Notes under the pieces: generated by a model | Told to the model about the DNA's origin: nothing | Databases searched by the model: none | The model's input: the letters and a program-made list of their open reading frames with translations, nothing else | Translations under genes and position numbers: made by a program | Part shown: positions 1 to 64,000 of the stretch, piece by piece | How the letters are laid out: each line of letters begins with the position of its first letter | Numbering within the stretch: the first letter of the stretch is position 1 | Source: Erysipelothrix aquatica | GTDB lineage: Bacteria; Bacillota_I; Bacilli_A; Erysipelotrichales; Erysipelotrichaceae | Assembly (NCBI RefSeq): GCF_009828775.2 | Contig: NZ_WTSY02000001.1 | Span: 1-64,000, forward strand | Direction of reading: 5' to 3' | DNA: 64,000 nt

Positions 1-64
1 GTGTAATACAATAGATAGTGCAGATTTCACTAATAAACAAAGGAAATTATGCATTTTCAAAAAC

Positions 65-93
65 TTGAACACATAATTTATCAATGATATAAT
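65..93 (+). promoter_or_regulatory. Sigma-A-type promoter of the polysaccharide locus
   Basis: A -35 box TTGAAC (65-70) and a -10 box TATAAT (88-93) are separated by exactly 17 bp. The -10 is preceded by TGA, an extended -10 element. It lies 38 bp upstream of the first glycosyltransferase start, so this gene is probably the first of its transcript. Confidence 0.75.
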
Positions 94-131
94 TATGCTA
101 GTTTTGCCAAAATAGAGAAAGGGATATAAAG

Positions 132-1097
132 ATGACAATCAGTGTAATTGTACCCGTATACAACGTCGAAAAATATCTTGCAAAGTGCCTTGATTCACTT
201 GTGAATCAAACACATAAAGAATTCGAAATCATACTTATTAACGATGGATCAACAGACAGCAGTCAATCAATTATTGAATCGTATCAAGCGCAATACCCAC
301 AACGAATAATACTTATTAACCAGGAAAATGCAGGTCAAAGTGCCGCACGTAACCGTGGAATTCAAGAAGCAAAAGGGAAATACATCTACTTCTTGGATAG
401 TGATGACTACATTAAGCCAGATACATTAGCTATTATGTATAAAACAGCAGAAATGAATAAATTGGATTATGTTATTGATGGCTTTGAACAGGTCGACGAA
501 GATGGCATTAAACTTAGTACCTATTCAATACCAACAATTCCGCATAATGTCGTATTTGACCCACGAACTAATGATGAATTGTTCTTGATTCATAATTCTG
601 TATGGAATCGACTATACGTTCGAGATTTAATTATAGATAACGATCTTCATTTCATGTCAGGTGTTTGGTACGAAGATCTTCTCTTTGGACATCAATACCT
701 CATTTATGCAAAAAGAGCTATGGTTATTAACCAACAATTCTACTACTATGTTCAACGTCCTGGTTCAATCATGTCCTCAATGACGTCTGAAAAAAACCTC
801 GATATTAAGATAGTATTTGACGAGCTCATTAAGTACTATAAGGAAAAACGTGTGTACGGACAATATAAAGAGCTTATCGAATTTATGGCAATTAATGAAT
901 TCTATATTGCAACCATGGTACGGTTAATTCGAACCAATACGATGGACTTAGCACATCAAGTACGCGATGCTTTCGAAGCATCTTTCCCAAATTACCAAAA
1001 GAACCCACGTATCGCAAGTTTCCCTATGAAACGAAAACTTGTGTACAAACTTTTAAACATGAAAATGTATCGAATACTCGCAAAATTATTTAAGTAA
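132..1097 (+). CDS. Family 2 glycosyltransferase (capsule/surface polysaccharide)
   Basis: This 321-residue GT-A fold glycosyltransferase of family GT2 would transfer a sugar from a nucleotide-sugar donor to a lipid-linked glycan on the cytoplasmic face. The N-terminus has the typical ISVIVPVYN strand, then NDGSTD and the metal-binding DSDD of the YFLDSDDY motif near residue 97. The C-terminal half carries WYED, seen in capsular GT2 enzymes. No membrane segment is evident. An AAAGGG ribosome site precedes the ATG. It is a full-length paralogue of the gene at 2690-3646, with both catalytic motifs and the SEKNLD motif shared. Donor and acceptor cannot be deduced. Confidence 0.9.
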   Translation: MTISVIVPVYNVEKYLAKCLDSLVNQTHKEFEIILINDGSTDSSQSIIESYQAQYPQRIILINQENAGQSAARNRGIQEAKGKYIYFLDSDDYIKPDTLAIMYKTAEMNKLDYVIDGFEQVDEDGIKLSTYSIPTIPHNVVFDPRTNDELFLIHNSVWNRLYVRDLIIDNDLHFMSGVWYEDLLFGHQYLIYAKRAMVINQQFYYYVQRPGSIMSSMTSEKNLDIKIVFDELIKYYKEKRVYGQYKELIEFMAINEFYIATMVRLIRTNTMDLAHQVRDAFEASFPNYQKNPRIASFPMKRKLVYKLLNMKMYRILAKLFK

Positions 1098-1107
1098 GGA
1101 ACCGTAT

Positions 1108-2592
1108 ATGAATATTTATGAAGACAAACCACAGCTAATATCAACACGAACAGTTATGATTTCCTTTGCTGTTGTTATGATTATCCAGCCTTTATTTGAC
1201 ATTATGTCATACTTCACCAACCAAATAGGAATTACGTCAATATCAACACTTGTACGATTTGGTTTGCTTGGACTTGTAACACTCTTTGGATTTATTATTT
1301 CTAAGCGCAAAGGTCGATATTTTATTTGTGCAGGTGTGCTTGCCGCATTTTTTGCATTGCACTTTATGGCCAATTATCTGGCCGGTTACTTGTCAATTGG
1401 ATCAGACATTGCCATGTATGCACGTGTTATCCAATTGCCACTCTTTTTTCTTGCGTTCTTAGATGTCTTTGACGTCATGAAAAGAGAATACTCAACTGAA
1501 GAAATCAATCATTATGTCAACAAACTCGTTGTTGGAATTTTGCTCACAATCACAGCATCCATTGCCTTATCATACGCAATCGGTATGCCTGAATACACCT
1601 ATAACAATGGACTCGCAGGACCACATGGTATCAAAGGATGGTTCTTAAACGGAAATTCACAGAGTGTGATTTTGTGTGTCGTTGTCTCAATTACTTTAAT
1701 GACCGCTGTTCAATCTAAAAACTGGTTCATTACGATCGGACTCTTTGCAATCGGTTATGGTTCCTTGTTCTTCTTTGGAACAAAATTATCCTTCTATGCA
1801 ATGTATTTAATTTCAGCAGCATTAATTGTGATCATTCTTCTTTCAAAAGAAAAACAATGGTTGAAAATCTTACTCGTTATCGTTGCAATTGTTTCTGTCT
1901 ATGCATTTAGAACACAATCGCCAATGTATGTGAATACTTACTACACTGATCAATCATTTGCGGAATGGCAGCATCAAATTGAGGATATCGAAAAAGAAGA
2001 TCCTACAAAACCAACGAATCCAATTTCAGTAAAAACCGATAAAGCATACTTCGAGCAAAATCGTGAGCTTTATATTAAGACATATAGCTTGAACTCTAAA
2101 TCTCTCGTCGATGTTTTTGGAATTGATCGTGTTGCTGAAAAATACGATTATACTTTAGATGCTACAATTCTCATCAATAATCGTAATATTAAACTCGTTG
2201 CTGCATCCTTAGTTTATGATGATGCATCAACTTTACAACATGTATTTGGATTCGAACAGCAACGTTACTATGTTGGTGGCGAGAATTTTGATTTAGAAAA
2301 TGACCTTCATGGTATATTCTATTCATATGGTTATGTCGGCTTTGCAATGTACCTCGGATTCATTCTTTATGTGCTACTACGTGGTATTTACAGTTACTTC
2401 TTTAGTAAGGAATTCCGATTCAACCAAAATTTAGCAATTTATCTTGTCGCATTAGGTTTAATTATGGGTGCTTCACAGTTCTCTGGACATGTGCTTAAAA
2501 GACCGAATGTTGTCTTCTACATTTCGCTTGTAATGGCCCTTGTAACCATTAATTCGGAAACAATTCTAAAACGATTTAGATCAAAAAAATAG
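1108..2592 (+). CDS. O-antigen ligase/polymerase-like membrane protein
   Basis: This 494-residue polytopic membrane protein has about ten hydrophobic segments and one large hydrophilic loop (about residues 270-400). The loop contains DLHGIFYSYGYVG, which resembles the DxHNxYL-type loop of Wzy polymerases and O-antigen ligases. In a Wzy-type pathway such a protein joins repeat units outside the membrane. It starts 10 bp after the preceding glycosyltransferase with an AAGGA ribosome site, so it is co-transcribed. Polymerase or ligase role is inferred from topology, loop motif and neighbourhood. Overall sequence is poorly conserved in this family, so the exact activity is open. Confidence 0.75.
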   Translation: MNIYEDKPQLISTRTVMISFAVVMIIQPLFDIMSYFTNQIGITSISTLVRFGLLGLVTLFGFIISKRKGRYFICAGVLAAFFALHFMANYLAGYLSIGSDIAMYARVIQLPLFFLAFLDVFDVMKREYSTEEINHYVNKLVVGILLTITASIALSYAIGMPEYTYNNGLAGPHGIKGWFLNGNSQSVILCVVVSITLMTAVQSKNWFITIGLFAIGYGSLFFFGTKLSFYAMYLISAALIVIILLSKEKQWLKILLVIVAIVSVYAFRTQSPMYVNTYYTDQSFAEWQHQIEDIEKEDPTKPTNPISVKTDKAYFEQNRELYIKTYSLNSKSLVDVFGIDRVAEKYDYTLDATILINNRNIKLVAASLVYDDASTLQHVFGFEQQRYYVGGENFDLENDLHGIFYSYGYVGFAMYLGFILYVLLRGIYSYFFSKEFRFNQNLAIYLVALGLIMGASQFSGHVLKRPNVVFYISLVMALVTINSETILKRFRSKK

Positions 2593-2601
2593 ATGCTTCG
2601 A

Positions 2602-2628
2602 GGGGTCAGTGGTTTTTCCATTGACCCC
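2602..2628 (+). other. GC-rich hairpin between two polysaccharide genes
   Basis: GGGGTCAGTGG (2602-2612) and CCATTGACCCC (2618-2628) form an 11-bp stem with one G-T pair and a TTTTT loop. No T-tract follows, so it is not a standard intrinsic terminator. It sits just before a separate promoter at 2635-2663 and may stabilise the 3' end of the first message. Confidence 0.6.
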
Positions 2629-2634
2629 ATGATA

Positions 2635-2663
2635 TTGAAGCGGTTCATACTAAATGGTAAAAT
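2635..2663 (+). promoter_or_regulatory. Internal promoter before the second glycosyltransferase
   Basis: A -35 box TTGAAG (2635-2640) and a -10 box TAAAAT (2658-2663) are spaced 17 bp apart, 27 bp upstream of the start at 2690. It would let the downstream genes be expressed independently of the first two. Confidence 0.6.
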
Positions 2664-2689
2664 AAGACTATGAAATTAAGAGGGATTCT

Positions 2690-3646
2690 ATGATAAAAAT
2701 AAGTATCATCATACCAGTATATAATACTGAAGAATATATTGGAGAATGCTTGGATTCATTAATTAACCAAACATATCCCAATATGGAAATAATTGCCATT
2801 GATGATGGATCAACGGATGGAACATTAGACATTATGAAATCATATGAGGCGCAGTATCCGGATAAATTAAAAGTGTTAACTCAAGCGAATCAAGGTCAAG
2901 CAGTTGCGCGAAACCATGGTTTAGAATTTGCTACTGGTGATTACCTGGGATTTGTCGATAGTGATGATTGGGTGGATAAAGATATGTATGAAAAAATGAT
3001 CAATCAAGCAATTGCAACATCCGCAGATATTGTCATTGTTGATATGGTAGATCATTTTCCAAATCGAACAATCTACCATCATGCATCCGTATTTGATAAT
3101 AAATTCAAAGTTACACCATCTGCGTGTAACAAGTTATTTAAACGAGATTTTGTAGGGAATGTCCGTTTTCCAAAAGGGTTATGGTATGAAGATTTTTGTT
3201 TTACAACAAAACTACTCTTCACAACAGATGCAATTGCAACGATTCATGAAGGACTTTATCATTGTCATGCCCGAGAAGTTTCAACAATGTTTAACAATAA
3301 CTCTGAGAAAAATCTAGATATGATTGTAATTTTGGATGAATTAAAAGACTATCTACACAAACAAAATTTATGGGATAGCAATAAATACGTATTCAATTAC
3401 TTGATTGTTGACCACGTGCTTATTACGACGATCAATCGTGTCTCGACACAAAAAAACGAAGCTAAAAATAGCGTCATTAAGGAACTTCGCCGGTATGCAA
3501 CTAGCAACGATGTATCCATTTCAGACGCTCAGAATAATTTCAATATACCAAGCAAACGCGCATTGATTGCGAAATTAAATCTAAAGGGAATGCACGCTGT
3601 TTCTAGGACAATATTAAACATGACTGCAAAGATTAAGCGAGGATAA
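2690..3646 (+). CDS. Family 2 glycosyltransferase, paralogue of the first gene
   Basis: This 318-residue GT2 enzyme is built like the protein at 132-1097, with IIPVYN at the N-terminus, DDGSTD, the metal-binding VDSDDW motif near residue 91, WYEDF near residue 165 and SEKNLD near residue 207. Similarity runs from end to end, pointing to duplication and divergence within the locus. Acceptor-region sequences differ, so the two probably add different sugars or act at different steps. An AGAGGG ribosome site precedes the ATG. The next gene begins 2 bp after its stop. Confidence 0.9.
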   Translation: MIKISIIIPVYNTEEYIGECLDSLINQTYPNMEIIAIDDGSTDGTLDIMKSYEAQYPDKLKVLTQANQGQAVARNHGLEFATGDYLGFVDSDDWVDKDMYEKMINQAIATSADIVIVDMVDHFPNRTIYHHASVFDNKFKVTPSACNKLFKRDFVGNVRFPKGLWYEDFCFTTKLLFTTDAIATIHEGLYHCHAREVSTMFNNNSEKNLDMIVILDELKDYLHKQNLWDSNKYVFNYLIVDHVLITTINRVSTQKNEAKNSVIKELRRYATSNDVSISDAQNNFNIPSKRALIAKLNLKGMHAVSRTILNMTAKIKRG

Positions 3647-3648
3647 AT

Positions 3649-4695
3649 ATGAAAAATATACTAATACCAACCGGTTACATGAGTTCCGGATCATCCGCCA
3701 TAACAAACATAGTTTCTGAGTTTGACGGCTATTTTGCTGACTATGGTACTCATGAGTACGTATTCTTACACTGTCCTAACGGGTTGTTTGATTTAGAAGA
3801 TAAATTACTTGTAGGTAATAACGCAATTCGTAGTGATGAAGCAATGCATTCATTTCACAATACGATGAAAATGCTCTATAACAAAAAGTATTGGTGGGTC
3901 GGCCATTATAACGAAACATTTGGCAAAGACTTTTTGAAATATACTGAAGAATTTATGGAGTCTATAACAACGCTTAAAACAACACAGTATTGGTACTATC
4001 AAGAGAATACAAACTTTAGAATGGCGATTCGTTTAACGTGGAACCGTATTCTAAAACTCGTTACAATGAATAAAGTAAAAGGGAAGAAGCCACTTCTTTA
4101 CCCTGAAATGTGGTTGGCAATACCAACTGCAGAAGAATTTTATGATGCTTCTAAGGTCTACTTGGATAAACTATTCCATATGATTGGTAATGACAAGAGA
4201 GCACTCATTTTAGACCAATTTTTATTACCGTTTAACCTCCACAGATATGAAAACTATTTTAACGATCATATTAAAGTAGTGGTAGTCGAACGAGATCCGC
4301 GTGATGTCTTCTTATTAAACAAATACGTTCATATTGCATCAGGAGAATCTGTTCCATATCCAACTGATGTCGTTCACTTCTGCAAGTACTACAAACGGAT
4401 GCGTGAAAGCGAAAAACTTTTCGATAATCCAAATATTCTGCGCATAAATTTCGAATCATTGGTTTATGACTATGATGCATCTATACAAAAAATTATGAAC
4501 TTACTTGAATTGGATGCGTCTGCTCATGTTCGTAAATTTGAAAGCTTCAATCCGGATATTTCAATCAATAATACCCAAGTCTTTACTAATCGAGTGGAAT
4601 ATGAAGCTGAAGTAAAGGTCATTGAACAAGAATTAAGCGAGTACTTGTTTGATTTTCCATATGAACGCGAAGCAAATCAGAAGGTCACATTCTAA
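3649..4695 (+). CDS. Sulfotransferase-like protein in polysaccharide locus
   Basis: This 348-residue protein has the two nucleotide-contact regions of PAPS-dependent sulfotransferases. One is a glycine/serine-rich loop near residues 9-21 (GYMSSGSSAITNI). The other is a strand ending in ERDPRDVF near residues 214-221, the typical 3'-phosphate-binding motif. No signal peptide or membrane helix is seen, so it would act in the cytoplasm on a nucleotide-sugar or lipid-linked intermediate. It is tightly packed between glycosyltransferases, with a start 2 bp after the previous stop and TAATG overlap with the next gene. Sulfation of the glycan is an inference; a divergent P-loop enzyme with another donor is possible. 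Confidence 0.7.
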   Translation: MKNILIPTGYMSSGSSAITNIVSEFDGYFADYGTHEYVFLHCPNGLFDLEDKLLVGNNAIRSDEAMHSFHNTMKMLYNKKYWWVGHYNETFGKDFLKYTEEFMESITTLKTTQYWYYQENTNFRMAIRLTWNRILKLVTMNKVKGKKPLLYPEMWLAIPTAEEFYDASKVYLDKLFHMIGNDKRALILDQFLLPFNLHRYENYFNDHIKVVVVERDPRDVFLLNKYVHIASGESVPYPTDVVHFCKYYKRMRESEKLFDNPNILRINFESLVYDYDASIQKIMNLLELDASAHVRKFESFNPDISINNTQVFTNRVEYEAEVKVIEQELSEYLFDFPYEREANQKVTF

Positions 4696-5864
4696 TGAAT
4701 AGCTCGCGAAATATCTATATTACAAGTCTTCATATGCAGCATGGAGGTGTTGAAAAAGTTATAGCGTCTCTAGCAAATATGTTTGTGGAATTTGATTACA
4801 ATGTCGAAATTTTATGTACTTATAATTTAGGTCCCATGGCATATCCTTTAGATAGTGCAGTTAAAATCACTTATCTGACAGAAAACGCGCCAAATCGTGA
4901 TGCCTTCAAAGCTGCTCTCAAATCAAAAAATCCATTCAAAGTTTTAAGTGAGGGGTACAAAGCATTTAATACCTTACGCCTCAAAAAGCAATCGATGATT
5001 CATGCGATTAAAAACATAGAATCTGGAACGATAATTTCGACCCGCAACGAACATTCTGTTTTACTATCAAAATATGGTCATAAGAATGTCCATAAAATTG
5101 CACAACTTCACCACGACCATAACTTTGATGAAGCACTGATCAAAGACTTTAAATATAATTATCAAAATATCGACGATTTCCTACTTCTAACACCTGGACT
5201 AACTGAAGAGGTGCAAGAAATAATGATGTCCACGAATAAACATACACATTGTTTAACGATGCCCAACTTTATTGATGTAGCATCGCCAAATCAAATGGCA
5301 TTGAAACAAAAGCAAGTTATAGCTGCCGGACGTTTGCATACAGATAAAGGCTTTGATCGTCTCCTTGATATTTGGGCACTTTTTGTAGAAAAACATCCAG
5401 ATTATCAATTGAAAATATATGGAGATGGTCCACTACGTAAAGACCTAACCGATAAAGCATCGAAGCTTCAAATTACATCGACTGTATCGTTTCCAGGGAA
5501 CATTGATAATACCGATTTAATTACAGAAATGGGATCGTCAGTTGCTTATGCTCTTACTTCCATTTCAGAAGGTTTTGGTTTAGTGCTTATTGAAGCCATG
5601 AGCCAATATACCCCAGTTATTGCATATGATGTTCGTGCATCACCCTCAGCAATCATTACTGATGGTGTTGACGGGTATTTGATCAAAGAAAATGATGCTC
5701 AAAATTTTGCAGATAAATTGGCATTACTTGCAACAGACGACAAGTTGCGTGACACAATGTCTCACAATGCTCAAAAAACGTCACAAAAATACACTAAGGA
5801 ATATATACAAAATAGCTGGTTGGATCTTATCGAAAACCATTCAGTCAAAAAGGAGTTAAGATGA
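4695..5864 (+). CDS. Family 4 (GT-B) glycosyltransferase
   Basis: This 389-residue retaining glycosyltransferase belongs to family GT4. The N-terminal half has HGGVEKV, common in this family. The C-terminal half contains the donor-binding GRLHTDKGFD near residue 212 and the EGFGLVLIEAM signature (E-x7-E) near residues 292-302. It would act at the cytoplasmic membrane face during assembly of the repeat unit. The start codon overlaps the previous stop (TAATG) and its own stop overlaps the next start, so it lies in one operon with the sulfotransferase-like and flippase genes. The sugar added is unknown. Confidence 0.9.
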   Translation: MNSSRNIYITSLHMQHGGVEKVIASLANMFVEFDYNVEILCTYNLGPMAYPLDSAVKITYLTENAPNRDAFKAALKSKNPFKVLSEGYKAFNTLRLKKQSMIHAIKNIESGTIISTRNEHSVLLSKYGHKNVHKIAQLHHDHNFDEALIKDFKYNYQNIDDFLLLTPGLTEEVQEIMMSTNKHTHCLTMPNFIDVASPNQMALKQKQVIAAGRLHTDKGFDRLLDIWALFVEKHPDYQLKIYGDGPLRKDLTDKASKLQITSTVSFPGNIDNTDLITEMGSSVAYALTSISEGFGLVLIEAMSQYTPVIAYDVRASPSAIITDGVDGYLIKENDAQNFADKLALLATDDKLRDTMSHNAQKTSQKYTKEYIQNSWLDLIENHSVKKELR

Positions 5865-7363
5865 AACGTATTACCATTTTAATGATGTTATTGTCCATCC
5901 TATCGAAACTGTTTGGTTTCGCTCGAGAAATAACATTATCAACAACCTATGGCGCAGGCGCCATATCAGATTCATTTATATTTGCTTACAACCTTCAATC
6001 AACATTGTTTTCAGTCTTCGTTGCGGCCTTCGTAACCGGATTTATTCCAATGTTTACACGGATTGAACGTGAAGATGGTGAAGAACGGGCGATTGAATTT
6101 ACGAATAATGTACAGAATGTCATGCTCGTCATTGCTATTATCGTCAGTGCTCTTGTATTCATATTTACAGAGCAATTCATATCAATTCTTGTACCATTAG
6201 CCACTCCAGAAGCACTTTCTTATATGATTCCATTTACGAAAGTAGCCATCTTTACGGTTATGTTTACCTGTGTTATTCAAATACTAACTGGGTTCTTACA
6301 AATCCGTAAAAGTTTCTTATTCCCAGTAGCACTTGCATTCCCAATGAATATCATCCTGATTGGAACAATCATTTTATCTAAATCTACATCGGTTAATATT
6401 CTTCCGTATGGAATATTATTCGCATATGGAACCCAAGCGCTTCTCATTATGCTTTATGCTCGAAGAAAAGGATTCAAGTTTAAGTTTCACCTCGATCTGC
6501 ACGACAAGCACTTACATACTATGCTTATCCTTGCGATTCCACTCATTATCGGTTCAGCAACCTCAACAATCGGAGGATTGGTTAACCAAGGTCTCGCATC
6601 GGGGATTAATGGTGGTATATCACATGTCAACTACGCAACAAAAATTGGAGGTATGGTTGAGGGAATCTTCGGTATGGCAATCGTGTCAGTCATGTATCCA
6701 ACGCTATCCGCAGCTGTTGCCAACCGAGAAATGGATAAAGCTGAACACGAGTTTCAACATTCGCTAAGCTCATTACTCATTTTCATCATTCCATGTGCAT
6801 TAGGAATGGTACTATTGGCACAACCAATCGTTGAATTTGTATATATGCGTGGTGAATTCAGTATGGATGAGGTACTCGTTCTTGCTCCTGTATTTAAAAT
6901 GTACAGCTTAGGACTCGTTAGTTATTCAGTTTATGGCTTACTTGCTCGTGTATTTTATTCATTCCAAAACACACGTACACCAATGCTTGTTTCTATTATG
7001 AATATTTCAATCCAAATTGGACTAGGCCTCTTATTAGCAAATATGATTGGCTTACACGGAATCACTTTAGCAATGGCTATTGCATCAACTATCGGAATGA
7101 TTACACTTTTATCGCTAGCTATGCGATTGTTTGATAATTTCAATTATCGTTCATTCTTTAAAGAGTTGGGTAAAGTTGTTGTCGCAGCTATCATAATGGG
7201 AGTTGTTGTCAAATTTGGTCATAACATGTTTGTGGGTATGATGTCAGATAAAATTGCTCTAATTGTAACAATTGCGGTCGCAGGTGTATCCTATCTCATA
7301 GCTCTACTAATTCTTAAAGTCGATGTCATTAATGATTTAGTAATCTCATTCAAACAACGCTAG
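5861..7363 (+). CDS. MurJ/MviN-type lipid-linked oligosaccharide flippase
   Basis: This 500-residue protein has about fourteen membrane segments and the MOP-superfamily MurJ/MviN pattern at its N-terminus (LSKLFGFAREI, then FVAAFVTGFIPMF). Members flip undecaprenyl-linked glycans across the membrane. MurJ is the lipid II flippase, and relatives inside polysaccharide loci serve as Wzx. Placement as the last gene of the glycosyltransferase run, with a 4-bp ATGA overlap and an AAGGAG site, favours export of the capsule repeat unit. A lipid II role cannot be excluded without seeing the rest of the genome. A terminator follows at 7382. Confidence 0.8.
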   Translation: MKRITILMMLLSILSKLFGFAREITLSTTYGAGAISDSFIFAYNLQSTLFSVFVAAFVTGFIPMFTRIEREDGEERAIEFTNNVQNVMLVIAIIVSALVFIFTEQFISILVPLATPEALSYMIPFTKVAIFTVMFTCVIQILTGFLQIRKSFLFPVALAFPMNIILIGTIILSKSTSVNILPYGILFAYGTQALLIMLYARRKGFKFKFHLDLHDKHLHTMLILAIPLIIGSATSTIGGLVNQGLASGINGGISHVNYATKIGGMVEGIFGMAIVSVMYPTLSAAVANREMDKAEHEFQHSLSSLLIFIIPCALGMVLLAQPIVEFVYMRGEFSMDEVLVLAPVFKMYSLGLVSYSVYGLLARVFYSFQNTRTPMLVSIMNISIQIGLGLLLANMIGLHGITLAMAIASTIGMITLLSLAMRLFDNFNYRSFFKELGKVVVAAIIMGVVVKFGHNMFVGMMSDKIALIVTIAVAGVSYLIALLILKVDVINDLVISFKQR

Positions 7364-7381
7364 TATTTAGAATCCAACCTA

Positions 7382-7413
7382 AGCACTGATTGAAACACTA
7401 ATCAGTGCTTTTT
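7382..7413 (+). terminator. Intrinsic terminator after the flippase gene
   Basis: AGCACTGATT and AATCAGTGCT form a perfect 10-bp stem around an 8-base loop, followed by TTTTT. It ends the glycosyltransferase-flippase transcript and separates it from the lic-type genes. Confidence 0.9.
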
Positions 7414-7527
7414 ATTTGTTTATAAAACTAACATTATCATTTTATTAATCGAAATAGAGCTCAGAGATGGCTTTTGTTCAATGAAGTGTGTAAAATATAA
7501 GGAAATGAACGAATGGAGTTTTAACGA

Positions 7528-9309
7528 ATGAATATAGACTTATTAAGAGCACTGAGGCTCATCAGTGAAACTTCTTTGACGAATCAACGTCAATTAAGTA
7601 TGCAGTTGAACATCTCACTGGGGAAAATAAATCGTATCGTAACGGAACTACAAGATCAAAAATTAATTGAAGCGCAAGTTGTCCCATATCGCATTACTGC
7701 TCAAGGAATGGAATTACTCAAAGAATATCGTGTTGATAGCGCGATTATTTTAGCTGCTGGGACCGGAGAACGTATTGTTCCTTTATCATTTGATAAGCCA
7801 AAAGCTTTACTTCGCGTTAAAGGAGAACGTCTTATTGAACGTCTCATCGAACAATTGCATGAACGTGAAATTTACGATGTCACAGTTGTTATTGGGTACA
7901 TGAAAGAAAAAATGGAGTACTTGAGTGATAAGTATGGCGTAAAACTTATTTACAACCCTCAGTTTGATGCAACAAATAGTGTAACTTCGCTTTCATTAGC
8001 TTCGAGCCAAATAAGAAATACCTATGTCATTCCTTCAGATGTATATTTTACGGAGAACATTTTTAATAAATATGAATTTCAATCATGGATTGGTGCAGTA
8101 AATGATCCCAACAAACCAACGTATTGGTCAATTGAAACTGGAACAAACAAACGTGTTACAGCAATTATAGGTGATTCCGAGGCAACAACTGTTAACACAA
8201 TTTATGGACCATCCTATATTGCCAAAGAGCAAGCTCGGGCATTATCCCATTATGTGCAAAATGATAGTCGGTTGAGTTTTAAATCAGGTTTCTTCTGGGA
8301 GAATTCGATTGCAGATCATTTAAAAGACTTTCCAATCTATGCGAATATTTTCGAAAATTCAATCATTTATGAATTTGACACTTTTGAACAACTTCGAGAA
8401 TTCGATGCAGCGTACCAAGATGATTCTCAAAGCCGAATCATTAGTATTATTTGTGATGTCTATAATATTACTCCGCTTGAAATAAGCGATATTCAAACAC
8501 TAAAAAAAGGGATGACAAACGATTCTTTCCTTTTTACAGTTCGAAACAAACGCTTTGTATTCAGAATGCCTGGGCGCGGTACAGACGCCCTCATTAACCG
8601 TAAGGAAGAGGGGGATGTCTATACTCAAATCGACACGCTTCGTATCGCAGATAGCCTGTATTACTTCAATCCAGATACTGGGTATAAAATTTCGCGCTTC
8701 TATGATGGTGCAAAACCAATAACATACGATGATTACTCAACAGCCTTCGGAATCTTACGCAACTTACATACAAGTAATCTTCATGTTGATCATGAATTTG
8801 TATTAAGTGAGCGCATTAAATTCTATAAGTCGCTTTGCGATGATGCTGATGCTACGTACTTTGAAGATTTTGCTGAAGTATCTAGTATTGTCGAAGAGGT
8901 CGTTACAATTATTGAAGGCATGAATCGACCTAAAGTTCTTGCACATATCGATCCAGTTATCGATAACTTTATTAAAATCCAAAATGGAACGATTAAACTA
9001 ATAGACTGGGAATATGCAGCAATGGCGGATCCATATCTTGATCTTGCTATGCATGCAATTTATAGTGGATTCAATCAAACGCAAATTGATGATATAACTG
9101 CGATTTATTTAGAGGAACAACCAACCGACACCCAACAACATCTCGTTTATGGTTATGTCGCACTCGGTGGATTTCTGTGGGCGCTCTGGACTTTATTCAA
9201 GGAAGCAAAAGGTGAAAACTTTGGAACATACGGCCTTGAACAATATCAGTATGCACGAACTTATGGACGAAAATTCTTAGAATTTAATAGGAGTGAACAT
9301 GAAGCGTAA
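7528..9309 (+). CDS. Fused winged-helix / phosphocholine cytidylyltransferase / choline kinase
   Basis: Three domains lie in one 593-residue chain. Residues 1-70 form a winged helix like those of MarR/ROK-type regulators. Residues about 72-290 are a nucleotidyltransferase of the LicC type, with ILAAGTGER near residue 74 and DKPKALL after it. Residues about 300-590 are a choline-kinase/aminoglycoside-phosphotransferase fold with HIDPVIDNF (H473, HxDxxxxN) and IDWEYA near residue 492. It would phosphorylate choline and activate it as CDP-choline in the cytoplasm for decorating the glycan. It overlaps the LicB-like gene by 11 bp. Whether the helix domain binds DNA or is a relic is unknown. No LicD-type transferase is in view. 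Confidence 0.85.
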   Translation: MNIDLLRALRLISETSLTNQRQLSMQLNISLGKINRIVTELQDQKLIEAQVVPYRITAQGMELLKEYRVDSAIILAAGTGERIVPLSFDKPKALLRVKGERLIERLIEQLHEREIYDVTVVIGYMKEKMEYLSDKYGVKLIYNPQFDATNSVTSLSLASSQIRNTYVIPSDVYFTENIFNKYEFQSWIGAVNDPNKPTYWSIETGTNKRVTAIIGDSEATTVNTIYGPSYIAKEQARALSHYVQNDSRLSFKSGFFWENSIADHLKDFPIYANIFENSIIYEFDTFEQLREFDAAYQDDSQSRIISIICDVYNITPLEISDIQTLKKGMTNDSFLFTVRNKRFVFRMPGRGTDALINRKEEGDVYTQIDTLRIADSLYYFNPDTGYKISRFYDGAKPITYDDYSTAFGILRNLHTSNLHVDHEFVLSERIKFYKSLCDDADATYFEDFAEVSSIVEEVVTIIEGMNRPKVLAHIDPVIDNFIKIQNGTIKLIDWEYAAMADPYLDLAMHAIYSGFNQTQIDDITAIYLEEQPTDTQQHLVYGYVALGGFLWALWTLFKEAKGENFGTYGLEQYQYARTYGRKFLEFNRSEHEA

Positions 9310-10261
9310 TGGCACATTAATCGGTCTTGGATCAGGTCTTTTTTGGGGACTTGATACCGTTTTACTTGGAATTGCGACATCGTCCGCATTATTTCTTACA
9401 ACACTTGTAGAATCATCACCTTTAATTACAACGTTTCTCCATGATGGTGCATCGTTTGCCTTTTTGATGATCATTATTCTGGTTCTTGGGAAGCATAAAC
9501 AATTTCTATCAACTTTACGTTCTAAAGCGGGGCTCATAATTATTGGGGCAGCACTTCTCGGTGGACCAATAGGAATGACAGGTTATATTTTGTCAATTAG
9601 AAATTTAGGACCTTCAATATCAGCAAGTATATCAGCGATTTATCCAGCCTTTGGTCTTATTCTAGGATACATCATTCTAAAAGAAAAATTGAAACCGCGA
9701 GCCATTGTAGGGATAATCTTATCCATCGCCGCAATCGTTTTTATGGGATTAAGTACAATTGGAGATATTCCAGATATGATGGCGGGATTGTTCTTTGCCT
9801 TAATGTGTGTCATAGGGTGGGGTAGTGAAGCTGTCATCATTGGCGCCGCATTAAAAGATGATGTTCCAGCAGAAATTGCTCTAGCAATTCGACAAATGGT
9901 AAGCTTTTTAACATACGGCCTGATCATTATTCCAATAATTGGTTACGATAAAATATCATTAATCGGACTCACAAATCCAAGCCTGTGGTTGATTCTTTTT
10001 ACAGGTGTTATTGGATCCATTTCATACTTGTTCTACTACAAGGCAATTGCGCTAATTGGGCCTGGAAAAGCAATGGGGTTAAATATCACATATCCGGCTT
10101 GGGCATTCTTGTTTAGCTATATATTTATGGGAGATTTCGACTTCAAAACGCTTATATTTGTAATCATAATCTTTATTGGTGCCATCATGAGCATGGATGA
10201 TCCGACTGAACTCATTCCATTTCTAAAAACTTCACAAGTTGAAGTACAAGAAAACAGTTAA
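9299..10261 (+). CDS. licB: LicB-like choline transporter (DMT/EamA family)
   Basis: This 320-residue protein has ten hydrophobic helices in two EamA repeats, the drug/metabolite transporter architecture. LicB proteins of phosphorylcholine-decorating bacteria belong to this family and import choline. The ATG at 9299 is preferred over GTG at 9293, because the GTG lies inside the AGGAG ribosome site at 9289-9293. The gene overlaps the end of the cytidylyltransferase-kinase gene, which supports a choline substrate. Other small metabolites cannot be excluded from sequence alone. A terminator follows directly. Confidence 0.8.
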   Translation: MKRNGTLIGLGSGLFWGLDTVLLGIATSSALFLTTLVESSPLITTFLHDGASFAFLMIIILVLGKHKQFLSTLRSKAGLIIIGAALLGGPIGMTGYILSIRNLGPSISASISAIYPAFGLILGYIILKEKLKPRAIVGIILSIAAIVFMGLSTIGDIPDMMAGLFFALMCVIGWGSEAVIIGAALKDDVPAEIALAIRQMVSFLTYGLIIIPIIGYDKISLIGLTNPSLWLILFTGVIGSISYLFYYKAIALIGPGKAMGLNITYPAWAFLFSYIFMGDFDFKTLIFVIIIFIGAIMSMDDPTELIPFLKTSQVEVQENS

Positions 10262-10285
10262 AAAGACACTACGGTGTCTTTTTTA
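10261..10285 (+). terminator. Intrinsic terminator after licB-like gene
   Basis: AAAAGACAC and GTGTCTTTT pair around a TACG loop, followed by further T residues. It closes the lic transcript. Confidence 0.9.
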
Positions 10286-10314
10286 TGTTAGAATTATCAC
10301 AGTGAGGTTACAAA

Positions 10315-10677
10315 ATGCATATTAATAATTACATGACAAACAATGATATTGAAGTAGTCGATTCAGGGATTGATTTCGCAACAACTCGAGTCGAATTTAG
10401 TGAAAAATTAACAAACTATTATGGTTATTTTCATGGAGGCTTATACTTTTCAATGGCAGATTCAGCTGCAGGAATTGCGGCTCGTAGCAATGGATCGAAT
10501 TATGTGACGCTTAATGCAAACATCAACTTTATGGTTGCTGTTAAATCAGGTCATATTTACGCAAAAGCGCGAGTCATTTCGAGAACATCGAAAATATGTC
10601 TCGTGGAAGTTAATATCTTTGACGATCACGACCGCTTGGTTAATTCCGGAACATATACGATGTATCGGGTTCAATAA
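10315..10677 (+). CDS. PaaI-family hotdog-fold thioesterase
   Basis: This 120-residue single hotdog-fold protein is the usual length for PaaI/YbdB thioesterases. The HGG of YGYFHGGLYFSMADSAAG (near residues 40-57) and the following helix with its acidic D50 are the family signature for acyl-CoA hydrolysis. The second half has the LNANINFM strand pattern of the substrate pocket. The acyl substrate is unknown. It is a short gene with its own GTGAGGT ribosome site, separated by a terminator from the choline genes, so a functional link to them is doubtful. Confidence 0.85.
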   Translation: MHINNYMTNNDIEVVDSGIDFATTRVEFSEKLTNYYGYFHGGLYFSMADSAAGIAARSNGSNYVTLNANINFMVAVKSGHIYAKARVISRTSKICLVEVNIFDDHDRLVNSGTYTMYRVQ

Positions 10678-10706
10678 TATCTTCGTGATTAAAATCTTGA
10701 TATAAT
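10678..10706 (+). promoter_or_regulatory. Candidate promoter for the DsrE-like gene
   Basis: A perfect -10 box TATAAT lies at 10701-10706. The hexamer 17 bp upstream (TATCTT) is a weak -35. The start at 10728 follows with a strong AGGAGGT ribosome site. Confidence 0.45.
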
Positions 10707-10727
10707 GAATTATAGGAGGTTTATCGT

Positions 10728-11039
10728 ATGAAAACAGTATTTCACGTAAATGATGCACGGAATTTAGATACTGCAGTGGCTAATATCGAAAACTTACTTG
10801 TATTTGAACCCATTGAACAAATTATTCTTGTAATCAATGGTCCAGCTATTAAAGTAGTTAAAGACAGTCCACAGATTGTTAAATTGGTTGCAATGGAAAA
10901 AGTTACTGTGTATGCATGTAACAATGCAATGAAGGCACATAGTATTGATTATGTCCTTGAGGGCGTAAAAGTTGTACCAGCGGGTGTTTATTCATTAACT
11001 CAATTGCAACTTACAGGTTTTGCATATATTAAACCTTAA
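10728..11039 (+). CDS. DsrE/YchN-family small protein
   Basis: This 103-residue protein shows the alternating beta-alpha pattern of the DsrE fold: an N-terminal VFHVND strand, a VINGPAI strand-turn, a VYACNNAMKAH segment with a cysteine near residue 65, and a C-terminal VVPAGVYSLTQLQLTGF helix region. DsrE homologues take part in sulfur relay or act as small oligomeric proteins of unknown role. Here no TusBCD, Dsr or sulfurtransferase partner is adjacent, so function is left open. It has its own ribosome site and terminator and seems monocistronic. Confidence 0.75.
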   Translation: MKTVFHVNDARNLDTAVANIENLLVFEPIEQIILVINGPAIKVVKDSPQIVKLVAMEKVTVYACNNAMKAHSIDYVLEGVKVVPAGVYSLTQLQLTGFAYIKP

Positions 11040-11065
11040 ACAGTCGGTTAATTCAGACTGTTTTT
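11038..11065 (+). terminator. Intrinsic terminator after DsrE-like gene
   Basis: AAACAGTC and GACTGTTT pair around a 10-base loop, followed by T-rich sequence (TTTCTCTTT). It starts on the last bases of the stop codon. Confidence 0.85.
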
Positions 11066-11160
11066 CTCTTTGATTAGTTACTTCGCATAATGTATATTAT
11101 GTAACTTACATATATCCAAAGTTGACGCACTCCGAAGCAATACGATCAATTGTTAAGATG

Positions 11161-11188
11161 AATAATAAAAAACCGCGAGAGCGGCTTT
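11161..11188 (-). terminator. Intrinsic terminator after deoB
   Basis: On the minus strand AAAGCCGC and GCGGTTTT pair around TCTC and run into TTTTTTATTATT. It lies just beyond the deoB stop codon. Confidence 0.85.
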
Positions 11189-11191
11189 AAA

Positions 11192-12379
11192 TTATTTGAG
11201 TAATGAAAGTACAGAGTGGCCATTTGCCGTTGGTTCTGCGCCGAAGTTGTCGGCTACTGTTGCACCAAGATCCGCAAACGTTTCATTTTTTGGAAGCATT
11301 CCACTACCCTCAAATGATGGTGAGTAGTAAAGTACTGGAACTTCTTCACGTGTATGATCGGTTCCATGATGAATTGGGTCGTTACCATGATCAGCAGTGA
11401 TGATGAGTAAATCATCTTCTTTAATCAATGGTAACAATTGACCAAGTTCCTTATCGAACGTTTCGAGTGCTTCACCGTATCCAATTGGATTACGACGGTG
11501 TCCGTACAATGCATCGAAATCTACTAAGTTAACAAATAAGAATCCGTTAAAATCAACATCTTTAACAATACGAATGGTTTCTTCCATTCCATGAGAATTG
11601 CTCTTAGTGCGGAATGACTCTGTAATACCTTCATTATCGAAAATATCCACAATTTTTCCAACACTGATTACATCTTTTCCAATTGCTTTCAAGGAATCCA
11701 GTGCTGTCTTTCCAAATGGTTTTAGCGCATAATCATGGCGGTTGGATGTACGTGCGAATTCACCTTTACGAGGTCCAACAAATGGTCTTGCGATGACACG
11801 CCCTACTTTCCATTCGTCTTTCATGGTTAATTCACGAGCAATCTCGCATACACGATACAACTCATCAAGTCCAAAAATTTCTTCGTGAGCAGCAATTTGG
11901 AGTACGGAATCTGCTGAAGTATAAACAATCATTTTTTTTGTAGCCATGTGTTCTTCACCGAGTTCATCGAGAATCTCTGTTCCACTTGCTGACTTATTAC
12001 CAATGATTCCATAACCAGTACGTGCTTCAAGTTCATCCAATAGTTCTTTAGGAAAACCAGTTTCGGTAAATGTAATGAATGGATTTTGAATATTGAGTCC
12101 CATCATTTCCCAGTGACCGGTCATTGTATCTTTCCCGTTTGAAGCTTCAATCATTTTTGTATAGTAAGCTGCAGGACGATCAACAGGGTTTACACCTTGA
12201 ATTTTATGTAAATTTCCTAGGCCTAGTTTTTCCATATTTGGCATGTTAAGGCCATTCATACGCTCAGCGATATGACCAAGTGTATCGGAACCTAAGTCAC
12301 CAAATTTTTCAGCATCATGAGCAGCACCTGCTCCGACTGAATCCATAACTATGGTAATTATACGATTATATTTCTTCAT
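11192..12379 (-). CDS. deoB: Phosphopentomutase
   Basis: This 395-residue alkaline-phosphatase-superfamily enzyme interconverts ribose/deoxyribose 1-phosphate and 5-phosphate in nucleoside salvage. The family motifs are in place: MDSVGAG at the N-terminus, SDTLGH, the [10 protein letters not shown] segment around the phosphorylated threonine, and the C-terminal TADHGNDP metal site followed by HTREEVP. The ATG at 12379 is chosen over the longer frame because AGGAGGCA lies 7 bp upstream of it. It overlaps the end of xerD by 14 bp. An xerD(ripX)-drm order is also found in Bacillus, so this is old synteny. Confidence 0.96.
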
Positions 12380-13280
12380 CTGTATTGCCTCCTTTATTAG
12401 CAAATGTACCTACCAAAAACTGATCATACTCTTTCTTGAGTGCATCTTTTGATACGTGCGTATAAATTTGAGTTGTGCGGATATCCTGGTGTCCCAAAAG
12501 TTCTTGAATCACCCGTAAATCTACACCAACATCAAGAATGCTTGTAGCAAATGCATGCCTTAAAGTATGGGCGGAAATAGCAGTACTTAAATTCATTTCC
12601 TTACTTCTTAATTTTATCATATTGTGAATGTATTGTCGTGTAACTTGGTTACCTTTTGAACCAACAAATATATATTCACTAGAGCTTACAAGCCACACTG
12701 GCCTAACTAACTGAATATAAGTATCCAATGCTTCTTGCACATCACGAGTTATCGGAATAACACGTTGCTTGTTCCCCTTACCTACGATTCTTAGAAGTTT
12801 TTCTTGTGGATAGTAATTGCTAAAGGTTAAGTTGGTACACTCACTGACTCGAAGACCACAGCGATACATGATTATAAGTAATGCATAGTCAAATGTATCT
12901 TTTGGTGTCTTTCGGGCAAAGGATAACAACGTCACAATTGCCTCATTCTCGGCGATGTATGGTAGCCTTTGGCCCTGGTTTTTTAGGTTCATATATTGTG
13001 TGGGGTCATGTTGTGTCACATTCGTTTTAACAAGATACTGATGAAATTGGCGAATGCTTACTACTTTGTGCTGAAGCGTTGATGGTGCGTAACGAGACTG
13101 GATGGATGCCATATAGGATGTTATATGTCTATATTCAATCATTTCTGGTGTTTGAATGTCTTGGGTCTCAAGAAATTCTATATAATCACGTACATCGGTG
13201 AGATACGATTTAACGGTTAATTCGGATTTGGGATCAATAAATTGAATGAAATGATTGAAGTCATTGAGATATTTTTTCAT
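12366..13280 (-). CDS. xerD: Tyrosine recombinase XerD-like
   Basis: This 304-residue tyrosine recombinase has an N-terminal SAM-like core-binding domain (residues 1-90) and a catalytic domain. The active-site residues are visible: R in CGLRVSE, K in GKGNKQR, HxxR in HTLRHAFA, H in LGHQDI and the nucleophile in TQIYTHV. With a partner Xer it would resolve chromosome dimers at dif. Length and the housekeeping context (dinB upstream, deoB downstream) favour Xer over a mobile-element integrase. An AGGAGGGG ribosome site precedes the ATG. Confidence 0.88.
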
Positions 13281-13296
13281 ATCATCCCCTCCTCTT

Positions 13297-14454
13297 TTAT
13301 TTTTTTATAAGTGTGCTGGTTCGTTTAAATGCATCAATGTTTAGTTCTTTGTTCAAGCGGGAAATAATATCATTAATTGTTGGTTCTTTCAAATCATCAA
13401 AGAGATTTAGTTGTTCTATCTTGTCTTCAAGCGTTACGAGGTTTGACATCGATACGGATATGAAAGTAACACCATCCATGCTATCAAACTCTTCATACAG
13501 ATCCATCACACGTTCATAAATTAAATGCCTGTCATCTGTATAGTTCTCAAGGGTTAAAGATCGTGCAGCAGTCTTGTAATCAGCCATCCGAATTGCAAAT
13601 GTTAGTGTTTTCCCTACTAAATCATAGCTTTTCATGCGAAGTGTCATTTGTTCAATTTCATGACGAATCGCATGTTGAATTTCATCCAAGTCAACCATTG
13701 GTGTTGTAAAGGTTTTTGATTGTCCGACTGACTTTGCAGAGGTATCAGTTTCGATATTCGAATTATCACGACCATTTGCCTTTTCCACGAAGCTTTGAGC
13801 ATTATTCCCGAGAATGTGGCGAATCGAATTTGGATCTGTTTGCGCCAAATCCTTGATGGTATGAATTCCATAAGCAATTAACTTCGGTACAGTTTTCTTT
13901 CCTATTCCATGCATCTCATTGATTGGCAATGGCCACAAGAACTTATCAATTTCACGAATTCGCAGCACTGTAATACCGTTGGGTTTCTGCATATCACTAG
14001 CCATTTTCGCTAAAAATTTATTTGGAGCAACCCCAATAGAAATCGGTAGTTTGAGTTCTTTCAAAACACGTTGCTGAATTTCGACCGCAAGATCCAGTGG
14101 TTTGGGATAATTCCTAATGACATCCGTAACATCAACGTAACACTCATCAATACTTGCTTGTTGTAATTTTGTTGAATAACTTCGTATTATATCCATAAAA
14201 CGTCGTGACAGGTCATTATACAAGTCAAAATCAATCTCCACGACCACTAAGTCTTGGCATAAACGCTTTGCGTGACTTAATGGCATTGCAGATTGAATTC
14301 CGAATTGTCGTGCTTCATAGGAAGCAGTTGTAATTACGGATCCACGGTGGTTTGAACAAACCACCACAGGTTTTCCAATCAAGGATGGATCGGTAATAAC
14401 ATGTGCACTAGCAAAAAATGCATTGATATCAATATGAAAAATTACATTGGCCAT
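13297..14454 (-). CDS. dinB: DNA polymerase IV (Y family)
   Basis: This 385-residue Y-family translesion polymerase has the catalytic acidic residues in HIDINAFF (residues 7-14) and SIDECYVDVTD (near 103-113). The GIGKKTV helix-hairpin-helix follows the palm and the little-finger domain occupies the C-terminus. It copies past damaged bases and interacts with the sliding clamp. The C-terminal QLNLFD is a plausible clamp-binding peptide (QxxLF). Its start overlaps the last base of recN, so the two repair genes are translationally coupled. Confidence 0.95.
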   Translation of the reverse strand: MANVIFHIDINAFFASAHVITDPSLIGKPVVVCSNHRGSVITTASYEARQFGIQSAMPLSHAKRLCQDLVVVEIDFDLYNDLSRRFMDIIRSYSTKLQQASIDECYVDVTDVIRNYPKPLDLAVEIQQRVLKELKLPISIGVAPNKFLAKMASDMQKPNGITVLRIREIDKFLWPLPINEMHGIGKKTVPKLIAYGIHTIKDLAQTDPNSIRHILGNNAQSFVEKANGRDNSNIETDTSAKSVGQSKTFTTPMVDLDEIQHAIRHEIEQMTLRMKSYDLVGKTLTFAIRMADYKTAARSLTLENYTDDRHLIYERVMDLYEEFDSMDGVTFISVSMSNLVTLEDKIEQLNLFDDLKEPTINDIISRLNKELNIDAFKRTSTLIKK

Positions 14455-16094
14455 TAAAACGATTGTCCTTCTTTTAATAATTCTTGGGCTGCAAGCAGTG
14501 AAGCGTTGGATATGGTTCCACTCATGATTAACGAAAGTTGTTCCACTTGCTCTTCAGGCGTTAGCTGATCAATGGATGTCATAGTAGCCTCATCTTCTTG
14601 CGATTTGGATATTTTGTAATGTTGGTGCGCATGCGCAGCCACTGAGCTCAAGTGTGTAATTGTCAAAACTTGTGCGTCTTTTGAAAGGTCCTTCATTTTT
14701 TGTCCGATTCGCATTCCAACACGCCCTGAAACTCCAGTATCAATTTCATCAAAAACGATTGTATCAATATGTTGAACACGACTGAAAATGACTTTAAGAC
14801 CGAGCATCAGGCGTGACAACTCCCCGCCACTCGCGACTTTGTCGAGTGGGGCTAAATCCTCACCTTTATTCATGCTGACATAGAATTGTACACTATCATG
14901 GCCACTTTGATTTAATTTTACACTCGAAAATTTAACTTCAAAACGTGCATGTTCGAGCATCAGGTCATGCAATTGAACTTCCACAGCCTTCTCCAACTCA
15001 ACTGCAGCAGCGCGACGTTTTACACTTAATGACTCGGCCGCTGCAGTCGCTGCTTCGAGTGCAACATCACGAATATTCTGAAAGTCTTCACGTATTTCAT
15101 CAAAGTGTTTTGCGCGATGAATCAATGCGTCATAGGTTTCCATGATCGCTAAAATACCCTCAACATCGCCAAATTTACGGAAGTATTGTTGATACTGGTA
15201 CATGCGTGATTGATATGCATCAAATTCATATGCATCGAATTGCATTTCATGACTGAGCGCTTGTACGGTATCTCTGACATCTTCGAGCAAAAAATATGCT
15301 TCGCGATATTTTTCACCTAGCGTCTCGTTATTAAGTTTTTCATATAGCGATAGACCATCATAAAAACGCGCAAGTACATCATTTTGTTTGAATATCTCCA
15401 GCATATCACTATAAATAGTTTGGTATTGTTCGAAATTTGACATCGTTTCAAGGTTCTCAGACAAACTTGTATAGTCGTCGACACTTGGTTTGAATTGCTC
15501 CAGTTCACGTAACATTGCTTCTGCACGCTCAATTTCATCTGGAGAAATATCACTGGATTCAAACGTTTCCAAATCACGTTGAGCTTCTTTATACGTTCGA
15601 TACAGATGATTATATGTTTCAAGAGACTCTTGCATTGAAGCAAATCGATCAAGTAAGTTTAAGTGTTGTTTACTGTTAAGCAAACTTTGAGTTTCATGTT
15701 GAGAGTGAATATCAATGAGATATCCTGCTAATTCACGTAATAGTGAAGCTGTTACAATTCGATGATTGATACGAGCATTACTCTTCCCGTCACGATTCAT
15801 ATCACGGGAAATGATTATTGGATCACTCGGATCGACATCAAATCCTATTTCCTCAAGATAAGGAATTACTGGATGATTATCAGCGACCGCAAAAATCACT
15901 TCTACACGAGAAACATTATCATACTTTCCAACAATACTTGCACTGCTTCGCTGCCCAAATGCAAAATTTAAAGCATCGACAAGCATGGATTTCCCTGATC
16001 CAGTTTCACCCGTAAACACGTTGAAATTATCAGATAAGTCTACTGAGATATCTTGAATGAGGATATAATTTTTAATAGCAAGATGTTGGAGCAT
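14454..16094 (-). CDS. recN: DNA repair protein RecN
   Basis: This 546-residue SMC-like ATPase acts in double-strand-break repair. The Walker A GETGSGKSM lies near residues 31-39. Then comes a long coiled-coil middle (about residues 150-340). The C-terminal half holds the ABC signature SGGELSRLML and Walker B VFDEIDTGVSG. Head domains pair to bridge DNA. It sits downstream of the dxs/ispA cluster as in Bacillus, but the tlyA and argR genes usually between dxs and recN are absent. The DXS-like gene ends 2 bp upstream. Confidence 0.96.
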   Translation of the reverse strand: MLQHLAIKNYILIQDISVDLSDNFNVFTGETGSGKSMLVDALNFAFGQRSSASIVGKYDNVSRVEVIFAVADNHPVIPYLEEIGFDVDPSDPIIISRDMNRDGKSNARINHRIVTASLLRELAGYLIDIHSQHETQSLLNSKQHLNLLDRFASMQESLETYNHLYRTYKEAQRDLETFESSDISPDEIERAEAMLRELEQFKPSVDDYTSLSENLETMSNFEQYQTIYSDMLEIFKQNDVLARFYDGLSLYEKLNNETLGEKYREAYFLLEDVRDTVQALSHEMQFDAYEFDAYQSRMYQYQQYFRKFGDVEGILAIMETYDALIHRAKHFDEIREDFQNIRDVALEAATAAAESLSVKRRAAAVELEKAVEVQLHDLMLEHARFEVKFSSVKLNQSGHDSVQFYVSMNKGEDLAPLDKVASGGELSRLMLGLKVIFSRVQHIDTIVFDEIDTGVSGRVGMRIGQKMKDLSKDAQVLTITHLSSVAAHAHQHYKISKSQEDEATMTSIDQLTPEEQVEQLSLIMSGTISNASLLAAQELLKEGQSF

Positions 16095-16096
16095 AG

Positions 16097-17869
16097 TTAT
16101 TTCCCTTCTATTAGTAATCGAATAGCATCATCAATGTGTAAGTGATGTGCACGTTTGAGTTCTTTAGATCCAGTTGTTAGCTCGAGACCTCTTAAATCAA
16201 CACACTGAATCTCTAAATCCAGTTTTTGTTCATAGCAATAACGTAAAATATGATGATATAACTCGTTGTGAATATCTTCTATATTATAAATAAGAATTTT
16301 GTGATGAAACTCCGCAATCTTTTGAAGCAATTCGGAATCAACACTTGATAAATTTCGTGTATTGACGACACCAATATTTAGCGAGTTTGCTTCTATTTTT
16401 TTGATAAAATCTTGGATTGAGGTTCCAAATGTTAAGATGACCCCTTCGCTAGAAGCATCAAATGGGTGTGCTACTTCCCAAATGGCATCCAAATCAAGTA
16501 ATTGAGGCATGTGTTTTTCTGCATCGTTTTGATATCGAATAGCATTAATTCCAGGTTTTTGTAAGATTTTGTTCAATAAACCACTGGCCTCGTTAAGGTC
16601 TTTAGGCATATAAACGTTTGCGAGGTGTTCTAAAGCCCCAATATCGTAAACGCCTTGTTCAAAACGGTTACCTGTAGAATTTAGTCCCGTACCTCGAATA
16701 AGGAGAGTCAACGATAATTCAGAAAGTTTGAATTGATTGTTGATGTGACTTTGTACCTCTAACACACGTTGTGAGGATAGTGCCACTACGACACGATATC
16801 CCATCCGCACATATCCAGCAGCCAATGTAACCAATGATTCAGTACTACCAGATGTTACAACATAATTATTTGGGTATGCTTCTGCGAACTCACTAAAGTA
16901 GTCTCCAAAATTAAGTGCGTCTACAAGTAACATCAATTTAGGATCACGAATCCCTACAAGTGTAGAGTCAAAAATCTCATGATAGGTTTTATAATTGTCA
17001 GGTGTTGCATCATCCAGTTTAAAATTGGGGAATTCCAACTTACGACGTTGTTTTTTACGAAGACGCGTTTGAACATGAATTAGATTTGGGCCCTTCATTG
17101 TTTTCGCCATCTCAAAAACACGAACTAAATCACTGATGTTTTGGCCATCAATTGGACCCTGATAATCAATCCCAAATTGCGTAAAGATTGTAGGTTCAAG
17201 GACTGTCTCTTTCAAAGCATCTCGTACACGTACCAACGTGTTTAAAATAGGACGTGAAATTGGATTAGAATCCAAAACAGTCTTCATATCTTTTTTAAAA
17301 CCGGTATATGTTTTACTAATTCGAATACTTTTTACAAATGTATTCATTGACGTATAGTGACGCAGTAACGATTGTTGTTCATCAATCATCACAATAATGA
17401 TATTCGGTTTTTCTTTGCTGATTTGAACCAACGTTTCATAGGTTAGACCATAATTTAGCGCATGGTCATCGATTACAACGATTGTATGGTTTTGCGGAGC
17501 ATCCAGTGCATACGCAAGTCCGACACCAAGCCCCTCTCCAATATCACCGCCTGTATACGCATCAAAAGGATTGGTAGCGTCCAAAGTTAATGGAATATTG
17601 GTACGTAATGCAAGATCCTGTGCACGACCCGTCAAAATTTTGTGGGTCATGACTTGTTGACCGCCATCAAAAACAACACGGTCTTTGGTCAGGTCAAACA
17701 CCTTATGCAAAGCAAGTGTTGTCTCGAGGACATTAATATTTTTTATGATTGTTTCGACATCAAATCGTGTCTCTTGAGCTAAAAATGTTGCGATTTCATC
17801 AGTTAGTGCATCAAGCTCTGCTGGTTTAAGATCACGAATTGCATTCGAATTCTTAAATTGATTAAACAA
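16097..17869 (-). CDS. Degenerate 1-deoxy-D-xylulose-5-phosphate synthase-like protein
   Basis: This 590-residue protein follows the DXS architecture, with HKILTGR at 76-82, GPIDGQ near 238-243 and VTLAAG near 347-352. Nearly every functional site differs from E. coli DXS aligned by eye. His49 is T40, His121 is Y105, the thiamine-diphosphate GDG is DDH (134-136) and NDN is IDE (162-164). Tyr392 and Arg398 read S and E, Asp427 reads R, His431 reads E404 and Arg478 reads N. Only a glutamate in GSTES (E344) may match Glu370. The start is TTG with AGGAG overlapping the ispA stop. It holds the classical dxs position but probably is not an active DXS. Confidence 0.8.
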   Translation of the reverse strand: MFNQFKNSNAIRDLKPAELDALTDEIATFLAQETRFDVETIIKNINVLETTLALHKVFDLTKDRVVFDGGQQVMTHKILTGRAQDLALRTNIPLTLDATNPFDAYTGGDIGEGLGVGLAYALDAPQNHTIVVIDDHALNYGLTYETLVQISKEKPNIIIVMIDEQQSLLRHYTSMNTFVKSIRISKTYTGFKKDMKTVLDSNPISRPILNTLVRVRDALKETVLEPTIFTQFGIDYQGPIDGQNISDLVRVFEMAKTMKGPNLIHVQTRLRKKQRRKLEFPNFKLDDATPDNYKTYHEIFDSTLVGIRDPKLMLLVDALNFGDYFSEFAEAYPNNYVVTSGSTESLVTLAAGYVRMGYRVVVALSSQRVLEVQSHINNQFKLSELSLTLLIRGTGLNSTGNRFEQGVYDIGALEHLANVYMPKDLNEASGLLNKILQKPGINAIRYQNDAEKHMPQLLDLDAIWEVAHPFDASSEGVILTFGTSIQDFIKKIEANSLNIGVVNTRNLSSVDSELLQKIAEFHHKILIYNIEDIHNELYHHILRYCYEQKLDLEIQCVDLRGLELTTGSKELKRAHHLHIDDAIRLLIEGK

Positions 17870-17878
17870 GACTATCTC

Positions 17879-18718
17879 CTAAAGATCGCGTGCGATCATT
17901 TCTTCAATGAGTTTCTGTAGTTCGGTGCCGTTTAAATCAAGACGATCTAGCAGCACTTTAATTTCTTTAAAGAGTCCTTCAGTTGCATTTTGAGCACGTT
18001 TTAAGCCCAATAACGTTACGATAGTACTCTTTTCACGCTCGCCATCACTAAGATGGCTCTTGCCAATTTCATCACTAGTCTTCGTTACTTCTAAAATATC
18101 ATCTTGATATTGGAATGCAACGCCAAGTTTTAAGCCCAGTGTCCGTGCAGTATCTTGTAAGTCATCTTTTCCTGCAATAACAGCAGCCATTTCTAATGCC
18201 GCAGCAAACAAACATCCTGTTTTCATTTCATAGCATTGGATAAGTGCTTCGACTGAATCAATGTTATCAACAATATCGAGCTCTTGTCCTAGTATCATGC
18301 CGTGTGCACCCGCATTACGCGCTAAAATTTCAACGGTTTTCATTTGAACCATCGCACTCACCGTGTCAGCTTTCGCAAGCGTGGTGAAAGCTGCAGTAAG
18401 TAAGCCATCTCCAGCTAAAATCGCCATCCCCTCACCATACACTTTATGATTCGTGGGTTTGAAACGGCGGAAATCGTCGTTATCCATGGCAGGTAGATCA
18501 TCATGAACCAACGAATACGTATGAACCATTTCAAGAGCACACGCCTGATTTAATCCGTGATCTAAATCGATACCATAATCAGCAAGTAGACTCAACAGAA
18601 GGCGTGGTCGAACGCGCTTACCCCCACTCAACAATGAGTAGGACATTGCATCTTGAACTGTCGTATTCCCATATTCTTGGACTAGCTCTCGTAAACGACT
18701 TTCGATCATTAAATTCAT
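17879..18718 (-). CDS. ispA: Farnesyl/geranyl diphosphate synthase
   Basis: This 279-residue all-alpha trans-prenyltransferase condenses isopentenyl diphosphate with allylic diphosphates. Both aspartate-rich motifs are intact: HDDLPAMDND (first, DDxxxxD type with two intervening residues more than in long-chain enzymes, typical of short-chain bacterial enzymes) and FQYQDDILEV (second). SGGKRVRP near residue 33 binds isopentenyl diphosphate. The ATG at 18718 follows AAGGAG by 6 bp; a longer frame would overlap xseB. Its intact state contrasts with the degenerate DXS-like gene immediately downstream. Confidence 0.95.
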   Translation of the reverse strand: MNLMIESRLRELVQEYGNTTVQDAMSYSLLSGGKRVRPRLLLSLLADYGIDLDHGLNQACALEMVHTYSLVHDDLPAMDNDDFRRFKPTNHKVYGEGMAILAGDGLLTAAFTTLAKADTVSAMVQMKTVEILARNAGAHGMILGQELDIVDNIDSVEALIQCYEMKTGCLFAAALEMAAVIAGKDDLQDTARTLGLKLGVAFQYQDDILEVTKTSDEIGKSHLSDGEREKSTIVTLLGLKRAQNATEGLFKEIKVLLDRLDLNGTELQKLIEEMIARDL

Positions 18719-18719
18719 G

Positions 18720-18920
18720 TTATTCTCCTTGATGCTTCTGAACAAGCTCTTTTACTGTTGTTTCATATTGGGTTAAACGGTTTTGGCACTGTTTTGATAA
18801 TTTTAACCCCTCATCAAACAATGCTATTGCATTGTCTAATGACAAATCGTCCTTTTCAAGCAAAGTTGCGATCTCTGCCAATCGTTTCATTGCTGCTTCA
18901 AAATTAAACGTATCACTCAT
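18720..18920 (-). CDS. xseB: Exodeoxyribonuclease VII small subunit
   Basis: This 66-residue all-helical protein has the usual length and the FEAAMKRLAEIATLLEKDD-like start, followed by LDNAIALFDEGLKLSKQC, the family core. It binds several copies to XseA to form the single-strand exonuclease VII. Its ATG overlaps the xseA stop (ATGA), giving coupled translation. Confidence 0.95.
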   Translation of the reverse strand: MSDTFNFEAAMKRLAEIATLLEKDDLSLDNAIALFDEGLKLSKQCQNRLTQYETTVKELVQKHQGE

Positions 18921-20404
18921 AATGGGTCCTTTCCACTCACTGTAGCCTGAATTATGCCATCTTTTACTGCGATAGTTAACGCATCGCCTTCAGCCACATT
19001 TCCTATGGACGTAATGGGCTCAGAATTCATGCTTACACGAGCAAATCCTTTTGCATAAACTGCTTCTAGTTTCGCAACCGGATTATTGTTGCTTATTGTT
19101 TTAATTATATCGCCAAACTGACTGGCTTTCAAGTTGATTAATCGGTCAATACGGCGTTTTAAAGCCACATCAGTGTCTTCTATAAATGTGTAAAATTGTG
19201 GTATTTTTCGTTGGATTCCGCCAATCGAAAACATTAAACTTTGCTCAAAGTGTTTTCGTTGGACATCTTCTTGACGGATGTGTTGTTCGACGTTGTAGTA
19301 GAATTCATTTTCAAAATTCTTGAGTTGCCCTTTGTTTTCTTGAAATTTATGATTCAACGCTTTTTCATAACCGTGAATTTGTTGTTGGAGTGTTTTTTTA
19401 ATCGTGTCAAACCGATAAATTTGATGTGTCACTTTGTTCTGATGATAATCCAGATATTGTTGTTTCGTTTCAATATAACGTAAAGGATCTTGCAAATAGC
19501 GTTGTGACATAATCGTTTGATAAACTTGCTGATTTTGTCTTAGTTTGTTGCGAACTGACTTATAGTATGCATTTTTATAATCTCTTAAATTTTCGAGTAA
19601 ATCCTTGGTGTTGGGTGTAGCATGAACTGCAGCAGCTGTCGGTGTCGCAGCCCGATAATCTGAAACATAATCTACCAAGGTGACATCACTTTCATGCCCT
19701 ACTCCTGAAATAATCGGTGTTTTTGAGTTATAAACTGCTTCCACCACTTTAGGTTCATTAAATGACCACAAATCTTCAATTGAACCACCACCACGAGCAA
19801 GAATTATAGTGTCAAGATTTAATGTGTTTGCATAATCAATCTGCTTAACGATACTATCCACCGCATATTCCCCTTGAACAAACGCATAGAGTACATGAAC
19901 CTGAGCAACAGGCCATCGTTCGTGTAGTGTTCGCGCAATATCCGCGGCAGCAGCACTTCCTTCACCAACGATAACCGCAAGATTATGCGGATACTTCGGT
20001 ATCGGTTTTTTATGCTCCACAGCAAAATATCCCTTCTCTAAGAATTCTTTCTTTAACGCTTCAAATTGAATAAATAAATCACCCAACCCATCCAAGTTCA
20101 TGCGTTCAACATAGATTTGGACTGATCCTGTCGATTCAAAGACATCAATTGATCCATGAATGACTACTTTATCGCCATCTTTAGGTTTAAATTTAACCAT
20201 ACTAGATTTGCTACGAAACATAACACACGAAACTCTACTTTTGGCGTCCTTCAAAGAAAAATAAAAATGCCCACTGTGGTGAGCTTTAAAGTTTGAAAGC
20301 TCTCCTACCAATGCGACATTCTTAAAAGACGGATGTTTCTGAATAACACCTTTGAGTTCATTAACAAATTCTGAAACCGTAATGACCTTCTCTTTTGGCA
20401 TCAT
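18917..20404 (-). CDS. xseA: Exodeoxyribonuclease VII large subunit
   Basis: This 495-residue catalytic subunit has an N-terminal OB fold (residues about 8-105, with VGELSNFKAHHSGHFYFSL-type strands). The nuclease domain carries GEGSAAAADI, ARGGGSIEDLW and GVGHESDVTL, and a long coiled-coil arm (about 270-420) follows. The TPTAAA motif follows the nuclease core. It degrades single-stranded DNA to oligonucleotides. It overlaps nusB by 4 bp; the folD gene found between nusB and xseA in Bacillus is missing. Two adjacent ATG codons (20404 and 20401) are possible starts. Confidence 0.95.
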   Translation of the reverse strand: MMPKEKVITVSEFVNELKGVIQKHPSFKNVALVGELSNFKAHHSGHFYFSLKDAKSRVSCVMFRSKSSMVKFKPKDGDKVVIHGSIDVFESTGSVQIYVERMNLDGLGDLFIQFEALKKEFLEKGYFAVEHKKPIPKYPHNLAVIVGEGSAAAADIARTLHERWPVAQVHVLYAFVQGEYAVDSIVKQIDYANTLNLDTIILARGGGSIEDLWSFNEPKVVEAVYNSKTPIISGVGHESDVTLVDYVSDYRAATPTAAAVHATPNTKDLLENLRDYKNAYYKSVRNKLRQNQQVYQTIMSQRYLQDPLRYIETKQQYLDYHQNKVTHQIYRFDTIKKTLQQQIHGYEKALNHKFQENKGQLKNFENEFYYNVEQHIRQEDVQRKHFEQSLMFSIGGIQRKIPQFYTFIEDTDVALKRRIDRLINLKASQFGDIIKTISNNNPVAKLEAVYAKGFARVSMNSEPITSIGNVAEGDALTIAVKDGIIQATVSGKDPL

Positions 20405-20805
20405 ATTGCGTCTAATACTCCGTTTATAAATTTGTATGAGTCTTGGTCCGCAAATTCTTTCGCTAAACGCACAGCCTCATCTAAGACAACAACTTTTGCT
20501 TGAATCCCGAGTTCTAACTCAGCTGCAGCAATAAGCATAATCGCTTGTTCGATATAACCAAGACGATCAAACTTCCAGTTATTTAAGTATTGATTTAAAG
20601 CTAAGCCATAAATCTCTTTTCGCGCAACAGCACGATGAATGACTTCAAGCATTTCTTCACCAAACTCAAATTTGGGAATAAAGTCACTTACATTTGAAAT
20701 AAAGGCGTTATCTTCCAATACTTCCTCGATTGCTTGATCACGTACTAAGTGAATATACACTGCACGCATTGCATCTTGTCTCTCAACACTACGACTCTTC
20801 GTCAT
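20401..20805 (-). CDS. nusB: Transcription antitermination protein NusB
   Basis: This 134-residue all-helical protein is of typical NusB length, with the arginine-rich N-terminus (SRSVERQDAMRAVY) that contacts boxA RNA and the C-terminal VVLDEAVRLAKEF helix conserved in the family. With NusE it binds boxA of rRNA leaders. A strong GGAGG ribosome site lies upstream. It follows a terminator placed after the Asp23-family gene, so partial readthrough or a separate promoter supplies it. Confidence 0.93.
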   Translation of the reverse strand: MTKSRSVERQDAMRAVYIHLVRDQAIEEVLEDNAFISNVSDFIPKFEFGEEMLEVIHRAVARKEIYGLALNQYLNNWKFDRLGYIEQAIMLIAAAELELGIQAKVVVLDEAVRLAKEFADQDSYKFINGVLDAI

Positions 20806-20821
20806 AAAACCTCCACACTAA

Positions 20822-20843
20822 AAGAAGCAGATATCTGCTTCTT
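20822..20843 (-). terminator. Palindromic terminator after the Asp23-family gene
   Basis: AAGAAGCAGA and TCTGCTTCTT form a perfect 10-bp stem with a 2-base centre, followed on the minus strand by TT. It lies over the Asp23-family stop codon, upstream of nusB, and probably attenuates rather than fully blocks transcription. Confidence 0.7.
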
Positions 20844-21171
20844 AATTAAACTTAAATCCGACGACATTAACGTTGATTGTAACACTGCTGAAGTCAACCA
20901 TCATTTCAATGTTACGACGTAATTCATCTTGTAATGCTCGAACTACGCGTTCGACATCTTGACCGTACTGAACTCGGACTTTGACATCAATATTAACGTG
21001 TCCATTCGCATTGCTTACAGAAAGTGATTTTTTTCCTGTACCATCTTCAAAGAAGATGTGTTTGTTTTCAGCAACTGTAATTGCAACAATGTGATTAAAA
21101 ACGTTATTTGATACTGCAATTTGACCAAATCCGTCATTTTTTTCTTGAATTAATACATATTCATTTGCCAT
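20842..21171 (-). CDS. Asp23/Gls24 family envelope-stress protein (YqhY-like)
   Basis: This 109-residue Asp23-family protein carries GQIAVSNNVFNHIVAIT at the N-terminus and a V-x-V-rich second half (VNIDVKVRVQYGQDV) ending in a C-terminal strand. Bacillus YqhY, also next to nusB, belongs to this family and has been linked to control of acetyl-CoA carboxylase/lipid homeostasis. The ATG at 21171 lies 7 bp after AGGTGAT; the GTG at 21180 falls inside that ribosome site. A second paralogue sits at 46982-47341 next to fakA. Confidence 0.85.
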   Translation of the reverse strand: MANEYVLIQEKNDGFGQIAVSNNVFNHIVAITVAENKHIFFEDGTGKKSLSVSNANGHVNIDVKVRVQYGQDVERVVRALQDELRRNIEMMVDFSSVTINVNVVGFKFN

Positions 21172-21191
21172 ATTTATCACCTACTACGGCT

Positions 21192-21197
21192 ATTATA
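21192..21197 (-). promoter_or_regulatory. Extended -10 promoter of the Asp23-family gene
   Basis: A minus-strand TATAAT (21192-21197) is preceded by TGT, giving the extended TGnTATAAT form. No good -35 is seen 16-18 bp upstream. It lies 20 bp from the start codon at 21171. Confidence 0.55.
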
Positions 21198-21290
21198 ACA
21201 GAAATATTAGAGAAACAAAAGACAGTCGATTAATTATTTGGTGTCTCTATCTCTTTATAGAGATTTCGATATTTTCGTAGCGTTCTTAAT

Positions 21291-21313
21291 AAAAAAAGCA
21301 CATCTGTGCTTTC
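21291..21313 (-). terminator. Intrinsic terminator after the unknown 171-residue gene
   Basis: AAAGCACA and TGTGCTTT pair around a 2-base centre and run into TTTTTTT on the minus strand, just past the stop at 21321. Confidence 0.85.
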
Positions 21314-21320
21314 TCAAAAT

Positions 21321-21836
21321 TTAACTATTAAGCCGAGCTTCTCGTTTAGTTTTTAGTGCTGCATAACGCATAAATGAAGCATCGATTGTTTCTTCTGTTC
21401 CCATCGCAAGTGTGAGAAATGTCGAATCTTTCGGAATCTTTATGAAACACTCTGATTCTTCAAATTCTAACAATGTATTCGTGAGCAATTCCAAAAAGCT
21501 TTCTGGTTTCTTTGCATAATATGCTTCATAAAGATTGTTGGGCATTGGTTGAATAACTGCAATTGCTTGATAGTTCCAATCTCGAACTGAATATCGTAAA
21601 TCAACAATCGAGACTGTTTCTTCACTATTTCGTTCATAATAGCGGCGTTTTCGATGAAAATCAAACTCCGTATTCATCGACACTGTAATTTCCAGTGTCT
21701 CAAGATTTGCCTCCAATGCAAGTGCGTTAAAAATAATATCGATTTCCGAATCTAACAGTGTTTTGACACTTGTTGTTACAGCATCGATGAGATCTCTCTT
21801 AAAATTCGCAACTGCGGTTCGTTTACTTACAGTCAT
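21321..21836 (-). CDS. Conserved-looking hypothetical protein
   Basis: I do not recognise this 171-residue protein. It has no signal peptide or membrane helix. The N-terminal 45 residues are helical and basic (SKRTAVANFKRDL), followed by a segment rich in charged and aromatic residues (FDFHRKRRYYERN), a strand YQAIAVIQPM, and an acidic helix. The composition suggests a soluble mixed alpha/beta protein. The ATG at 21836 is preferred over 21842 because AGGGGAA lies 7 bp upstream. It is monocistronic, between ribF and an Asp23-family gene, with its own terminator. Confidence 0.7.
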   Translation of the reverse strand: MTVSKRTAVANFKRDLIDAVTTSVKTLLDSEIDIIFNALALEANLETLEITVSMNTEFDFHRKRRYYERNSEETVSIVDLRYSVRDWNYQAIAVIQPMPNNLYEAYYAKKPESFLELLTNTLLEFEESECFIKIPKDSTFLTLAMGTEETIDASFMRYAALKTKREARLNS

Positions 21837-21949
21837 AATCATTCCCCTTTGTTAAAAGCGTAACAGATTTTATTTGAGAATCCATCTTTTTAAGGTAAAT
21901 GTATGCCATTTATTAAGCAATAACCGGAAACGATTCCAAGTTTTAAGAA

Positions 21950-21989
21950 AACTCGTGATTGTAACAACAATGTTGCACAATCACGAGTT
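21950..21989 (-). terminator. Strong terminator after ribF
   Basis: AACTCGTGATTGT and ACAATCACGAGTT form a perfect 13-bp stem around a 14-base loop. On the minus strand it is followed by TTCTTAAAA. It lies just beyond the ribF stop. Confidence 0.85.
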
Positions 21990-21993
21990 AGTT

Positions 21994-22929
21994 TTACAAT
22001 TTATCGGTTAAAACAGTTCGTGTTTTTCGTTCATCTTTTTTCATCTGCTCGACAAGTGCTTCGATTGAATCAAATTTGACCTGTCCGCGAAGATGTTCAA
22101 CAAATGTATGTTTAATGAGTTCTCCGTAAATATCACGATCAAAGTCTAAGATGTGTGTTTCGACTGACAAACGTTCGGTACTGTTGAATGTCGGATTGTG
22201 ACCAATACTGAGCATCGCTTTAAAGACTTCGCCTTGCACTTCAACTAAGCCGGCATATACACCTTCAGCTGGAATGACATATTCATCGACAATATCCATA
22301 TTAGCTGTTGGGAATCCAATTTTACGACCTTGTTTACGTCCATCCACAACAAACCCACTGATAACATAATCACGGCCCAATAACGCTGATACGGTTTTCA
22401 CATCACCGCGCAATAACGCTTGCGTTATCATCGTAGTGCCAATCTTTTTTTCGTTGGTTAAATCCAGCTCATGAATCAATGTATCAAAGAAATAATGAGC
22501 GTGTTCTTTTAAGAACGCTACATTACCTTGGCCTCGGAATCCAAATTTGAAATCAGCGCCTACAATTAATGCGCGAACATTCATTGACACTAAATAAGCC
22601 TCAATAAATTCCATCGGCGACAATTTCGACGTATCTTTCGTAAAATTAATAATAATCAAGTGGTCAATCCCCAATGACTGCGCGACTCTGACTTTTTCTT
22701 TCATCGGTGTTATATGATTTACTTTGTGTTTATCATTAACCACAGTCCATGGATCTGGATCAAATGTAATAATCGCTGATTCCAGGTTGCGTTCTTTCGC
22801 AATGCGAATTGTCTCGTTAATTAAGCTTTGGTGCCCTAAATGAAGGCCATCAAAATATCCAATTGTAGCTGCGATTTCATTGCCAAATGTATTTAATGTC
22901 ATATGATCTTTAATTATTGTTTGTTTCAT
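21994..22929 (-). CDS. ribF: Bifunctional riboflavin kinase / FAD synthetase
   Basis: This 311-residue two-domain enzyme makes FMN then FAD. The N-terminal nucleotidyltransferase has GYFDGLHLGHQ near residues 23-33 and the C-terminal flavokinase has GRKIGFPTAN near 205-214 and GVYAGLV after it. The ATG at 22929 overlaps the truB stop (TAATG) and is correctly spaced from AGAGGA; the longer frame begins within 2 bp of that site. The truB-ribF pair is standard in Firmicutes. Confidence 0.95.
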   Translation of the reverse strand: MKQTIIKDHMTLNTFGNEIAATIGYFDGLHLGHQSLINETIRIAKERNLESAIITFDPDPWTVVNDKHKVNHITPMKEKVRVAQSLGIDHLIIINFTKDTSKLSPMEFIEAYLVSMNVRALIVGADFKFGFRGQGNVAFLKEHAHYFFDTLIHELDLTNEKKIGTTMITQALLRGDVKTVSALLGRDYVISGFVVDGRKQGRKIGFPTANMDIVDEYVIPAEGVYAGLVEVQGEVFKAMLSIGHNPTFNSTERLSVETHILDFDRDIYGELIKHTFVEHLRGQVKFDSIEALVEQMKKDERKTRTVLTDKL

Positions 22930-23765
22930 TACCATAATCCTCTCACTGATTTGAATGTCATTTCATCAATCCGTTCATAAACTGCGTAATACTCGCCTGC
23001 ATCCACAAGGACACGGTCCTCAGGAATATCCAATTTCAGTGTCTTTCCATTCTTAACAAAGTGTATCATGCGTTCATTTTCAATTTTTGGCAACTGAATT
23101 GCTTCTTTTGTAGGGATCAATTTATTAGCTAATGTGTCCAGTGCATCCAGTTCAATGCAATCTTCCAATGTAAAACGACCAACTTGTGTCCGTTGTAAGT
23201 AAGACATTGCCCCAATCATTCCTAAACCGGTTGCGATGTCTTCACAAAGCGTACGGATATACGTGCCACTCGATACATGCGCTATAAATTCAACGCCTTC
23301 AGCATCAAAATGGAGCACATCAATTGCGTAAACTTCGACATCAGCATATAACTGCTTGACCTCTTTGCCCTCTAAAATATAATCGTAGGATCGTTTTCCA
23401 TCAATTTTCTTTGCGGATACTTTGGGAACGCGTTGATTCTGTTTTCCTATTAATGATGTAACTACCGCCTTAAGTTGTGCCTCATCATAAGGTACAAGGG
23501 CACCTTCTTCCTCAGTATCACCCCAAATATCTCCAGTATGAGTTCGTAACCCAAATTTTATCTTTGCATGGTAGGTTTTATCTTCAATTCCAAGGTAGGG
23601 CAACGCCTTTGTTCCTTGATTTAATGCTAATACTAAAACACCCGTCGCCATTGGATCAAGTGTGCCACTGTGTCCAACTTTCGCACGTGTGTATCGACGT
23701 ATTTTTGCAACAACATCAAACGATGTCATCGCTTCTGGTTTATTAATACAAATTATTCCGTTCAT
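22929..23765 (-). CDS. truB: tRNA pseudouridine-55 synthase
   Basis: This 278-residue enzyme isomerises U55 in the T-loop of tRNA. The catalytic aspartate lies in GHSGTLDPMATGVL near residues 35-48, and the N-terminal GIICINKP and SSGTYIRTL motifs are typical. A short PUA-like domain occupies the C-terminus (DAGEYYAVY). A well-formed promoter lies 22 bp upstream (23787-23814), so truB and ribF are probably a two-gene operon detached from the usual rbfA context. Confidence 0.95.
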   Translation of the reverse strand: MNGIICINKPEAMTSFDVVAKIRRYTRAKVGHSGTLDPMATGVLVLALNQGTKALPYLGIEDKTYHAKIKFGLRTHTGDIWGDTEEEGALVPYDEAQLKAVVTSLIGKQNQRVPKVSAKKIDGKRSYDYILEGKEVKQLYADVEVYAIDVLHFDAEGVEFIAHVSSGTYIRTLCEDIATGLGMIGAMSYLQRTQVGRFTLEDCIELDALDTLANKLIPTKEAIQLPKIENERMIHFVKNGKTLKLDIPEDRVLVDAGEYYAVYERIDEMTFKSVRGLW

Positions 23766-23786
23766 AAAAGCCCCGTTTCCTTATAA

Positions 23787-23814
23787 ATTATAGCTTTTTT
23801 CAACGATTAGTCAA
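23787..23814 (-). promoter_or_regulatory. Promoter of truB-ribF
   Basis: On the minus strand -35 TTGACT (23809-23814) and -10 TATAAT (23787-23792) are spaced 16 bp apart. The start codon is 22 bp downstream of the -10. Confidence 0.8.
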
Positions 23815-23832
23815 AACGAAATCATCATTTCA

Positions 23833-23860
23833 TTGACATTTTAACGAACAGTGATACGAT
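23833..23860 (+). promoter_or_regulatory. Promoter of the lysine riboswitch transcript
   Basis: A perfect -35 TTGACA (23833-23838) and -10 TACGAT (23855-23860) are 16 bp apart; TGA precedes the -10. It is back to back with the truB promoter and would start the RNA shortly before the aptamer. Confidence 0.75.
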
Positions 23861-23880
23861 TATTGATGTTAAAGACATTT

Positions 23881-24042
23881 TATAGAGGTAGCGATGCAGA
23901 TGAGTACATGGTCGAGCCGGCAGGCACTGACACTATGGAAAGGCAACCATCGCCGAACGACTTTTGATTTGCAAGCAAGATTCGTGGGGTTCCAGGTAAT
24001 ACCTGTAACACTCCTTCCAAGAAACCTGGAAGTGGAGCTAGA
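23881..24042 (+). ncRNA. Lysine riboswitch aptamer (L box)
   Basis: The conserved elements occur in order: AGAGG near 23884, AGATGAGTA (23898-23906), GAAAGGC near 23938, GCCGAA (23952-23957), GGGGTTCCAGG then TAATACC (about 23985-24003), AACACTCC, and the final stem CTTCCAAG/CCTGGAAG before GTGGAG (24033-24037). This matches the lysine riboswitch core closely, judged against remembered examples. The P1 stem is weak by eye. It controls the downstream amino-acid importer, so the imported substrate is most likely lysine. Confidence 0.9.
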
Positions 24043-24055
24043 TATCCGAAATTAC

Positions 24056-24082
24056 AAGGACCTCTAGCTATGGGGTCTTTTT
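24056..24082 (+). terminator. Riboswitch-controlled terminator with antiterminator
   Basis: AAGGACCTC (24056-24064) and GGGGTCTTT (24072-24080) pair with two G-T wobbles around a 7-base loop, followed by TTTTT (24078-24082). TCTAGCT (24063-24069) inside it is exactly complementary to AGCTAGA (24036-24042) at the aptamer's 3' edge, giving a 7-bp antiterminator. Lysine binding would hold the aptamer edge and let the terminator form. Confidence 0.8.
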
Positions 24083-24102
24083 CTGTATATATGGAGGAAA
24101 AT

Positions 24103-25722
24103 ATGTTTCATCGTCGCTTTAAAGTCGCAAGTCTAATACTTGCATGTATGGTAATCCTGTCATTACCAACAACTGCTATTTTTGCAGCAAAGGATAATGT
24201 GTTGACAGTTGGTATGGAGTGTAATTACGCCCCATTCAATTGGACACAAACACAAAAAACTGATTTTTCGGAACCGTTGCCAGACGGTCGATCATACTGT
24301 GATGGCTATGACGTTCAAATTGCACGTAAAATAGCCAATGACCTTGGCATGGAGCTTAAGGTTAAAAACTATGCGGTATTTTCCAGCTTGGTTGACGGCG
24401 TTCGTATTGGTGATGTCGATCTTGTCATTGCAGGCATGAGTAATACTGAAGAACGTCGTCAAGCAATCGCCTTCACTGATGTTTATTACAAGAGTGAAAT
24501 GGTTCTCGTTGTACCCAAAGCAAGTCCTTTAGCCGGCGCGAAATCACTTAAAGATTTTGCAGGAAAACATGTTGCGGCTCAAATCGGGACCCTTCACGAC
24601 ACGCTTATTCCTCAGATTCCTGACGTGAATCATGGAATGCCAATGGAATCTTTTCCGCTTCTAACAACTGCTGTAAAATCAAAAGCAATCGATGCTTTTG
24701 TATCTGAAAAACCTGTTGCACAAGCAATTACCAATAGCAATCCCGACTTAACATATGTTGCGTTTGAAGCAGACCAAGGTTTCACGGTATCTGAAGAAGA
24801 TGTAACGGTTTCAATCGGAATCGCGAAAGAAAATACAGAATTATTGGAAGACGTCAATCGGGTTCTCAATAGTCTGACAGACGAAGATCGGGATACTATT
24901 ATGTATGACGCAATTCTACGCCAACCTTCTTCAGATACATCCGGACAAGAGCAAATGCCTTCTGGATTTATAGCTGGCGTTGGCTTCTTAATTCAAAATT
25001 ACTGGCCCATGTACTTAAGTGGACTTGGCACCACACTTTTAATCGCACTCTGTGGGACTGCATTTGGTCTTACAATTGGCTTAGTTGTTGCCGGTCTTCG
25101 TCAAATCAAAATCAACAAACGGGATAAAGCATTTGTACGTTTCATCAAACATATAAACAGCATCGTAACCACGGCCTATGTCCAATACCTTCGTGGTACA
25201 CCGATGATGGTTCAAGGGATACTCTTCTATTATGGAATCCGTACCCTTGGTATTGAAATATCACCGCTTATTTCAGGGATTGTCGTTATTTCAGTTAATA
25301 CGTCATCATATATGTCCGAAGTCATTCGTGCCGGAATTCAGTCGATCGATCCTGGACAAAACGAAGCAGCACGGGCTTTAGGGATGACAGAAATCCAAAC
25401 ACTGCGTTTCGTTATCTTACCACAAGCGCTACGTAATGCTTTACCGGCGATTGGGAACGAATTTGTTGTTAATATTAAAGATTCTTCAGTATTAAACGTT
25501 ATTCTCGTTGCAGAGCTTTTCTTCCAAGGGAACCGAATCTCCGGAATTTACTACCGTCAAATGGAATCATTCTTTATCGTATCCATGATTTACTTATCAC
25601 TAACACTAATCTCAACTAAGATTTTATCAATTATCGAAACCCACATGGATGCGCCTAAAGGAAACTATCCAAACTCACAAACGCATAAAGCGAACTTCGA
25701 TACATTGAAAGGAGAAGAATAA
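24103..25722 (+). CDS. Lysine-type ABC importer, fused substrate-binding and permease protein
   Basis: This 539-residue fusion starts with a signal peptide/anchor (residues 1-29, positive then hydrophobic, ending AIFAA). A family-3 substrate-binding domain follows (about 35-270, with [16 protein letters not shown] and DLVIAGMS). Then comes a MetI-type permease of about five helices (about 300-510), with the ATPase-coupling EAARALGMT loop near 420. The same arrangement occurs in GlnP-type importers. The ATG at 24103 follows GGAGG by 5 bp; the upstream ATG at 24070 lies within the terminator and is not credible. The lysine riboswitch upstream supports lysine uptake, with arginine or histidine possible. 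Confidence 0.88.
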
Positions 25723-26456
25723 TGTCATTTCTAAAAATTGAACATCTGAGTAAATCATTTGGTGATTTACTGGTCCTTAAAGACATAAATCTTGAAATTA
25801 CCAAAGGTGAAGTAGTTACTGTTATTGGATCAAGCGGAAGTGGTAAATCAACACTGCTTCGCTGTATCAACCTCCTTGAAGAATTTGACGAAGGTAAAAT
25901 TTTCTTTAATGATTTAGAAGTTAATGACCCTCAAATCGATGTTAATAAATACCGTTCTCAAGTGGGGATTATTTTCCAATCATTTAATCTTTTCAGCAAC
26001 ATGACGGTTCTTGAAAATCTCATGGTTGGCCCGATACGTGTATTGAAAGAGAATCCTAAAGATGTCGAACAAGAAGCACTTAAGAATCTTGAACGTGTTG
26101 GGATGCTTAGCTTTAAAGATGCCTCTGTTAAACGCCTTTCAGGCGGTCAGAAGCAACGCGTTGCGATTGCTCGTGCATTGACTATGAAACCTGAATTTCT
26201 CCTCTTAGACGAGCCCACAAGTGCACTAGATCCAGAAATGGTCGGTGAAGTCTTGCAAGTTGTCAAAGATCTTGCAGATGAAGGCTTCACAATGTTTATT
26301 GTCACCCACGAAATGGCTTTCGCAAAAGAAGTGAGCGACCGTATTCTATTTATGGAACAAGGCATCATCTTAGAAGAAGGATCTCCTGATGAACTCTTCA
26401 ATAACCCGAAACATGAGCGGGTGCGACAATTCTTGAATCGCTTTAATCAACTCTGA
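25722..26456 (+). CDS. Amino-acid ABC transporter ATP-binding protein
   Basis: This 244-residue ATPase is of the polar amino-acid uptake class (GlnQ-like). It shows Walker [10 protein letters not shown] near residues 36-44, the Q-loop IFQSFNLF, signature [10 protein letters not shown] near 138-147, Walker [12 protein letters not shown] and the switch histidine in VTHEMAF. It overlaps the permease gene by one base (TAATG) and shares its lysine-responsive leader. It energises lysine import from the cytoplasmic side. Confidence 0.93.
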
Positions 26457-26462
26457 TCATAT

Positions 26463-26492
26463 AAAAAACCGCCTCTGTCGAAGCGGTTTTTT
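26463..26492. terminator. Bidirectional terminator between convergent genes
   Basis: AAAAAACCGC (26463-26472) and GCGGTTTTTT (26483-26492) pair around a 10-base loop. T-tracts exist on both strands, serving the importer operon (+) and the UvrA-like gene (-). Confidence 0.9.
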
Positions 26493-28740
26493 ATATATAG
26501 TTTTTAGTAAGCGATTCTGGTGCATCGAAGATATCTTTTGGCGCGCCTTCAAAGACAACGCGACCGCCTTGACTACCACCCTGTGGCCCCATATCAATGA
26601 TATGATCTGCAACCCGCATCACTTCGAGATTGTGCTCAATTATAATTACAGTACTGCCTGAATCGACTAAACGATCGATAATTCGCATAAAGGTATCAAT
26701 ATCTGACATATGCAATCCGGTTGTAGGCTCATCCAATACATACAAATCACTTTGTTTATGTAATTCACTCGCCAATTTAATCCGTTGCGCCTCTCCACCA
26801 GAAATGGTGTCGAGCGGTTGCCCGAGCGATAAGTAATGTACACCTACTTCAGCAAGCGTAATCAATGTCTTTCGAATCGTTTTATCATCAAAGAAATCGA
26901 CTGCTTCTTCGACGGTTAATGCGCCTACTTCAATAATATTAAGATCTTTGTAGCGGTAATTGATAACTTCTGGGATATACCGATTGCCATCGCATACATG
27001 ACAAATCGTTTCAACGTCTTCCATAAACGCTAAGTCAGTGACAATAACCCCTCGTCCTTTACATTCGGGGCATGCTCCTTTGGAGTTGAATGAAAAAAGT
27101 GCCTTATCGACATTGTTTGCTTTCGCGAAAACCGTTCGAATTTTATCGAAAATGCCTGTGTAAGTCATTAAATTAGAACGAGAACTTGTATGGAGTTGTT
27201 TTTGATCGATTACAACCGCCTCTGGGTAATGGCTCATAAATTCTTGATGAATTAAAGATGATTTACCACTTCCGGCAACGCCCGTCACAACAGTCAAAAC
27301 ATTTTTAGGTATCGATACACTTACATTTTTAAGATTGTTAGTGTTGGCATTTTCAATTGTATAGAATCCTGTGCTAGGACGTAGAGTGTCTTTATACGCT
27401 GGAAGTGCATGTAAGTGCAAACCTGTAAGTGTTTGAGATGCAAGAAGTCCTTCATAAGACCCTTCAAACATAATTTCACCACCATGAATTCCTGCCAGTG
27501 GCCCTACGTCGACGAGATGATCAGCAACTTTGATAACATCCCGATCATGTTCGACAATAATAACCGTGTTCCCTGCATCGCGAAGATCACGAAGCATACC
27601 GTTTAGATTTTCGACATCACGAGGGTGCAACCCTACACTCGGTTCGTCAAAAATATAGATAAGACCATTCAAACTGCTGCTCAAATGCTTCATCATCTTA
27701 ACCCTTTGCGACTCACCTCCAGATAAGGTACTCGTTTCACGGGTTAATGTTAAGTATTCTAAACTCATCTGTATGAGTTGGTTTACTCGTTTCAGTGCTT
27801 CTTCAACGATTGGTTTTATTGGCTCGACATTTTGTATATCTTCCAAGAAACCCTTTAACTCCGTTAATTCCATATCCGTAACATCAAAAATATTTAAATC
27901 TCCAATTTTGCAATCAAGAATTGCCGGTGCATAACGTGTTCCATGACATTTCGCACACGTTTGTAATGTGGTATACGTTTGAACGATATCTTGTGTACGT
28001 TTGGAGTGTCCACTTAGATCTCGGGTAATAAACATTGAACGAAACTTCGCTAAAATCCCTTCATATTCAAGATTTGTTGCTTTTGAACCTCCAAGTCCCA
28101 TAATTTGCACTTTGCGTTTACTTCCATATAGGAGTAATTCCAAAGTTTCATCATCATATTGATTTAATGGCAAATCAAGATCAAACCATCCAGAAGCTTC
28201 GTAAATTTGGAAATACCACGATTCGCGGTCGAACACAGGAAATGTGATAGCACCATCATTCAAAGAACGTGTCATGTCCAATATTAGGTCAACACGAGGT
28301 TCAATTCGTTTTCCAATGCCTTGGCATGATTCGCACATACCAGCTGGATCATTGAAAGAAAACATGGATGCTGTACCTGCAGAAGGCAACCCAATTCTTG
28401 AAAATATAGTTCGTAAGAACGCATTAATATCCGTTATTGTACCTAAAGTTGAACGGGCGTTTCCACCGATTCGTTTTTGATCAATAATAATCGCTGGATT
28501 TAGATTTGTAATGCTATCAACAGATGGTTTATCGACTTTCGGAAGAAAGTTTTGAATAAATGTTGAATAAGTTTGATTCAATTGTCGTGTTGCCTCATTT
28601 GCAATTGTATCGAAAACGATAGAGGATTTTCCAGATCCCGATACACCTGTAAAGACAGTTATTTTATTCTTTGGAATATCTAAATCAATATTCCTAAGGT
28701 TGTTTGTGGTCATACCACGTAATTTTAGTTGTTGTTCCAT
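26491..28740 (-). CDS. Short UvrA-like ABC ATPase lacking the UvrB-binding domain
   Basis: This 749-residue protein has two UvrA-type ABC halves. The first has Walker A GVSGSGKSS (32-40), a zinc cluster CESCQGIG/CAKCHGTR and signature LSGGESQRV. The second has GVAGSGKSS, CPECKGRG/CHVCDGN and ISGGEAQRI. Canonical UvrA is about 940 residues. After DQKRIGGNARST this one passes straight to the zinc region, so the UvrB-binding insert appears absent. Such short paralogues occur beside true UvrA and in drug self-protection settings. A role in DNA-lesion or drug tolerance is inferred. A MerR-type regulator gene precedes it. Confidence 0.88.
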   Translation of the reverse strand: MEQQLKLRGMTTNNLRNIDLDIPKNKITVFTGVSGSGKSSIVFDTIANEATRQLNQTYSTFIQNFLPKVDKPSVDSITNLNPAIIIDQKRIGGNARSTLGTITDINAFLRTIFSRIGLPSAGTASMFSFNDPAGMCESCQGIGKRIEPRVDLILDMTRSLNDGAITFPVFDRESWYFQIYEASGWFDLDLPLNQYDDETLELLLYGSKRKVQIMGLGGSKATNLEYEGILAKFRSMFITRDLSGHSKRTQDIVQTYTTLQTCAKCHGTRYAPAILDCKIGDLNIFDVTDMELTELKGFLEDIQNVEPIKPIVEEALKRVNQLIQMSLEYLTLTRETSTLSGGESQRVKMMKHLSSSLNGLIYIFDEPSVGLHPRDVENLNGMLRDLRDAGNTVIIVEHDRDVIKVADHLVDVGPLAGIHGGEIMFEGSYEGLLASQTLTGLHLHALPAYKDTLRPSTGFYTIENANTNNLKNVSVSIPKNVLTVVTGVAGSGKSSLIHQEFMSHYPEAVVIDQKQLHTSSRSNLMTYTGIFDKIRTVFAKANNVDKALFSFNSKGACPECKGRGVIVTDLAFMEDVETICHVCDGNRYIPEVINYRYKDLNIIEVGALTVEEAVDFFDDKTIRKTLITLAEVGVHYLSLGQPLDTISGGEAQRIKLASELHKQSDLYVLDEPTTGLHMSDIDTFMRIIDRLVDSGSTVIIIEHNLEVMRVADHIIDMGPQGGSQGGRVVFEGAPKDIFDAPESLTKNYI

Positions 28741-28763
28741 AGGCTATCTCCATTTCTATAAAA

Positions 28764-28772
28764 ACTATAGCA
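28764..28772 (-). promoter_or_regulatory. Candidate extended -10 promoter of the UvrA-like gene
   Basis: On the minus strand TGC precedes TATAGT (28764-28769), an extended -10 form, 23 bp before the start codon. No strong -35 is visible at 16-18 bp. An off-spacing TTGACA-like hexamer lies further upstream, so an activator of MerR type is conceivable. Confidence 0.35.
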
Positions 28773-28852
28773 CATTAATGCAAGAAACAAACTTTAGTGT
28801 CAATTTCGTGCGATTCGATTGTATAAGTTTGTCTAAAGACTTTAAGGTTTAA

Positions 28853-29584
28853 TTACAGGTTTTGAAAGAAACTATAGTCCTGTTGATAATGTTGTGCAAC
28901 CAATCCTTGGGATAAACACAGTGTATACAGTGCATGAATCCCTTGATGCTGATAGAGATTCATCTTGTATAAATAATTTAAAGCATCTAAAGCTACTTTA
29001 TATGCTTCTTCTGGTTGCTTGTTGTCAAAGTCTTGTAATACTTCCCGAACGTGTTCTAAAGACCACACTGCCGCCTTTATAGTTTTAATAATCAATAGCC
29101 GTGCAATTTGATTCGCATCATACATTCGATAGTTGTTGTCTTTATTTCGTGACGGAACCACCAATCCCTCTTTTTCCCAGTGTCGTAATGTCGTATCAGG
29201 TACATCAATCAACCGAGAAACCTCTTGAATCGATAACTTACGTTTTAACTTCAATTCTCGAAAGATATCACCTGATGTAAACATATTGACCGTCTTTTGT
29301 GCATGTGATAATTCGCGAATTAACTCGGCTTGATGTCTTGAACAGATCAAGAGGGCTTCATTTGCTTTGCCGTCCATCATACACGCCATGACTTGAATAA
29401 TTTGGCTACGACTAAAGCCAGCTTGCATCGCTAATACGCACGCCATATATTCTATATGTTTTGGCTCATACTTCCGATATCCATTTGTAGTTCGAATGGA
29501 CGGAGGAATCAATCCTTCATCCTCATACTTACGTACAGTCGACGTACTGATATTAAATTGTTTTGCTACATCAATGGGTCTCAC
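28853..29584 (-). CDS. MerR-type regulator with two tandem helix-turn-helix domains
   Basis: This 243-residue protein carries two MerR-like DNA-binding heads in one chain. Residues 1-70 include DVAKQFNISTSTVRKYE then NGYRKYE. Residues about 113-180 include IQEVSRLIDVPDTTLRHWEKEG then NNYRMYD. MerR proteins normally have one head and dimerise; here one chain could supply both. No metal-binding cysteine cluster or known ligand domain is seen in the C-terminus (RVALDALNYLYKMN-like helices). The start is GTG after AGGAG. It overlaps the metallophosphoesterase by 14 bp and lies 112 bp upstream of the UvrA-like gene, its most obvious target. Confidence 0.85.
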   Translation of the reverse strand: MRPIDVAKQFNISTSTVRKYEDEGLIPPSIRTTNGYRKYEPKHIEYMACVLAMQAGFSRSQIIQVMACMMDGKANEALLICSRHQAELIRELSHAQKTVNMFTSGDIFRELKLKRKLSIQEVSRLIDVPDTTLRHWEKEGLVVPSRNKDNNYRMYDANQIARLLIIKTIKAAVWSLEHVREVLQDFDNKQPEEAYKVALDALNYLYKMNLYQHQGIHALYTLCLSQGLVAQHYQQDYSFFQNL

Positions 29585-30647
29585 AATATTCTCCTAAGGC
29601 ACCAAAATACCATCCGACTTCGCCATTATGTTTGCCATAATAACCTGTCGAAGTTTTCAAAAGTGGGTGAAATAGATCATGCTTTGAAAGTTGAAGTACT
29701 GTATCTGTGACATCATCAATAACTTCACTTTTAACTTCATCAACAAATGATTCATGAATCCATGCTTCATCGCCAGTACTACGTTGTTTCACCCGTATAA
29801 ATTCTGGCTTTTTATCCAGTATCTCAACTTCACGATCCATCCACGATATATGTGTTCCTTTAATTCCATCTTGCTGATTTAAGATGGAATAATAGTCAAA
29901 TCCGTCAACATAGTCTACTGTAAAATGACCCTGCTCATAGATGAGAACGTTTAGTTGACCATCATCTTTGATAACATTTCCACCATCTATAGAATAGATG
30001 TTCTTTATGACATCCAAGATTGGCTTATGATCGATTGTTTGATTGTGATACAAACACACAGGATAATGACCTACAATAACTGGCTTATCAAATTCTGCAT
30101 CGACTAAGCCGAAGTATGGCATTGTTTGAATTAAATCAACATCCTGATCTGCAAGTGACTTTTGCTCAAGACCTGCGTGGACAAGTGTAAATACATCTGT
30201 TTCGATAATATTGGGCAATGCACCCAAGAAGTCGATATATTCTGGATAGTGTAATTTTAGTAAGGTACGCGCTTCGTGCATGTTCATGTCTGGGGTAATG
30301 GTAACACCAATGGCTACTAACATTTCATGAATTAGCGATTGTGGTCGATTATTTATATAATTACGCAACATTTCAAAGTGCTCCGAATTATCTAGATATT
30401 GCAATGTCTCACAATTCCCTTGAATAATATGAATTTCATGGGTCTTCGAAAGTTCATACGTGTAACGTACAGTTTCTAGAGATGCAGTCCCCTTTTCGGT
30501 TAAGTCTCCATTAATAATCAAGACATCATCAGTATTAAATTGAACACGTTGGAGCATCTGCTTAAACCGTTCTAAATTTCCGTGAATATCTGAAGTAATG
30601 AGAACACGTCGATTCTTTTTAATCTCAAGTTGTTTAATAATTGGCAT
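29571..30647 (-). CDS. Calcineurin-like metallophosphoesterase
   Basis: This 358-residue protein shows the metallophosphoesterase motifs: SDIHGNL near residues 19-25, NGDLTEKG near 46-53, QGNCE near 75-79, VHAG and VGHYP. It resembles PPP-type phosphatases with a helical insert (about 80-140). GNCE replaces the usual GNHE, as in YfcE-like enzymes. The C-terminal 100 residues (about 255-358) include VEILDKKPEFIRVKQ and a late GYYGKHNGEVGWYFG segment that may form small SH3-like barrels. The substrate is unknown. The MerR-type gene starts inside its 3' end, so they share a transcript. Confidence 0.8.
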   Translation of the reverse strand: MPIIKQLEIKKNRRVLITSDIHGNLERFKQMLQRVQFNTDDVLIINGDLTEKGTASLETVRYTYELSKTHEIHIIQGNCETLQYLDNSEHFEMLRNYINNRPQSLIHEMLVAIGVTITPDMNMHEARTLLKLHYPEYIDFLGALPNIIETDVFTLVHAGLEQKSLADQDVDLIQTMPYFGLVDAEFDKPVIVGHYPVCLYHNQTIDHKPILDVIKNIYSIDGGNVIKDDGQLNVLIYEQGHFTVDYVDGFDYYSILNQQDGIKGTHISWMDREVEILDKKPEFIRVKQRSTGDEAWIHESFVDEVKSEVIDDVTDTVLQLSKHDLFHPLLKTSTGYYGKHNGEVGWYFGALGEYCETH

Positions 30648-30694
30648 TGTGATACTCCTTTACAAAATATACTATGATTGTATCATTAAGATAC

Positions 30695-30726
30695 TAAAAA
30701 AAGGAACCCATCATTTGATAGGTTCC
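30695..30726 (-). terminator. Terminator of the nusA-infB-rbfA operon
   Basis: On the minus strand GGAACCTATC and GATGGGTTCC pair over 10 bp (one T-G) around AAAT and run into TTTTTTT. It lies 7 bp beyond the rbfA stop. Confidence 0.93.
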
Positions 30727-30732
30727 AATTTC

Positions 30733-31077
30733 TTATTCTTCGTCTTTACGAAGTGATTCTAAGATTGTATCAATTCGTGTTCCATGCTCACTTGATTCAT
30801 CTAGTTTAAAGAGTAACTCAGGTGTGCGACGGATTGACAATGATTTTGCAACTTCAGAACGAAGGATTCCCTTCGCACGACGTAATGCTTCCATTCCCTT
30901 TTTCTTATCTTTATCTTGTAAGAAACTGACGTAGATGGTTGCAAATGAGAAATCATTTGTTACTTCAACATCTGTAATACTTACAAATGATAAGCTTGGA
31001 TCGTTTAAACGATTTACAATTAAAGGTGCAAGTTCACGTTTAATAATTGATTCAATACGTTCTTTTTTAACTGACAT
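30733..31077 (-). CDS. rbfA: Ribosome-binding factor A
   Basis: This 114-residue KH-fold protein is needed for late 30S maturation and cold adaptation. The KRELAPLI start, the VSITDVEVTNDFSFATIYVSF core and the C-terminal RRTPELLFKLDESSEHG motif are characteristic. It is the last gene of the operon, 5 bp after infB, as in most Firmicutes. The truB-ribF pair that often follows is located elsewhere in this window. Confidence 0.95.
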   Translation of the reverse strand: MSVKKERIESIIKRELAPLIVNRLNDPSLSFVSITDVEVTNDFSFATIYVSFLQDKDKKKGMEALRRAKGILRSEVAKSLSIRRTPELLFKLDESSEHGTRIDTILESLRKDEE

Positions 31078-31082
31078 TGTAA

Positions 31083-32933
31083 TTACCTCTGTTCTACTTC
31101 AACTTCACCGTAGGATTCGATAACGTCTCCCATTTTGATATCATTAAAGTTCTCGATTGTGATACCACACTCGTAACCAGCAGCAACTTCTTTTGCTTCA
31201 TTTTGGAATCGTTTTAGTGTTGCCATACGTCCTTCATAGACAACAACTCCATCACGCATGAGACGAATTCCAGATTCTTTAACCATTTTACCGTCTGTAA
31301 CCATACATCCAGCAATAGTACCGACTTTAGATACGTGGTATAACTCACGAACTTCCGCTTGACCATGAATAACTTCTTTAAAGACAGGTGCAAGCATACC
31401 TTTCATGGCATGTTCCATATCTTCTACAGCTTTATAGATAATGTTGTAAAGCCGAATTTCAATACCTTCATCCTCTGCTTTTTTACGGATTGCTGCAGTT
31501 GGACGAATATTAAACCCAATAATAATAGCATTTGATGCCGAAGCGAGCATAATATCACTTTCGGTAATTCCACCAACAGTGGAACGAATAACTTTAACAG
31601 CAACTTCTTTTCCATCACCAACTTCTACACGTTCTAATGCAGCTTTAACTGCTTCAGCAGAACCTTGTACATCGGCTTTAAGGATTACGTTGATGTCTTT
31701 GATATCACCGGATTCTATTTGATCGGATAAATCATCAAGGCTTAGTGCACTTGATTGGTTACGATCTTTTTCAATACGTGCATTATTACGTTTTTGAGCA
31801 ACAGCACGTGATTCTTTCTCTTCTTTAAATGCTCGGAATAAATCGCCAGCAATTGGCACTTCATTCAATCCAATAATTTCGACTGGCATTGATGGAACTG
31901 CTTCTTGAAGCTCGCGTCCACGGCTATCAACCATTTTACGGACACGTCCATATGTTGTACCAACGACGACAGGATCTCCTTGACGAAGTGTTCCTTTTTG
32001 AATTAATAATGTTGCGACTGGTCCACGACTCTTATCAAGTTTCGCCTCAATGACGCTACCGAATGCAAGACGGTTAGGATTCGCTTTTAATTCTTCAAGC
32101 TCAGTTGCTACTAAAATTGTTTCCAGGAGCTCATCGATTCCTTCTCCAGTTTTCGCAGAAATTTTGGCAAAGACTGTTTCACCACCCCACTCTTCAGGTG
32201 TAACACCCAAATCAGTGAACTCAGAATAAATACGATCAATATTTTGCTCTGGTTTATCAATTTTGTTGATTGCTACAATAAGTGGCGCTCCTGCCGCTTT
32301 AGCATGGTCGACTGCTTCACGTGTTTGAGGCATGACCCCATCATCTGCAGCAACGACAACAACAACGATATCCGTTACACTCGCACCACGAGCACGCATT
32401 GCTGTAAAAGCCTCGTGTCCTGGTGTATCTAAGAATGTAATTTTACGACCGTTATGTTCGATTTGGTAAGCACCAATATGTTGCGTGATACCACCAAACT
32501 CACCGTCAACAACTTTAGCATTACGAATTGTGTCGAGTGTCGTCGTTTTTCCATGGTCAACGTGACCCATGATAGTTACAATTGGTGGACGCTCTTGCAA
32601 CATTGCAGGATCATCTTCGATTGTATCTTCAAGTGTTAAAGCATCGACTGCTTCAACTTTAGTTGGAGTCATGTCATACTCCATTGCAATAAGTTCAACA
32701 GTATCATCATCAAGAGATGTATTAATGGTTACCATTGTACCCATCATGAAAAGCAATTTGATAATATCAGCAGGACTCTTATTGATAAGTTCTGATAAAT
32801 CTTTAACAGAAATTCCTTCTGTATAGTCAAACTCTTTTACTACGATATCTTTTGGTTTAAATGTGTCCTGGCTTTGTTTTTTGCCACGACCTTTATTGTT
32901 ACGATTGTTTCTCGTTGGTTTTCTCTTACTCAC
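31083..32933 (-). CDS. infB: Translation initiation factor IF-2
   Basis: This 616-residue initiation GTPase brings fMet-tRNA to the 30S subunit. The G motifs are GHVDHGKT near residue 123, [14 protein letters not shown] and SAKTGEG. Domains II, III and the tRNA-binding IV-2 region follow, ending in [14 protein letters not shown] and [11 protein letters not shown]. The N-terminal region is short (about 115 residues before the G domain; Bacillus IF-2 is about 716 in total), with a basic opening of [17 protein letters not shown]. The start is GTG after GAGGTGAC. Confidence 0.97.
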
Positions 32934-32954
32934 TTATACAGTCACCTCTATTTT

Positions 32955-33254
32955 CTATAAGTTCGTTTTTAATACCTTCACCAAACCTGTGTCTGATATA
33001 CCGATTGCAACACGGTTATCCATGCCAATTGCCCATGAAAGTTCTTCTTTCGAAATACCCGTGACAACATCAACATTGGCCGTTTTACTTTTATCGGTAA
33101 TTTGTTTCTTCGTACGTTCAGATGCATTGTCAGCAAGAACAACTAGCTTAACACTGCGTTTTTGAATTGCAGGTAACAATTCGTCACCAGCTACGATTTT
33201 CCCGGCACGTCGGCATAGACCGAGACCGTTTAGAAATTTTTCTTTATTTAACAT
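32955..33254 (-). CDS. ylxQ: L7Ae-family RNA-binding protein YlxQ
   Basis: This 99-residue L7Ae/L30e-fold protein has FLNGLGLCRRAGKIVAGDE at the N-terminus, the VVLADNASERTKKQI segment and a hydrophobic C-terminus. The family binds kink-turn RNA; the role of YlxQ is not well settled. The ATG at 33254 follows GGGTGA and lies inside the last codons of ylxR. The longer frame from 33281 has no ribosome site. Confidence 0.9.
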   Translation of the reverse strand: MLNKEKFLNGLGLCRRAGKIVAGDELLPAIQKRSVKLVVLADNASERTKKQITDKSKTANVDVVTGISKEELSWAIGMDNRVAIGISDTGLVKVLKTNL

Positions 33255-33498
33255 ATTCACCCAACATTTCGTAAATAGCATCGTCGACCTTGGTTTTTAA
33301 AGCCCGGTCGAGCGTTCTATTTTTCATTGCAAGTGATACAGTTTCAGGTTTACGTGAAATGTACGCCCCTCGGCCATTTTTACGGCCTGTTTCATCAATT
33401 TCTACGGTTCCTTCTGGGGTCAAAACGATTCGCAGAAGGTCCTTTTTTGGAAATTGCTCTTGTGTTACAACACATTTACGCATTGGAATTTTTTTCAT
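33244..33498 (-). CDS. ylxR: YlxR family RNA-binding protein (RnpM)
   Basis: This 84-residue protein has the YlxR signature: IPMRKCVVTQE near the start, LLRIVLTPEG, and GRKNGRGAYIS (GRGAY core) near residues 38-48. It lies between nusA and ylxQ, as in other Firmicutes. In Bacillus it has been described as an RNase P-binding modulator (RnpM). It starts 8 bp after nusA. Confidence 0.93.
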   Translation of the reverse strand: MKKIPMRKCVVTQEQFPKKDLLRIVLTPEGTVEIDETGRKNGRGAYISRKPETVSLAMKNRTLDRALKTKVDDAIYEMLGEYVK

Positions 33499-33506
33499 AA
33501 TAATTC

Positions 33507-35102
33507 CTATTCTTGATCGTAATAGTTGTCAAATTCATCGAAGTCGATTTCATCCTCATACCATGAGTTGTCTTCAACTTCTTTTTGACGGTTGATTTCT
33601 TCAAGTTCTTCTTTTGTATACTCCGGAACAATTTCATATTCCATTTCTTTGAGAAGTTCAGCGGTATTAACAGGTTTTTCTTCTTCTTTATCACGACGTG
33701 GTTTACGACGACGAACTTGTTGCTCTTCTTGGCGTGAAGTATTTGCCAATTCTTCAAACTTGGAGACATATTCTGTACGTGGACGGAAAATATCTTTACG
33801 TTCAATTTTTGTTGTTTCTTCTGATTCAGCTTCCTTAGCAACTTCAGGAGCCGCTTCAACTTCCACAGTCTCTTCAATCACTTCATCAACTGGTACTTCT
33901 GTTGCTACTGCTTCAGCAACAACTTCTTCAGTACTTGCTTCAGTTTGATCCACTGTATCCATTTCAACAACAGCTTCGACTGTTTCTTCAACTTTCGGAG
34001 CCATTTTTTCATTAATTTCTGCTTGGTAAGCTGCCATTAATGACACGTAGTCAACACCTTCATTTTGTGCTTCAGATACTGATTTAATATCAATTCGTTG
34101 TTTTGTTAAGCGAACTGCAAGACGGGCATTTTTACCACGCTTACCAATTGCTAATGATAATTGTGAATCATCGACAATAACGACAAGACCTTTGTTTTCT
34201 TCATTTGGGAACACTGCAATAATTTCCGCAGGTGCCAATGCATTTTTAACAAGTTCAATCATGTCTTCGCTCCACTCAAAGATATCAATTTTTTCACCTT
34301 TGAGCTCTTCGATAATTGCTTGTACACGTTGGCCACGTGGACCGATACATGCTCCAATTGGATCAATATCTGGATCGTGTGAGTATACAGCAACCTTCGT
34401 GCGTTCGCCCGCTTCGCGCGCAATCGCTTTAATTTCGACCTGACCATCAAAGATTTCAGGAACTTCATTTTCAAACAGACGACGTACAAGCATTGCATCT
34501 GCACGTGATACTAAGATTTGAGCACCTTTAGTATCTTTGTTTACATCTGTAATAACAACTTTTAGGGTATGTCCTTCACGGTACATTTCCCCTTCGATTT
34601 GTGCTGCGCGTGGCATCACTGCCAATGATTTTCCAAGGTTGACGACAACAAACTTCTCTTCAACACTTTCAACCATTGCCATTACCATTTCACCAAGTTG
34701 ATCAATGTACTCGTCGTACACAGCTTGTTTCTCAGCTTCACGAATTTTTTGTTTAATAACGTTTTTAGCTTGAGTTGCTGCTGCACGACCTAATTCAACG
34801 ATTGGTTGTTCTTCTTTATACCAATCTCCAACTTTTAAACCTTGACTATTGTCTTCGAGTTCATGGATTCCTTTTTCCAATTCATCGTCTTCAACTTCTT
34901 CAACCACAAGGAAATTGTGGAATAGACGCATCTCTTCTGAATTGGGATCAATTATTACTTCGACAATCGCATCAGGAACGCCTATTTGACGGCGATAAGC
35001 TTTCACTAATGAGTCTTGTAACGCTTCAATAATTACTTCTTTTGAAATATTGCGATTGTTTTCAATTTCTTGCATCGCTAATATGACATTTTTAACGTTC
35101 AT
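33507..35102 (-). CDS. nusA: Transcription factor NusA with long acidic C-terminal extension
   Basis: This 531-residue protein has the NusA core in residues 1-345: an N-terminal polymerase-binding domain, S1 (about 135-200), and two KH domains with IGPRGQRVQAI and AIGKRGKNARLA. Bacillus NusA ends near residue 371. Here about 185 more residues follow. They are acidic, low in complexity (EEVVAEAVATEVPVDE, VEVEAAPEVAKEAE), with one basic patch (VRRRKPRRDKEEE) and an acidic aromatic tail (YEDEIDFDEFDNYYDQE). It modulates pausing and termination. The extension is not the E. coli AR repeat type by eye and its role is unknown. Confidence 0.96.
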   Translation of the reverse strand: MNVKNVILAMQEIENNRNISKEVIIEALQDSLVKAYRRQIGVPDAIVEVIIDPNSEEMRLFHNFLVVEEVEDDELEKGIHELEDNSQGLKVGDWYKEEQPIVELGRAAATQAKNVIKQKIREAEKQAVYDEYIDQLGEMVMAMVESVEEKFVVVNLGKSLAVMPRAAQIEGEMYREGHTLKVVITDVNKDTKGAQILVSRADAMLVRRLFENEVPEIFDGQVEIKAIAREAGERTKVAVYSHDPDIDPIGACIGPRGQRVQAIIEELKGEKIDIFEWSEDMIELVKNALAPAEIIAVFPNEENKGLVVIVDDSQLSLAIGKRGKNARLAVRLTKQRIDIKSVSEAQNEGVDYVSLMAAYQAEINEKMAPKVEETVEAVVEMDTVDQTEASTEEVVAEAVATEVPVDEVIEETVEVEAAPEVAKEAESEETTKIERKDIFRPRTEYVSKFEELANTSRQEEQQVRRRKPRRDKEEEKPVNTAELLKEMEYEIVPEYTKEELEEINRQKEVEDNSWYEDEIDFDEFDNYYDQE

Positions 35103-35116
35103 CTAAAAATTTCTCC

Positions 35117-35548
35117 TTATACTTTAACTGCAAGGCGCAGGTATTTAATGTTTAAACGTTCAATTGTTACTTCTTTAAGTGCTGTTTTAACGCGATAGGA
35201 TACAACGACAGCATCATCACTAACACTGACGACAGTACCTTCAACATTTTCAGCATCTTTAAATGTGTTCTTGAATTGAATGAACACATACTGACCTTCT
35301 ACATCTTTGTAATCATCAGGTTCAATCATTCGTTCAGCTCCAGCTGAACCAACATCCAAACTGATTTCAAAATCTATTGCTTCACCAAATGCCTGTGCAG
35401 CCGCCGCGCACATATTTAAATCAACGGATTCAAAGTCTTGACGTGCAATGCTAATGTCAAGAATGTCCTTACCGACATACTCAATATCGATAATATTTAA
35501 GCCCATCTCATTCGCAACTGGTTGTAATTTTTCCAAATACTTTTCCAT
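35117..35548 (-). CDS. rimP: Ribosome maturation factor RimP
   Basis: This 143-residue two-domain 30S assembly factor is recognised by EYVGKDILDISIARQ in the N-terminal domain and the conserved LDVGSAGAERMI turn near residues 59-70. A C-terminal Sm-like barrel contains the VSDDAVVVSYRVK strand. It is the first gene of the nusA-infB operon, under the promoter at 35613-35641, with an AAGGAG ribosome site at 35553-35558. Confidence 0.93.
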   Translation of the reverse strand: MEKYLEKLQPVANEMGLNIIDIEYVGKDILDISIARQDFESVDLNMCAAAAQAFGEAIDFEISLDVGSAGAERMIEPDDYKDVEGQYVFIQFKNTFKDAENVEGTVVSVSDDAVVVSYRVKTALKEVTIERLNIKYLRLAVKV

Positions 35549-35552
35549 AATC

Positions 35553-35594
35553 GCTCCTTAAGACAATATATAAGGAGTGGCGTGACCACTCCTT
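35553..35594 (-). promoter_or_regulatory. Leader hairpin that could compete for the rimP ribosome site
   Basis: In the minus-strand leader AAGGAGTGG and CCACTCCTT (35572-35594) form a perfect 9-bp hairpin with a 5-base loop and no T-tract. The 3' arm CTCCTT is also complementary to the true rimP ribosome site AAGGAG (35553-35558). The first AAGGAG may therefore act as a decoy whose pairing keeps the real site free. Function is inferred. Confidence 0.55.
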
Positions 35595-35612
35595 GTTTCA
35601 AAGTATACTAAT

Positions 35613-35641
35613 ATTATAGACTATTATTTCGTTGTTTGCAA
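35613..35641 (-). promoter_or_regulatory. Promoter of the rimP-nusA-infB operon
   Basis: On the minus strand -35 TTGCAA (35636-35641) and -10 TATAAT (35613-35618) are 17 bp apart. Transcription would begin near 35606, giving a leader of about 58 bases. Confidence 0.8.
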
Positions 35642-35692
35642 ATATATTGACATGGGTCTCAATTGACCTTTGAAGCCCTCATTAATGCGTAT

Positions 35693-35722
35693 TACGTAGA
35701 ATATCATGCATCTAACGTAACT
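35693..35722 (+). promoter_or_regulatory. Direct repeat, candidate LytTR binding site
   Basis: TACGTAGAA (35693-35701) and AACGTAACT (35714-35722) share the ACGTA core. They are 21 bp apart, two DNA turns, the spacing used by LytTR-type regulators. The second copy ends 13 bp upstream of the -35 box of the LytTR gene at 35784, the position expected of an activator site. Confidence 0.6.
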
Positions 35723-35735
35723 TAGGGATATCACA

Positions 35736-35764
35736 TTGTATTTCGCATTTTTACTCAGTATGAT
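35736..35764 (+). promoter_or_regulatory. Promoter of the LytTR operon
   Basis: -35 TTGTAT (35736-35741, poor) and -10 TATGAT (35759-35764) are 17 bp apart. A weak -35 next to upstream repeats is what an activator-dependent promoter would show. Confidence 0.55.
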
Positions 35765-35783
35765 AAGTGTAAGAGGTGACCTT

Positions 35784-36200
35784 ATGAAAATTCAACTTGG
35801 ACGTGGCATCGCTTCCGACAATATTGTTGAATCGTTGAAGCATGCCGAAATTGTAACCGAAAATGGTGAGTATGTTTTATACGAGAACAATCAACGTTTT
35901 TTAGTGACCAATGGTCATACAACACAGTATTTGAATAGCGACGAAATCAGAACCGTCACGACTCAAGAATCTAGTTTGTTGGTTGAGACTGATGCGGATT
36001 CTTTTTATACTCATGATCCGCTCAAAACATTTGAAGTCTTACCCCTTCTGCGAATCAATAAATTCACGATTATCAATTTACATTATATCACCGATATTCG
36101 TGTCAAACTGAATATGAAATATGCTGTGAAGGTTTCGGGTTCATGGCATGACGTGAATCGAACTTACTATCATACATTCAAAGAACACATTGGTATCTAG
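35784..36200 (+). CDS. LytTR-domain transcriptional regulator
   Basis: This 138-residue protein has a small N-terminal part and a C-terminal LytTR DNA-binding domain (about 45-138). The domain shows LLRINKFTIINLHYITDI, YAVKVSG and the final RTYYHTFKEHI. There is no receiver domain, so it is not a classical response regulator. It resembles the regulators of LytTR regulatory systems, which are restrained by a co-encoded membrane protein. The ATG at 35784 follows AGAGGTGA; the longer frame has no such site. Two membrane-protein genes follow in the same operon. Confidence 0.85.
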   Translation: MKIQLGRGIASDNIVESLKHAEIVTENGEYVLYENNQRFLVTNGHTTQYLNSDEIRTVTTQESSLLVETDADSFYTHDPLKTFEVLPLLRINKFTIINLHYITDIRVKLNMKYAVKVSGSWHDVNRTYYHTFKEHIGI

Positions 36201-36210
36201 GAGGACCTAT

Positions 36211-37041
36211 ATGAACCTTACGAATCTTTACTTAAAAGTGCTTGGTGTAATCGGACTTATTTTAATCTTTTGGCAATATCAACGATCGGCGCTGACCTAC
36301 AACGCCCGATCCGCTTTAAAACAATCACCCAAACGCCGTTTCGCCTTATCTCATGGAGGCTTCACAGTTACAATAATTGCAACATTTGTCTTCGGTGCAT
36401 TTTTAATTGTTTATACAAATACAGTTAATACTGCTCAAACTCTCGCACAACAATGTGTCAGTGATCCATACCCTTCAATTTTGGAAGATACTGAGGTATG
36501 TGTAAACAGATTTGGTTATGAAATTTTTTCCGATCAAGAACGGGCATTCCGATCATTTGAGAATCACTATCGTAATGAGTTACCTGCGAGTTTTAGTAGC
36601 ATCACCATCAACAATATCAAATCACTATCATTTAACGCAAATAGCTATTTAACCCCCAATACAAAATATTTTACAACAACTGCACTTAACGCCTACAACT
36701 TTCATACCAACGTCAGTACTGTCCCAAATACACATTTGTATCTTGTTGATAATACTTGGCTCGTTGATATCAAGCCAGTAATTCAAAAACCAGATAGCAC
36801 AGACGTTACATTCGTAATAACCAATATGACATCAACACCCCAAAAGTTTTCAGCCTTTAATCCGATACTCCTCACCGATGGATCAACCATGGTTTCGCGT
36901 GATACTTTAGAACCTTTGAATGTGACCATTCCAGCTCACCAAGAAGAAAACATCACACTAACAATTCCTATTAAGGATCAACTTACGATTCGTATCAATG
37001 CTGCCAACCAAAGCTGGATTCATCAAGGAGGCCAATCATGA
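36211..37041 (+). CDS. Membrane protein with large extracytoplasmic domain, LytTR operon
   Basis: I do not recognise this 276-residue protein. It has two hydrophobic helices (about residues 7-22 and 50-70) separated by a short basic segment (KQSPKRRFALSH), then about 205 residues rich in S, T, N and beta-strand patterns that should lie outside. Two cysteines (near 81 and 95) could form a disulfide. GGAGGACC precedes the ATG, which lies 10 bp after the LytTR gene. Position suggests a sensor or a partner that controls the LytTR protein. The downstream gene overlaps by 4 bp. Confidence 0.75.
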   Translation: MNLTNLYLKVLGVIGLILIFWQYQRSALTYNARSALKQSPKRRFALSHGGFTVTIIATFVFGAFLIVYTNTVNTAQTLAQQCVSDPYPSILEDTEVCVNRFGYEIFSDQERAFRSFENHYRNELPASFSSITINNIKSLSFNANSYLTPNTKYFTTTALNAYNFHTNVSTVPNTHLYLVDNTWLVDIKPVIQKPDSTDVTFVITNMTSTPQKFSAFNPILLTDGSTMVSRDTLEPLNVTIPAHQEENITLTIPIKDQLTIRINAANQSWIHQGGQS

Positions 37042-37499
37042 AACAAAAACATCTCGATCTCATTATTATTGTTCTCACCCTCTTCATTTTTCCGCTGTAC
37101 ATGTTAGGGATATGGGGTGTTGGGTTTGACGCTGCTGATGAATCTTGGACATACCTTCATCACAGTATAGCTTCAATGCCCTATGTTATCGTCTATTTCT
37201 TGTACTTATTCATAATATTGCTGCTCTCAGCCATTCGCATTCAACGAAATACCCGAACATCACAACTTTTGATGTACACGTACATCACAACCCTTGTCAT
37301 TCATGCATTATCTCACATGTCTCAGCACTTGCTAGAGCTCCATGCTTTATCCCGTGGTAGGTTCGCAATCTCTTACTATACAACCGGCGGAATCGTACCC
37401 TTCATCGGATTCGTGCTATTTATTGGACTACCAATCATTCTAATAATCTTAAGCATCCTTGTGACTGTAACCAATAAACCTAAGCCAATTCGCACATAA
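37038..37499 (+). CDS. Small four-helix membrane protein, LytTR operon
   Basis: This 153-residue protein has about four transmembrane segments (about residues 8-28, 45-65, 80-100 and 120-145) and short polar loops containing several histidines (HALSHMSQHLLELH). It overlaps the previous gene by ATGA, so its synthesis is coupled. Size and topology resemble the membrane inhibitors of LytTR regulatory systems, but I see no diagnostic motif. A bidirectional terminator follows. Confidence 0.75.
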   Translation: MKQKHLDLIIIVLTLFIFPLYMLGIWGVGFDAADESWTYLHHSIASMPYVIVYFLYLFIILLLSAIRIQRNTRTSQLLMYTYITTLVIHALSHMSQHLLELHALSRGRFAISYYTTGGIVPFIGFVLFIGLPIILIILSILVTVTNKPKPIRT

Positions 37500-37504
37500 T
37501 ATCG

Positions 37505-37531
37505 AAATAGCCACCGATTAGGTGGCTATTT
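37505..37531. terminator. Bidirectional terminator after the LytTR operon
   Basis: AAATAGCCACC and GGTGGCTATTT pair perfectly over 11 bp around GATTA. T-tracts are short on both sides. It separates the LytTR operon from the converging membrane-protein gene. Confidence 0.8.
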
Positions 37532-37543
37532 AACAGTCTACAA

Positions 37544-38245
37544 TCATTGGATGTTTTGATTCTGCTTGGCTGTATTTCCGTCTCCAGGAGTGAAAAGTGC
37601 TTCAACAGCGAAACCATCTTCAAGCAGGATTGAAATCACCACAATCGTAATAATAATATAAATACCAAAACTGTAGAAAGACGCGAGACGGTATACTTCT
37701 GCGCTTTTCAGTAAGAAGTGTAGAAACGCAATGTATGCAAGAAGGTAAATTCCAGCAAAGATAATCATCAACGCGACATCAATATTGGATCCCTCCATCC
37801 ACAATCCGACGGCTGATACCATCCCTATACCAATCAAAACCACCCATAGATTTCGAATCGACGTATTTGCTTTTCCAATACGTTGTTGGAACATTAGAGT
37901 ATAAAGATAAGCGATTAGCAAGCTTCCTGCAACAACGAACGGAATTAAATAGCCACGAAATACAACAGATTCTACATTAAAAAATGTTCCAAAAGACAAT
38001 CCGGTCCCAATCATATTAACTACAAAACATACAACATAGAGTGTTTTATAGTGACTATTTGTATATGCAGCACTATGAATAAATATGGTTAAGATTACAA
38101 GGCCCATACCAAACCACAGCATCCCCCACTCAAAACTCAGCTTAGTAGCCAGCAATGTGGTCACAAAGAATATTATTATCGAAACAAGAAACATCATCAA
38201 TACTTGCATCATTAAAGACTCGAGTTTTAGCCTCTTCAAGAACAT
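37544..38245 (-). CDS. Polytopic membrane protein of unknown function
   Basis: This 233-residue integral membrane protein has about seven hydrophobic segments, a basic N-terminus (FLKRLKLESL) and a polar C-terminal tail (TPGDGNTAKQNQNIQ). No family signature was recognised. The ATG at 38245 lies 2 bp after GAGAGGG, and an internal methionine pair near residue 13 could be the true start. It is separated from polC by a terminator and converges on the LytTR operon, so a link to either is unproven. Confidence 0.65.
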   Translation of the reverse strand: MFLKRLKLESLMMQVLMMFLVSIIIFFVTTLLATKLSFEWGMLWFGMGLVILTIFIHSAAYTNSHYKTLYVVCFVVNMIGTGLSFGTFFNVESVVFRGYLIPFVVAGSLLIAYLYTLMFQQRIGKANTSIRNLWVVLIGIGMVSAVGLWMEGSNIDVALMIIFAGIYLLAYIAFLHFLLKSAEVYRLASFYSFGIYIIITIVVISILLEDGFAVEALFTPGDGNTAKQNQNIQ

Positions 38246-38290
38246 CACCCTCTCTTTATTTTATTATAGCGTGTCTCTATCGTTCCAGAT

Positions 38291-38319
38291 AAAAAAGAGT
38301 GCAAGTCGCACTCTTTTTT
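38291..38319 (-). terminator. Terminator after polC
   Basis: AAAAAAGAGTGC and GCACTCTTTTTT pair perfectly over 12 bp around a 5-base loop, with T-runs on both strands. It lies 30 bp past the polC stop. Confidence 0.92.
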
Positions 38320-38349
38320 GCTTAAGTTGTCATAAAATCTTGAGAGATT

Positions 38350-41300
38350 CTAGAATAAACTCATTTGATTGGTTTCCTGTAAGTGATCAGTGACACCAAG
38401 TTCATCAAGTTTTTTGACTGTTGTCGCAGATATTCCACCGCGAGACATCAGATCTTTTTTAGATATAAACTCTCGGTCTTCACGAGCACGCACAATCTGA
38501 TTTGCAACGTTATTTCCAAGTCCATCAACAACGTTGAATGGCGGGATAATCGCCGTCTCATCACGCGGATCCAGTTTATACTCAGTAGCGTCAGAATAAT
38601 ACAAGTCTAATGGACTAATTTTAAATCCACGACTCATTAACTCTAAGGTAACTTCTAACGTATCAATCAAGTTTTTCTCTTTAATCGTGACTTGATTTTT
38701 AGTTTCAAAATTTTTCAAACGCGTGTTGATATTGTTAATGCGGCTTTGAACGGTTTCAATGTTCGTGGTTTGTGTTTCAATCTCATGCGCGTTCACACGC
38801 AGCGTAAAGTATGAGCAATAGTAAGCTCTTGGGTGGTGAACTTTAAACCATGCAACACGATTCGCCATCATAACATATGCCACAGCATGGGCTTTCGGGA
38901 ACATGTACTTAATTTTCAAACATGAATCAATATACCATTCTGGAACATTATTCTTGCGCATGGATTCAATCCAGTTCTCACGCAACCCTTTTCCTTTACG
39001 AACACTTTCCATAATATCAAAAGCTTCTTTTGCTGGTAATCCAGCATGCATAAGATACACCATAATATCATCCCGACATCCAATAACTTCATCAAGTGTC
39101 ATGCCCTTATCTTTGATTAAGTCTTCCGCATTTGTGCGCCACACATCTGTACCATGAGAAAGTCCAGATATACGAACTAAATCTGAAAACTTATCCGGTT
39201 TAGTCGCTTCAAGCATCCCACGAACAAACGGTGTTCCAAACTCAGGTAGTCCAAGACCACCCGTAATCTCGTGATAATTTCGTTCATCAACATGGAGTGC
39301 CTCCGTACTATTAAAGAGTGATAACGTCGGTACGTCATTCATTGGCACTGTTTTTACGTCAATTCCAGTAATGCGTTCGAGCATTTTCATAGCCGTAGGA
39401 TCAACATGTCCAAGAATATCCAGTTTGAGGACATTGTCGTCAATATCGTGGAACTCAAAATGAGTTGTATACCACGATGACTCAGGGTTATTCGCTGGAT
39501 ATTGAATCGGAGTAAAGTCGTGAACATCCATATAATCTGGAACAACGATGATTCCACCTGGATGTTGTCCAGTCGTTCGTTTGACACCCTCTGCACCGTA
39601 TGCGAGATAAGTATTCCATGCATTTGTTGAATCAGTAATATTCATACTCTCATTGTAGCCAAGTACATACCCAAAAGCGGTTTTCTGCGCAACAGTGGAA
39701 ATGGTTCCTGCACGATAAACATAGGCTTCCCCAAATATCTCTTTTGTATAGTTATGAGCATGTTCTTGATATTCACCAGAAAAGTTTAGGTCAATATCAG
39801 GAACCTTATCTCCCTCAAACCCAAGGAACGTTTCAAATGGGATATCTTGTCCATCACCAACTAACGGTTCACCACAACTTGGGCACACTTTCGCTGGTAA
39901 ATCGTAGCCACTTGAGACACTACCATCCGTAAAAAACTCTTGGTGGTGACAGTTCAAGCAAATATAGTGAGGCGGTAATGGGTTAACTTCCGTAATTTCC
40001 GCCAGTGTCGCTACGAGCGACGATCCAACCGAACCCCGTGACCCAACCAAATAACCATCATCTAAAGATTTTTTTACGAGAAGATGGGAAATATAGTAAA
40101 TAACTCCAAATCCATTCCCGAAAATAGACTTTAGCTCACGTTCGATACGTGAACTTACGACTTCAGGCAATTGTTCGCCATAAATACGATGTGCATTTTC
40201 ATAAACGATATCTTCTAAGAGTTTATCGGAATTATCCAATTTTGGTGTGAACAGCTCACCTTTTTTAGGTGCCACATCGTCTATGGACTCCAAAAGTTTT
40301 ACTGGATTTTTAATAACGAAATCATAGGCTTTTTGATCTCCCAACCAAGCAAACGCGGCGAGCATTTCATCGGTTGATTTAAAATGCATATCGGGTGCTA
40401 CAAAATTCATTCGTTTTTGTTCATTAAACATGAACAACGGGTGTCTTGACCCACCAATTCCTTGAGAATGAATGTAAACATCACGAATAACTTTCTCTTT
40501 AGGATGGTTATAGTGCGCATTCCCTACCGCAATTATCGGTTTGTTAAGACGCGTTGCGGTCTCGATTATGCGATTGAGAATTGCTTCTAAACGCTCTTTA
40601 TTTTCAATCTGTCCCATGTAAATTTGTGGCCCGTAGTAATCCAAGGGCATAATCTCAATATAGTCATAGAAGTCGATCGTTTTATCCAACGCTTCTTGGC
40701 TCTTGTTCATTGCGACTTCAAACACTTCCGATGAGGTACATCCTGCACCAATCAGTAAGTTTTCACGACGTGCAACCAGTTCTTCTCTGATAATCCGTGG
40801 TTCTGCCATGACAGCATCCCCTTTAGATGTATTCCCAAAGAACGCAAGATTTTTGGTATGTGAGATGGAAATCAACTCATAAAGGCTTTTAATACCGGCT
40901 TCATTTTTCGCAATAACATTCGCATGATGTTTACGAACTTTTGAATAACCGTTTTCGTCACTCAAGGTTTGTAGGTCATCAATGACTTGGAAGCCAGACA
41001 AGCGAGGATCACGAATCATTTCTAAGAAGACAAGACTTAACACTTCCGCATCATAATCAGCACGGTGAGCGACACTCTCATCGTAGGAAATTCTGAGTAA
41101 ACGTGCAATCGCACCCAAACGATACGAACGGCGGTTATCATACATCGCACGCGCTAAATCAAGCGTGTCAATGACAGCATTTTGAAGCGGTTTGCGGCCA
41201 AGTTTTCGTAACGTTTCCTGTAGAAAATCAATATCAAACTGCGCATTGTGGGCAATTAAAGGATCATCACCCATGAAATTTAAAATATCATCAATTGCTG

Positions 41301-42651
41301 TTTCAATCGGCTTTGCATTTTTGACATCATCATTAGAAATACTCGTAAGTTCTGTTATAAATGGTCGAATCGGAATCGGTGGTTTCACAAACGTTTGGAA
41401 ATTCTCGACTACTTTCCCATTTCGAATTCGAACAGCACCAAATTCAATGATATGATCAAAGAAGTTGGATAGCCCGGTTGTCTCCAAGTCAAAAGCAACA
41501 TAATCACCACTATGAAGTGGCTGACCTTGAGCATGACTCACAATCTTTAGGTCCTGATCAACAAGATTCATTTCCACACCATAACCCAATTTGAAATCAT
41601 GATCCGGATAGTCTTTACGCATTCGTTTTAAAGCACCATATGCCTTAGGAAAAGACTGAACAGCTGTGTGGTCAGTAATAATCATTCCAGGATGACCCCA
41701 TTCAAAAGCCTGTTTCATATATTCCGATGCATCACTGATTCCATCCATCTCGGAAAACTTCGTATGGAGATGGAATTCAACGCGCTTTTCTTGAGCTGTA
41801 TCAAAGCGCTTAAAGATATCGCCAACCTCTTCATAACGATCCATTTTGAAAACATAATCTTTTTCAAATCGTGGTTCAAAAATGTAATTTCCGTAAACCT
41901 TGATACATTTTCCTTTTTTGATAATTTCCTCTTCAGTTTTTGCAAAGTCTGTAATCACAATTGCAGCTTTACCATCTGAAATGTAATACTTAACAATAAA
42001 GTTTCCAGTACGGGTTTCGCGAACTTCTACTTCGAAGATTTCCCCTGTAACAGCCACATTATGTGCTTCATCCGTCAAGACTTCCATCGCAACGGTATTA
42101 TAATCTTTACCTCCACGACGCGGCTGACGCGATACGGTCTTGCGCTCTTGATAATCATCTGGACGTTTCATTTGTGGCATCACTACGATTTCTTTTTCAA
42201 GATTATCTACACGAACTTGCGTTAAAACATCACAATGAATTCCAAAAGCTTTCAGACCTTCAATAAGTGCGTCCAATTGACGGTCAGCATCTAAACGATG
42301 TGATTCATTATCGCAAATAATTGTGAGATTGGTATCATCAAGTGTATAGTGAGCATCTTTTATGGCACGTAATGCCAAACGTGATGCGACAAGATTCACA
42401 TAACGATTCATATCTAAAGCTGTTATCGTCATTGATTGCGCAATCACCGTCACATTTGCCTTAGATTTGGTGTTAAGTTGTAATTTACGTACGAAGTCCT
42501 CAAAGACAGAAAAAGGTAACACACTGTTTACCTTGAGGATTAACTCGAGTACCTTTTCTGATTGATTATAACGGACTGACTCGACGCTTGCATCTTCATA
42601 AAATGGAAGATAGTCTTTATTAATTTTGATCGTATTTAATAATTGTTGCAC
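38350..42651 (-). CDS. polC: DNA polymerase III alpha subunit, PolC type
   Basis: This 1433-residue replicative polymerase of Gram-positive bacteria has an N-terminal domain and OB fold (about 200-300), then a PHP domain (EFHLHTKFSEMDG) interrupted by a DnaQ-like proofreading exonuclease starting at FDLETTGLSNF. A zinc cluster (CLNCHHQEF, CPSCGE) and the polymerase palm (PDIDLNFSG) follow. The C-terminal MSLF end includes QETNQMSLF, a probable clamp-binding peptide. The start is GTG after GGAGTGA. It follows rnc by 17 bp, whereas Bacillus polC lies after proS. Confidence 0.97.
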   Translation of the reverse strand: MQQLLNTIKINKDYLPFYEDASVESVRYNQSEKVLELILKVNSVLPFSVFEDFVRKLQLNTKSKANVTVIAQSMTITALDMNRYVNLVASRLALRAIKDAHYTLDDTNLTIICDNESHRLDADRQLDALIEGLKAFGIHCDVLTQVRVDNLEKEIVVMPQMKRPDDYQERKTVSRQPRRGGKDYNTVAMEVLTDEAHNVAVTGEIFEVEVRETRTGNFIVKYYISDGKAAIVITDFAKTEEEIIKKGKCIKVYGNYIFEPRFEKDYVFKMDRYEEVGDIFKRFDTAQEKRVEFHLHTKFSEMDGISDASEYMKQAFEWGHPGMIITDHTAVQSFPKAYGALKRMRKDYPDHDFKLGYGVEMNLVDQDLKIVSHAQGQPLHSGDYVAFDLETTGLSNFFDHIIEFGAVRIRNGKVVENFQTFVKPPIPIRPFITELTSISNDDVKNAKPIETAIDDILNFMGDDPLIAHNAQFDIDFLQETLRKLGRKPLQNAVIDTLDLARAMYDNRRSYRLGAIARLLRISYDESVAHRADYDAEVLSLVFLEMIRDPRLSGFQVIDDLQTLSDENGYSKVRKHHANVIAKNEAGIKSLYELISISHTKNLAFFGNTSKGDAVMAEPRIIREELVARRENLLIGAGCTSSEVFEVAMNKSQEALDKTIDFYDYIEIMPLDYYGPQIYMGQIENKERLEAILNRIIETATRLNKPIIAVGNAHYNHPKEKVIRDVYIHSQGIGGSRHPLFMFNEQKRMNFVAPDMHFKSTDEMLAAFAWLGDQKAYDFVIKNPVKLLESIDDVAPKKGELFTPKLDNSDKLLEDIVYENAHRIYGEQLPEVVSSRIERELKSIFGNGFGVIYYISHLLVKKSLDDGYLVGSRGSVGSSLVATLAEITEVNPLPPHYICLNCHHQEFFTDGSVSSGYDLPAKVCPSCGEPLVGDGQDIPFETFLGFEGDKVPDIDLNFSGEYQEHAHNYTKEIFGEAYVYRAGTISTVAQKTAFGYVLGYNESMNITDSTNAWNTYLAYGAEGVKRTTGQHPGGIIVVPDYMDVHDFTPIQYPANNPESSWYTTHFEFHDIDDNVLKLDILGHVDPTAMKMLERITGIDVKTVPMNDVPTLSLFNSTEALHVDERNYHEITGGLGLPEFGTPFVRGMLEATKPDKFSDLVRISGLSHGTDVWRTNAEDLIKDKGMTLDEVIGCRDDIMVYLMHAGLPAKEAFDIMESVRKGKGLRENWIESMRKNNVPEWYIDSCLKIKYMFPKAHAVAYVMMANRVAWFKVHHPRAYYCSYFTLRVNAHEIETQTTNIETVQSRINNINTRLKNFETKNQVTIKEKNLIDTLEVTLELMSRGFKISPLDLYYSDATEYKLDPRDETAIIPPFNVVDGLGNNVANQIVRAREDREFISKKDLMSRGGISATTVKKLDELGVTDHLQETNQMSLF

Positions 42652-42668
42652 GTACCGTCACTCCTTTA

Positions 42669-43349
42669 TTATTTTACAAGTTTTTGAAATGCATCTTTAG
42701 CAGCTTGTTGTTCTGCTTTTTTCTTACTCGTTCCTTTACCAAGACCAAAGATAAGGTCATCCAATTTTACGACAACTTCGAACTCAGGAGCATTGGAAGG
42801 CCCCGTAATATTAATGACATCATAGCTTACTGACTTACGAGAATCCGCTTGAATAAATTCTTGCAGTTTCGTTTTGTAATCCGTAATGCTTAACGACTGG
42901 AGATCTTCAAAGACTTCTTTAAGGACAACATCCAGTATTTTATTAACACTGTTAATCCCACTATCGAGATAGACAGCACCGATAAAACTCTCAAACAAAT
43001 CAGCAATTATAGACTGGCGTTGACGGCCACCATTACGCTCTTCACCTGTTCCCAGTAAAAGATAGTCATTTAATTTTAAAAGTCGACTGTAATCAGCTAA
43101 CGCTTCTTCACAAACAAGCTTGGCACGATAAAGTGTCATATCACCTTCACTGAAATAGTCCGGATGTTTGAAAAGACGTTCTGAAACGGTAATCTGTAGA
43201 ACAGCATCACCCATAAATTCAAGACGTTCGTTATCTTCAAGAGCAACCGGTGCTTCATTCACATATGATGAATGCACGAAAGCATGCTCTATTAATTTTT
43301 TATTGTTATAAGGGATTCCTAACGAATCCAATAAATCCCATTGTGTCAT
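42669..43349 (-). CDS. rnc: Ribonuclease III
   Basis: This 226-residue double-strand-specific RNase processes rRNA precursors. The signature NERLEFMGDAVLQ (near residues 38-50) holds the catalytic acidic residues, with a second acidic cluster in ADLFESFIGAVYLD. A C-terminal dsRNA-binding domain ends in GKGTSKKKAEQQAAKDA. The ATG at 43349 follows AGGTGAT. recG ends 28 bp upstream; the plsX-fab-acpP genes that usually lie between them are missing. Confidence 0.96.
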   Translation of the reverse strand: MTQWDLLDSLGIPYNNKKLIEHAFVHSSYVNEAPVALEDNERLEFMGDAVLQITVSERLFKHPDYFSEGDMTLYRAKLVCEEALADYSRLLKLNDYLLLGTGEERNGGRQRQSIIADLFESFIGAVYLDSGINSVNKILDVVLKEVFEDLQSLSITDYKTKLQEFIQADSRKSVSYDVINITGPSNAPEFEVVVKLDDLIFGLGKGTSKKKAEQQAAKDAFQKLVK

Positions 43350-43377
43350 GTTTATCACCTGCGTTTATTATACACGA

Positions 43378-45336
43378 TTAAGTTGTCTTAAAATAGTCTT
43401 GTGATAAGACCGAATTTATGATTGCTTTATACTCTGGGTTCTCTTTGTCCTCGGAGATATGCTTTGCATCAATTTTTGCCTGATATAATATTTTTTCATC
43501 TTTTTCGATGTCACCAAGAATGAAGTTAGGAACTCCCGACTGTCGAAAGCCCAATGCATCACCAATTCCACGCATTCGCATATCCATCATCGATAATTCG
43601 AATCCGTCATGCGATGATGCCAAGGCATTCAATCGTGCTTCCGCAATATCAGTATCAGAGCTGCTAAGCAAGAAACAACAGCCTTGAATACGACCACGAC
43701 CTACACGACCGCGCAGTTGATGTAATGTAGCCAATCCAAACTGTTCTGCGTTATAAATTACCATCGTATTCGCATTATGGACATCCACACCCACTTCAAT
43801 GACAGTAGTTGTAACAAGAATATCAATGTTCCCTGCATTGAAAGTTGCCATCACAATATCTTTTTCAAAACTGGTCATTTTACCATGAAGCATCCCAACA
43901 TGACGCCCCTTAAAGACTTGACTCAAATTCTTGTAGATGTCGTGAACATTTTTTACATTTGGACGTTCCCCTTCTTCAATCGCAGCACATACCACATAAA
44001 TTTGTTCACCTTCATTTAAAACATGATTCAAATCGTCAATGATGCTTCTCAGAGAGTTTTCTTTAATCACAAATGTTTCAGTCAACTTTCGATGACTTGG
44101 ATAACCTGAAATTGTAGATACACTTAAATCGAAATACAAACTATTTGCTAATGTTCGAGGAATTGGCGTCGCTGACATCATCAAAACATCGACCATCTTC
44201 CCTTTGTCAATAAGAGTTTGTCGTTGGCGCACACCAAAACGATGTTGCTCGTCAATAATCACGTATCCAAGATTGTTAAAGATGACATCTTCAGTGAGCA
44301 CTGCGTGTGTCCCAATTACAAAAGACACCGACCCAGTCCTTATTCCTTCTAAACAAATTTTTCGTTCTTCAGTGTTTTGAGAGAGTCCCACTACCGTAAT
44401 GTCAGGAAACAGTGATTTAAAAGCCGCAAGATGTTGGTTCATTAGAATTTCCGTAGGCACCATAAAAACAACTTGATAACCTGCCTTAATAGCTGAAATC
44501 GCACTTAAAAATGCAACGACTGTTTTTCCAGACCCAACATCGCCTTGCAATAATCGGTGCATTTGTTGGTCACTTCGAATATCATTCAAGATCTCAGACA
44601 GCGCATCATTTTGACTTTTTGTTAAGTCATATGGCAGTTGGTTTAAGTACGACTTCAACACATCGTTTGAGATTGGCTTAGCGATACCGAATGAAAAACC
44701 CGATTGATTCAGCGCGACTGATAAATGGTAACGTAAAAACTCTTCATACTTTAGTGTACGAAGTGCAGCCATAAGTTGCTCTTTGGTTTGAGGTCTATGA
44801 ATCCACTGCAGTGCCTGTTGCTTCGATTGAAGTCGGTAGGCGTCTTTATAAACTGCCGGAACCGTTTCTTCAATTCGTATTGATTCCAAAATTTTCTTAA
44901 TCAATCTTTCAACTTCGTAATTTTTTATTCCAGCTTTTAATGGATAGCTCGGTTTTAATCCCAAAGTCTCCTCAAGGGGCTTATTGGTCACGGTCTTTGC
45001 CATCACCTTATGATCACTTTGTACCGTTCCTATAACGACAATTCCTTCTTTATAGTGGTAATCACGCAAAAAAGGACGATTAAAAATTGACACTTTAATT
45101 AACGTATCGTCTGAGAATACCTGGAAGTTTGTGACACTTTGATTTCCTTTGAAGCGCACTGTTCTAAAACCAGATGCTAGTTTTCCTTCAAATACAACAG
45201 TTTCACCTTCGACCCACTCATCAATTGACTTTGCTTCATACGAATCGTAACGGTAAGGATAATGATTTAGAAACTGCTCAGGTGAAGAATAATCAAAAGT
45301 TTCGATGATTCGATTTTGCTTATCAGTTAATTTCAT
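43378..45336 (-). CDS. recG: ATP-dependent DNA helicase RecG
   Basis: This 652-residue superfamily-2 helicase reverses stalled forks. It has an N-terminal wedge/OB domain (about 50-150) and helicase motifs LLQGDVGSGKTVV, VIIDEQHRFG, MSATPIPRT and, in the second half, TTVIEVGVDV and QLRGRVGRG. Length is near the usual 680. The ribosome site is poor, and a hairpin lies directly upstream, so expression probably depends on transcription from the fakA side. Confidence 0.96.
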   Translation of the reverse strand: MKLTDKQNRIIETFDYSSPEQFLNHYPYRYDSYEAKSIDEWVEGETVVFEGKLASGFRTVRFKGNQSVTNFQVFSDDTLIKVSIFNRPFLRDYHYKEGIVVIGTVQSDHKVMAKTVTNKPLEETLGLKPSYPLKAGIKNYEVERLIKKILESIRIEETVPAVYKDAYRLQSKQQALQWIHRPQTKEQLMAALRTLKYEEFLRYHLSVALNQSGFSFGIAKPISNDVLKSYLNQLPYDLTKSQNDALSEILNDIRSDQQMHRLLQGDVGSGKTVVAFLSAISAIKAGYQVVFMVPTEILMNQHLAAFKSLFPDITVVGLSQNTEERKICLEGIRTGSVSFVIGTHAVLTEDVIFNNLGYVIIDEQHRFGVRQRQTLIDKGKMVDVLMMSATPIPRTLANSLYFDLSVSTISGYPSHRKLTETFVIKENSLRSIIDDLNHVLNEGEQIYVVCAAIEEGERPNVKNVHDIYKNLSQVFKGRHVGMLHGKMTSFEKDIVMATFNAGNIDILVTTTVIEVGVDVHNANTMVIYNAEQFGLATLHQLRGRVGRGRIQGCCFLLSSSDTDIAEARLNALASSHDGFELSMMDMRMRGIGDALGFRQSGVPNFILGDIEKDEKILYQAKIDAKHISEDKENPEYKAIINSVLSQDYFKTT

Positions 45337-45341
45337 ATAAG

Positions 45342-45364
45342 AGAAAAGAGCGAAAATCGCTCTT
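45342..45364 (-). terminator. Hairpin between fakA and recG
   Basis: On the minus strand AAGAGCG and CGCTCTT pair around a 5-base loop, followed by TTCTCTT. It overlaps the fakA stop codon. The T-tract is imperfect, so it is more likely an attenuator than a full stop. Confidence 0.6.
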
Positions 45365-46982
45365 ATTCAACTCCAATAATGTATGAGTAGACCGGTTGTT
45401 GTCCGTCAATGACTTCAACTTCGACATCATAATTTGATTCAATATGTGCTACAACAGTTTCTACTTCTTCTTCAGCAACACCTTCACCTGTGATTAATGT
45501 TACCAATTCGTTTTCTTCTGTAATAAGTTTATCGATTAATGATTGTGTTACATCGATACGTTCTGTACCTGTAACCACGATATCTTTTTCGAGAATTCCC
45601 ATGAAATCATTTGCTTTAATTTCAAGAGATTCAAACATTGTATCTTTAATCGCATAGGTTACTTGACCTGTTTTAGTATTTGAAATTGCTTCAAGCATTT
45701 CTTCTAGGTTTTCTTGTACATCAACATCTGGATTAAACATCACACATGCTGCAAGACCTTGCGGAATTGTTTTTGTTTCAAGTACATGAATGTCTTTATC
45801 TTCAAGAATATCTTGAGCTTGTTTAGCTGCCATTATAATATTTGAGTTATTTGGCAAGATGAAAATGTGATCTGCATTAATACTTTCAATTTTTGCAATG
45901 AAGTCTTCCGTCGATGGATTCATTGTTTGACCACCGCTGATGATGTGATCAGCACGTAACTCTTTAAACATCGCTTCAACACCAGATCCTGCAGCTACAG
46001 AAACGATTGCATATTTGCTATGTGCAATTTCTTTTGCTTTTGATTCAGCATCTAAAATTGTGTTGTGTTGCTCAGTCATGTTTTCAATTTTTAGCTTAAC
46101 GAATTCACCGTATTTTTGTCCGATATTTAACGCGTTACCAGGCGTTAATGTATGGACGTGAACTTTAACGATGTCTTCATCCGTCACAACAACGAGTGAA
46201 TTTCCAATTGCTTCCAATTGTGAACGTAACTTGTCTTCGTTGTAACGATCGGTCGATGTTTCGTCAACTTTAATAATGAATTCTGTACAGTAACCAAATT
46301 CATCGTGTTCAAAATCAGTTTGAGCTGCTTCGACATCGTTCGCACCTTCAATAAGGTCAATTGAAACACCTTTTAATTCTGAAAGGAATCCTTCTAATAC
46401 AGTTGTATAACCTTTACCACCACTGTCAACAACACCAACCTCTTTGAGTACTGGTAATAGTTCTGGTGTATTATCAAGCGAAATATTTGCTTCACGCACT
46501 AACACTTCGAAAAATTCGATAACATCGATTTCTGGATTTTCATCAACAAATTTACGAGTAGCATCAGCACTTTCACGAAGCACAGTTAAAATTGTACCCT
46601 CAACAGGACGCATAACAGCTTTATACGCAACAACTTTTCCGTTAACAAAGGCATCTGCCAATTCATTGACATTAACTTCCATTTTTCCTTCAACAGCTTG
46701 TGCAAACCCACGGAAAATTTGAGAAAGGATAACTCCTGAGTTTCCACGAGCTCCCATTAAAAGTCCACGAGATAATGTTTTTGAAAGTTCACCAATGTTT
46801 GATGTCATCACTTTCTTTGCATCATTCAATCCGCTTGTAAATGTCAAGTTCATGTTTGTACCTGTATCACCATCTGGAACAGGGAAAACATTCAGTGCAT
46901 TGATTTCGTTGTATTTATTTGTTAGATTGTTTGCTCCACTTTGAAGCATCTTTAAAAAGATATCACCATTTATTGTTTTCAT
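45363..46982 (-). CDS. fakA: Fatty acid kinase FakA (DAK2 domain, YloV)
   Basis: This 539-residue protein has an N-terminal DAK2 kinase domain (about 1-200) with NVFPVPDGDTGTNM near residues 30-43 and RGNSGVILSQIFRG near 79-92. A middle domain and a C-terminal DegV-like part (GGQTMNPSTEDF) follow. FakA phosphorylates exogenous fatty acids bound by FakB proteins, feeding acyl-phosphates to phospholipid synthesis. It overlaps the Asp23-family gene by one base (TAATG). The absence of fab genes nearby makes this uptake route probably the main acyl source. Confidence 0.93.
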   Translation of the reverse strand: MKTINGDIFLKMLQSGANNLTNKYNEINALNVFPVPDGDTGTNMNLTFTSGLNDAKKVMTSNIGELSKTLSRGLLMGARGNSGVILSQIFRGFAQAVEGKMEVNVNELADAFVNGKVVAYKAVMRPVEGTILTVLRESADATRKFVDENPEIDVIEFFEVLVREANISLDNTPELLPVLKEVGVVDSGGKGYTTVLEGFLSELKGVSIDLIEGANDVEAAQTDFEHDEFGYCTEFIIKVDETSTDRYNEDKLRSQLEAIGNSLVVVTDEDIVKVHVHTLTPGNALNIGQKYGEFVKLKIENMTEQHNTILDAESKAKEIAHSKYAIVSVAAGSGVEAMFKELRADHIISGGQTMNPSTEDFIAKIESINADHIFILPNNSNIIMAAKQAQDILEDKDIHVLETKTIPQGLAACVMFNPDVDVQENLEEMLEAISNTKTGQVTYAIKDTMFESLEIKANDFMGILEKDIVVTGTERIDVTQSLIDKLITEENELVTLITGEGVAEEEVETVVAHIESNYDVEVEVIDGQQPVYSYIIGVE

Positions 46983-47341
46983 TATTTCACTACCTTGATC
47001 CCTTGAACAAAGACATTAATTGAGTTGAACTCTTGTTGTAATGACTTTTCAAGCATATACTTCGCTTTCTTTTGAACTTCTAAAACTACTTCTGAGATTT
47101 TTACATTATAACTAACAATAATGTAAACATCCAAATCGTAACCTGCATCTGTTTTACGTACGATTACACCTTTTGAGTAATTTTCCCCTTTGAGTAACTC
47201 AGCAAGTCCATCTTTAAATACTTGTTGAGAAGCCATACCTACGACACCATAACTTTCTGTTATGACACCTCCGGCTAGCATCGCAATTGCATCATTCGAA
47301 ACTGAAATCTTTCCAAACTCATTTGTTTTTTCGATTGCCAT
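46982..47341 (-). CDS. Asp23/Gls24 family protein (YloU)
   Basis: This 119-residue Asp23-family protein has NEFGKISVSNDAIAMLAGG at the N-terminus, a VDVYIIVSYNVKISEV-like strand pair in the middle, and INVFVQGIKVVK at the end. It occupies the YloU position directly upstream of fakA, as in Bacillus and Staphylococcus. It is a paralogue of the gene at 20842-21171. A purine-rich GGAGGAG site precedes the ATG. A regulatory tie to envelope lipids is plausible from context only. Confidence 0.9.
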   Translation of the reverse strand: MAIEKTNEFGKISVSNDAIAMLAGGVITESYGVVGMASQQVFKDGLAELLKGENYSKGVIVRKTDAGYDLDVYIIVSYNVKISEVVLEVQKKAKYMLEKSLQQEFNSINVFVQGIKVVK

Positions 47342-47383
47342 ATTCTTCTCCTCCTCTGTGTTTATATAGGTTTGTTTTTTGTT

Positions 47384-48208
47384 TTATGGTGTACACGGTA
47401 CAATACTTGCTATCGCCGAGTCCGATGTCGGCCCGTGTTCATTTATGATGATACAGCGATCATCAGTTTGATTAGCACTTACTATACTAGCATAACTCTT
47501 CATTTGAGGTAAAGTTTCTGTCTTAATAAAAACAGTATAATTGTTATTCATAACCAGTGTCATCACACTTGGATCATACTGAACTTGTCCAATGTGTACT
47601 TCAGATATTGCGTTGAGAATCCCAGGATCCAATGCTCCAAAAGCGTTTAATAACTGCTTTGAAAGCGTATTCTCATCAAAACCAACGAAAACCGGAAGTC
47701 CTAATATTGCGGATAGTGAATCCTTTGATATTTCTTTCACTGCTCCATTTGAAAATAAAATTCTAAAATTGCTATTTCCAGTCGGTTCATACCCTATCGC
47801 TGCATCTTCTGTAACATTTATGGTTAAGATTCCTTGTGTATAATACATCTTACTCGATGTATTATCAACTCCCGGTATCGATGATGTCTTACGATCTACC
47901 AGAAAAGGAAGCTTGAGAATCATTCGATCCCCTTCGTTAATTCCCATTGCTTCGCGAATTTCCATTTCCGAAACAACATGGTTTCCTTCAATCCGAATCT
48001 CGCGAATTCGCGAATACTGACTTTGATCAAACACATAAATGCCAGCAACAATTGCCAAAACTATGCAGAGTCTAAAGAATCGCGACATAAATCGCTTTCG
48101 TTTTCGTTTCTTCTCGACACGTTTTTTATGTTCAAGATCCGCTTTGATTTTTTTTAGTGAATCATCACCGCTATTCTCTTCAATTGGTTCAAATTTGTTT
48201 TTTCTCAC
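47384..48208 (-). CDS. divIB: Cell division protein DivIB/FtsQ
   Basis: This 274-residue bitopic division protein has a basic cytoplasmic start (KKRVEKKRKRKRFMSR), one membrane helix (about 45-62, LCIVLAIVAGIYVF), a POTRA domain with IREIRIEGNHVVSEMEI and a beta domain. It takes part in the divisome with FtsL and DivIC. The GTG start overlaps the end of murG by 20 bp. murB, which usually separates them, is not present here. Confidence 0.88.
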   Translation of the reverse strand: MRKNKFEPIEENSGDDSLKKIKADLEHKKRVEKKRKRKRFMSRFFRLCIVLAIVAGIYVFDQSQYSRIREIRIEGNHVVSEMEIREAMGINEGDRMILKLPFLVDRKTSSIPGVDNTSSKMYYTQGILTINVTEDAAIGYEPTGNSNFRILFSNGAVKEISKDSLSAILGLPVFVGFDENTLSKQLLNAFGALDPGILNAISEVHIGQVQYDPSVMTLVMNNNYTVFIKTETLPQMKSYASIVSANQTDDRCIIINEHGPTSDSAIASIVPCTP

Positions 48209-49286
48209 GTTGTTGGTCCACCACCCTTGTCACCAGTTCTGTGATATCACGCACCGCATTTGGCATCGCCATCTTATGTGCATTGTTTCCTAACGATTCG
48301 CGTCGTACTGAATCAGATAAAAGCGATTCAACGCGTTCGTTAAGATTTGTATCAGTAATTTCATTTTCCTGCATCATATCACAAGCATCTTGATCAAATA
48401 ATGATTTTGCATTGTAATACTGATGATTATTCGCAACATGTGGACTGGGAATCAGTAACGATGCCAAACCGAACGATTGAATTTCTGCAATCGTTGATGC
48501 ACCACTGCGACATACAATTAAATCTACAATTGGAAGTAAGGCCTTTTGGTCCACAAATCCTTCAATTCGAATATTTTCATGAACGTCTCCAACCGCCTCT
48601 TTAAATGAAGCGATATGTAGTGGCCCAGTCGTTACAATGACTTGATATGCGTCATTATCAAAATTTTTGACAAAGGTTTTGAGTTTCTCATTCATTGATG
48701 TCGAACCTTGAGATCCCATAACAATCAGCACCGTCGGTAACGATGTTTTCAAATTCAAACGCGTCTGTTCAGGTATTGAATCAATCGTTTCATGCACTAA
48801 TGACGCGCGAGGATTTCCAAGATAATGAACTTGTGGCATGTCCGAAAATGCTTCAGGATAGCATGTAATAATTGCTTGCGCCTTATCCGCAACCATCTTA
48901 TTCGCTTTACCTGGAAATGCATTTTGTTCATGCAATACTAAAGGTATTTTAAGTTTGCTTGCAGCAAACGCGACCGGTGCACTTACATAACCACCAAACG
49001 CGATCACAACATCAGGTTTAAGTGCTTTTAGATGTTTCTTTGCTGCTTTGTACGCACCATATTGTGAGAAAACTGCCTTGATACGATCGATTTTACTTCC
49101 TTGAAGTCCTAAATTGTGAATTGAGTAGAACGGATAACCCGAATCTGGTACTATCCACGACTCCATTTTATGATCATTTCCAATAAAGAATATTTCATTA
49201 TCGGTTGTCTTTTTTACATAATCGGCAAAGGTTATCGCAGGGTAAATATGTCCGCCACTACCGCCAGTTACAATACAAATTTTCAT
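48189..49286 (-). CDS. murG: MurG N-acetylglucosaminyltransferase
   Basis: This 365-residue GT-B enzyme converts lipid I to lipid II at the inner membrane face. Motifs are GGSGGHIYPA near residues 8-17, AFGGYVSAPVAFA, HEQNAFPGKANK and the donor-site CRSGASTIAEIQSFG near 262-276. AGGAGTA precedes the ATG. It lies downstream of ruvAB and overlaps divIB, forming a repair/cell-wall gene block not usual in Bacillus. Confidence 0.96.
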   Translation of the reverse strand: MKICIVTGGSGGHIYPAITFADYVKKTTDNEIFFIGNDHKMESWIVPDSGYPFYSIHNLGLQGSKIDRIKAVFSQYGAYKAAKKHLKALKPDVVIAFGGYVSAPVAFAASKLKIPLVLHEQNAFPGKANKMVADKAQAIITCYPEAFSDMPQVHYLGNPRASLVHETIDSIPEQTRLNLKTSLPTVLIVMGSQGSTSMNEKLKTFVKNFDNDAYQVIVTTGPLHIASFKEAVGDVHENIRIEGFVDQKALLPIVDLIVCRSGASTIAEIQSFGLASLLIPSPHVANNHQYYNAKSLFDQDACDMMQENEITDTNLNERVESLLSDSVRRESLGNNAHKMAMPNAVRDITELVTRVVDQQREKKQI

Positions 49287-49289
49287 ATG

Positions 49290-50303
49290 TTACTCCTGTT
49301 CAAAAAGGCTAGATTGTGTCGTGATTTTTAGATGCTCATAGGCTTTGGGTGTCGCGACACGGCCTCGTGGTGTTCGATTAATAAATCCAAGTTGTAATAA
49401 ATAAGGTTCATAAACGTCCTCTAGCGTCATTGTTTCTTCTGAGATTGATGCTGCTAATGCCTCAATTCCAACAGGGCCACCATCAAACCGTTCAATAATT
49501 CCTCTAAGATAACGTAAGTCAACATCATCAAGACCCAAACTATCTACTTTTAGTTTATCAAGAGCATGTTGTGTAATTTCTAAATCGATAAGATTATCAT
49601 TTAGAACTTGGGCAAAGTCACGAACTCGACGGAATAAACGGTTTGCAATTCGTGGAGTTCCACGGGAACGTTTGGCTACTTCAGAGACTGCTAGACCTTT
49701 AATTTCTGTTTCCATTACACGACCTGTACGTGTCACGATATCCTCAAGTTCTTCTTGCGAATAGTATTCCAATTTTGAGATAATACCAAATCGATCTCGT
49801 AATGGACTCGAAAGGTCTCCTGCACGCGTCGTGGCACCCACAAGTGTAAATGGTGGTAAATCAATTTGAATACTTCGGGTTGAAGAATCTTTTCCAACGA
49901 CAAGGTCTATGGAGAAATCTTCCATTGCAGAATAGAGCACTTCTTCAACAACTTTAGGGAGACGGTGAATTTCATCAATAAAGAGGACATCTCCTGGGTC
50001 TAAACTTGATAATATTGCAGCAAGATCACCACTTCGTTCAATACTGGGTCCACTCGCTACCTTAATGCCTGTCTCCATCTCATGAGCAATGATATAAGCA
50101 AGTGTGGTTTTTCCAAGACCTGGAGGTCCATAAAAAAGCAAATGATCAATTGTTTCATTTCGATTGCGTGCTGCTTCAATAAATATTCTAAGATTTTCTT
50201 TTAAGGCATGTTGTCCAATGTATTCTTCCAAGGAATGTGGACGTAACGCTTCTTCGAAGTCTTGGTTAGTTTCTATCGGTTCTCCCGAAACAACTCGTGT
50301 CAT
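49290..50303 (-). CDS. ruvB: Holliday junction helicase RuvB
   Basis: This 337-residue AAA+ motor drives branch migration with RuvA. Motifs are [15 protein letters not shown] near residues 55-69, FIDEIHRL and [18 protein letters not shown], with a C-terminal winged helix ([12 protein letters not shown]). The ATG at 50303 lies 5 bp after GAGGA; the GTG one codon earlier overlaps the ruvA stop. RuvC is absent from this window, as expected in Firmicutes that use RecU. Confidence 0.97.
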
Positions 50304-50305
50304 CA

Positions 50306-50893
50306 CTATCCTCGCCTTCTAGCATTCATTAACTGTAATCCGTACTTAATGAGCGCATTCACATCTTGTTGCTCATGCAACGTGAGCTCGTTTTTAATGG
50401 AACCAACTTCAGCACGCTTGAACCCTAAGGTCATGAGTGCATCCATTGCTTCTTCTATGTTTGTTGATATTTTTTCTGTTTTTGGTACATCGCTACCTGT
50501 AGAAACAAACTTACCTTTAAGATCTAGTAAGATTTGTGATGCCATCTTTGGCCCTACACCTGGTAGGGTTTTTAAGAACTTTAAATCTTCTTGATCGACC
50601 GCAAGAATAAGATCCTGAGGCGATACTTTCGATAAGATAGCCAGACCTGTTTTGGGTCCAACTCCTTTAACACTAATGAGTTGTGTAAACACAGCAAGAT
50701 CTTGTCTACTCTCAAAGCCAAAAAGAATGATTGCATCCTCGCGTACATGCTGGTACGTATGAACAATCATTTGTGTATCTAGTGCGACTGTTTCGGGTCT
50801 ACCATAATAGATATAGTACCCAATTCCTTGATTATCAATAATTATTGCATCTTCGGTCCGATTTACGACCGTTCCTGATATATATGCGATCAT
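50306..50893 (-). CDS. ruvA: Holliday junction DNA-binding protein RuvA
   Basis: This 195-residue tetrameric junction binder has an N-terminal OB fold ([17 protein letters not shown]), helix-hairpin-helix elements [16 protein letters not shown] and [15 protein letters not shown], and a C-terminal domain that contacts RuvB ([16 protein letters not shown]). GGTGAT precedes the ATG. ruvB follows directly. Confidence 0.96.
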
Positions 50894-50962
50894 TTTATCA
50901 CCGAATATATTTTACCATATTTAGCCTTCATTGAGTACTGATTACGATATGGAATTATAATG

Positions 50963-50988
50963 AAAAAACCCCGAGTGTCTCGGGGTTT
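50963..50988 (-). terminator. Intrinsic terminator after obgE
   Basis: On the minus strand AACCCCGAG and CTCGGGGTT pair around a 3-base loop and run into TTTTTCATT. It lies just beyond the obgE stop, upstream of ruvA. Confidence 0.93.
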
Positions 50989-50992
50989 GCTT

Positions 50993-52276
50993 TTAGTAGG
51001 CTTCGCCTTCTTCAAATATGAACTGTACATCGGATAGAATAATAACATCACCATCACGTGCGCCAGCATCACGAAGTGCTTGGTCAACACCTAAACGTTT
51101 CATGGACAGACCAAATTGAACTGCCGATTCTTCTGAATCAAAATCAAATTGACGGAACATACGGTCGATACTATCGCCGCTAACACGCCATTTTGTTTCA
51201 TTAATACGTTCGATTTCAAAGCTTCTACGGGGTGCTTCATATTTATAAACAACCGCTTTACTTTGCTCAACAACAGCTTCTTCAACATGCTCATCAAGAA
51301 TATCTGCAACACGATAAAGAAGTGATTCAATTCCATCACCAACCATTGTAATTAGTTCAAAGACTTCAACCTCTGGATATGCGGCTTTGAAACGTTCAAG
51401 ATTACCAGAAGCAACCTCTAAGTCCATTTTATTCGCTACAACCACCATTGGTTTATTCATAAGCGTTGCATCATATTTTTCGAGTTCTTCATTGATGACA
51501 CGATAATCCTCAACAGGATCACGCCCATCTTCTGCACCCATATCCACAACATGTACTAAAACACGTGTTCGCTCGATATGTTTCAAAAAGACATGACCCA
51601 AACCTTTTCCAAGGTGGGCATCTTCAATTAATCCTGGCATATCCGCAACCGCAAAAGAACGGCCGTCAGGACTGGAAGCAATTCCTAAGTTGGGAACGAT
51701 TGTTGTAAAGTGGTAATCTGCAACTTCAGGTTTTGCACGTGTTATAACAGATAAGAGTGTTGATTTTCCAACTGAAGGAAAACCAATAATTCCGACATCC
51801 GCTAAGAGTTTTAATTCAATTGTAATTTCTAGTTCTTCACCTAACTCACCTTTTTCAGCATAGTGAGGTGCAGGATTATTGGCAGTTGCAAAGCGGGTGT
51901 TTCCACGGCCACCACGTCCACCATGAGCGATAATCTCACGTTGTCCATGTTCCGTTAAATCCGCAATAACAACACCTTTTGCGTCATCGTAAACGACTGT
52001 TCCTACCGGAACTTTTAAGATGACAGGTTCCGCAGCACGTCCATGCATTTTTTTATTTTTACCTGCTTGGCCATGTTTCCCTTTGATGACACGATTAAAA
52101 CGAAGGTCTAATAATGTAGACTTATTGGAATCAGCAACAAATACAATATCTGCCCCTTTTCCACCATCGCCACCGTATGGTCCGCCAAGCGGCACAAATG
52201 CCTCACGACGAAATGATGCCATACCATCGCCACCATCTCCTGCGATTACTTTTATATTAACGCGATCGACAAACAT
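50993..52276 (-). CDS. obgE: GTPase ObgE/CgtA
   Basis: This 427-residue ribosome-associated GTPase has the glycine-rich Obg fold (residues 1-158, with GGDGGDGMASFRREA-like and GGPYGGDGGKGADI segments). The G domain has GFPSVGKSTLLS, DMPGLIEDA and NKMDLE, and a C-terminal OCT domain (about 345-427) follows. It links 50S assembly with stress responses. A terminator separates it from rpmA upstream; GAGAGGATGA precedes the ATG. Confidence 0.97.
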   Translation of the reverse strand: MFVDRVNIKVIAGDGGDGMASFRREAFVPLGGPYGGDGGKGADIVFVADSNKSTLLDLRFNRVIKGKHGQAGKNKKMHGRAAEPVILKVPVGTVVYDDAKGVVIADLTEHGQREIIAHGGRGGRGNTRFATANNPAPHYAEKGELGEELEITIELKLLADVGIIGFPSVGKSTLLSVITRAKPEVADYHFTTIVPNLGIASSPDGRSFAVADMPGLIEDAHLGKGLGHVFLKHIERTRVLVHVVDMGAEDGRDPVEDYRVINEELEKYDATLMNKPMVVVANKMDLEVASGNLERFKAAYPEVEVFELITMVGDGIESLLYRVADILDEHVEEAVVEQSKAVVYKYEAPRRSFEIERINETKWRVSGDSIDRMFRQFDFDSEESAVQFGLSMKRLGVDQALRDAGARDGDVIILSDVQFIFEEGEAY

Positions 52277-52290
52277 AATATCATCCTCTC

Positions 52291-52320
52291 AATTAAAAAT
52301 CCCCAGTTTAGAGGGGATTT
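52291..52320 (-). terminator. Terminator between rpmA and obgE
   Basis: On the minus strand AAATCCCC and GGGGATTT pair around an 8-base loop and run into TTTTTAATT. It ends the rplU-prp-rpmA transcript. Confidence 0.88.
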
Positions 52321-52330
52321 GGTTTAAAAT

Positions 52331-52615
52331 TTAAGCAACTGGGTAAACTGAAACGCATTTACGGCCTTTGCCGATACGCTCAAATCTAACAACGCCTTCA
52401 ACTTTAGCGAATAATGTATCATCGCCACCACGTCCAACGTTTGAACCTGGATGAATCTTAGTACCACGTTGACGGTAAAGAATTGTACCAGCAGTTACGG
52501 TTTGTCCATCAGCAGCCTTTGAACCAAGACGTTTTGAATGTGAATCACGACCGTTTTTTGTTGAACCTACTCCCTTTTTAGAAGCAAATAATTGGATATC
52601 TAATAAGAATTTCAT
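52331..52615 (-). CDS. rpmA: 50S ribosomal protein L27 precursor
   Basis: This 94-residue L27 has the conserved [14 protein letters not shown] start of the mature protein. It is preceded by a nine-to-ten-residue leader, [10 protein letters not shown], that resembles the Firmicute leader ending in FF or LF before A. The leader must be removed by the Prp protease encoded immediately upstream, because the L27 N-terminus reaches the peptidyl-transferase centre. It overlaps prp by ATGA, with AAGGAGGT as ribosome site. Confidence 0.97.
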
Positions 52616-52932
52616 GAAATAACCTCCTTTTCGTTGATTTCAATATATTCTGGGTGTGCAAATTCAATCGTTTTTAATTGAATCAACACAAACTCAAAGA
52701 GTTTTTGATTAAGATCAGATTGATTTAATATTTCAATTTTAACAAGTGGTTCTTGTGTCATAGTCAAGTCAACAGTGTTATCCAAAGTATCAAAACCATT
52801 AAGTGCGCCAGTCATAATACTACTTACTCCAGCACAGACCAAGTCAAAGCCCGGTTCACCGGAACCCGCATGGCCACTCACTTCCATTGACTGGAACTGA
52901 TTGTCCTTTGTTAAAACGGATACTTTAATCAT
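52612..52932 (-). CDS. prp: Ribosomal-processing cysteine protease Prp
   Basis: This 106-residue Prp protease has the catalytic histidine in [11 protein letters not shown] near residue 21 and the catalytic cysteine in DLVCAGVSS near residue 33. It trims the leader of L27. It lies between rplU and rpmA, its standard place, with a 3-bp gap after rplU. All expected catalytic residues are present. Confidence 0.95.
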
Positions 52933-52935
52933 TGA

Positions 52936-53250
52936 TTATCCTGAGATAATGTCTTCGACAACTAAACGTGTGTATGGTTGACGGTGACCTTGTTTTTTAC
53001 GAGTTGAACCTTTTTTGGATTTGTATTTGAAGACAATAATCTTCTTAGCTTTTCCTTGTTTTTCAACTTTAGCTGTAACTGAAGCACCTTTAACATAAGG
53101 AGCACCAACTTTTAATGTGCGGTTTTTAACAGCAACAACTGTTTCAAAAACAACTTCTTCTCCTTCTTGAACATCTAACTTTTCAACAAAGATAGTTTGT
53201 CCCTTCTCAACGAGGATTTGTTTTCCACCTGTTTCAATAATTGCGTACAT
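52936..53250 (-). CDS. rplU: 50S ribosomal protein L21
   Basis: This 104-residue L21 starts with [11 protein letters not shown] and contains the [16 protein letters not shown] segment near the end, both diagnostic. It binds 23S rRNA. GAAGGAGGTG precedes the ATG. A strong promoter and a structured leader lie upstream. Confidence 0.97.
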
Positions 53251-53366
53251 AGTACACCTCCTTCAATTTGCCATAAGACTCGCCACCTAAGGTGGATTTC
53301 TCGCTTAAACCTTAGCTATGTGCGGTTGTACGCCTTTCGGACATGCAACTTACGCCTTTTTATGCC
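53251..53366 (-). promoter_or_regulatory. L21-type ribosomal protein leader RNA
   Basis: The roughly 115-base transcript leader of rplU folds into several stems on the minus strand. One is CCACC/GGTGG around TTA near 53284-53297, followed by GCGAGTC and the ribosome site. Further upstream is a GGCGTA...TACGCC-like pairing. Position and layout match the L21 leader known from Firmicutes, which is thought to mediate feedback control. The match is by eye, not by covariance search. Confidence 0.6.
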
Positions 53367-53371
53367 TTAAC

Positions 53372-53400
53372 ATTATAGCCTATGAATTATCATATGTCTA
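53372..53400 (-). promoter_or_regulatory. Promoter of rplU-prp-rpmA
   Basis: On the minus strand -35 TAGACA (53395-53400, 5 of 6) and -10 TATAAT (53372-53377) are 17 bp apart, one of the best promoters in the window. Confidence 0.85.
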
Positions 53401-53491
53401 GTATCCATCGACTTTTTAAGCATTTTTTTCGTTTTCTTACAACAACGACTATTTTAGCATATTTTATGTCGTAATTGTAGCTGAGATTTCT

Positions 53492-54718
53492 CTAATCTTT
53501 AAATTTACGTTGTTTGAGGATATCAGAGAATTTCATCCGGTTTCCATAGTTTAACGACCCTTTACGGTAGATGTAAATGGAAAGATTCGCAATCGCCACC
53601 GTAACACCAATCATTAGCACTAACGATGCCACTAATTCATAAACGGGAACTGTCGTCATCATATAACGAATCGGTGTTGTAAAGAGTGATACAAACGGAA
53701 TATATGATGCAAACTTAATCACTGTGGCATCTGGCATTCCCATCGCAAATGATGCGAGTAGATAAGCAATTACAAATACAAATGTTATTGGTGTGACAGC
53801 CGAGGAAACATCTTCGACTTTTGTTACGAGTGATCCAAGTGATGCAAAGATAAATAGATATAAGAAATAACCTGAAATTGAGAAAATTGCATAAATGAGT
53901 GCAGCATCCCAGGTAATTGATGCTTGAATCATTGCGGTAATAAATTCTGGATAATTCCCTTTGTTAATCATGTATCCCAAAGTCAATCCAAGAATCATGA
54001 CAACAACTTGTAAGATTCCAATAAGGCCGACCGCCAGTACTTTCCCAAGAATTAACACTTTAGGTTTTGTACTTGTGATTAATAATTCCATCGTACGGCT
54101 ATCTTTTTCACGTGCAACGGATGTCGCAACCGATTGACCGTACAAGAGAATCAACATATATAAGACGAATAATACACCAAACGCTACAAATGTGCTTTGG
54201 GATGCATCTTTTCCAAGTATTTGTACACTATTGCTTAGTGACACTGTAGATGCTTCGCGCACTTGGTTAGGATCGATGCCTTTTTGAGCCAAGTTAGTAT
54301 CGATGACATTTTGTGTCATGATTGCTTCAACAATTTGTTGATTTTGATTAAACATTGAGCTCTTCAAAGTTAACATTGAGTAGCTTGTATCACTTTTTAT
54401 AATTATTCCATCTGTCACCGTTTCATCTTCAACTGCTTCTTTTAGTGCTGTTTCGGATGAATAAACGTGAATTCCCGGTAACGCTTTGAAGACTGGTGCA
54501 TGGATTGACGTGTCGTCTACGACAACTCCAAGTGTCTCATACGTCTCAGGTTCGGTCGTAGTGCTTGTATTATCACTTGAACCTTTATTGAGAAAAAGAC
54601 TTGGCACAAACGTCATTGCCACAAGAATCATCGTAATAACAAGCGTGGATATAATTGTTGATCGTTTCTTTGCCATTTCTAGGAATTCAAATCGAAATAC
54701 TGTGCTTAGATTTTTCAT
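53492..54718 (-). CDS. ABC-2 type exporter permease (NatB-like)
   Basis: This 408-residue permease has one N-terminal helix (about 20-40), an extracytoplasmic domain of about 140 residues, then six helices (about 185-385). The conserved EKDSRTMELLITSTKP loop before the second membrane block is typical of NatB/YhaP-like permeases, which export sodium, drugs or peptides. It overlaps the ATPase gene by ATGA. The cargo is unknown. Confidence 0.88.
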   Translation of the reverse strand: MKNLSTVFRFEFLEMAKKRSTIISTLVITMILVAMTFVPSLFLNKGSSDNTSTTTEPETYETLGVVVDDTSIHAPVFKALPGIHVYSSETALKEAVEDETVTDGIIIKSDTSYSMLTLKSSMFNQNQQIVEAIMTQNVIDTNLAQKGIDPNQVREASTVSLSNSVQILGKDASQSTFVAFGVLFVLYMLILLYGQSVATSVAREKDSRTMELLITSTKPKVLILGKVLAVGLIGILQVVVMILGLTLGYMINKGNYPEFITAMIQASITWDAALIYAIFSISGYFLYLFIFASLGSLVTKVEDVSSAVTPITFVFVIAYLLASFAMGMPDATVIKFASYIPFVSLFTTPIRYMMTTVPVYELVASLVLMIGVTVAIANLSIYIYRKGSLNYGNRMKFSDILKQRKFKD

Positions 54719-55620
54719 GCATTAGTTCCTCCCGCAACATCAACAAAAATATCGTGTAGACTTGGTGTATAGTCACTGAACAATGTAATCGCCATACCTT
54801 CTTTAATGGTAAATTCAAGAAGTTCTTGATGGGTCATTGTTTCTGGCAATGTTAGAATCATTGTTTTATTGTCATGCTCAACAGTAACACCCTTTGTATT
54901 TAGGAGCTGTTCAAAAGCTTCATTCGGTGTATTCAAGACGAGTTTCACTTTATTCATCCCGCGCTCTTGTTTGATTGCTTCTAGTGATCCTTTTAGAATA
55001 ATCTGCCCAAAATTTATGATTGCAATGTCATCACAAAATGTTTCAACATATGACATCTGATGACTTGAGAATATAATAATCCGATCATCTGAAATATATT
55101 CAGTCAAGGCATCTTGGAATACTTGTGAGTTGACGGGATCAAGCCCACTAAATGGTTCATCAAGAATCAGAATATCCGGTTCATTGAGAAATGCTTGTGT
55201 GATTTGAACTTTTTGTTGATTTCCTTTTGATAAGGTTTCAAGTTTACTATTTAGATAAATGTCTACGCCAAATTTCTTGGACCAATATTCAATTGATTCT
55301 TGAGCATGTTGACGTGTTGCTCCCCGAAGCATCGCAAAATACAATAATTGATCTTTTACGAGTGTCTTTGAATACATACCGCGTTCTTCTGGTAAATAAC
55401 CTATTTTATAATCGCCAGGTTTAAATGGCTTATCATCTATCGTGATGGTTCCATCACTTGCTGCAAAAACATCCATTAAAATTCTTAATGAAGTTGTTTT
55501 CCCTGCTCCGTTTCGACCAAGATAGCCAAAAATTTGACCTGACTTGACTGTGAATGAAATATCTTTAAGTACATGTTTTTCCCCAAAGTACTTATTTACT
55601 TTATGAAAAGTTAGTTTCAT
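54715..55620 (-). CDS. ABC exporter ATP-binding protein (NatA-like)
   Basis: This 301-residue ATPase has Walker A GRNGAGKTTS near residues 35-44, signature LSKGNQQKVQ near 129-138, Walker B ILDEPFSGLD and the switch histidine in FSSHQM. The LSKGNQQKVQ form with a C-terminal DUF4162-like region (residues about 215-300) fits the NatA/YhaQ class. It pairs with the permease downstream. It lies next to, but is separated by a terminator from, the two-component system. Confidence 0.92.
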   Translation of the reverse strand: MKLTFHKVNKYFGEKHVLKDISFTVKSGQIFGYLGRNGAGKTTSLRILMDVFAASDGTITIDDKPFKPGDYKIGYLPEERGMYSKTLVKDQLLYFAMLRGATRQHAQESIEYWSKKFGVDIYLNSKLETLSKGNQQKVQITQAFLNEPDILILDEPFSGLDPVNSQVFQDALTEYISDDRIIIFSSHQMSYVETFCDDIAIINFGQIILKGSLEAIKQERGMNKVKLVLNTPNEAFEQLLNTKGVTVEHDNKTMILTLPETMTHQELLEFTIKEGMAITLFSDYTPSLHDIFVDVAGGTNA

Positions 55621-55691
55621 TGTTTCCCCTCGTTTCTTGTGGCACTATGTTAGTAATGTAACACACTATATAAGAAATGCAAGGATTTTAT

Positions 55692-55721
55692 AAAAAAGAG
55701 CCCGTTTTGACTTGGACTCTT
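55692..55721 (-). terminator. Terminator after the sensor kinase gene
   Basis: On the minus strand AAGAGTCC and GGGCTCTT pair (one T-G) around a 10-base loop and run into TTTTATAAAA. Confidence 0.8.
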
Positions 55722-55725
55722 GTAC

Positions 55726-57189
55726 TTATTTTTTTGAGCGTGTCTGTTTCTTTTGTTTCTTTAGATGTGTTTGGGGACTTGAAGACTGCACCGGTTTTAA
55801 CGTATAGAAAAACGTTGAACCTTCCCCAACCTCAGACGTTACCCAATATTTAGAACCTGTTGCTTCACAAATTGCGCGTACAATTGATAAACCAAGACCT
55901 GAACTACCTCCGGTACGTTGATAATTTTTATCAATCTTATAGTACCGATCCCAGACATGATTAATGATATCTGCATCAATTCCTGGTCCATGATCGCTCA
56001 CTGAAACGGTGACTTCTTTTGGATCAACATGGGCGTGAATTTCAATAATTCGATCATCACCAACATATTTGGTTGCATTATTGATGTAATTATAAAGCAC
56101 TTGCCCCATTTTGATTTCATCCGCAATCACTTCCAACATCGGATCCACGTCAATCACAAAATCAATATCTAACCCTTGGAATAAATTGACACTTCCGAGA
56201 ACTTGATCATATAACTTAAACGTTGTTTCTTTAATATCGAATACTTGTGATTCATATTTAGATAGTGTGAGCATATCATTAACTAAACGTTCTAAGTGAT
56301 TTACCTCATCCACGATAACGCCCAGATGTTTTTCACGCATTTCAGGATCGTCTCCCGAAATATCTTGAATCATCTCAGCATATGCTTTAATCATTGTCAG
56401 TGGTGTCTTAATATCGTGACTCACATTCGCAACAAGATCACGACGAAGTTCATCTGTCTTGCGGAATTCATGCGTCGCGAAGTTTAATGTTTTGGAAAGT
56501 TCTTTTACTTCACTGTATTCATCTTCATTAAATTTAACACTGAGATCTCCATGCGCCAATTTACGCGCATTTTCAGTTATTTGAACGAGCGGTCGGGATA
56601 ACCGTCGCGACAAGATAAACGTTACGATCGTAGCAAATGAAAAGACCATGAGCGCAACCAATCCAAATTGGCGTTTAAGAACAAATATCGTCGAATCTAA
56701 CAACTCGATCGGCGTATTGATGAAAATATAGAAATCATTATCTTGAATCTTGGCATTTTTACCATAAAAGTACATGCCTTGTTCAAAAATTTCACTATCG
56801 AAGCGAATTGAAAAGTCATGAGATTGTGAATTTTGAGTCATCTTCATATATTCTTGGACTGCATCAGACGAGAGATTTGAGATATGACAGTTTGTCCCAA
56901 CTGCATCCGCATTGATAATTCGTATTCCGCGCTCATTATAAACGACAGCACACATGTTTTCTTTCGCTAACATCTGCGTCATTGCTTTTTCGGAATTATA
57001 GAAATCTTCACGCATTAAAAGACGTTCAATTTCAAGAACGTTCTTCTGAATGGTCTGCGCACGGTTTCGTTCATAATAGGGTCCAATAAATGAAATCTGG
57101 AGCATCCACAAAAATAAAAGCATGAGTCCAGTTAGTACTAAGAAGTACAACCAGACTCGAAATGCCATATTTTTAGTTGATGACTTCAA
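55726..57189 (-). CDS. Membrane sensor histidine kinase
   Basis: This 487-residue kinase has two membrane helices (about 10-32 and 170-192) flanking an extracytoplasmic sensor of about 135 residues with two cysteines. HAMP is near 195-245. HisKA carries the phospho-accepting histidine in NVSHDIKTPLTM near residue 259. HATPase motifs are NNATKYV, DHGPGID and GGSSGLGLSI. The C-terminal tail is basic (KKQKKQTRSKK). The longest frame begins with TTG overlapping the regulator gene; an ATG at 57168, 4 bp past the regulator stop, is an equally good start. The signal is unknown. Confidence 0.93.
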   Translation of the reverse strand: MKSSTKNMAFRVWLYFLVLTGLMLLFLWMLQISFIGPYYERNRAQTIQKNVLEIERLLMREDFYNSEKAMTQMLAKENMCAVVYNERGIRIINADAVGTNCHISNLSSDAVQEYMKMTQNSQSHDFSIRFDSEIFEQGMYFYGKNAKIQDNDFYIFINTPIELLDSTIFVLKRQFGLVALMVFSFATIVTFILSRRLSRPLVQITENARKLAHGDLSVKFNEDEYSEVKELSKTLNFATHEFRKTDELRRDLVANVSHDIKTPLTMIKAYAEMIQDISGDDPEMREKHLGVIVDEVNHLERLVNDMLTLSKYESQVFDIKETTFKLYDQVLGSVNLFQGLDIDFVIDVDPMLEVIADEIKMGQVLYNYINNATKYVGDDRIIEIHAHVDPKEVTVSVSDHGPGIDADIINHVWDRYYKIDKNYQRTGGSSGLGLSIVRAICEATGSKYWVTSEVGEGSTFFYTLKPVQSSSPQTHLKKQKKQTRSKK

Positions 57190-57841
57190 ATTTATAACCT
57201 GTTCCGCGTACTGTCACAATATAATCTCTGTAAGCACCGAGGTTCTGGCGCAACATCTTAATGTGGGTATCAACGGTACGATAATCACCATAATAATTAT
57301 AATTCCATACTTTATCTAATAGTACATCTCTAGATAAGGCTTGATCCTTGTGTTGAATGAGAAACACAAGTAAGTCGAATTCCTTAGGTGTAACATTGAT
57401 ACGTTCACCATCCACCGTCAAATTACGGCCCGTAATATCAACTTCAAGTCCGCCAAAAGTATAGACAGAATGTTTCATTCCTTTTGATCGTTCTGCTACG
57501 GCTTTAATGCGTGCCATGAGCTCACGAGGTGAGAATGGTTTCGTTACATAGTCGTCAATTCCAAGCTCAAATCCAAGAAGTTTATCAAACTCTTCTTGGC
57601 GTGCTGAAAGCATGATAATTGGTACATCTTTGATTTTTTTAATTTCTCGGCATGCTGTAAACCCATCAAGATTAGGCATCATGATGTCCAATACAACAAC
57701 ATCATAATCTTCTTCTTTTACTTTATCGATGGCTTCTTGACCATCGGATGCTTCATCCGCAATCAAACCAGATGCTTTTGCATATTCTTTTGCTACTTCG
57801 CGAATTTTGACTTCATCGTCAACAATTAAAAATTTAATCAT
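57173..57841 (-). CDS. OmpR-family response regulator
   Basis: This 222-residue protein has a receiver domain with acidic residues in VDDEVKIRE, the phospho-accepting aspartate in VVVLDIMMPNLDG near residue 50 and the KPF lysine in DDYVTKPFSP. It also has a winged-helix DNA-binding domain (about 125-222) ending in TVRGTGYKFEV. The ATG at 57841 follows AGAGGTGAT. It is the first gene of the pair, with the kinase overlapping or following at once. The nearby NatAB-like exporter is a plausible but unproven target. Confidence 0.95.
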   Translation of the reverse strand: MIKFLIVDDEVKIREVAKEYAKASGLIADEASDGQEAIDKVKEEDYDVVVLDIMMPNLDGFTACREIKKIKDVPIIMLSARQEEFDKLLGFELGIDDYVTKPFSPRELMARIKAVAERSKGMKHSVYTFGGLEVDITGRNLTVDGERINVTPKEFDLLVFLIQHKDQALSRDVLLDKVWNYNYYGDYRTVDTHIKMLRQNLGAYRDYIVTVRGTGYKFEVIN

Positions 57842-57886
57842 CTGTATCACCTCTTAGTTGTAGTTATATCATACACGAAACGGGTA

Positions 57887-60800
57887 CTAGTTTTCAAACG
57901 TAAACATATCTTGAACAATAATTGAATCTGTTTCTTTTACCTGGACTTTAATGAGAACCACCGCTCCAACTTCAAGCTGGTCTTTAATTTTTTCATAGAC
58001 ATTATTGAATACAACAACATCTTTATTATCAGTATCATCGCTAACTTGAAGGAACGCCATCATTTTCCCGTTCTTTGCGCGATGTTGCTTGACTGCTTCG
58101 ATCATGCCAATGACACGATAGTATTCGTAACGTGGCTCGAGTTGAACAAGCGAATCCGTGCCATGTTTGGCTTTCAAAGATTTCGTTGGATGGTCTGAAA
58201 AGTAAAAGCCCAATAAATCATGTTCGTACGCCAAAGTCGCGCGAACATTCTCATTAACCTGCGTAAAGATGGGTTCGCTAATTAGTGAAAAGTTAAGTTG
58301 TTTTCGCCCGTCTTTTTCGACTTTAATAATATTGGCATAGCGAATGGCTTCTTCTAATGATGCGAGCATGGACTCACGATTAGCACCGAAGTAATCCATC
58401 GCCCCCGCTTTAATCAACATCTCAAAATGACTCTTTTTAACCCCAACAAGATTTAATCGGCTCACCGCATCATAAAATGATTTGTACGATCCATTTTCTG
58501 AACGCTCTGCTTCAATCTCTGCTGCAATCGTTCCACTAATTCCTTTAATGATAGTGAATGGCATGCGAATTTTAACACCATCTAGTGTGTAAGCACTATG
58601 GCTATGATCTAAATTGACACTCAATAAACTCACATTGCGACGACGACATTCGTCAATATATTGTCGTGTCTTGACATCGCTTCCTAAAACACTCGAGAGG
58701 AGTTCTGTATAAAAGAGATGTGGGTAGTTTGCTTTAAGATATGAGAGTTGATAGGCAATCAAACCATACGCAACAGAGTGCGATTTATTGAACCCGTAAT
58801 TTGCGAATTTTTCTATTAAATCATAAATTTCATTTGCAAGTTCACGATCATGTCCTTCACGAAGACATCCATTAATAAAATCTTCCCGAAGTGCATTGAG
58901 TTCAACTGCGTTTTTCTTACCCATCGCTTTTCGTAAGATATCCGCTTTTCCAAGTGTGAAACCTGCCATTATTTGCGCAACCTGCATAATTTGTTCTTGA
59001 TAAATTAGAATTCCATAGGTAGATTCAGTAATTTCACGCAACTTCGGATGTAAATATTTAACACTTGATGGGTCTTTACGAGACGCAAGGTACAGTGGAA
59101 TATTTTCCATGGGTCCTGGACGATACAACGCGATTGTATCGACAATGTCCATAAATTTGCTTGGCTTAAGTTTTTTAAGTAATGCTTTCATACCATCTGA
59201 TTCTAATTGAAATACTCCAACAGTTTCGGCAACCGAAAGAAGTTGGTAAGTTTTTGCATCGTCCATCGGAATTTTCATTATGTTAAATGCGGTCGTTTCA
59301 TTAATTTTACGTGCGATGTTGTCGATGATTGTTAGGTTTCTTAGTCCCAAAAAGTCAATTTTGATAAGCCCAATAGCTTCTAAGTACGTCATATCATACT
59401 GTGTTACATGCGTTTCTTCATCAAATGCGAGCAGTGGCACAACATCGTCAAGTGGTTTGCGCGACATAACCACCCCAGCTGCATGCTGTGAAGCATGGCG
59501 CAGTAACCCCTCTACTTTTAAAGCAATTGTAAAAACACGCTTAAGGTGTTTATCGCTATTGAGAAAGGTTCTAAATTTCGGAACGTTGTCATAGTTTTCT
59601 TGAAGCGTGCTTGCGCTAATTAGCTTCGCACCCGTATCTACAGTACGAATTGGAATTTGCAACACTCGACCAACATCACGAAACGCTTGACGCGCTCGTA
59701 ATGTCCCAAATGTCACAATGTTCGCAACATGGTTATGGCCATATTTTTCTTGAACATATTGAATTACAAGATGACGCTTGTCATCTGGAAAGTCGATATC
59801 AATATCTGGCATCGAGATTCTTTCGGGATTCAAGAATCGTTCAAAAAGCAAACCATATTCAATCGGATCTACTTCGGTAATTCCTAAAGCATAAGCAACC
59901 AAAGATCCTGCAGAACTCCCGCGACCCGGGCCAACATAAATGCCCTCTTTTTTTGCGTATCGGATGATGTCGTAAACAATTAGAAAATAATCAGTAAAAT
60001 TCATACCATTGATGACCGATAATTCATACTCGAGACGATCTTCATAAACTTTATTCACCGGTTGCTTAATACGGCGACTTAAGCCAAAGGCAGCAAGTTT
60101 TGATAAGTACACATCGTTGCGAACAGCTTGACCTGTCTCAAAATGAGGCAATGATGTTTTAATACTAAAAACATCGACGGTGCACATATCCGCTATTTTT
60201 TGTGTGTTTTCCAAACAACGTGTATCATACATTGATGCCATCGCTTCTTGGGAATAGAAATTACGATGGGGGGACGAAACCAACGTCTTGTCTTCTAAAT
60301 ACGTTCCTTTACCAATCGCCTGGACAACTCTAAAGGCTTCTTCATCACCTTCAAGTTCATAGTAAACTTTAGACATAGCAACAGGCTCAATATCGCTAAA
60401 AATCGCCATGTCGATAAGTTGCGAGTTTGTTTTTCGAAAGAAATTCGATTCTTGGTGTGATATCCCAATATACAGGTGCGTAAACATTTGCTTCATAACA
60501 TTAAGACGGTGCTTCACCTCATCTAAATTTTGATTCAATAATGCTTTTTCAAACGGACCACCTTCCGAATGTGCGATCACTATCAACGATTTTTCATACG
60601 TTAATATTTCTTCGAATGTAAGCACTGATTTTTGACTTAACGCGTGACTCAGATGCATTAAGCCAATATATCCGGAGTTATCTTTCGCAAGCAATGTCGT
60701 TGTAAACGTCTCTTCTTCGTGCGAGAGCGTCACTTCCATTCCAAATAATGGCTTAACACCAACTTTTTCGGCTGCTTTTTGAAACTCCAATGCTCCAAAA

Positions 60801-60925
60801 AGGACATGCGAATCTGTTAGAGCAACAGCTTGCATGTTATTTTCTTTAGCATTTTTGACAATTGTTTCCACTGACATCAAACCTGCCAGTAACGAATACG
60901 AACTCCGAACGTTTAAATGTATCAT
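57887..60925 (-). CDS. dnaE: DNA polymerase III alpha subunit, DnaE type
   Basis: This 1012-residue second replicative polymerase is shorter than E. coli DnaE (1160), as in other low-GC Gram-positives. The N-terminal PHP domain begins HLNVRSSYSLLAGL and has ALTDSHVLFG. The palm shows GRGSSAGSLVAYALGI and SMPDIDIDFPDD with the three catalytic aspartates. The fingers include NKSHSVAYGLIAYQ, and an OB fold lies near the C-terminus (YRVIGMIEAVKQH). It probably extends primers on the lagging strand before PolC takes over. GAGGTGA precedes the ATG. Confidence 0.97.
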   Translation of the reverse strand: MIHLNVRSSYSLLAGLMSVETIVKNAKENNMQAVALTDSHVLFGALEFQKAAEKVGVKPLFGMEVTLSHEEETFTTTLLAKDNSGYIGLMHLSHALSQKSVLTFEEILTYEKSLIVIAHSEGGPFEKALLNQNLDEVKHRLNVMKQMFTHLYIGISHQESNFFRKTNSQLIDMAIFSDIEPVAMSKVYYELEGDEEAFRVVQAIGKGTYLEDKTLVSSPHRNFYSQEAMASMYDTRCLENTQKIADMCTVDVFSIKTSLPHFETGQAVRNDVYLSKLAAFGLSRRIKQPVNKVYEDRLEYELSVINGMNFTDYFLIVYDIIRYAKKEGIYVGPGRGSSAGSLVAYALGITEVDPIEYGLLFERFLNPERISMPDIDIDFPDDKRHLVIQYVQEKYGHNHVANIVTFGTLRARQAFRDVGRVLQIPIRTVDTGAKLISASTLQENYDNVPKFRTFLNSDKHLKRVFTIALKVEGLLRHASQHAAGVVMSRKPLDDVVPLLAFDEETHVTQYDMTYLEAIGLIKIDFLGLRNLTIIDNIARKINETTAFNIMKIPMDDAKTYQLLSVAETVGVFQLESDGMKALLKKLKPSKFMDIVDTIALYRPGPMENIPLYLASRKDPSSVKYLHPKLREITESTYGILIYQEQIMQVAQIMAGFTLGKADILRKAMGKKNAVELNALREDFINGCLREGHDRELANEIYDLIEKFANYGFNKSHSVAYGLIAYQLSYLKANYPHLFYTELLSSVLGSDVKTRQYIDECRRRNVSLLSVNLDHSHSAYTLDGVKIRMPFTIIKGISGTIAAEIEAERSENGSYKSFYDAVSRLNLVGVKKSHFEMLIKAGAMDYFGANRESMLASLEEAIRYANIIKVEKDGRKQLNFSLISEPIFTQVNENVRATLAYEHDLLGFYFSDHPTKSLKAKHGTDSLVQLEPRYEYYRVIGMIEAVKQHRAKNGKMMAFLQVSDDTDNKDVVVFNNVYEKIKDQLEVGAVVLIKVQVKETDSIIVQDMFTFEN

Positions 60926-60944
60926 GGGTCACCTCATTGCCTTT

Positions 60945-60950
60945 ATTATA
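60945..60950 (-). promoter_or_regulatory. Candidate -10 box upstream of dnaE
   Basis: A minus-strand TATAAT (60945-60950) lies 19 bp before the dnaE start. The hexamer 17 bp upstream (TTCTTT) is a weak -35 and overlaps the galE terminator. Confidence 0.4.
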
Positions 60951-60966
60951 GCGTATGTTTGAAAAG

Positions 60967-60990
60967 AAAAGAACGTATATACGTTCTTTT
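60967..60990 (-). terminator. Palindromic terminator after galE
   Basis: A perfect 24-bp palindrome (centre between 60978 and 60979, arms AAAAGAACGTAT) with flanking T residues lies over the galE stop codon. Confidence 0.85.
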
Positions 60991-62003
60991 TATCCTTCAT
61001 AACCATTCGGGTTGTTACTTTGCCAACGCCATGTATCTTCGCACATTGTGTTGATGTCACGGGTTGCTTCCCAACCGAGTTCTACTTTTGCTTTGTGAGC
61101 GTCTGCATAGCATGTTGCAATGTCTCCAGGGCGTCTTGGTTCAATTGTATACGGAACTGCTTGACCTGATGCCTTTTCAAACGCCTTTACAACATCTAAC
61201 ACAGAATAGCCGTTTCCAGTCCCCAAGTTGTAGACAACATAGCCCTGATTGTCACGAATTGGCTTAAGTGCAGCCACATGACCTGTCGCTAAGTCAGCAA
61301 CGTGGATGTAATCGCGAACACCAGTTCCATCTGGAGTATCATAATCATCACCAAAAACTGATAATTTTTCACGCTTACCGACAGCAACTTGAGCGATGTA
61401 AGGAACCAAATTATTTGGAATTCCTGCAGGATCTTCACCAATCGTACCCGACGCATGTGCTCCAATTGGATTAAAGTAACGTAGAATTACGACATTCCAC
61501 TCTGGATCGGAATTTTGGAGATCCTTAAGAATATCCTCTGTCATCAATTTAGTTGCACCGTATGGATTCGTCGTCGACAATTCAAAGTCTTCTAAGATTG
61601 GATTTGTTTTTGGTGATCCATATACTGTTGCTGATGAGCTAAAGATAATGTTTTTGACATCATGATCACGCATTACTTCGAGCAATGTCAAAGTCCCCGA
61701 AATATTGTTTTTGTAGTATTCGAGAGGTTTAGAAACCGATTCACCAACTGCTTTGAATGCAGCAAAGTGAATTACAGCATCTACTTGTTCTGCATCAAAC
61801 ACAGCACTAAGGGCCGTTTTATCAGTGATATTCACTTTATACATTCCCGGTCTTTGACCTGTAATAGCCTCAATACGATCTAAAACAATGGGACTCGCAT
61901 TAGAATAGTCATCAACAATTACAACTTCATGACCTTGTTCTATCAATTCAATTGTTGTGTGGCTTCCAATATATCCAGCACCACCTGTTACTAAAATTCT
62001 CAT
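60990..62003 (-). CDS. galE: UDP-glucose 4-epimerase
   Basis: This 337-residue short-chain dehydrogenase fold enzyme interconverts UDP-glucose and UDP-galactose (and possibly the N-acetyl forms). NAD-binding GGAGYIGSHT lies near residues 7-16, the catalytic S/T in FSSSATVYG, and the Y-x3-K pair in NPYGATK near 147-153. It follows a nahK-like kinase by 15 bp, so both share a transcript. Galactose-containing surface glycans could draw on its product. Confidence 0.96.
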   Translation of the reverse strand: MRILVTGGAGYIGSHTTIELIEQGHEVVIVDDYSNASPIVLDRIEAITGQRPGMYKVNITDKTALSAVFDAEQVDAVIHFAAFKAVGESVSKPLEYYKNNISGTLTLLEVMRDHDVKNIIFSSSATVYGSPKTNPILEDFELSTTNPYGATKLMTEDILKDLQNSDPEWNVVILRYFNPIGAHASGTIGEDPAGIPNNLVPYIAQVAVGKREKLSVFGDDYDTPDGTGVRDYIHVADLATGHVAALKPIRDNQGYVVYNLGTGNGYSVLDVVKAFEKASGQAVPYTIEPRRPGDIATCYADAHKAKVELGWEATRDINTMCEDTWRWQSNNPNGYEG

Positions 62004-62018
62004 GTCTTTAACTGCTCC

Positions 62019-63092
62019 TTATCTGTATTTGTTAACAACAGCATGCATCGCATCCCATTGTGCTTCCATATCTTGAATCAGTTTCATTTGTGTTCGTGAG
62101 CGTACAAGATTGTGGGTATCGTAATCTGTTTTAAAATAATTATCGCCATCAATGTAATCCGTTAAGAAACGCATACCACATTCTAATGTCATCATTTTAG
62201 CACCGACTGCAAATTGATCCAACTCAACATCCGTAAATGATCCATTACCACCTTCGATAAACCCTTTCGTAAAGGCTTCATAGTACTCAATACTAAAGTT
62301 TACTTTATTCAGATCTTGCTCATCTTCAAGAGCTGTACTGGCTCCAAAGCGAATGGCATCACCAAAGTCATCAACCGCAAACCCTGGCATGACGGTATCC
62401 AAATCCACAACACATAACGCTTGTTTTGTTACATTATCAATCATAACGTTATTTAGTTTTGTGTCATTGTGCGTGACTTTAAGGGGCATTTCTCCTTTTT
62501 CATGCAAATCCCATAGGATGTTCATGAAATCAGCTCGTTCTTTATAGAAATTAATATCTTCTTGAACTGCTGCAGCACGACTCTGTGGGTCACGCGCAAT
62601 CGTTTCTTCAAAAGTTATGTAGCGTGACGGTGTATGATGGAATTTTTCAATTGTGTAGTGCAATGTTTCAACCGGAAATTCTGAGAGTTGATATTGAAAT
62701 TTACCAAATGCAACGCCACTTTGATAGAAGACTTCAGGATCTTCGACCAAATTAAAAGATGTAGCATTGGAGATATATTGGTAAGCTCGCCAATAGTTTC
62801 CTTCTGGATCTTGCGTATATAACGCACCATCTTGTGTGCGGATAATTTCAAGAACTTCACGTTCGGGATTTCCACCTTCTTCAGTGACAATTTTCTTGAT
62901 ATACTGCGTCACACGTTCGACATTCTCCATCAATCCAACTGGATTGGTAAAGATTTGATGATTGATGCGCTGAATAACATATTGATTCGTATCAAAATCG
63001 ACCAAATACGTGTCATTAATATGACCATCACCAACTGGCTTATGGTTTTTATATTCCCCATTGAATTTAAACTCGTTTATTACAGTTAACAT
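62019..63092 (-). CDS. N-acetylhexosamine 1-kinase-like phosphotransferase
   Basis: This 357-residue choline-kinase/APH-fold enzyme resembles bifidobacterial NahK (LnpB) end to end: GDGHINDTYLV near residues 22-32, VTHNDTKLNNVMID near 206-219 (catalytic D), VVDLDTVMPG and RFGASTALEDE, then LECGMRFLTDYIDGD and HNLVRSRTQMKL. NahK phosphorylates GlcNAc and GalNAc at C1. Co-transcription with galE matches that pathway. No galacto-N-biose phosphorylase or uridylyltransferase is visible in this window. GGAGGC precedes the ATG. Confidence 0.85.
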   Translation of the reverse strand: MLTVINEFKFNGEYKNHKPVGDGHINDTYLVDFDTNQYVIQRINHQIFTNPVGLMENVERVTQYIKKIVTEEGGNPEREVLEIIRTQDGALYTQDPEGNYWRAYQYISNATSFNLVEDPEVFYQSGVAFGKFQYQLSEFPVETLHYTIEKFHHTPSRYITFEETIARDPQSRAAAVQEDINFYKERADFMNILWDLHEKGEMPLKVTHNDTKLNNVMIDNVTKQALCVVDLDTVMPGFAVDDFGDAIRFGASTALEDEQDLNKVNFSIEYYEAFTKGFIEGGNGSFTDVELDQFAVGAKMMTLECGMRFLTDYIDGDNYFKTDYDTHNLVRSRTQMKLIQDMEAQWDAMHAVVNKYR

Positions 63093-63112
63093 AATGCCTC
63101 CAATAATTTACT

Positions 63113-63128
63113 TATACTATATAGTATA
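63113..63128. promoter_or_regulatory. 16-bp perfect palindrome upstream of the nahK-like gene
   Basis: TATACTATATAGTATA (63113-63128) is a perfect palindrome 21 bp before the start codon and overlaps the most likely -10 (TATACT). This is an operator-like placement for a dimeric repressor. Confidence 0.55.
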
Positions 63129-63135
63129 CACCTTT

Positions 63136-63164
63136 GCCCTTTCGTTTTAAATAAGTTAAAGGGC
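63136..63164. repeat. Spaced inverted repeat upstream of the nahK-like gene
   Basis: GCCCTTT (63136-63142) and AAAGGGC (63158-63164) form a 7-bp inverted repeat with a 15-base centre, in the -35 region of the same promoter. The rest of 63093-63252 shows nothing else recognisable. Confidence 0.5.
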
Positions 63165-63252
63165 TTTCATAGCGTTACAAACATTCGCAATATTGAGATA
63201 CATTTAAACAAACAAGATTACACAATCACTTGATAACACCCTTCATCAAAAG

Positions 63253-63277
63253 AAAAGACCATTTAAAATGGTCTTTT
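63253..63277 (-). terminator. Terminator after the ZIP transporter gene
   Basis: AAAAGACCAT and ATGGTCTTTT pair over at least 10 bp around TTAAA, with a T-tract on both strands. It overlaps the stop codon of the transporter. Confidence 0.88.
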
Positions 63278-64000
63278 ATCCCAATCCAACATCCAATAGC
63301 ATCATTATGGTGAACCCAATCATACATCCTATGGTAGCGATGTCAGAACGCATATTATCGTTACCAATATGCGCTTCTGGTATTAGCTCTTCCACAACAA
63401 CATAAATCATTGCACCTGCAGCAAAGGCTAAGGCAAACGGGAGTAATGGTTGCATTACAGTTACCGCGTATGCACCGAGCATTCCTGCGAACGGCTCAAC
63501 AATTCCACTTGCTTGTCCATACATAAATGCTTTGCTCCGTGACATTCCCTCGCGCCGCAAAGGAATTGAAACTGCAGCCCCTTCAGGAAAGTTTTGAAGT
63601 CCAATACCAATTGCAAGAGCAATCGCACCAGCGATAGTTGCACTTGGCATTCCTTGAGCAGCAGCACCAAAAGCAACCCCTACGGCGAGCCCTTCAGGAA
63701 TATTATGAAGTGTAATCGCCATCACAAGTAAAACAGAACGTTGCCAATGTGTTTTGATTCCTTCTGCTTCGTCAGTTGGTTGACCTAAATGAAGGTGGGG
63801 TAAAATCTTATCTGCAAGAAATAAAAATGCTCCTCCCGATAAGAAACCTCCCGCAACAATGAGCAAGACATTTTGATCAATAGCTTCAGCCATATCAATG
63901 GCTGGTGCTAATAAAGACCAAAAGCTTGCGGCAATCATAACTCCCGCCGCAAACCCTAGCATCCCGTTGAGAACCCCTTTATGAATTCTTTTGAAAAAGA
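63276..64000 (-). CDS. ZIP family divalent-metal transporter (5' end outside window)
   Basis: This GufA-like ZIP transporter imports or exports zinc or other divalent cations. About seven helices are visible. Metal-site motifs are [16 protein letters not shown] and [14 protein letters not shown], the paired HNxPEG/QNxPEG of helices 4 and 5. The first methionine in view is at 63962, but the frame stays open to 64000 and reads a typical upstream segment ([12 protein letters not shown]). The gene therefore starts beyond the window and the entry is partial. Confidence 0.92.

Follow-up and report, generated by a model that had tools for sequence, protein, structure and literature searches.

A degenerate DXS-like protein at the dxs locus of Erysipelothrix, a probable pseudoenzyme, and its counterparts in related lineages

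Introduction

DXS controls flux through the MEP pathway and is a drug target, and DXP is also a precursor for thiamine and pyridoxal synthesis. Pseudoenzymes are known as a class. The closest described system to the protein considered here, termed DXSL, is canonical DXS (TIGR00204, NF003933; PDB 2o1s, 2o1x, 6ouv, 8a45), with which it shares full-length homology, a three-domain fold and a place adjacent to ispA. It differs from canonical DXS in the replacement of nearly all ThDP, catalytic and substrate-phosphate residues, in a shortened active-site loop (284-300), in scores of about half of the family cut-offs or less, and in a host without the MEP pathway. Divergent relatives of DXS with a length similar to that of DXSL include the PRK12315 DXS-like subfamily (NF008968) and the "DXPS-like" enzyme 9kpq. 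DXSL scores only 131.5 bits against the curated NF008968 cut-off of 510 bits and, unlike 9kpq, which is described as ThDP-dependent, carries no ThDP motif. Split transketolases (6yaj) have the transketolase fold in common with the C-terminal half of DXSL, but they consist of two separate chains and their sequence match is weak (E 0.003).

Species that possess the MEP pathway but no Dxs represent an open problem, with 181 candidates (PMC10663253); the string "Erysipel" is absent from the main text of that paper. In the literature searched, with most subscription papers outside its coverage, no report of a DXS pseudoenzyme and none on isoprenoids, mevalonate or deoxyxylulose in Erysipelothrix was found. 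As far as could be found, a recurrent pseudoenzyme derived from DXS is not known.

The locus and its transcription unit

The window, meaning the whole 64,000-nucleotide stretch of DNA analyzed, belongs to a 2.15 Mb genome that is 99.7% complete. Its closest named relative is Erysipelothrix anatis (protein identity 97%), and Erysipelothrix inopinata, E. tonsillarum and E. urinaevulpis are also in the group. DXSL is encoded on the reverse strand at 16097-17869 as a protein of 590 amino acids, with a TTG start, a TAA stop and no internal stops. An AGGAG element precedes the start codon and overlaps the stop codon of ispA, the farnesyl diphosphate synthase gene (17879-18745), which lies 9 bases upstream in the same operon. 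On the other side, recN (14454-16094) starts 2 bases past the DXSL stop. The operon context, all on the reverse strand, further includes nusB (20401-20805), xseA (18917-20404) and an xseB-like open reading frame (18720-18920) that overlaps both xseA and ispA, while dinB, xerD and deoB (11192-14454) are found downstream of recN. A terminator-like stem follows deoB at 11188-11169, and the series nusB-xseA-xseB-ispA-DXSL-recN-dinB-xerD-deoB looks like a single operon. Apparent splits in genes of this operon were seen for recN (L105:3115-4767, G184), xerD (L048, G007) and deoB (L038, G003), and may be sequencing errors or pseudogenes.

Homology and fold

The initial annotation, made from the sequence, described an uninterrupted frame of 590 residues with the layout of DXS, a description borne out by full-length matches and an end-to-end fold. 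The Pfam model DXP_synthase_N matches DXSL at 6.6e-51, the NCBIfam dxs models cover residues 2-559, and profile-profile comparison with hhalign aligns DXSL to DXS over 580 columns with a probability of 100%. The scores nevertheless remain below the family cut-offs, at 211 bits against the TIGR00204 equivalog cut-off of 466 and at 219 bits against 395 for NF003933. The AlphaFold model has a mean pLDDT of 78 and a pTM of 0.55, a deeper alignment having raised the latter only from 0.53, and in segments 166-194, 211-227 and 270-288 pLDDT falls below 50, so the shape there is not interpretable. The model aligns end to end with solved DXS structures (Z 32, about 505 residues). Judging from model and sequence, DXSL thus has the full-length homology and the fold of DXS (EC 2.2.1.7). 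Because of this end-to-end alignment, the model indicates no alternative register that would bring the lost motifs back.

The active site

Catalytic positions were read from alignments made in MAFFT against DXS of E. coli and of the family, and an independent hhalign alignment agrees. With E. coli DXS numbering given first, the replacements include His49>Thr40, His122>Asp109, Tyr392>Ser365, Arg398>Glu371, Asp427>Gly400, His431>Glu404 and Arg478>Asn448. All seven had been listed in the initial annotation and all are real, except that the residue called His121 there is E. coli His122, position 121 being Gly. The list can be extended by His80>Gln71, Asn181>Glu164, His299>Lys273, Glu370>Thr343 and Arg420>Gly. 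Consequently, none of the catalytic and substrate residues His49, His299, Glu370, Tyr392, Arg398, Arg420, Asp427, His431 and Arg478 is present in DXSL.

Both halves of the ThDP/Mg motif had likewise been described as lost. This holds for the motifs as such, GDG being replaced by DDH and NDN by IDE, but not for every ligand: of the GDG/NDN positions, only Asp152 and Asp180 are retained, and the former, a metal ligand, survives as Asp135. Ser184 is also kept (as Ser167). The remodeled region comprises several features on the reverse strand. Thr40, which replaces the catalytic and ThDP-associated His49 (17750-17752), is fixed in 11 members of the genus when the two most divergent, G008 and G011, are set aside. 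Asp134-Asp135-His136 stands in place of GDG (17462-17470). At residues 162-172 (17354-17386), IDEQQSLLRHY replaces NDNEMSISENV and forms a new motif conserved in the genus, with Glu164 in place of the metal ligand Asn181. Finally, the basic segment TRLRKKQRRKLEFPNFK (268-284; 17018-17068) replaces and shortens the KGKGY...AE...H299 active-site loop, and its end (L278, P281, K284) is conserved across Erysipelothrix. Inside the genus, the residues at the His80 and His122 positions are free to change. DXSL is almost certainly not a DXP synthase, and its residues make a ThDP enzyme of any kind appear implausible.

Selection and constraint within Erysipelothrix

DXSL is intact at the same place in all 13 Erysipelothrix genomes, over a range of identity from 97% down to 31%. 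A second match in G008 (C53) was considered as a second DXSL and rejected, as it consists of two adjacent frames of split-transketolase size. For four pairs of genomes, dN/dS of DXSL is 0.039, 0.049, 0.052 and 0.062, ratios that are rough in two of the four pairs, where synonymous divergence exceeds 1. Values for IspA (0.034-0.067) are similar, and those for RecN (0.076-0.10) and XseA (0.068-0.145) are higher. Within DXSL, domain I is the most constrained (0.011-0.029) and domain III evolves fastest (0.11-0.17). The annotation had proposed a retained new role, with dN/dS across relatives as a check against a dying gene; the low ratios of 0.04-0.06 and the 13 intact frames support that role, and the dying-gene outcome was not seen. 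DXSL very probably has a selected function. With its catalytic residues lost, its fold retained and purifying selection acting on it, it shows features expected of a pseudoenzyme.

For the comparison of pocket retention, 126 columns near-invariant in canonical DXS were used together with our list of pocket residues in DXS structures. The Mg and diphosphate ligands on this list are confirmed by published work (PMC10504544). Of the canonical-invariant residues, Erysipelothrix keeps 14% in the pocket versus 40% elsewhere, and preferential loss of the pocket has the same direction in every degenerate lineage. Mean conservation within the genus is 0.82 for the domain I pocket columns, 0.51 for the domain II-III pocket and 0.65 for the whole protein, and Thr40, Asp135, Glu164, Ser167, Leu168 and Leu169 are fixed in 11 Erysipelothrix genomes. 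From these patterns, the diphosphate and metal side of DXSL appears to have been rebuilt and then frozen, and the substrate side to be drifting.

Isoprenoid pathway of the host

The downstream MEP enzymes that would accompany a functional DXS are missing: Dxr is absent from 13 of 13 Erysipelothrix genomes, and IspG was looked for in the genome of the window and not found. Of the 13 genomes, 12 encode HMG-CoA reductase, the exception being G011, a draft that is 97% complete. In the genome of the window, mevalonate kinase, diphosphomevalonate decarboxylase, phosphomevalonate kinase and type 2 IPP isomerase are encoded in one cluster; these four enzymes and HMG-CoA reductase exceed the curated cut-offs, and a match to HMG-CoA synthase is also found. 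Consequently, with the clustered genes, the reductase and the synthase present and Dxr and IspG absent, the mevalonate pathway is complete in this genome and IPP is made from mevalonate, as the annotation had predicted. Elsewhere, two drafts that are 98-99% complete (G028, G076) lack matches to DXS, Dxr and HMG-CoA reductase alike and have no evident route to IPP.

Degenerate DXS in other lineages

The survey covered 245 genomes of the order and was followed by closer inspection of selected loci. Low dxs scores had drawn attention to many genomes that were then set aside, as their matches were only split transketolases or fragments at contig edges. Genera g3, g10, g46 and g70 also have DXS-like proteins in degenerate form, about 435-620 residues long, so that at least four lineages in the family besides Erysipelothrix are affected, and in all lineages the protein lies between ispA and recN. 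The metabolic setting differs among them. In g10, G021 has HMG-CoA reductase and a degenerate DXS and lacks Dxr; G139, of the same genus, encodes Dxr, and its DXS at this position is canonical. In g46, a canonical DXS adjoining dxr occurs alongside a degenerate DXS between ispA and recN in four genomes; in a fifth, the copy is very degenerate. The degenerate copy is thus kept in g46 although DXP synthase activity is already supplied by the canonical enzyme. The canonical g46 gene directly follows dxr in a frr-uppS-cdsA-dxr run (L117, L118, L119, L123, L133), relocated in comparison with most other family members.

In several g3 genomes, Dxr is present and the degenerate copy is the only DXS found. 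In the survey as a whole, this arrangement was observed at L102, L103, L104, L106 and L108 (G190, G247, G165, G239, G127) and likewise at L086 (G154) and L105 (G184), and the catalytic residues of Dxr are intact in the genomes checked (G190, G165, G239, G184). Like the species of the open problem described above (PMC10663253), the g3 relatives have Dxr without a canonical DXS; what sets them apart is that they still carry their original dxs, although in a degenerate state. In G184, a 686-residue frame and frames resembling, by eye, aldolase and triosephosphate isomerase directly follow dxr (L122:6636-10251) and are possibly relevant to DXP supply. In g40, DXS-like matches are only of split-transketolase size in five genomes (G060 and G122, at loci L124-L126; G223, G226, G233), and Dxr is present in both genomes examined (G060, G122).

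Retention of a degenerate DXS is not obligatory, because in four family genomes that encode HMG-CoA reductase but lack Dxr (G061, G075, G157, G189) a DXS-like protein was searched for and none was detected, copies more decayed than those found being of a kind that would escape the survey. In two g3 genomes, the canonical DXS gene is not located at ispA, and no degenerate copy was detected. Outside Erysipelothrix, the degenerate protein outpaces its neighbors in evolution, with dN/dS of 0.117 compared with 0.056-0.10 for the pair G165/G234, so constraint is weaker in those lineages.

Independent origins

In the DXS protein tree, G021 is placed apart from Erysipelothrix, but on long branches. 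A tree of the operon genes xseA, ispA and recN was used in its place. In this tree, built from a single operon with a short search, the degenerate state corresponds to five changes, at least four of them forced by well-supported branches, although changes on a tree cannot alone tell gain from loss. Each degenerate lineage except Erysipelothrix is nearer to the canonical DXS of its relatives than to other degenerate lineages; DXSL of Erysipelothrix is at about equal distance to all. Given this nearness and the changes on the operon tree, independent degeneration in place is the simplest reading.

Possible functions of DXSL

On balance, DXSL is best read as a DXS pseudoenzyme retained for a non-catalytic function. 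That it is non-catalytic is probable; that it acts with IspA or through prenyl diphosphates is a more tentative proposal. Erysipelothrix dropped the MEP pathway for mevalonate, and dxs stayed in the nusB-xseA-xseB-ispA-dxs-recN operon. The gene has since been stripped of the residues that serve ThDP and substrate chemistry and is maintained by purifying selection focused on domain I, where the domain I half of the cleft (Asp135, Glu164, Ser167, Leu168, Leu169) appears to have been re-tooled and conserved. The RHY motif and the basic 268-284 segment follow this putative rebuilt half-site, and the substrate half in domain II would be left to drift. Most likely, the rebuilt half-site would bind a diphosphate ligand (IPP, DMAPP or FPP) or a partner protein, and DXSL would act on IspA, encoded by the adjoining gene, to sense prenyl synthesis or to provide a scaffold for it.

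We favor a mechanism in which DXSL would pair with IspA and bind a diphosphate in the half-site that survives. IPP and DMAPP compete with ThDP for binding to DXS (PMC4993486), and the diphosphate of ThDP is directed at domain I (PMC10504544). In Erysipelothrix, this diphosphate side is the part that is conserved. A weak supporting hint for a role linked to IspA comes from IspA itself: all 13 Erysipelothrix proteins have Phe or His for the Gly of the RRGK(P) motif (RRFK or RRHR), and nearly all other IspA proteins of the family, from hosts of degenerate DXS or not, have Gly at that position. A structural or regulatory role beside ispA, as suggested in the annotation, would fit the constant position of the gene, but the ispA-dxs-recN neighborhood is old and may persist for other reasons.

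Several other explanations compete with this one. The protein could be a neofunctionalised enzyme in which the domain I cleft carries out other chemistry on an unspecified substrate, perhaps metal-dependent through Asp135 and Glu164 and independent of ThDP. The fixed pocket replacements (Thr40, Glu164, Leu168, Leu278) and the strong constraint on domain I resemble a rebuilt site rather than a blank surface, and the wider DXPS-like group contains 9kpq, with a solved structure and described as a separate ThDP-dependent enzyme. However, domain II, half of the old site, drifts, and the other lineages, which also lost the pocket, did not acquire matching replacements. This explanation appears unlikely. 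Slightly less likely still is that DXSL is a non-catalytic partner of a protein other than IspA, such as RecN or another neighbor, or has a general structural role. The gaps to recN (2 bases) and to ispA (9 bases) are similarly short, which would suit such a partner, and both neighbors are constant; the same gene order is nevertheless found in genomes with an ordinary DXS, and we know of no connection between DXS and DNA repair.

A functioning DXP synthase with unusual residues, serving thiamine or pyridoxal synthesis, would accommodate the relatives in which intact Dxr occurs with a degenerate-type protein alone. It is very improbable for DXSL, in which His49, Asn181, Glu370, Tyr392, Arg398, Arg420, Asp427, His431 and the His299 loop are all absent and the His80 and His122 positions are free to vary in the genus. 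The short gaps, and gene overlaps in other lineages, could also suggest a spacer for translational coupling, whose open frame would serve nothing but the translation of recN. Such a spacer predicts dN/dS near 1, against the observed 0.04-0.06, with 0.01-0.03 in domain I, which refutes it for Erysipelothrix and leaves it scarcely credible. A dying gene, to which the lost catalytic residues and the fast evolution of domain III might point, has the lowest probability of all: across 13 genomes, the most divergent at 31% identity, the match contains no stop, and dN/dS is as low as that of IspA. The low ratios and the open frames together rule out both explanations.

Implications

The putative retention of DXSL for a non-catalytic function, together with its counterparts, raises the tentative possibility of a hidden second function of DXS, non-catalytic and linked to the ispA-recN operon. 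The active site would have been shed once its chemistry was no longer needed, on at least four independent occasions within a single family. Release from catalysis would have come through the switch to mevalonate or through a second DXS elsewhere, with the resident copy kept for that function. A strongly conserved, genus-wide DXS free of catalytic residues, recurring in relatives with and without the MEP pathway, points to such a non-catalytic activity of DXS, of which no account was found in the literature searched. In these proteins, nature would already have separated this activity from catalysis, making direct tests feasible. The relatives with intact Dxr and no usable DXS, in turn, bear on how some bacteria make DXP without Dxs.
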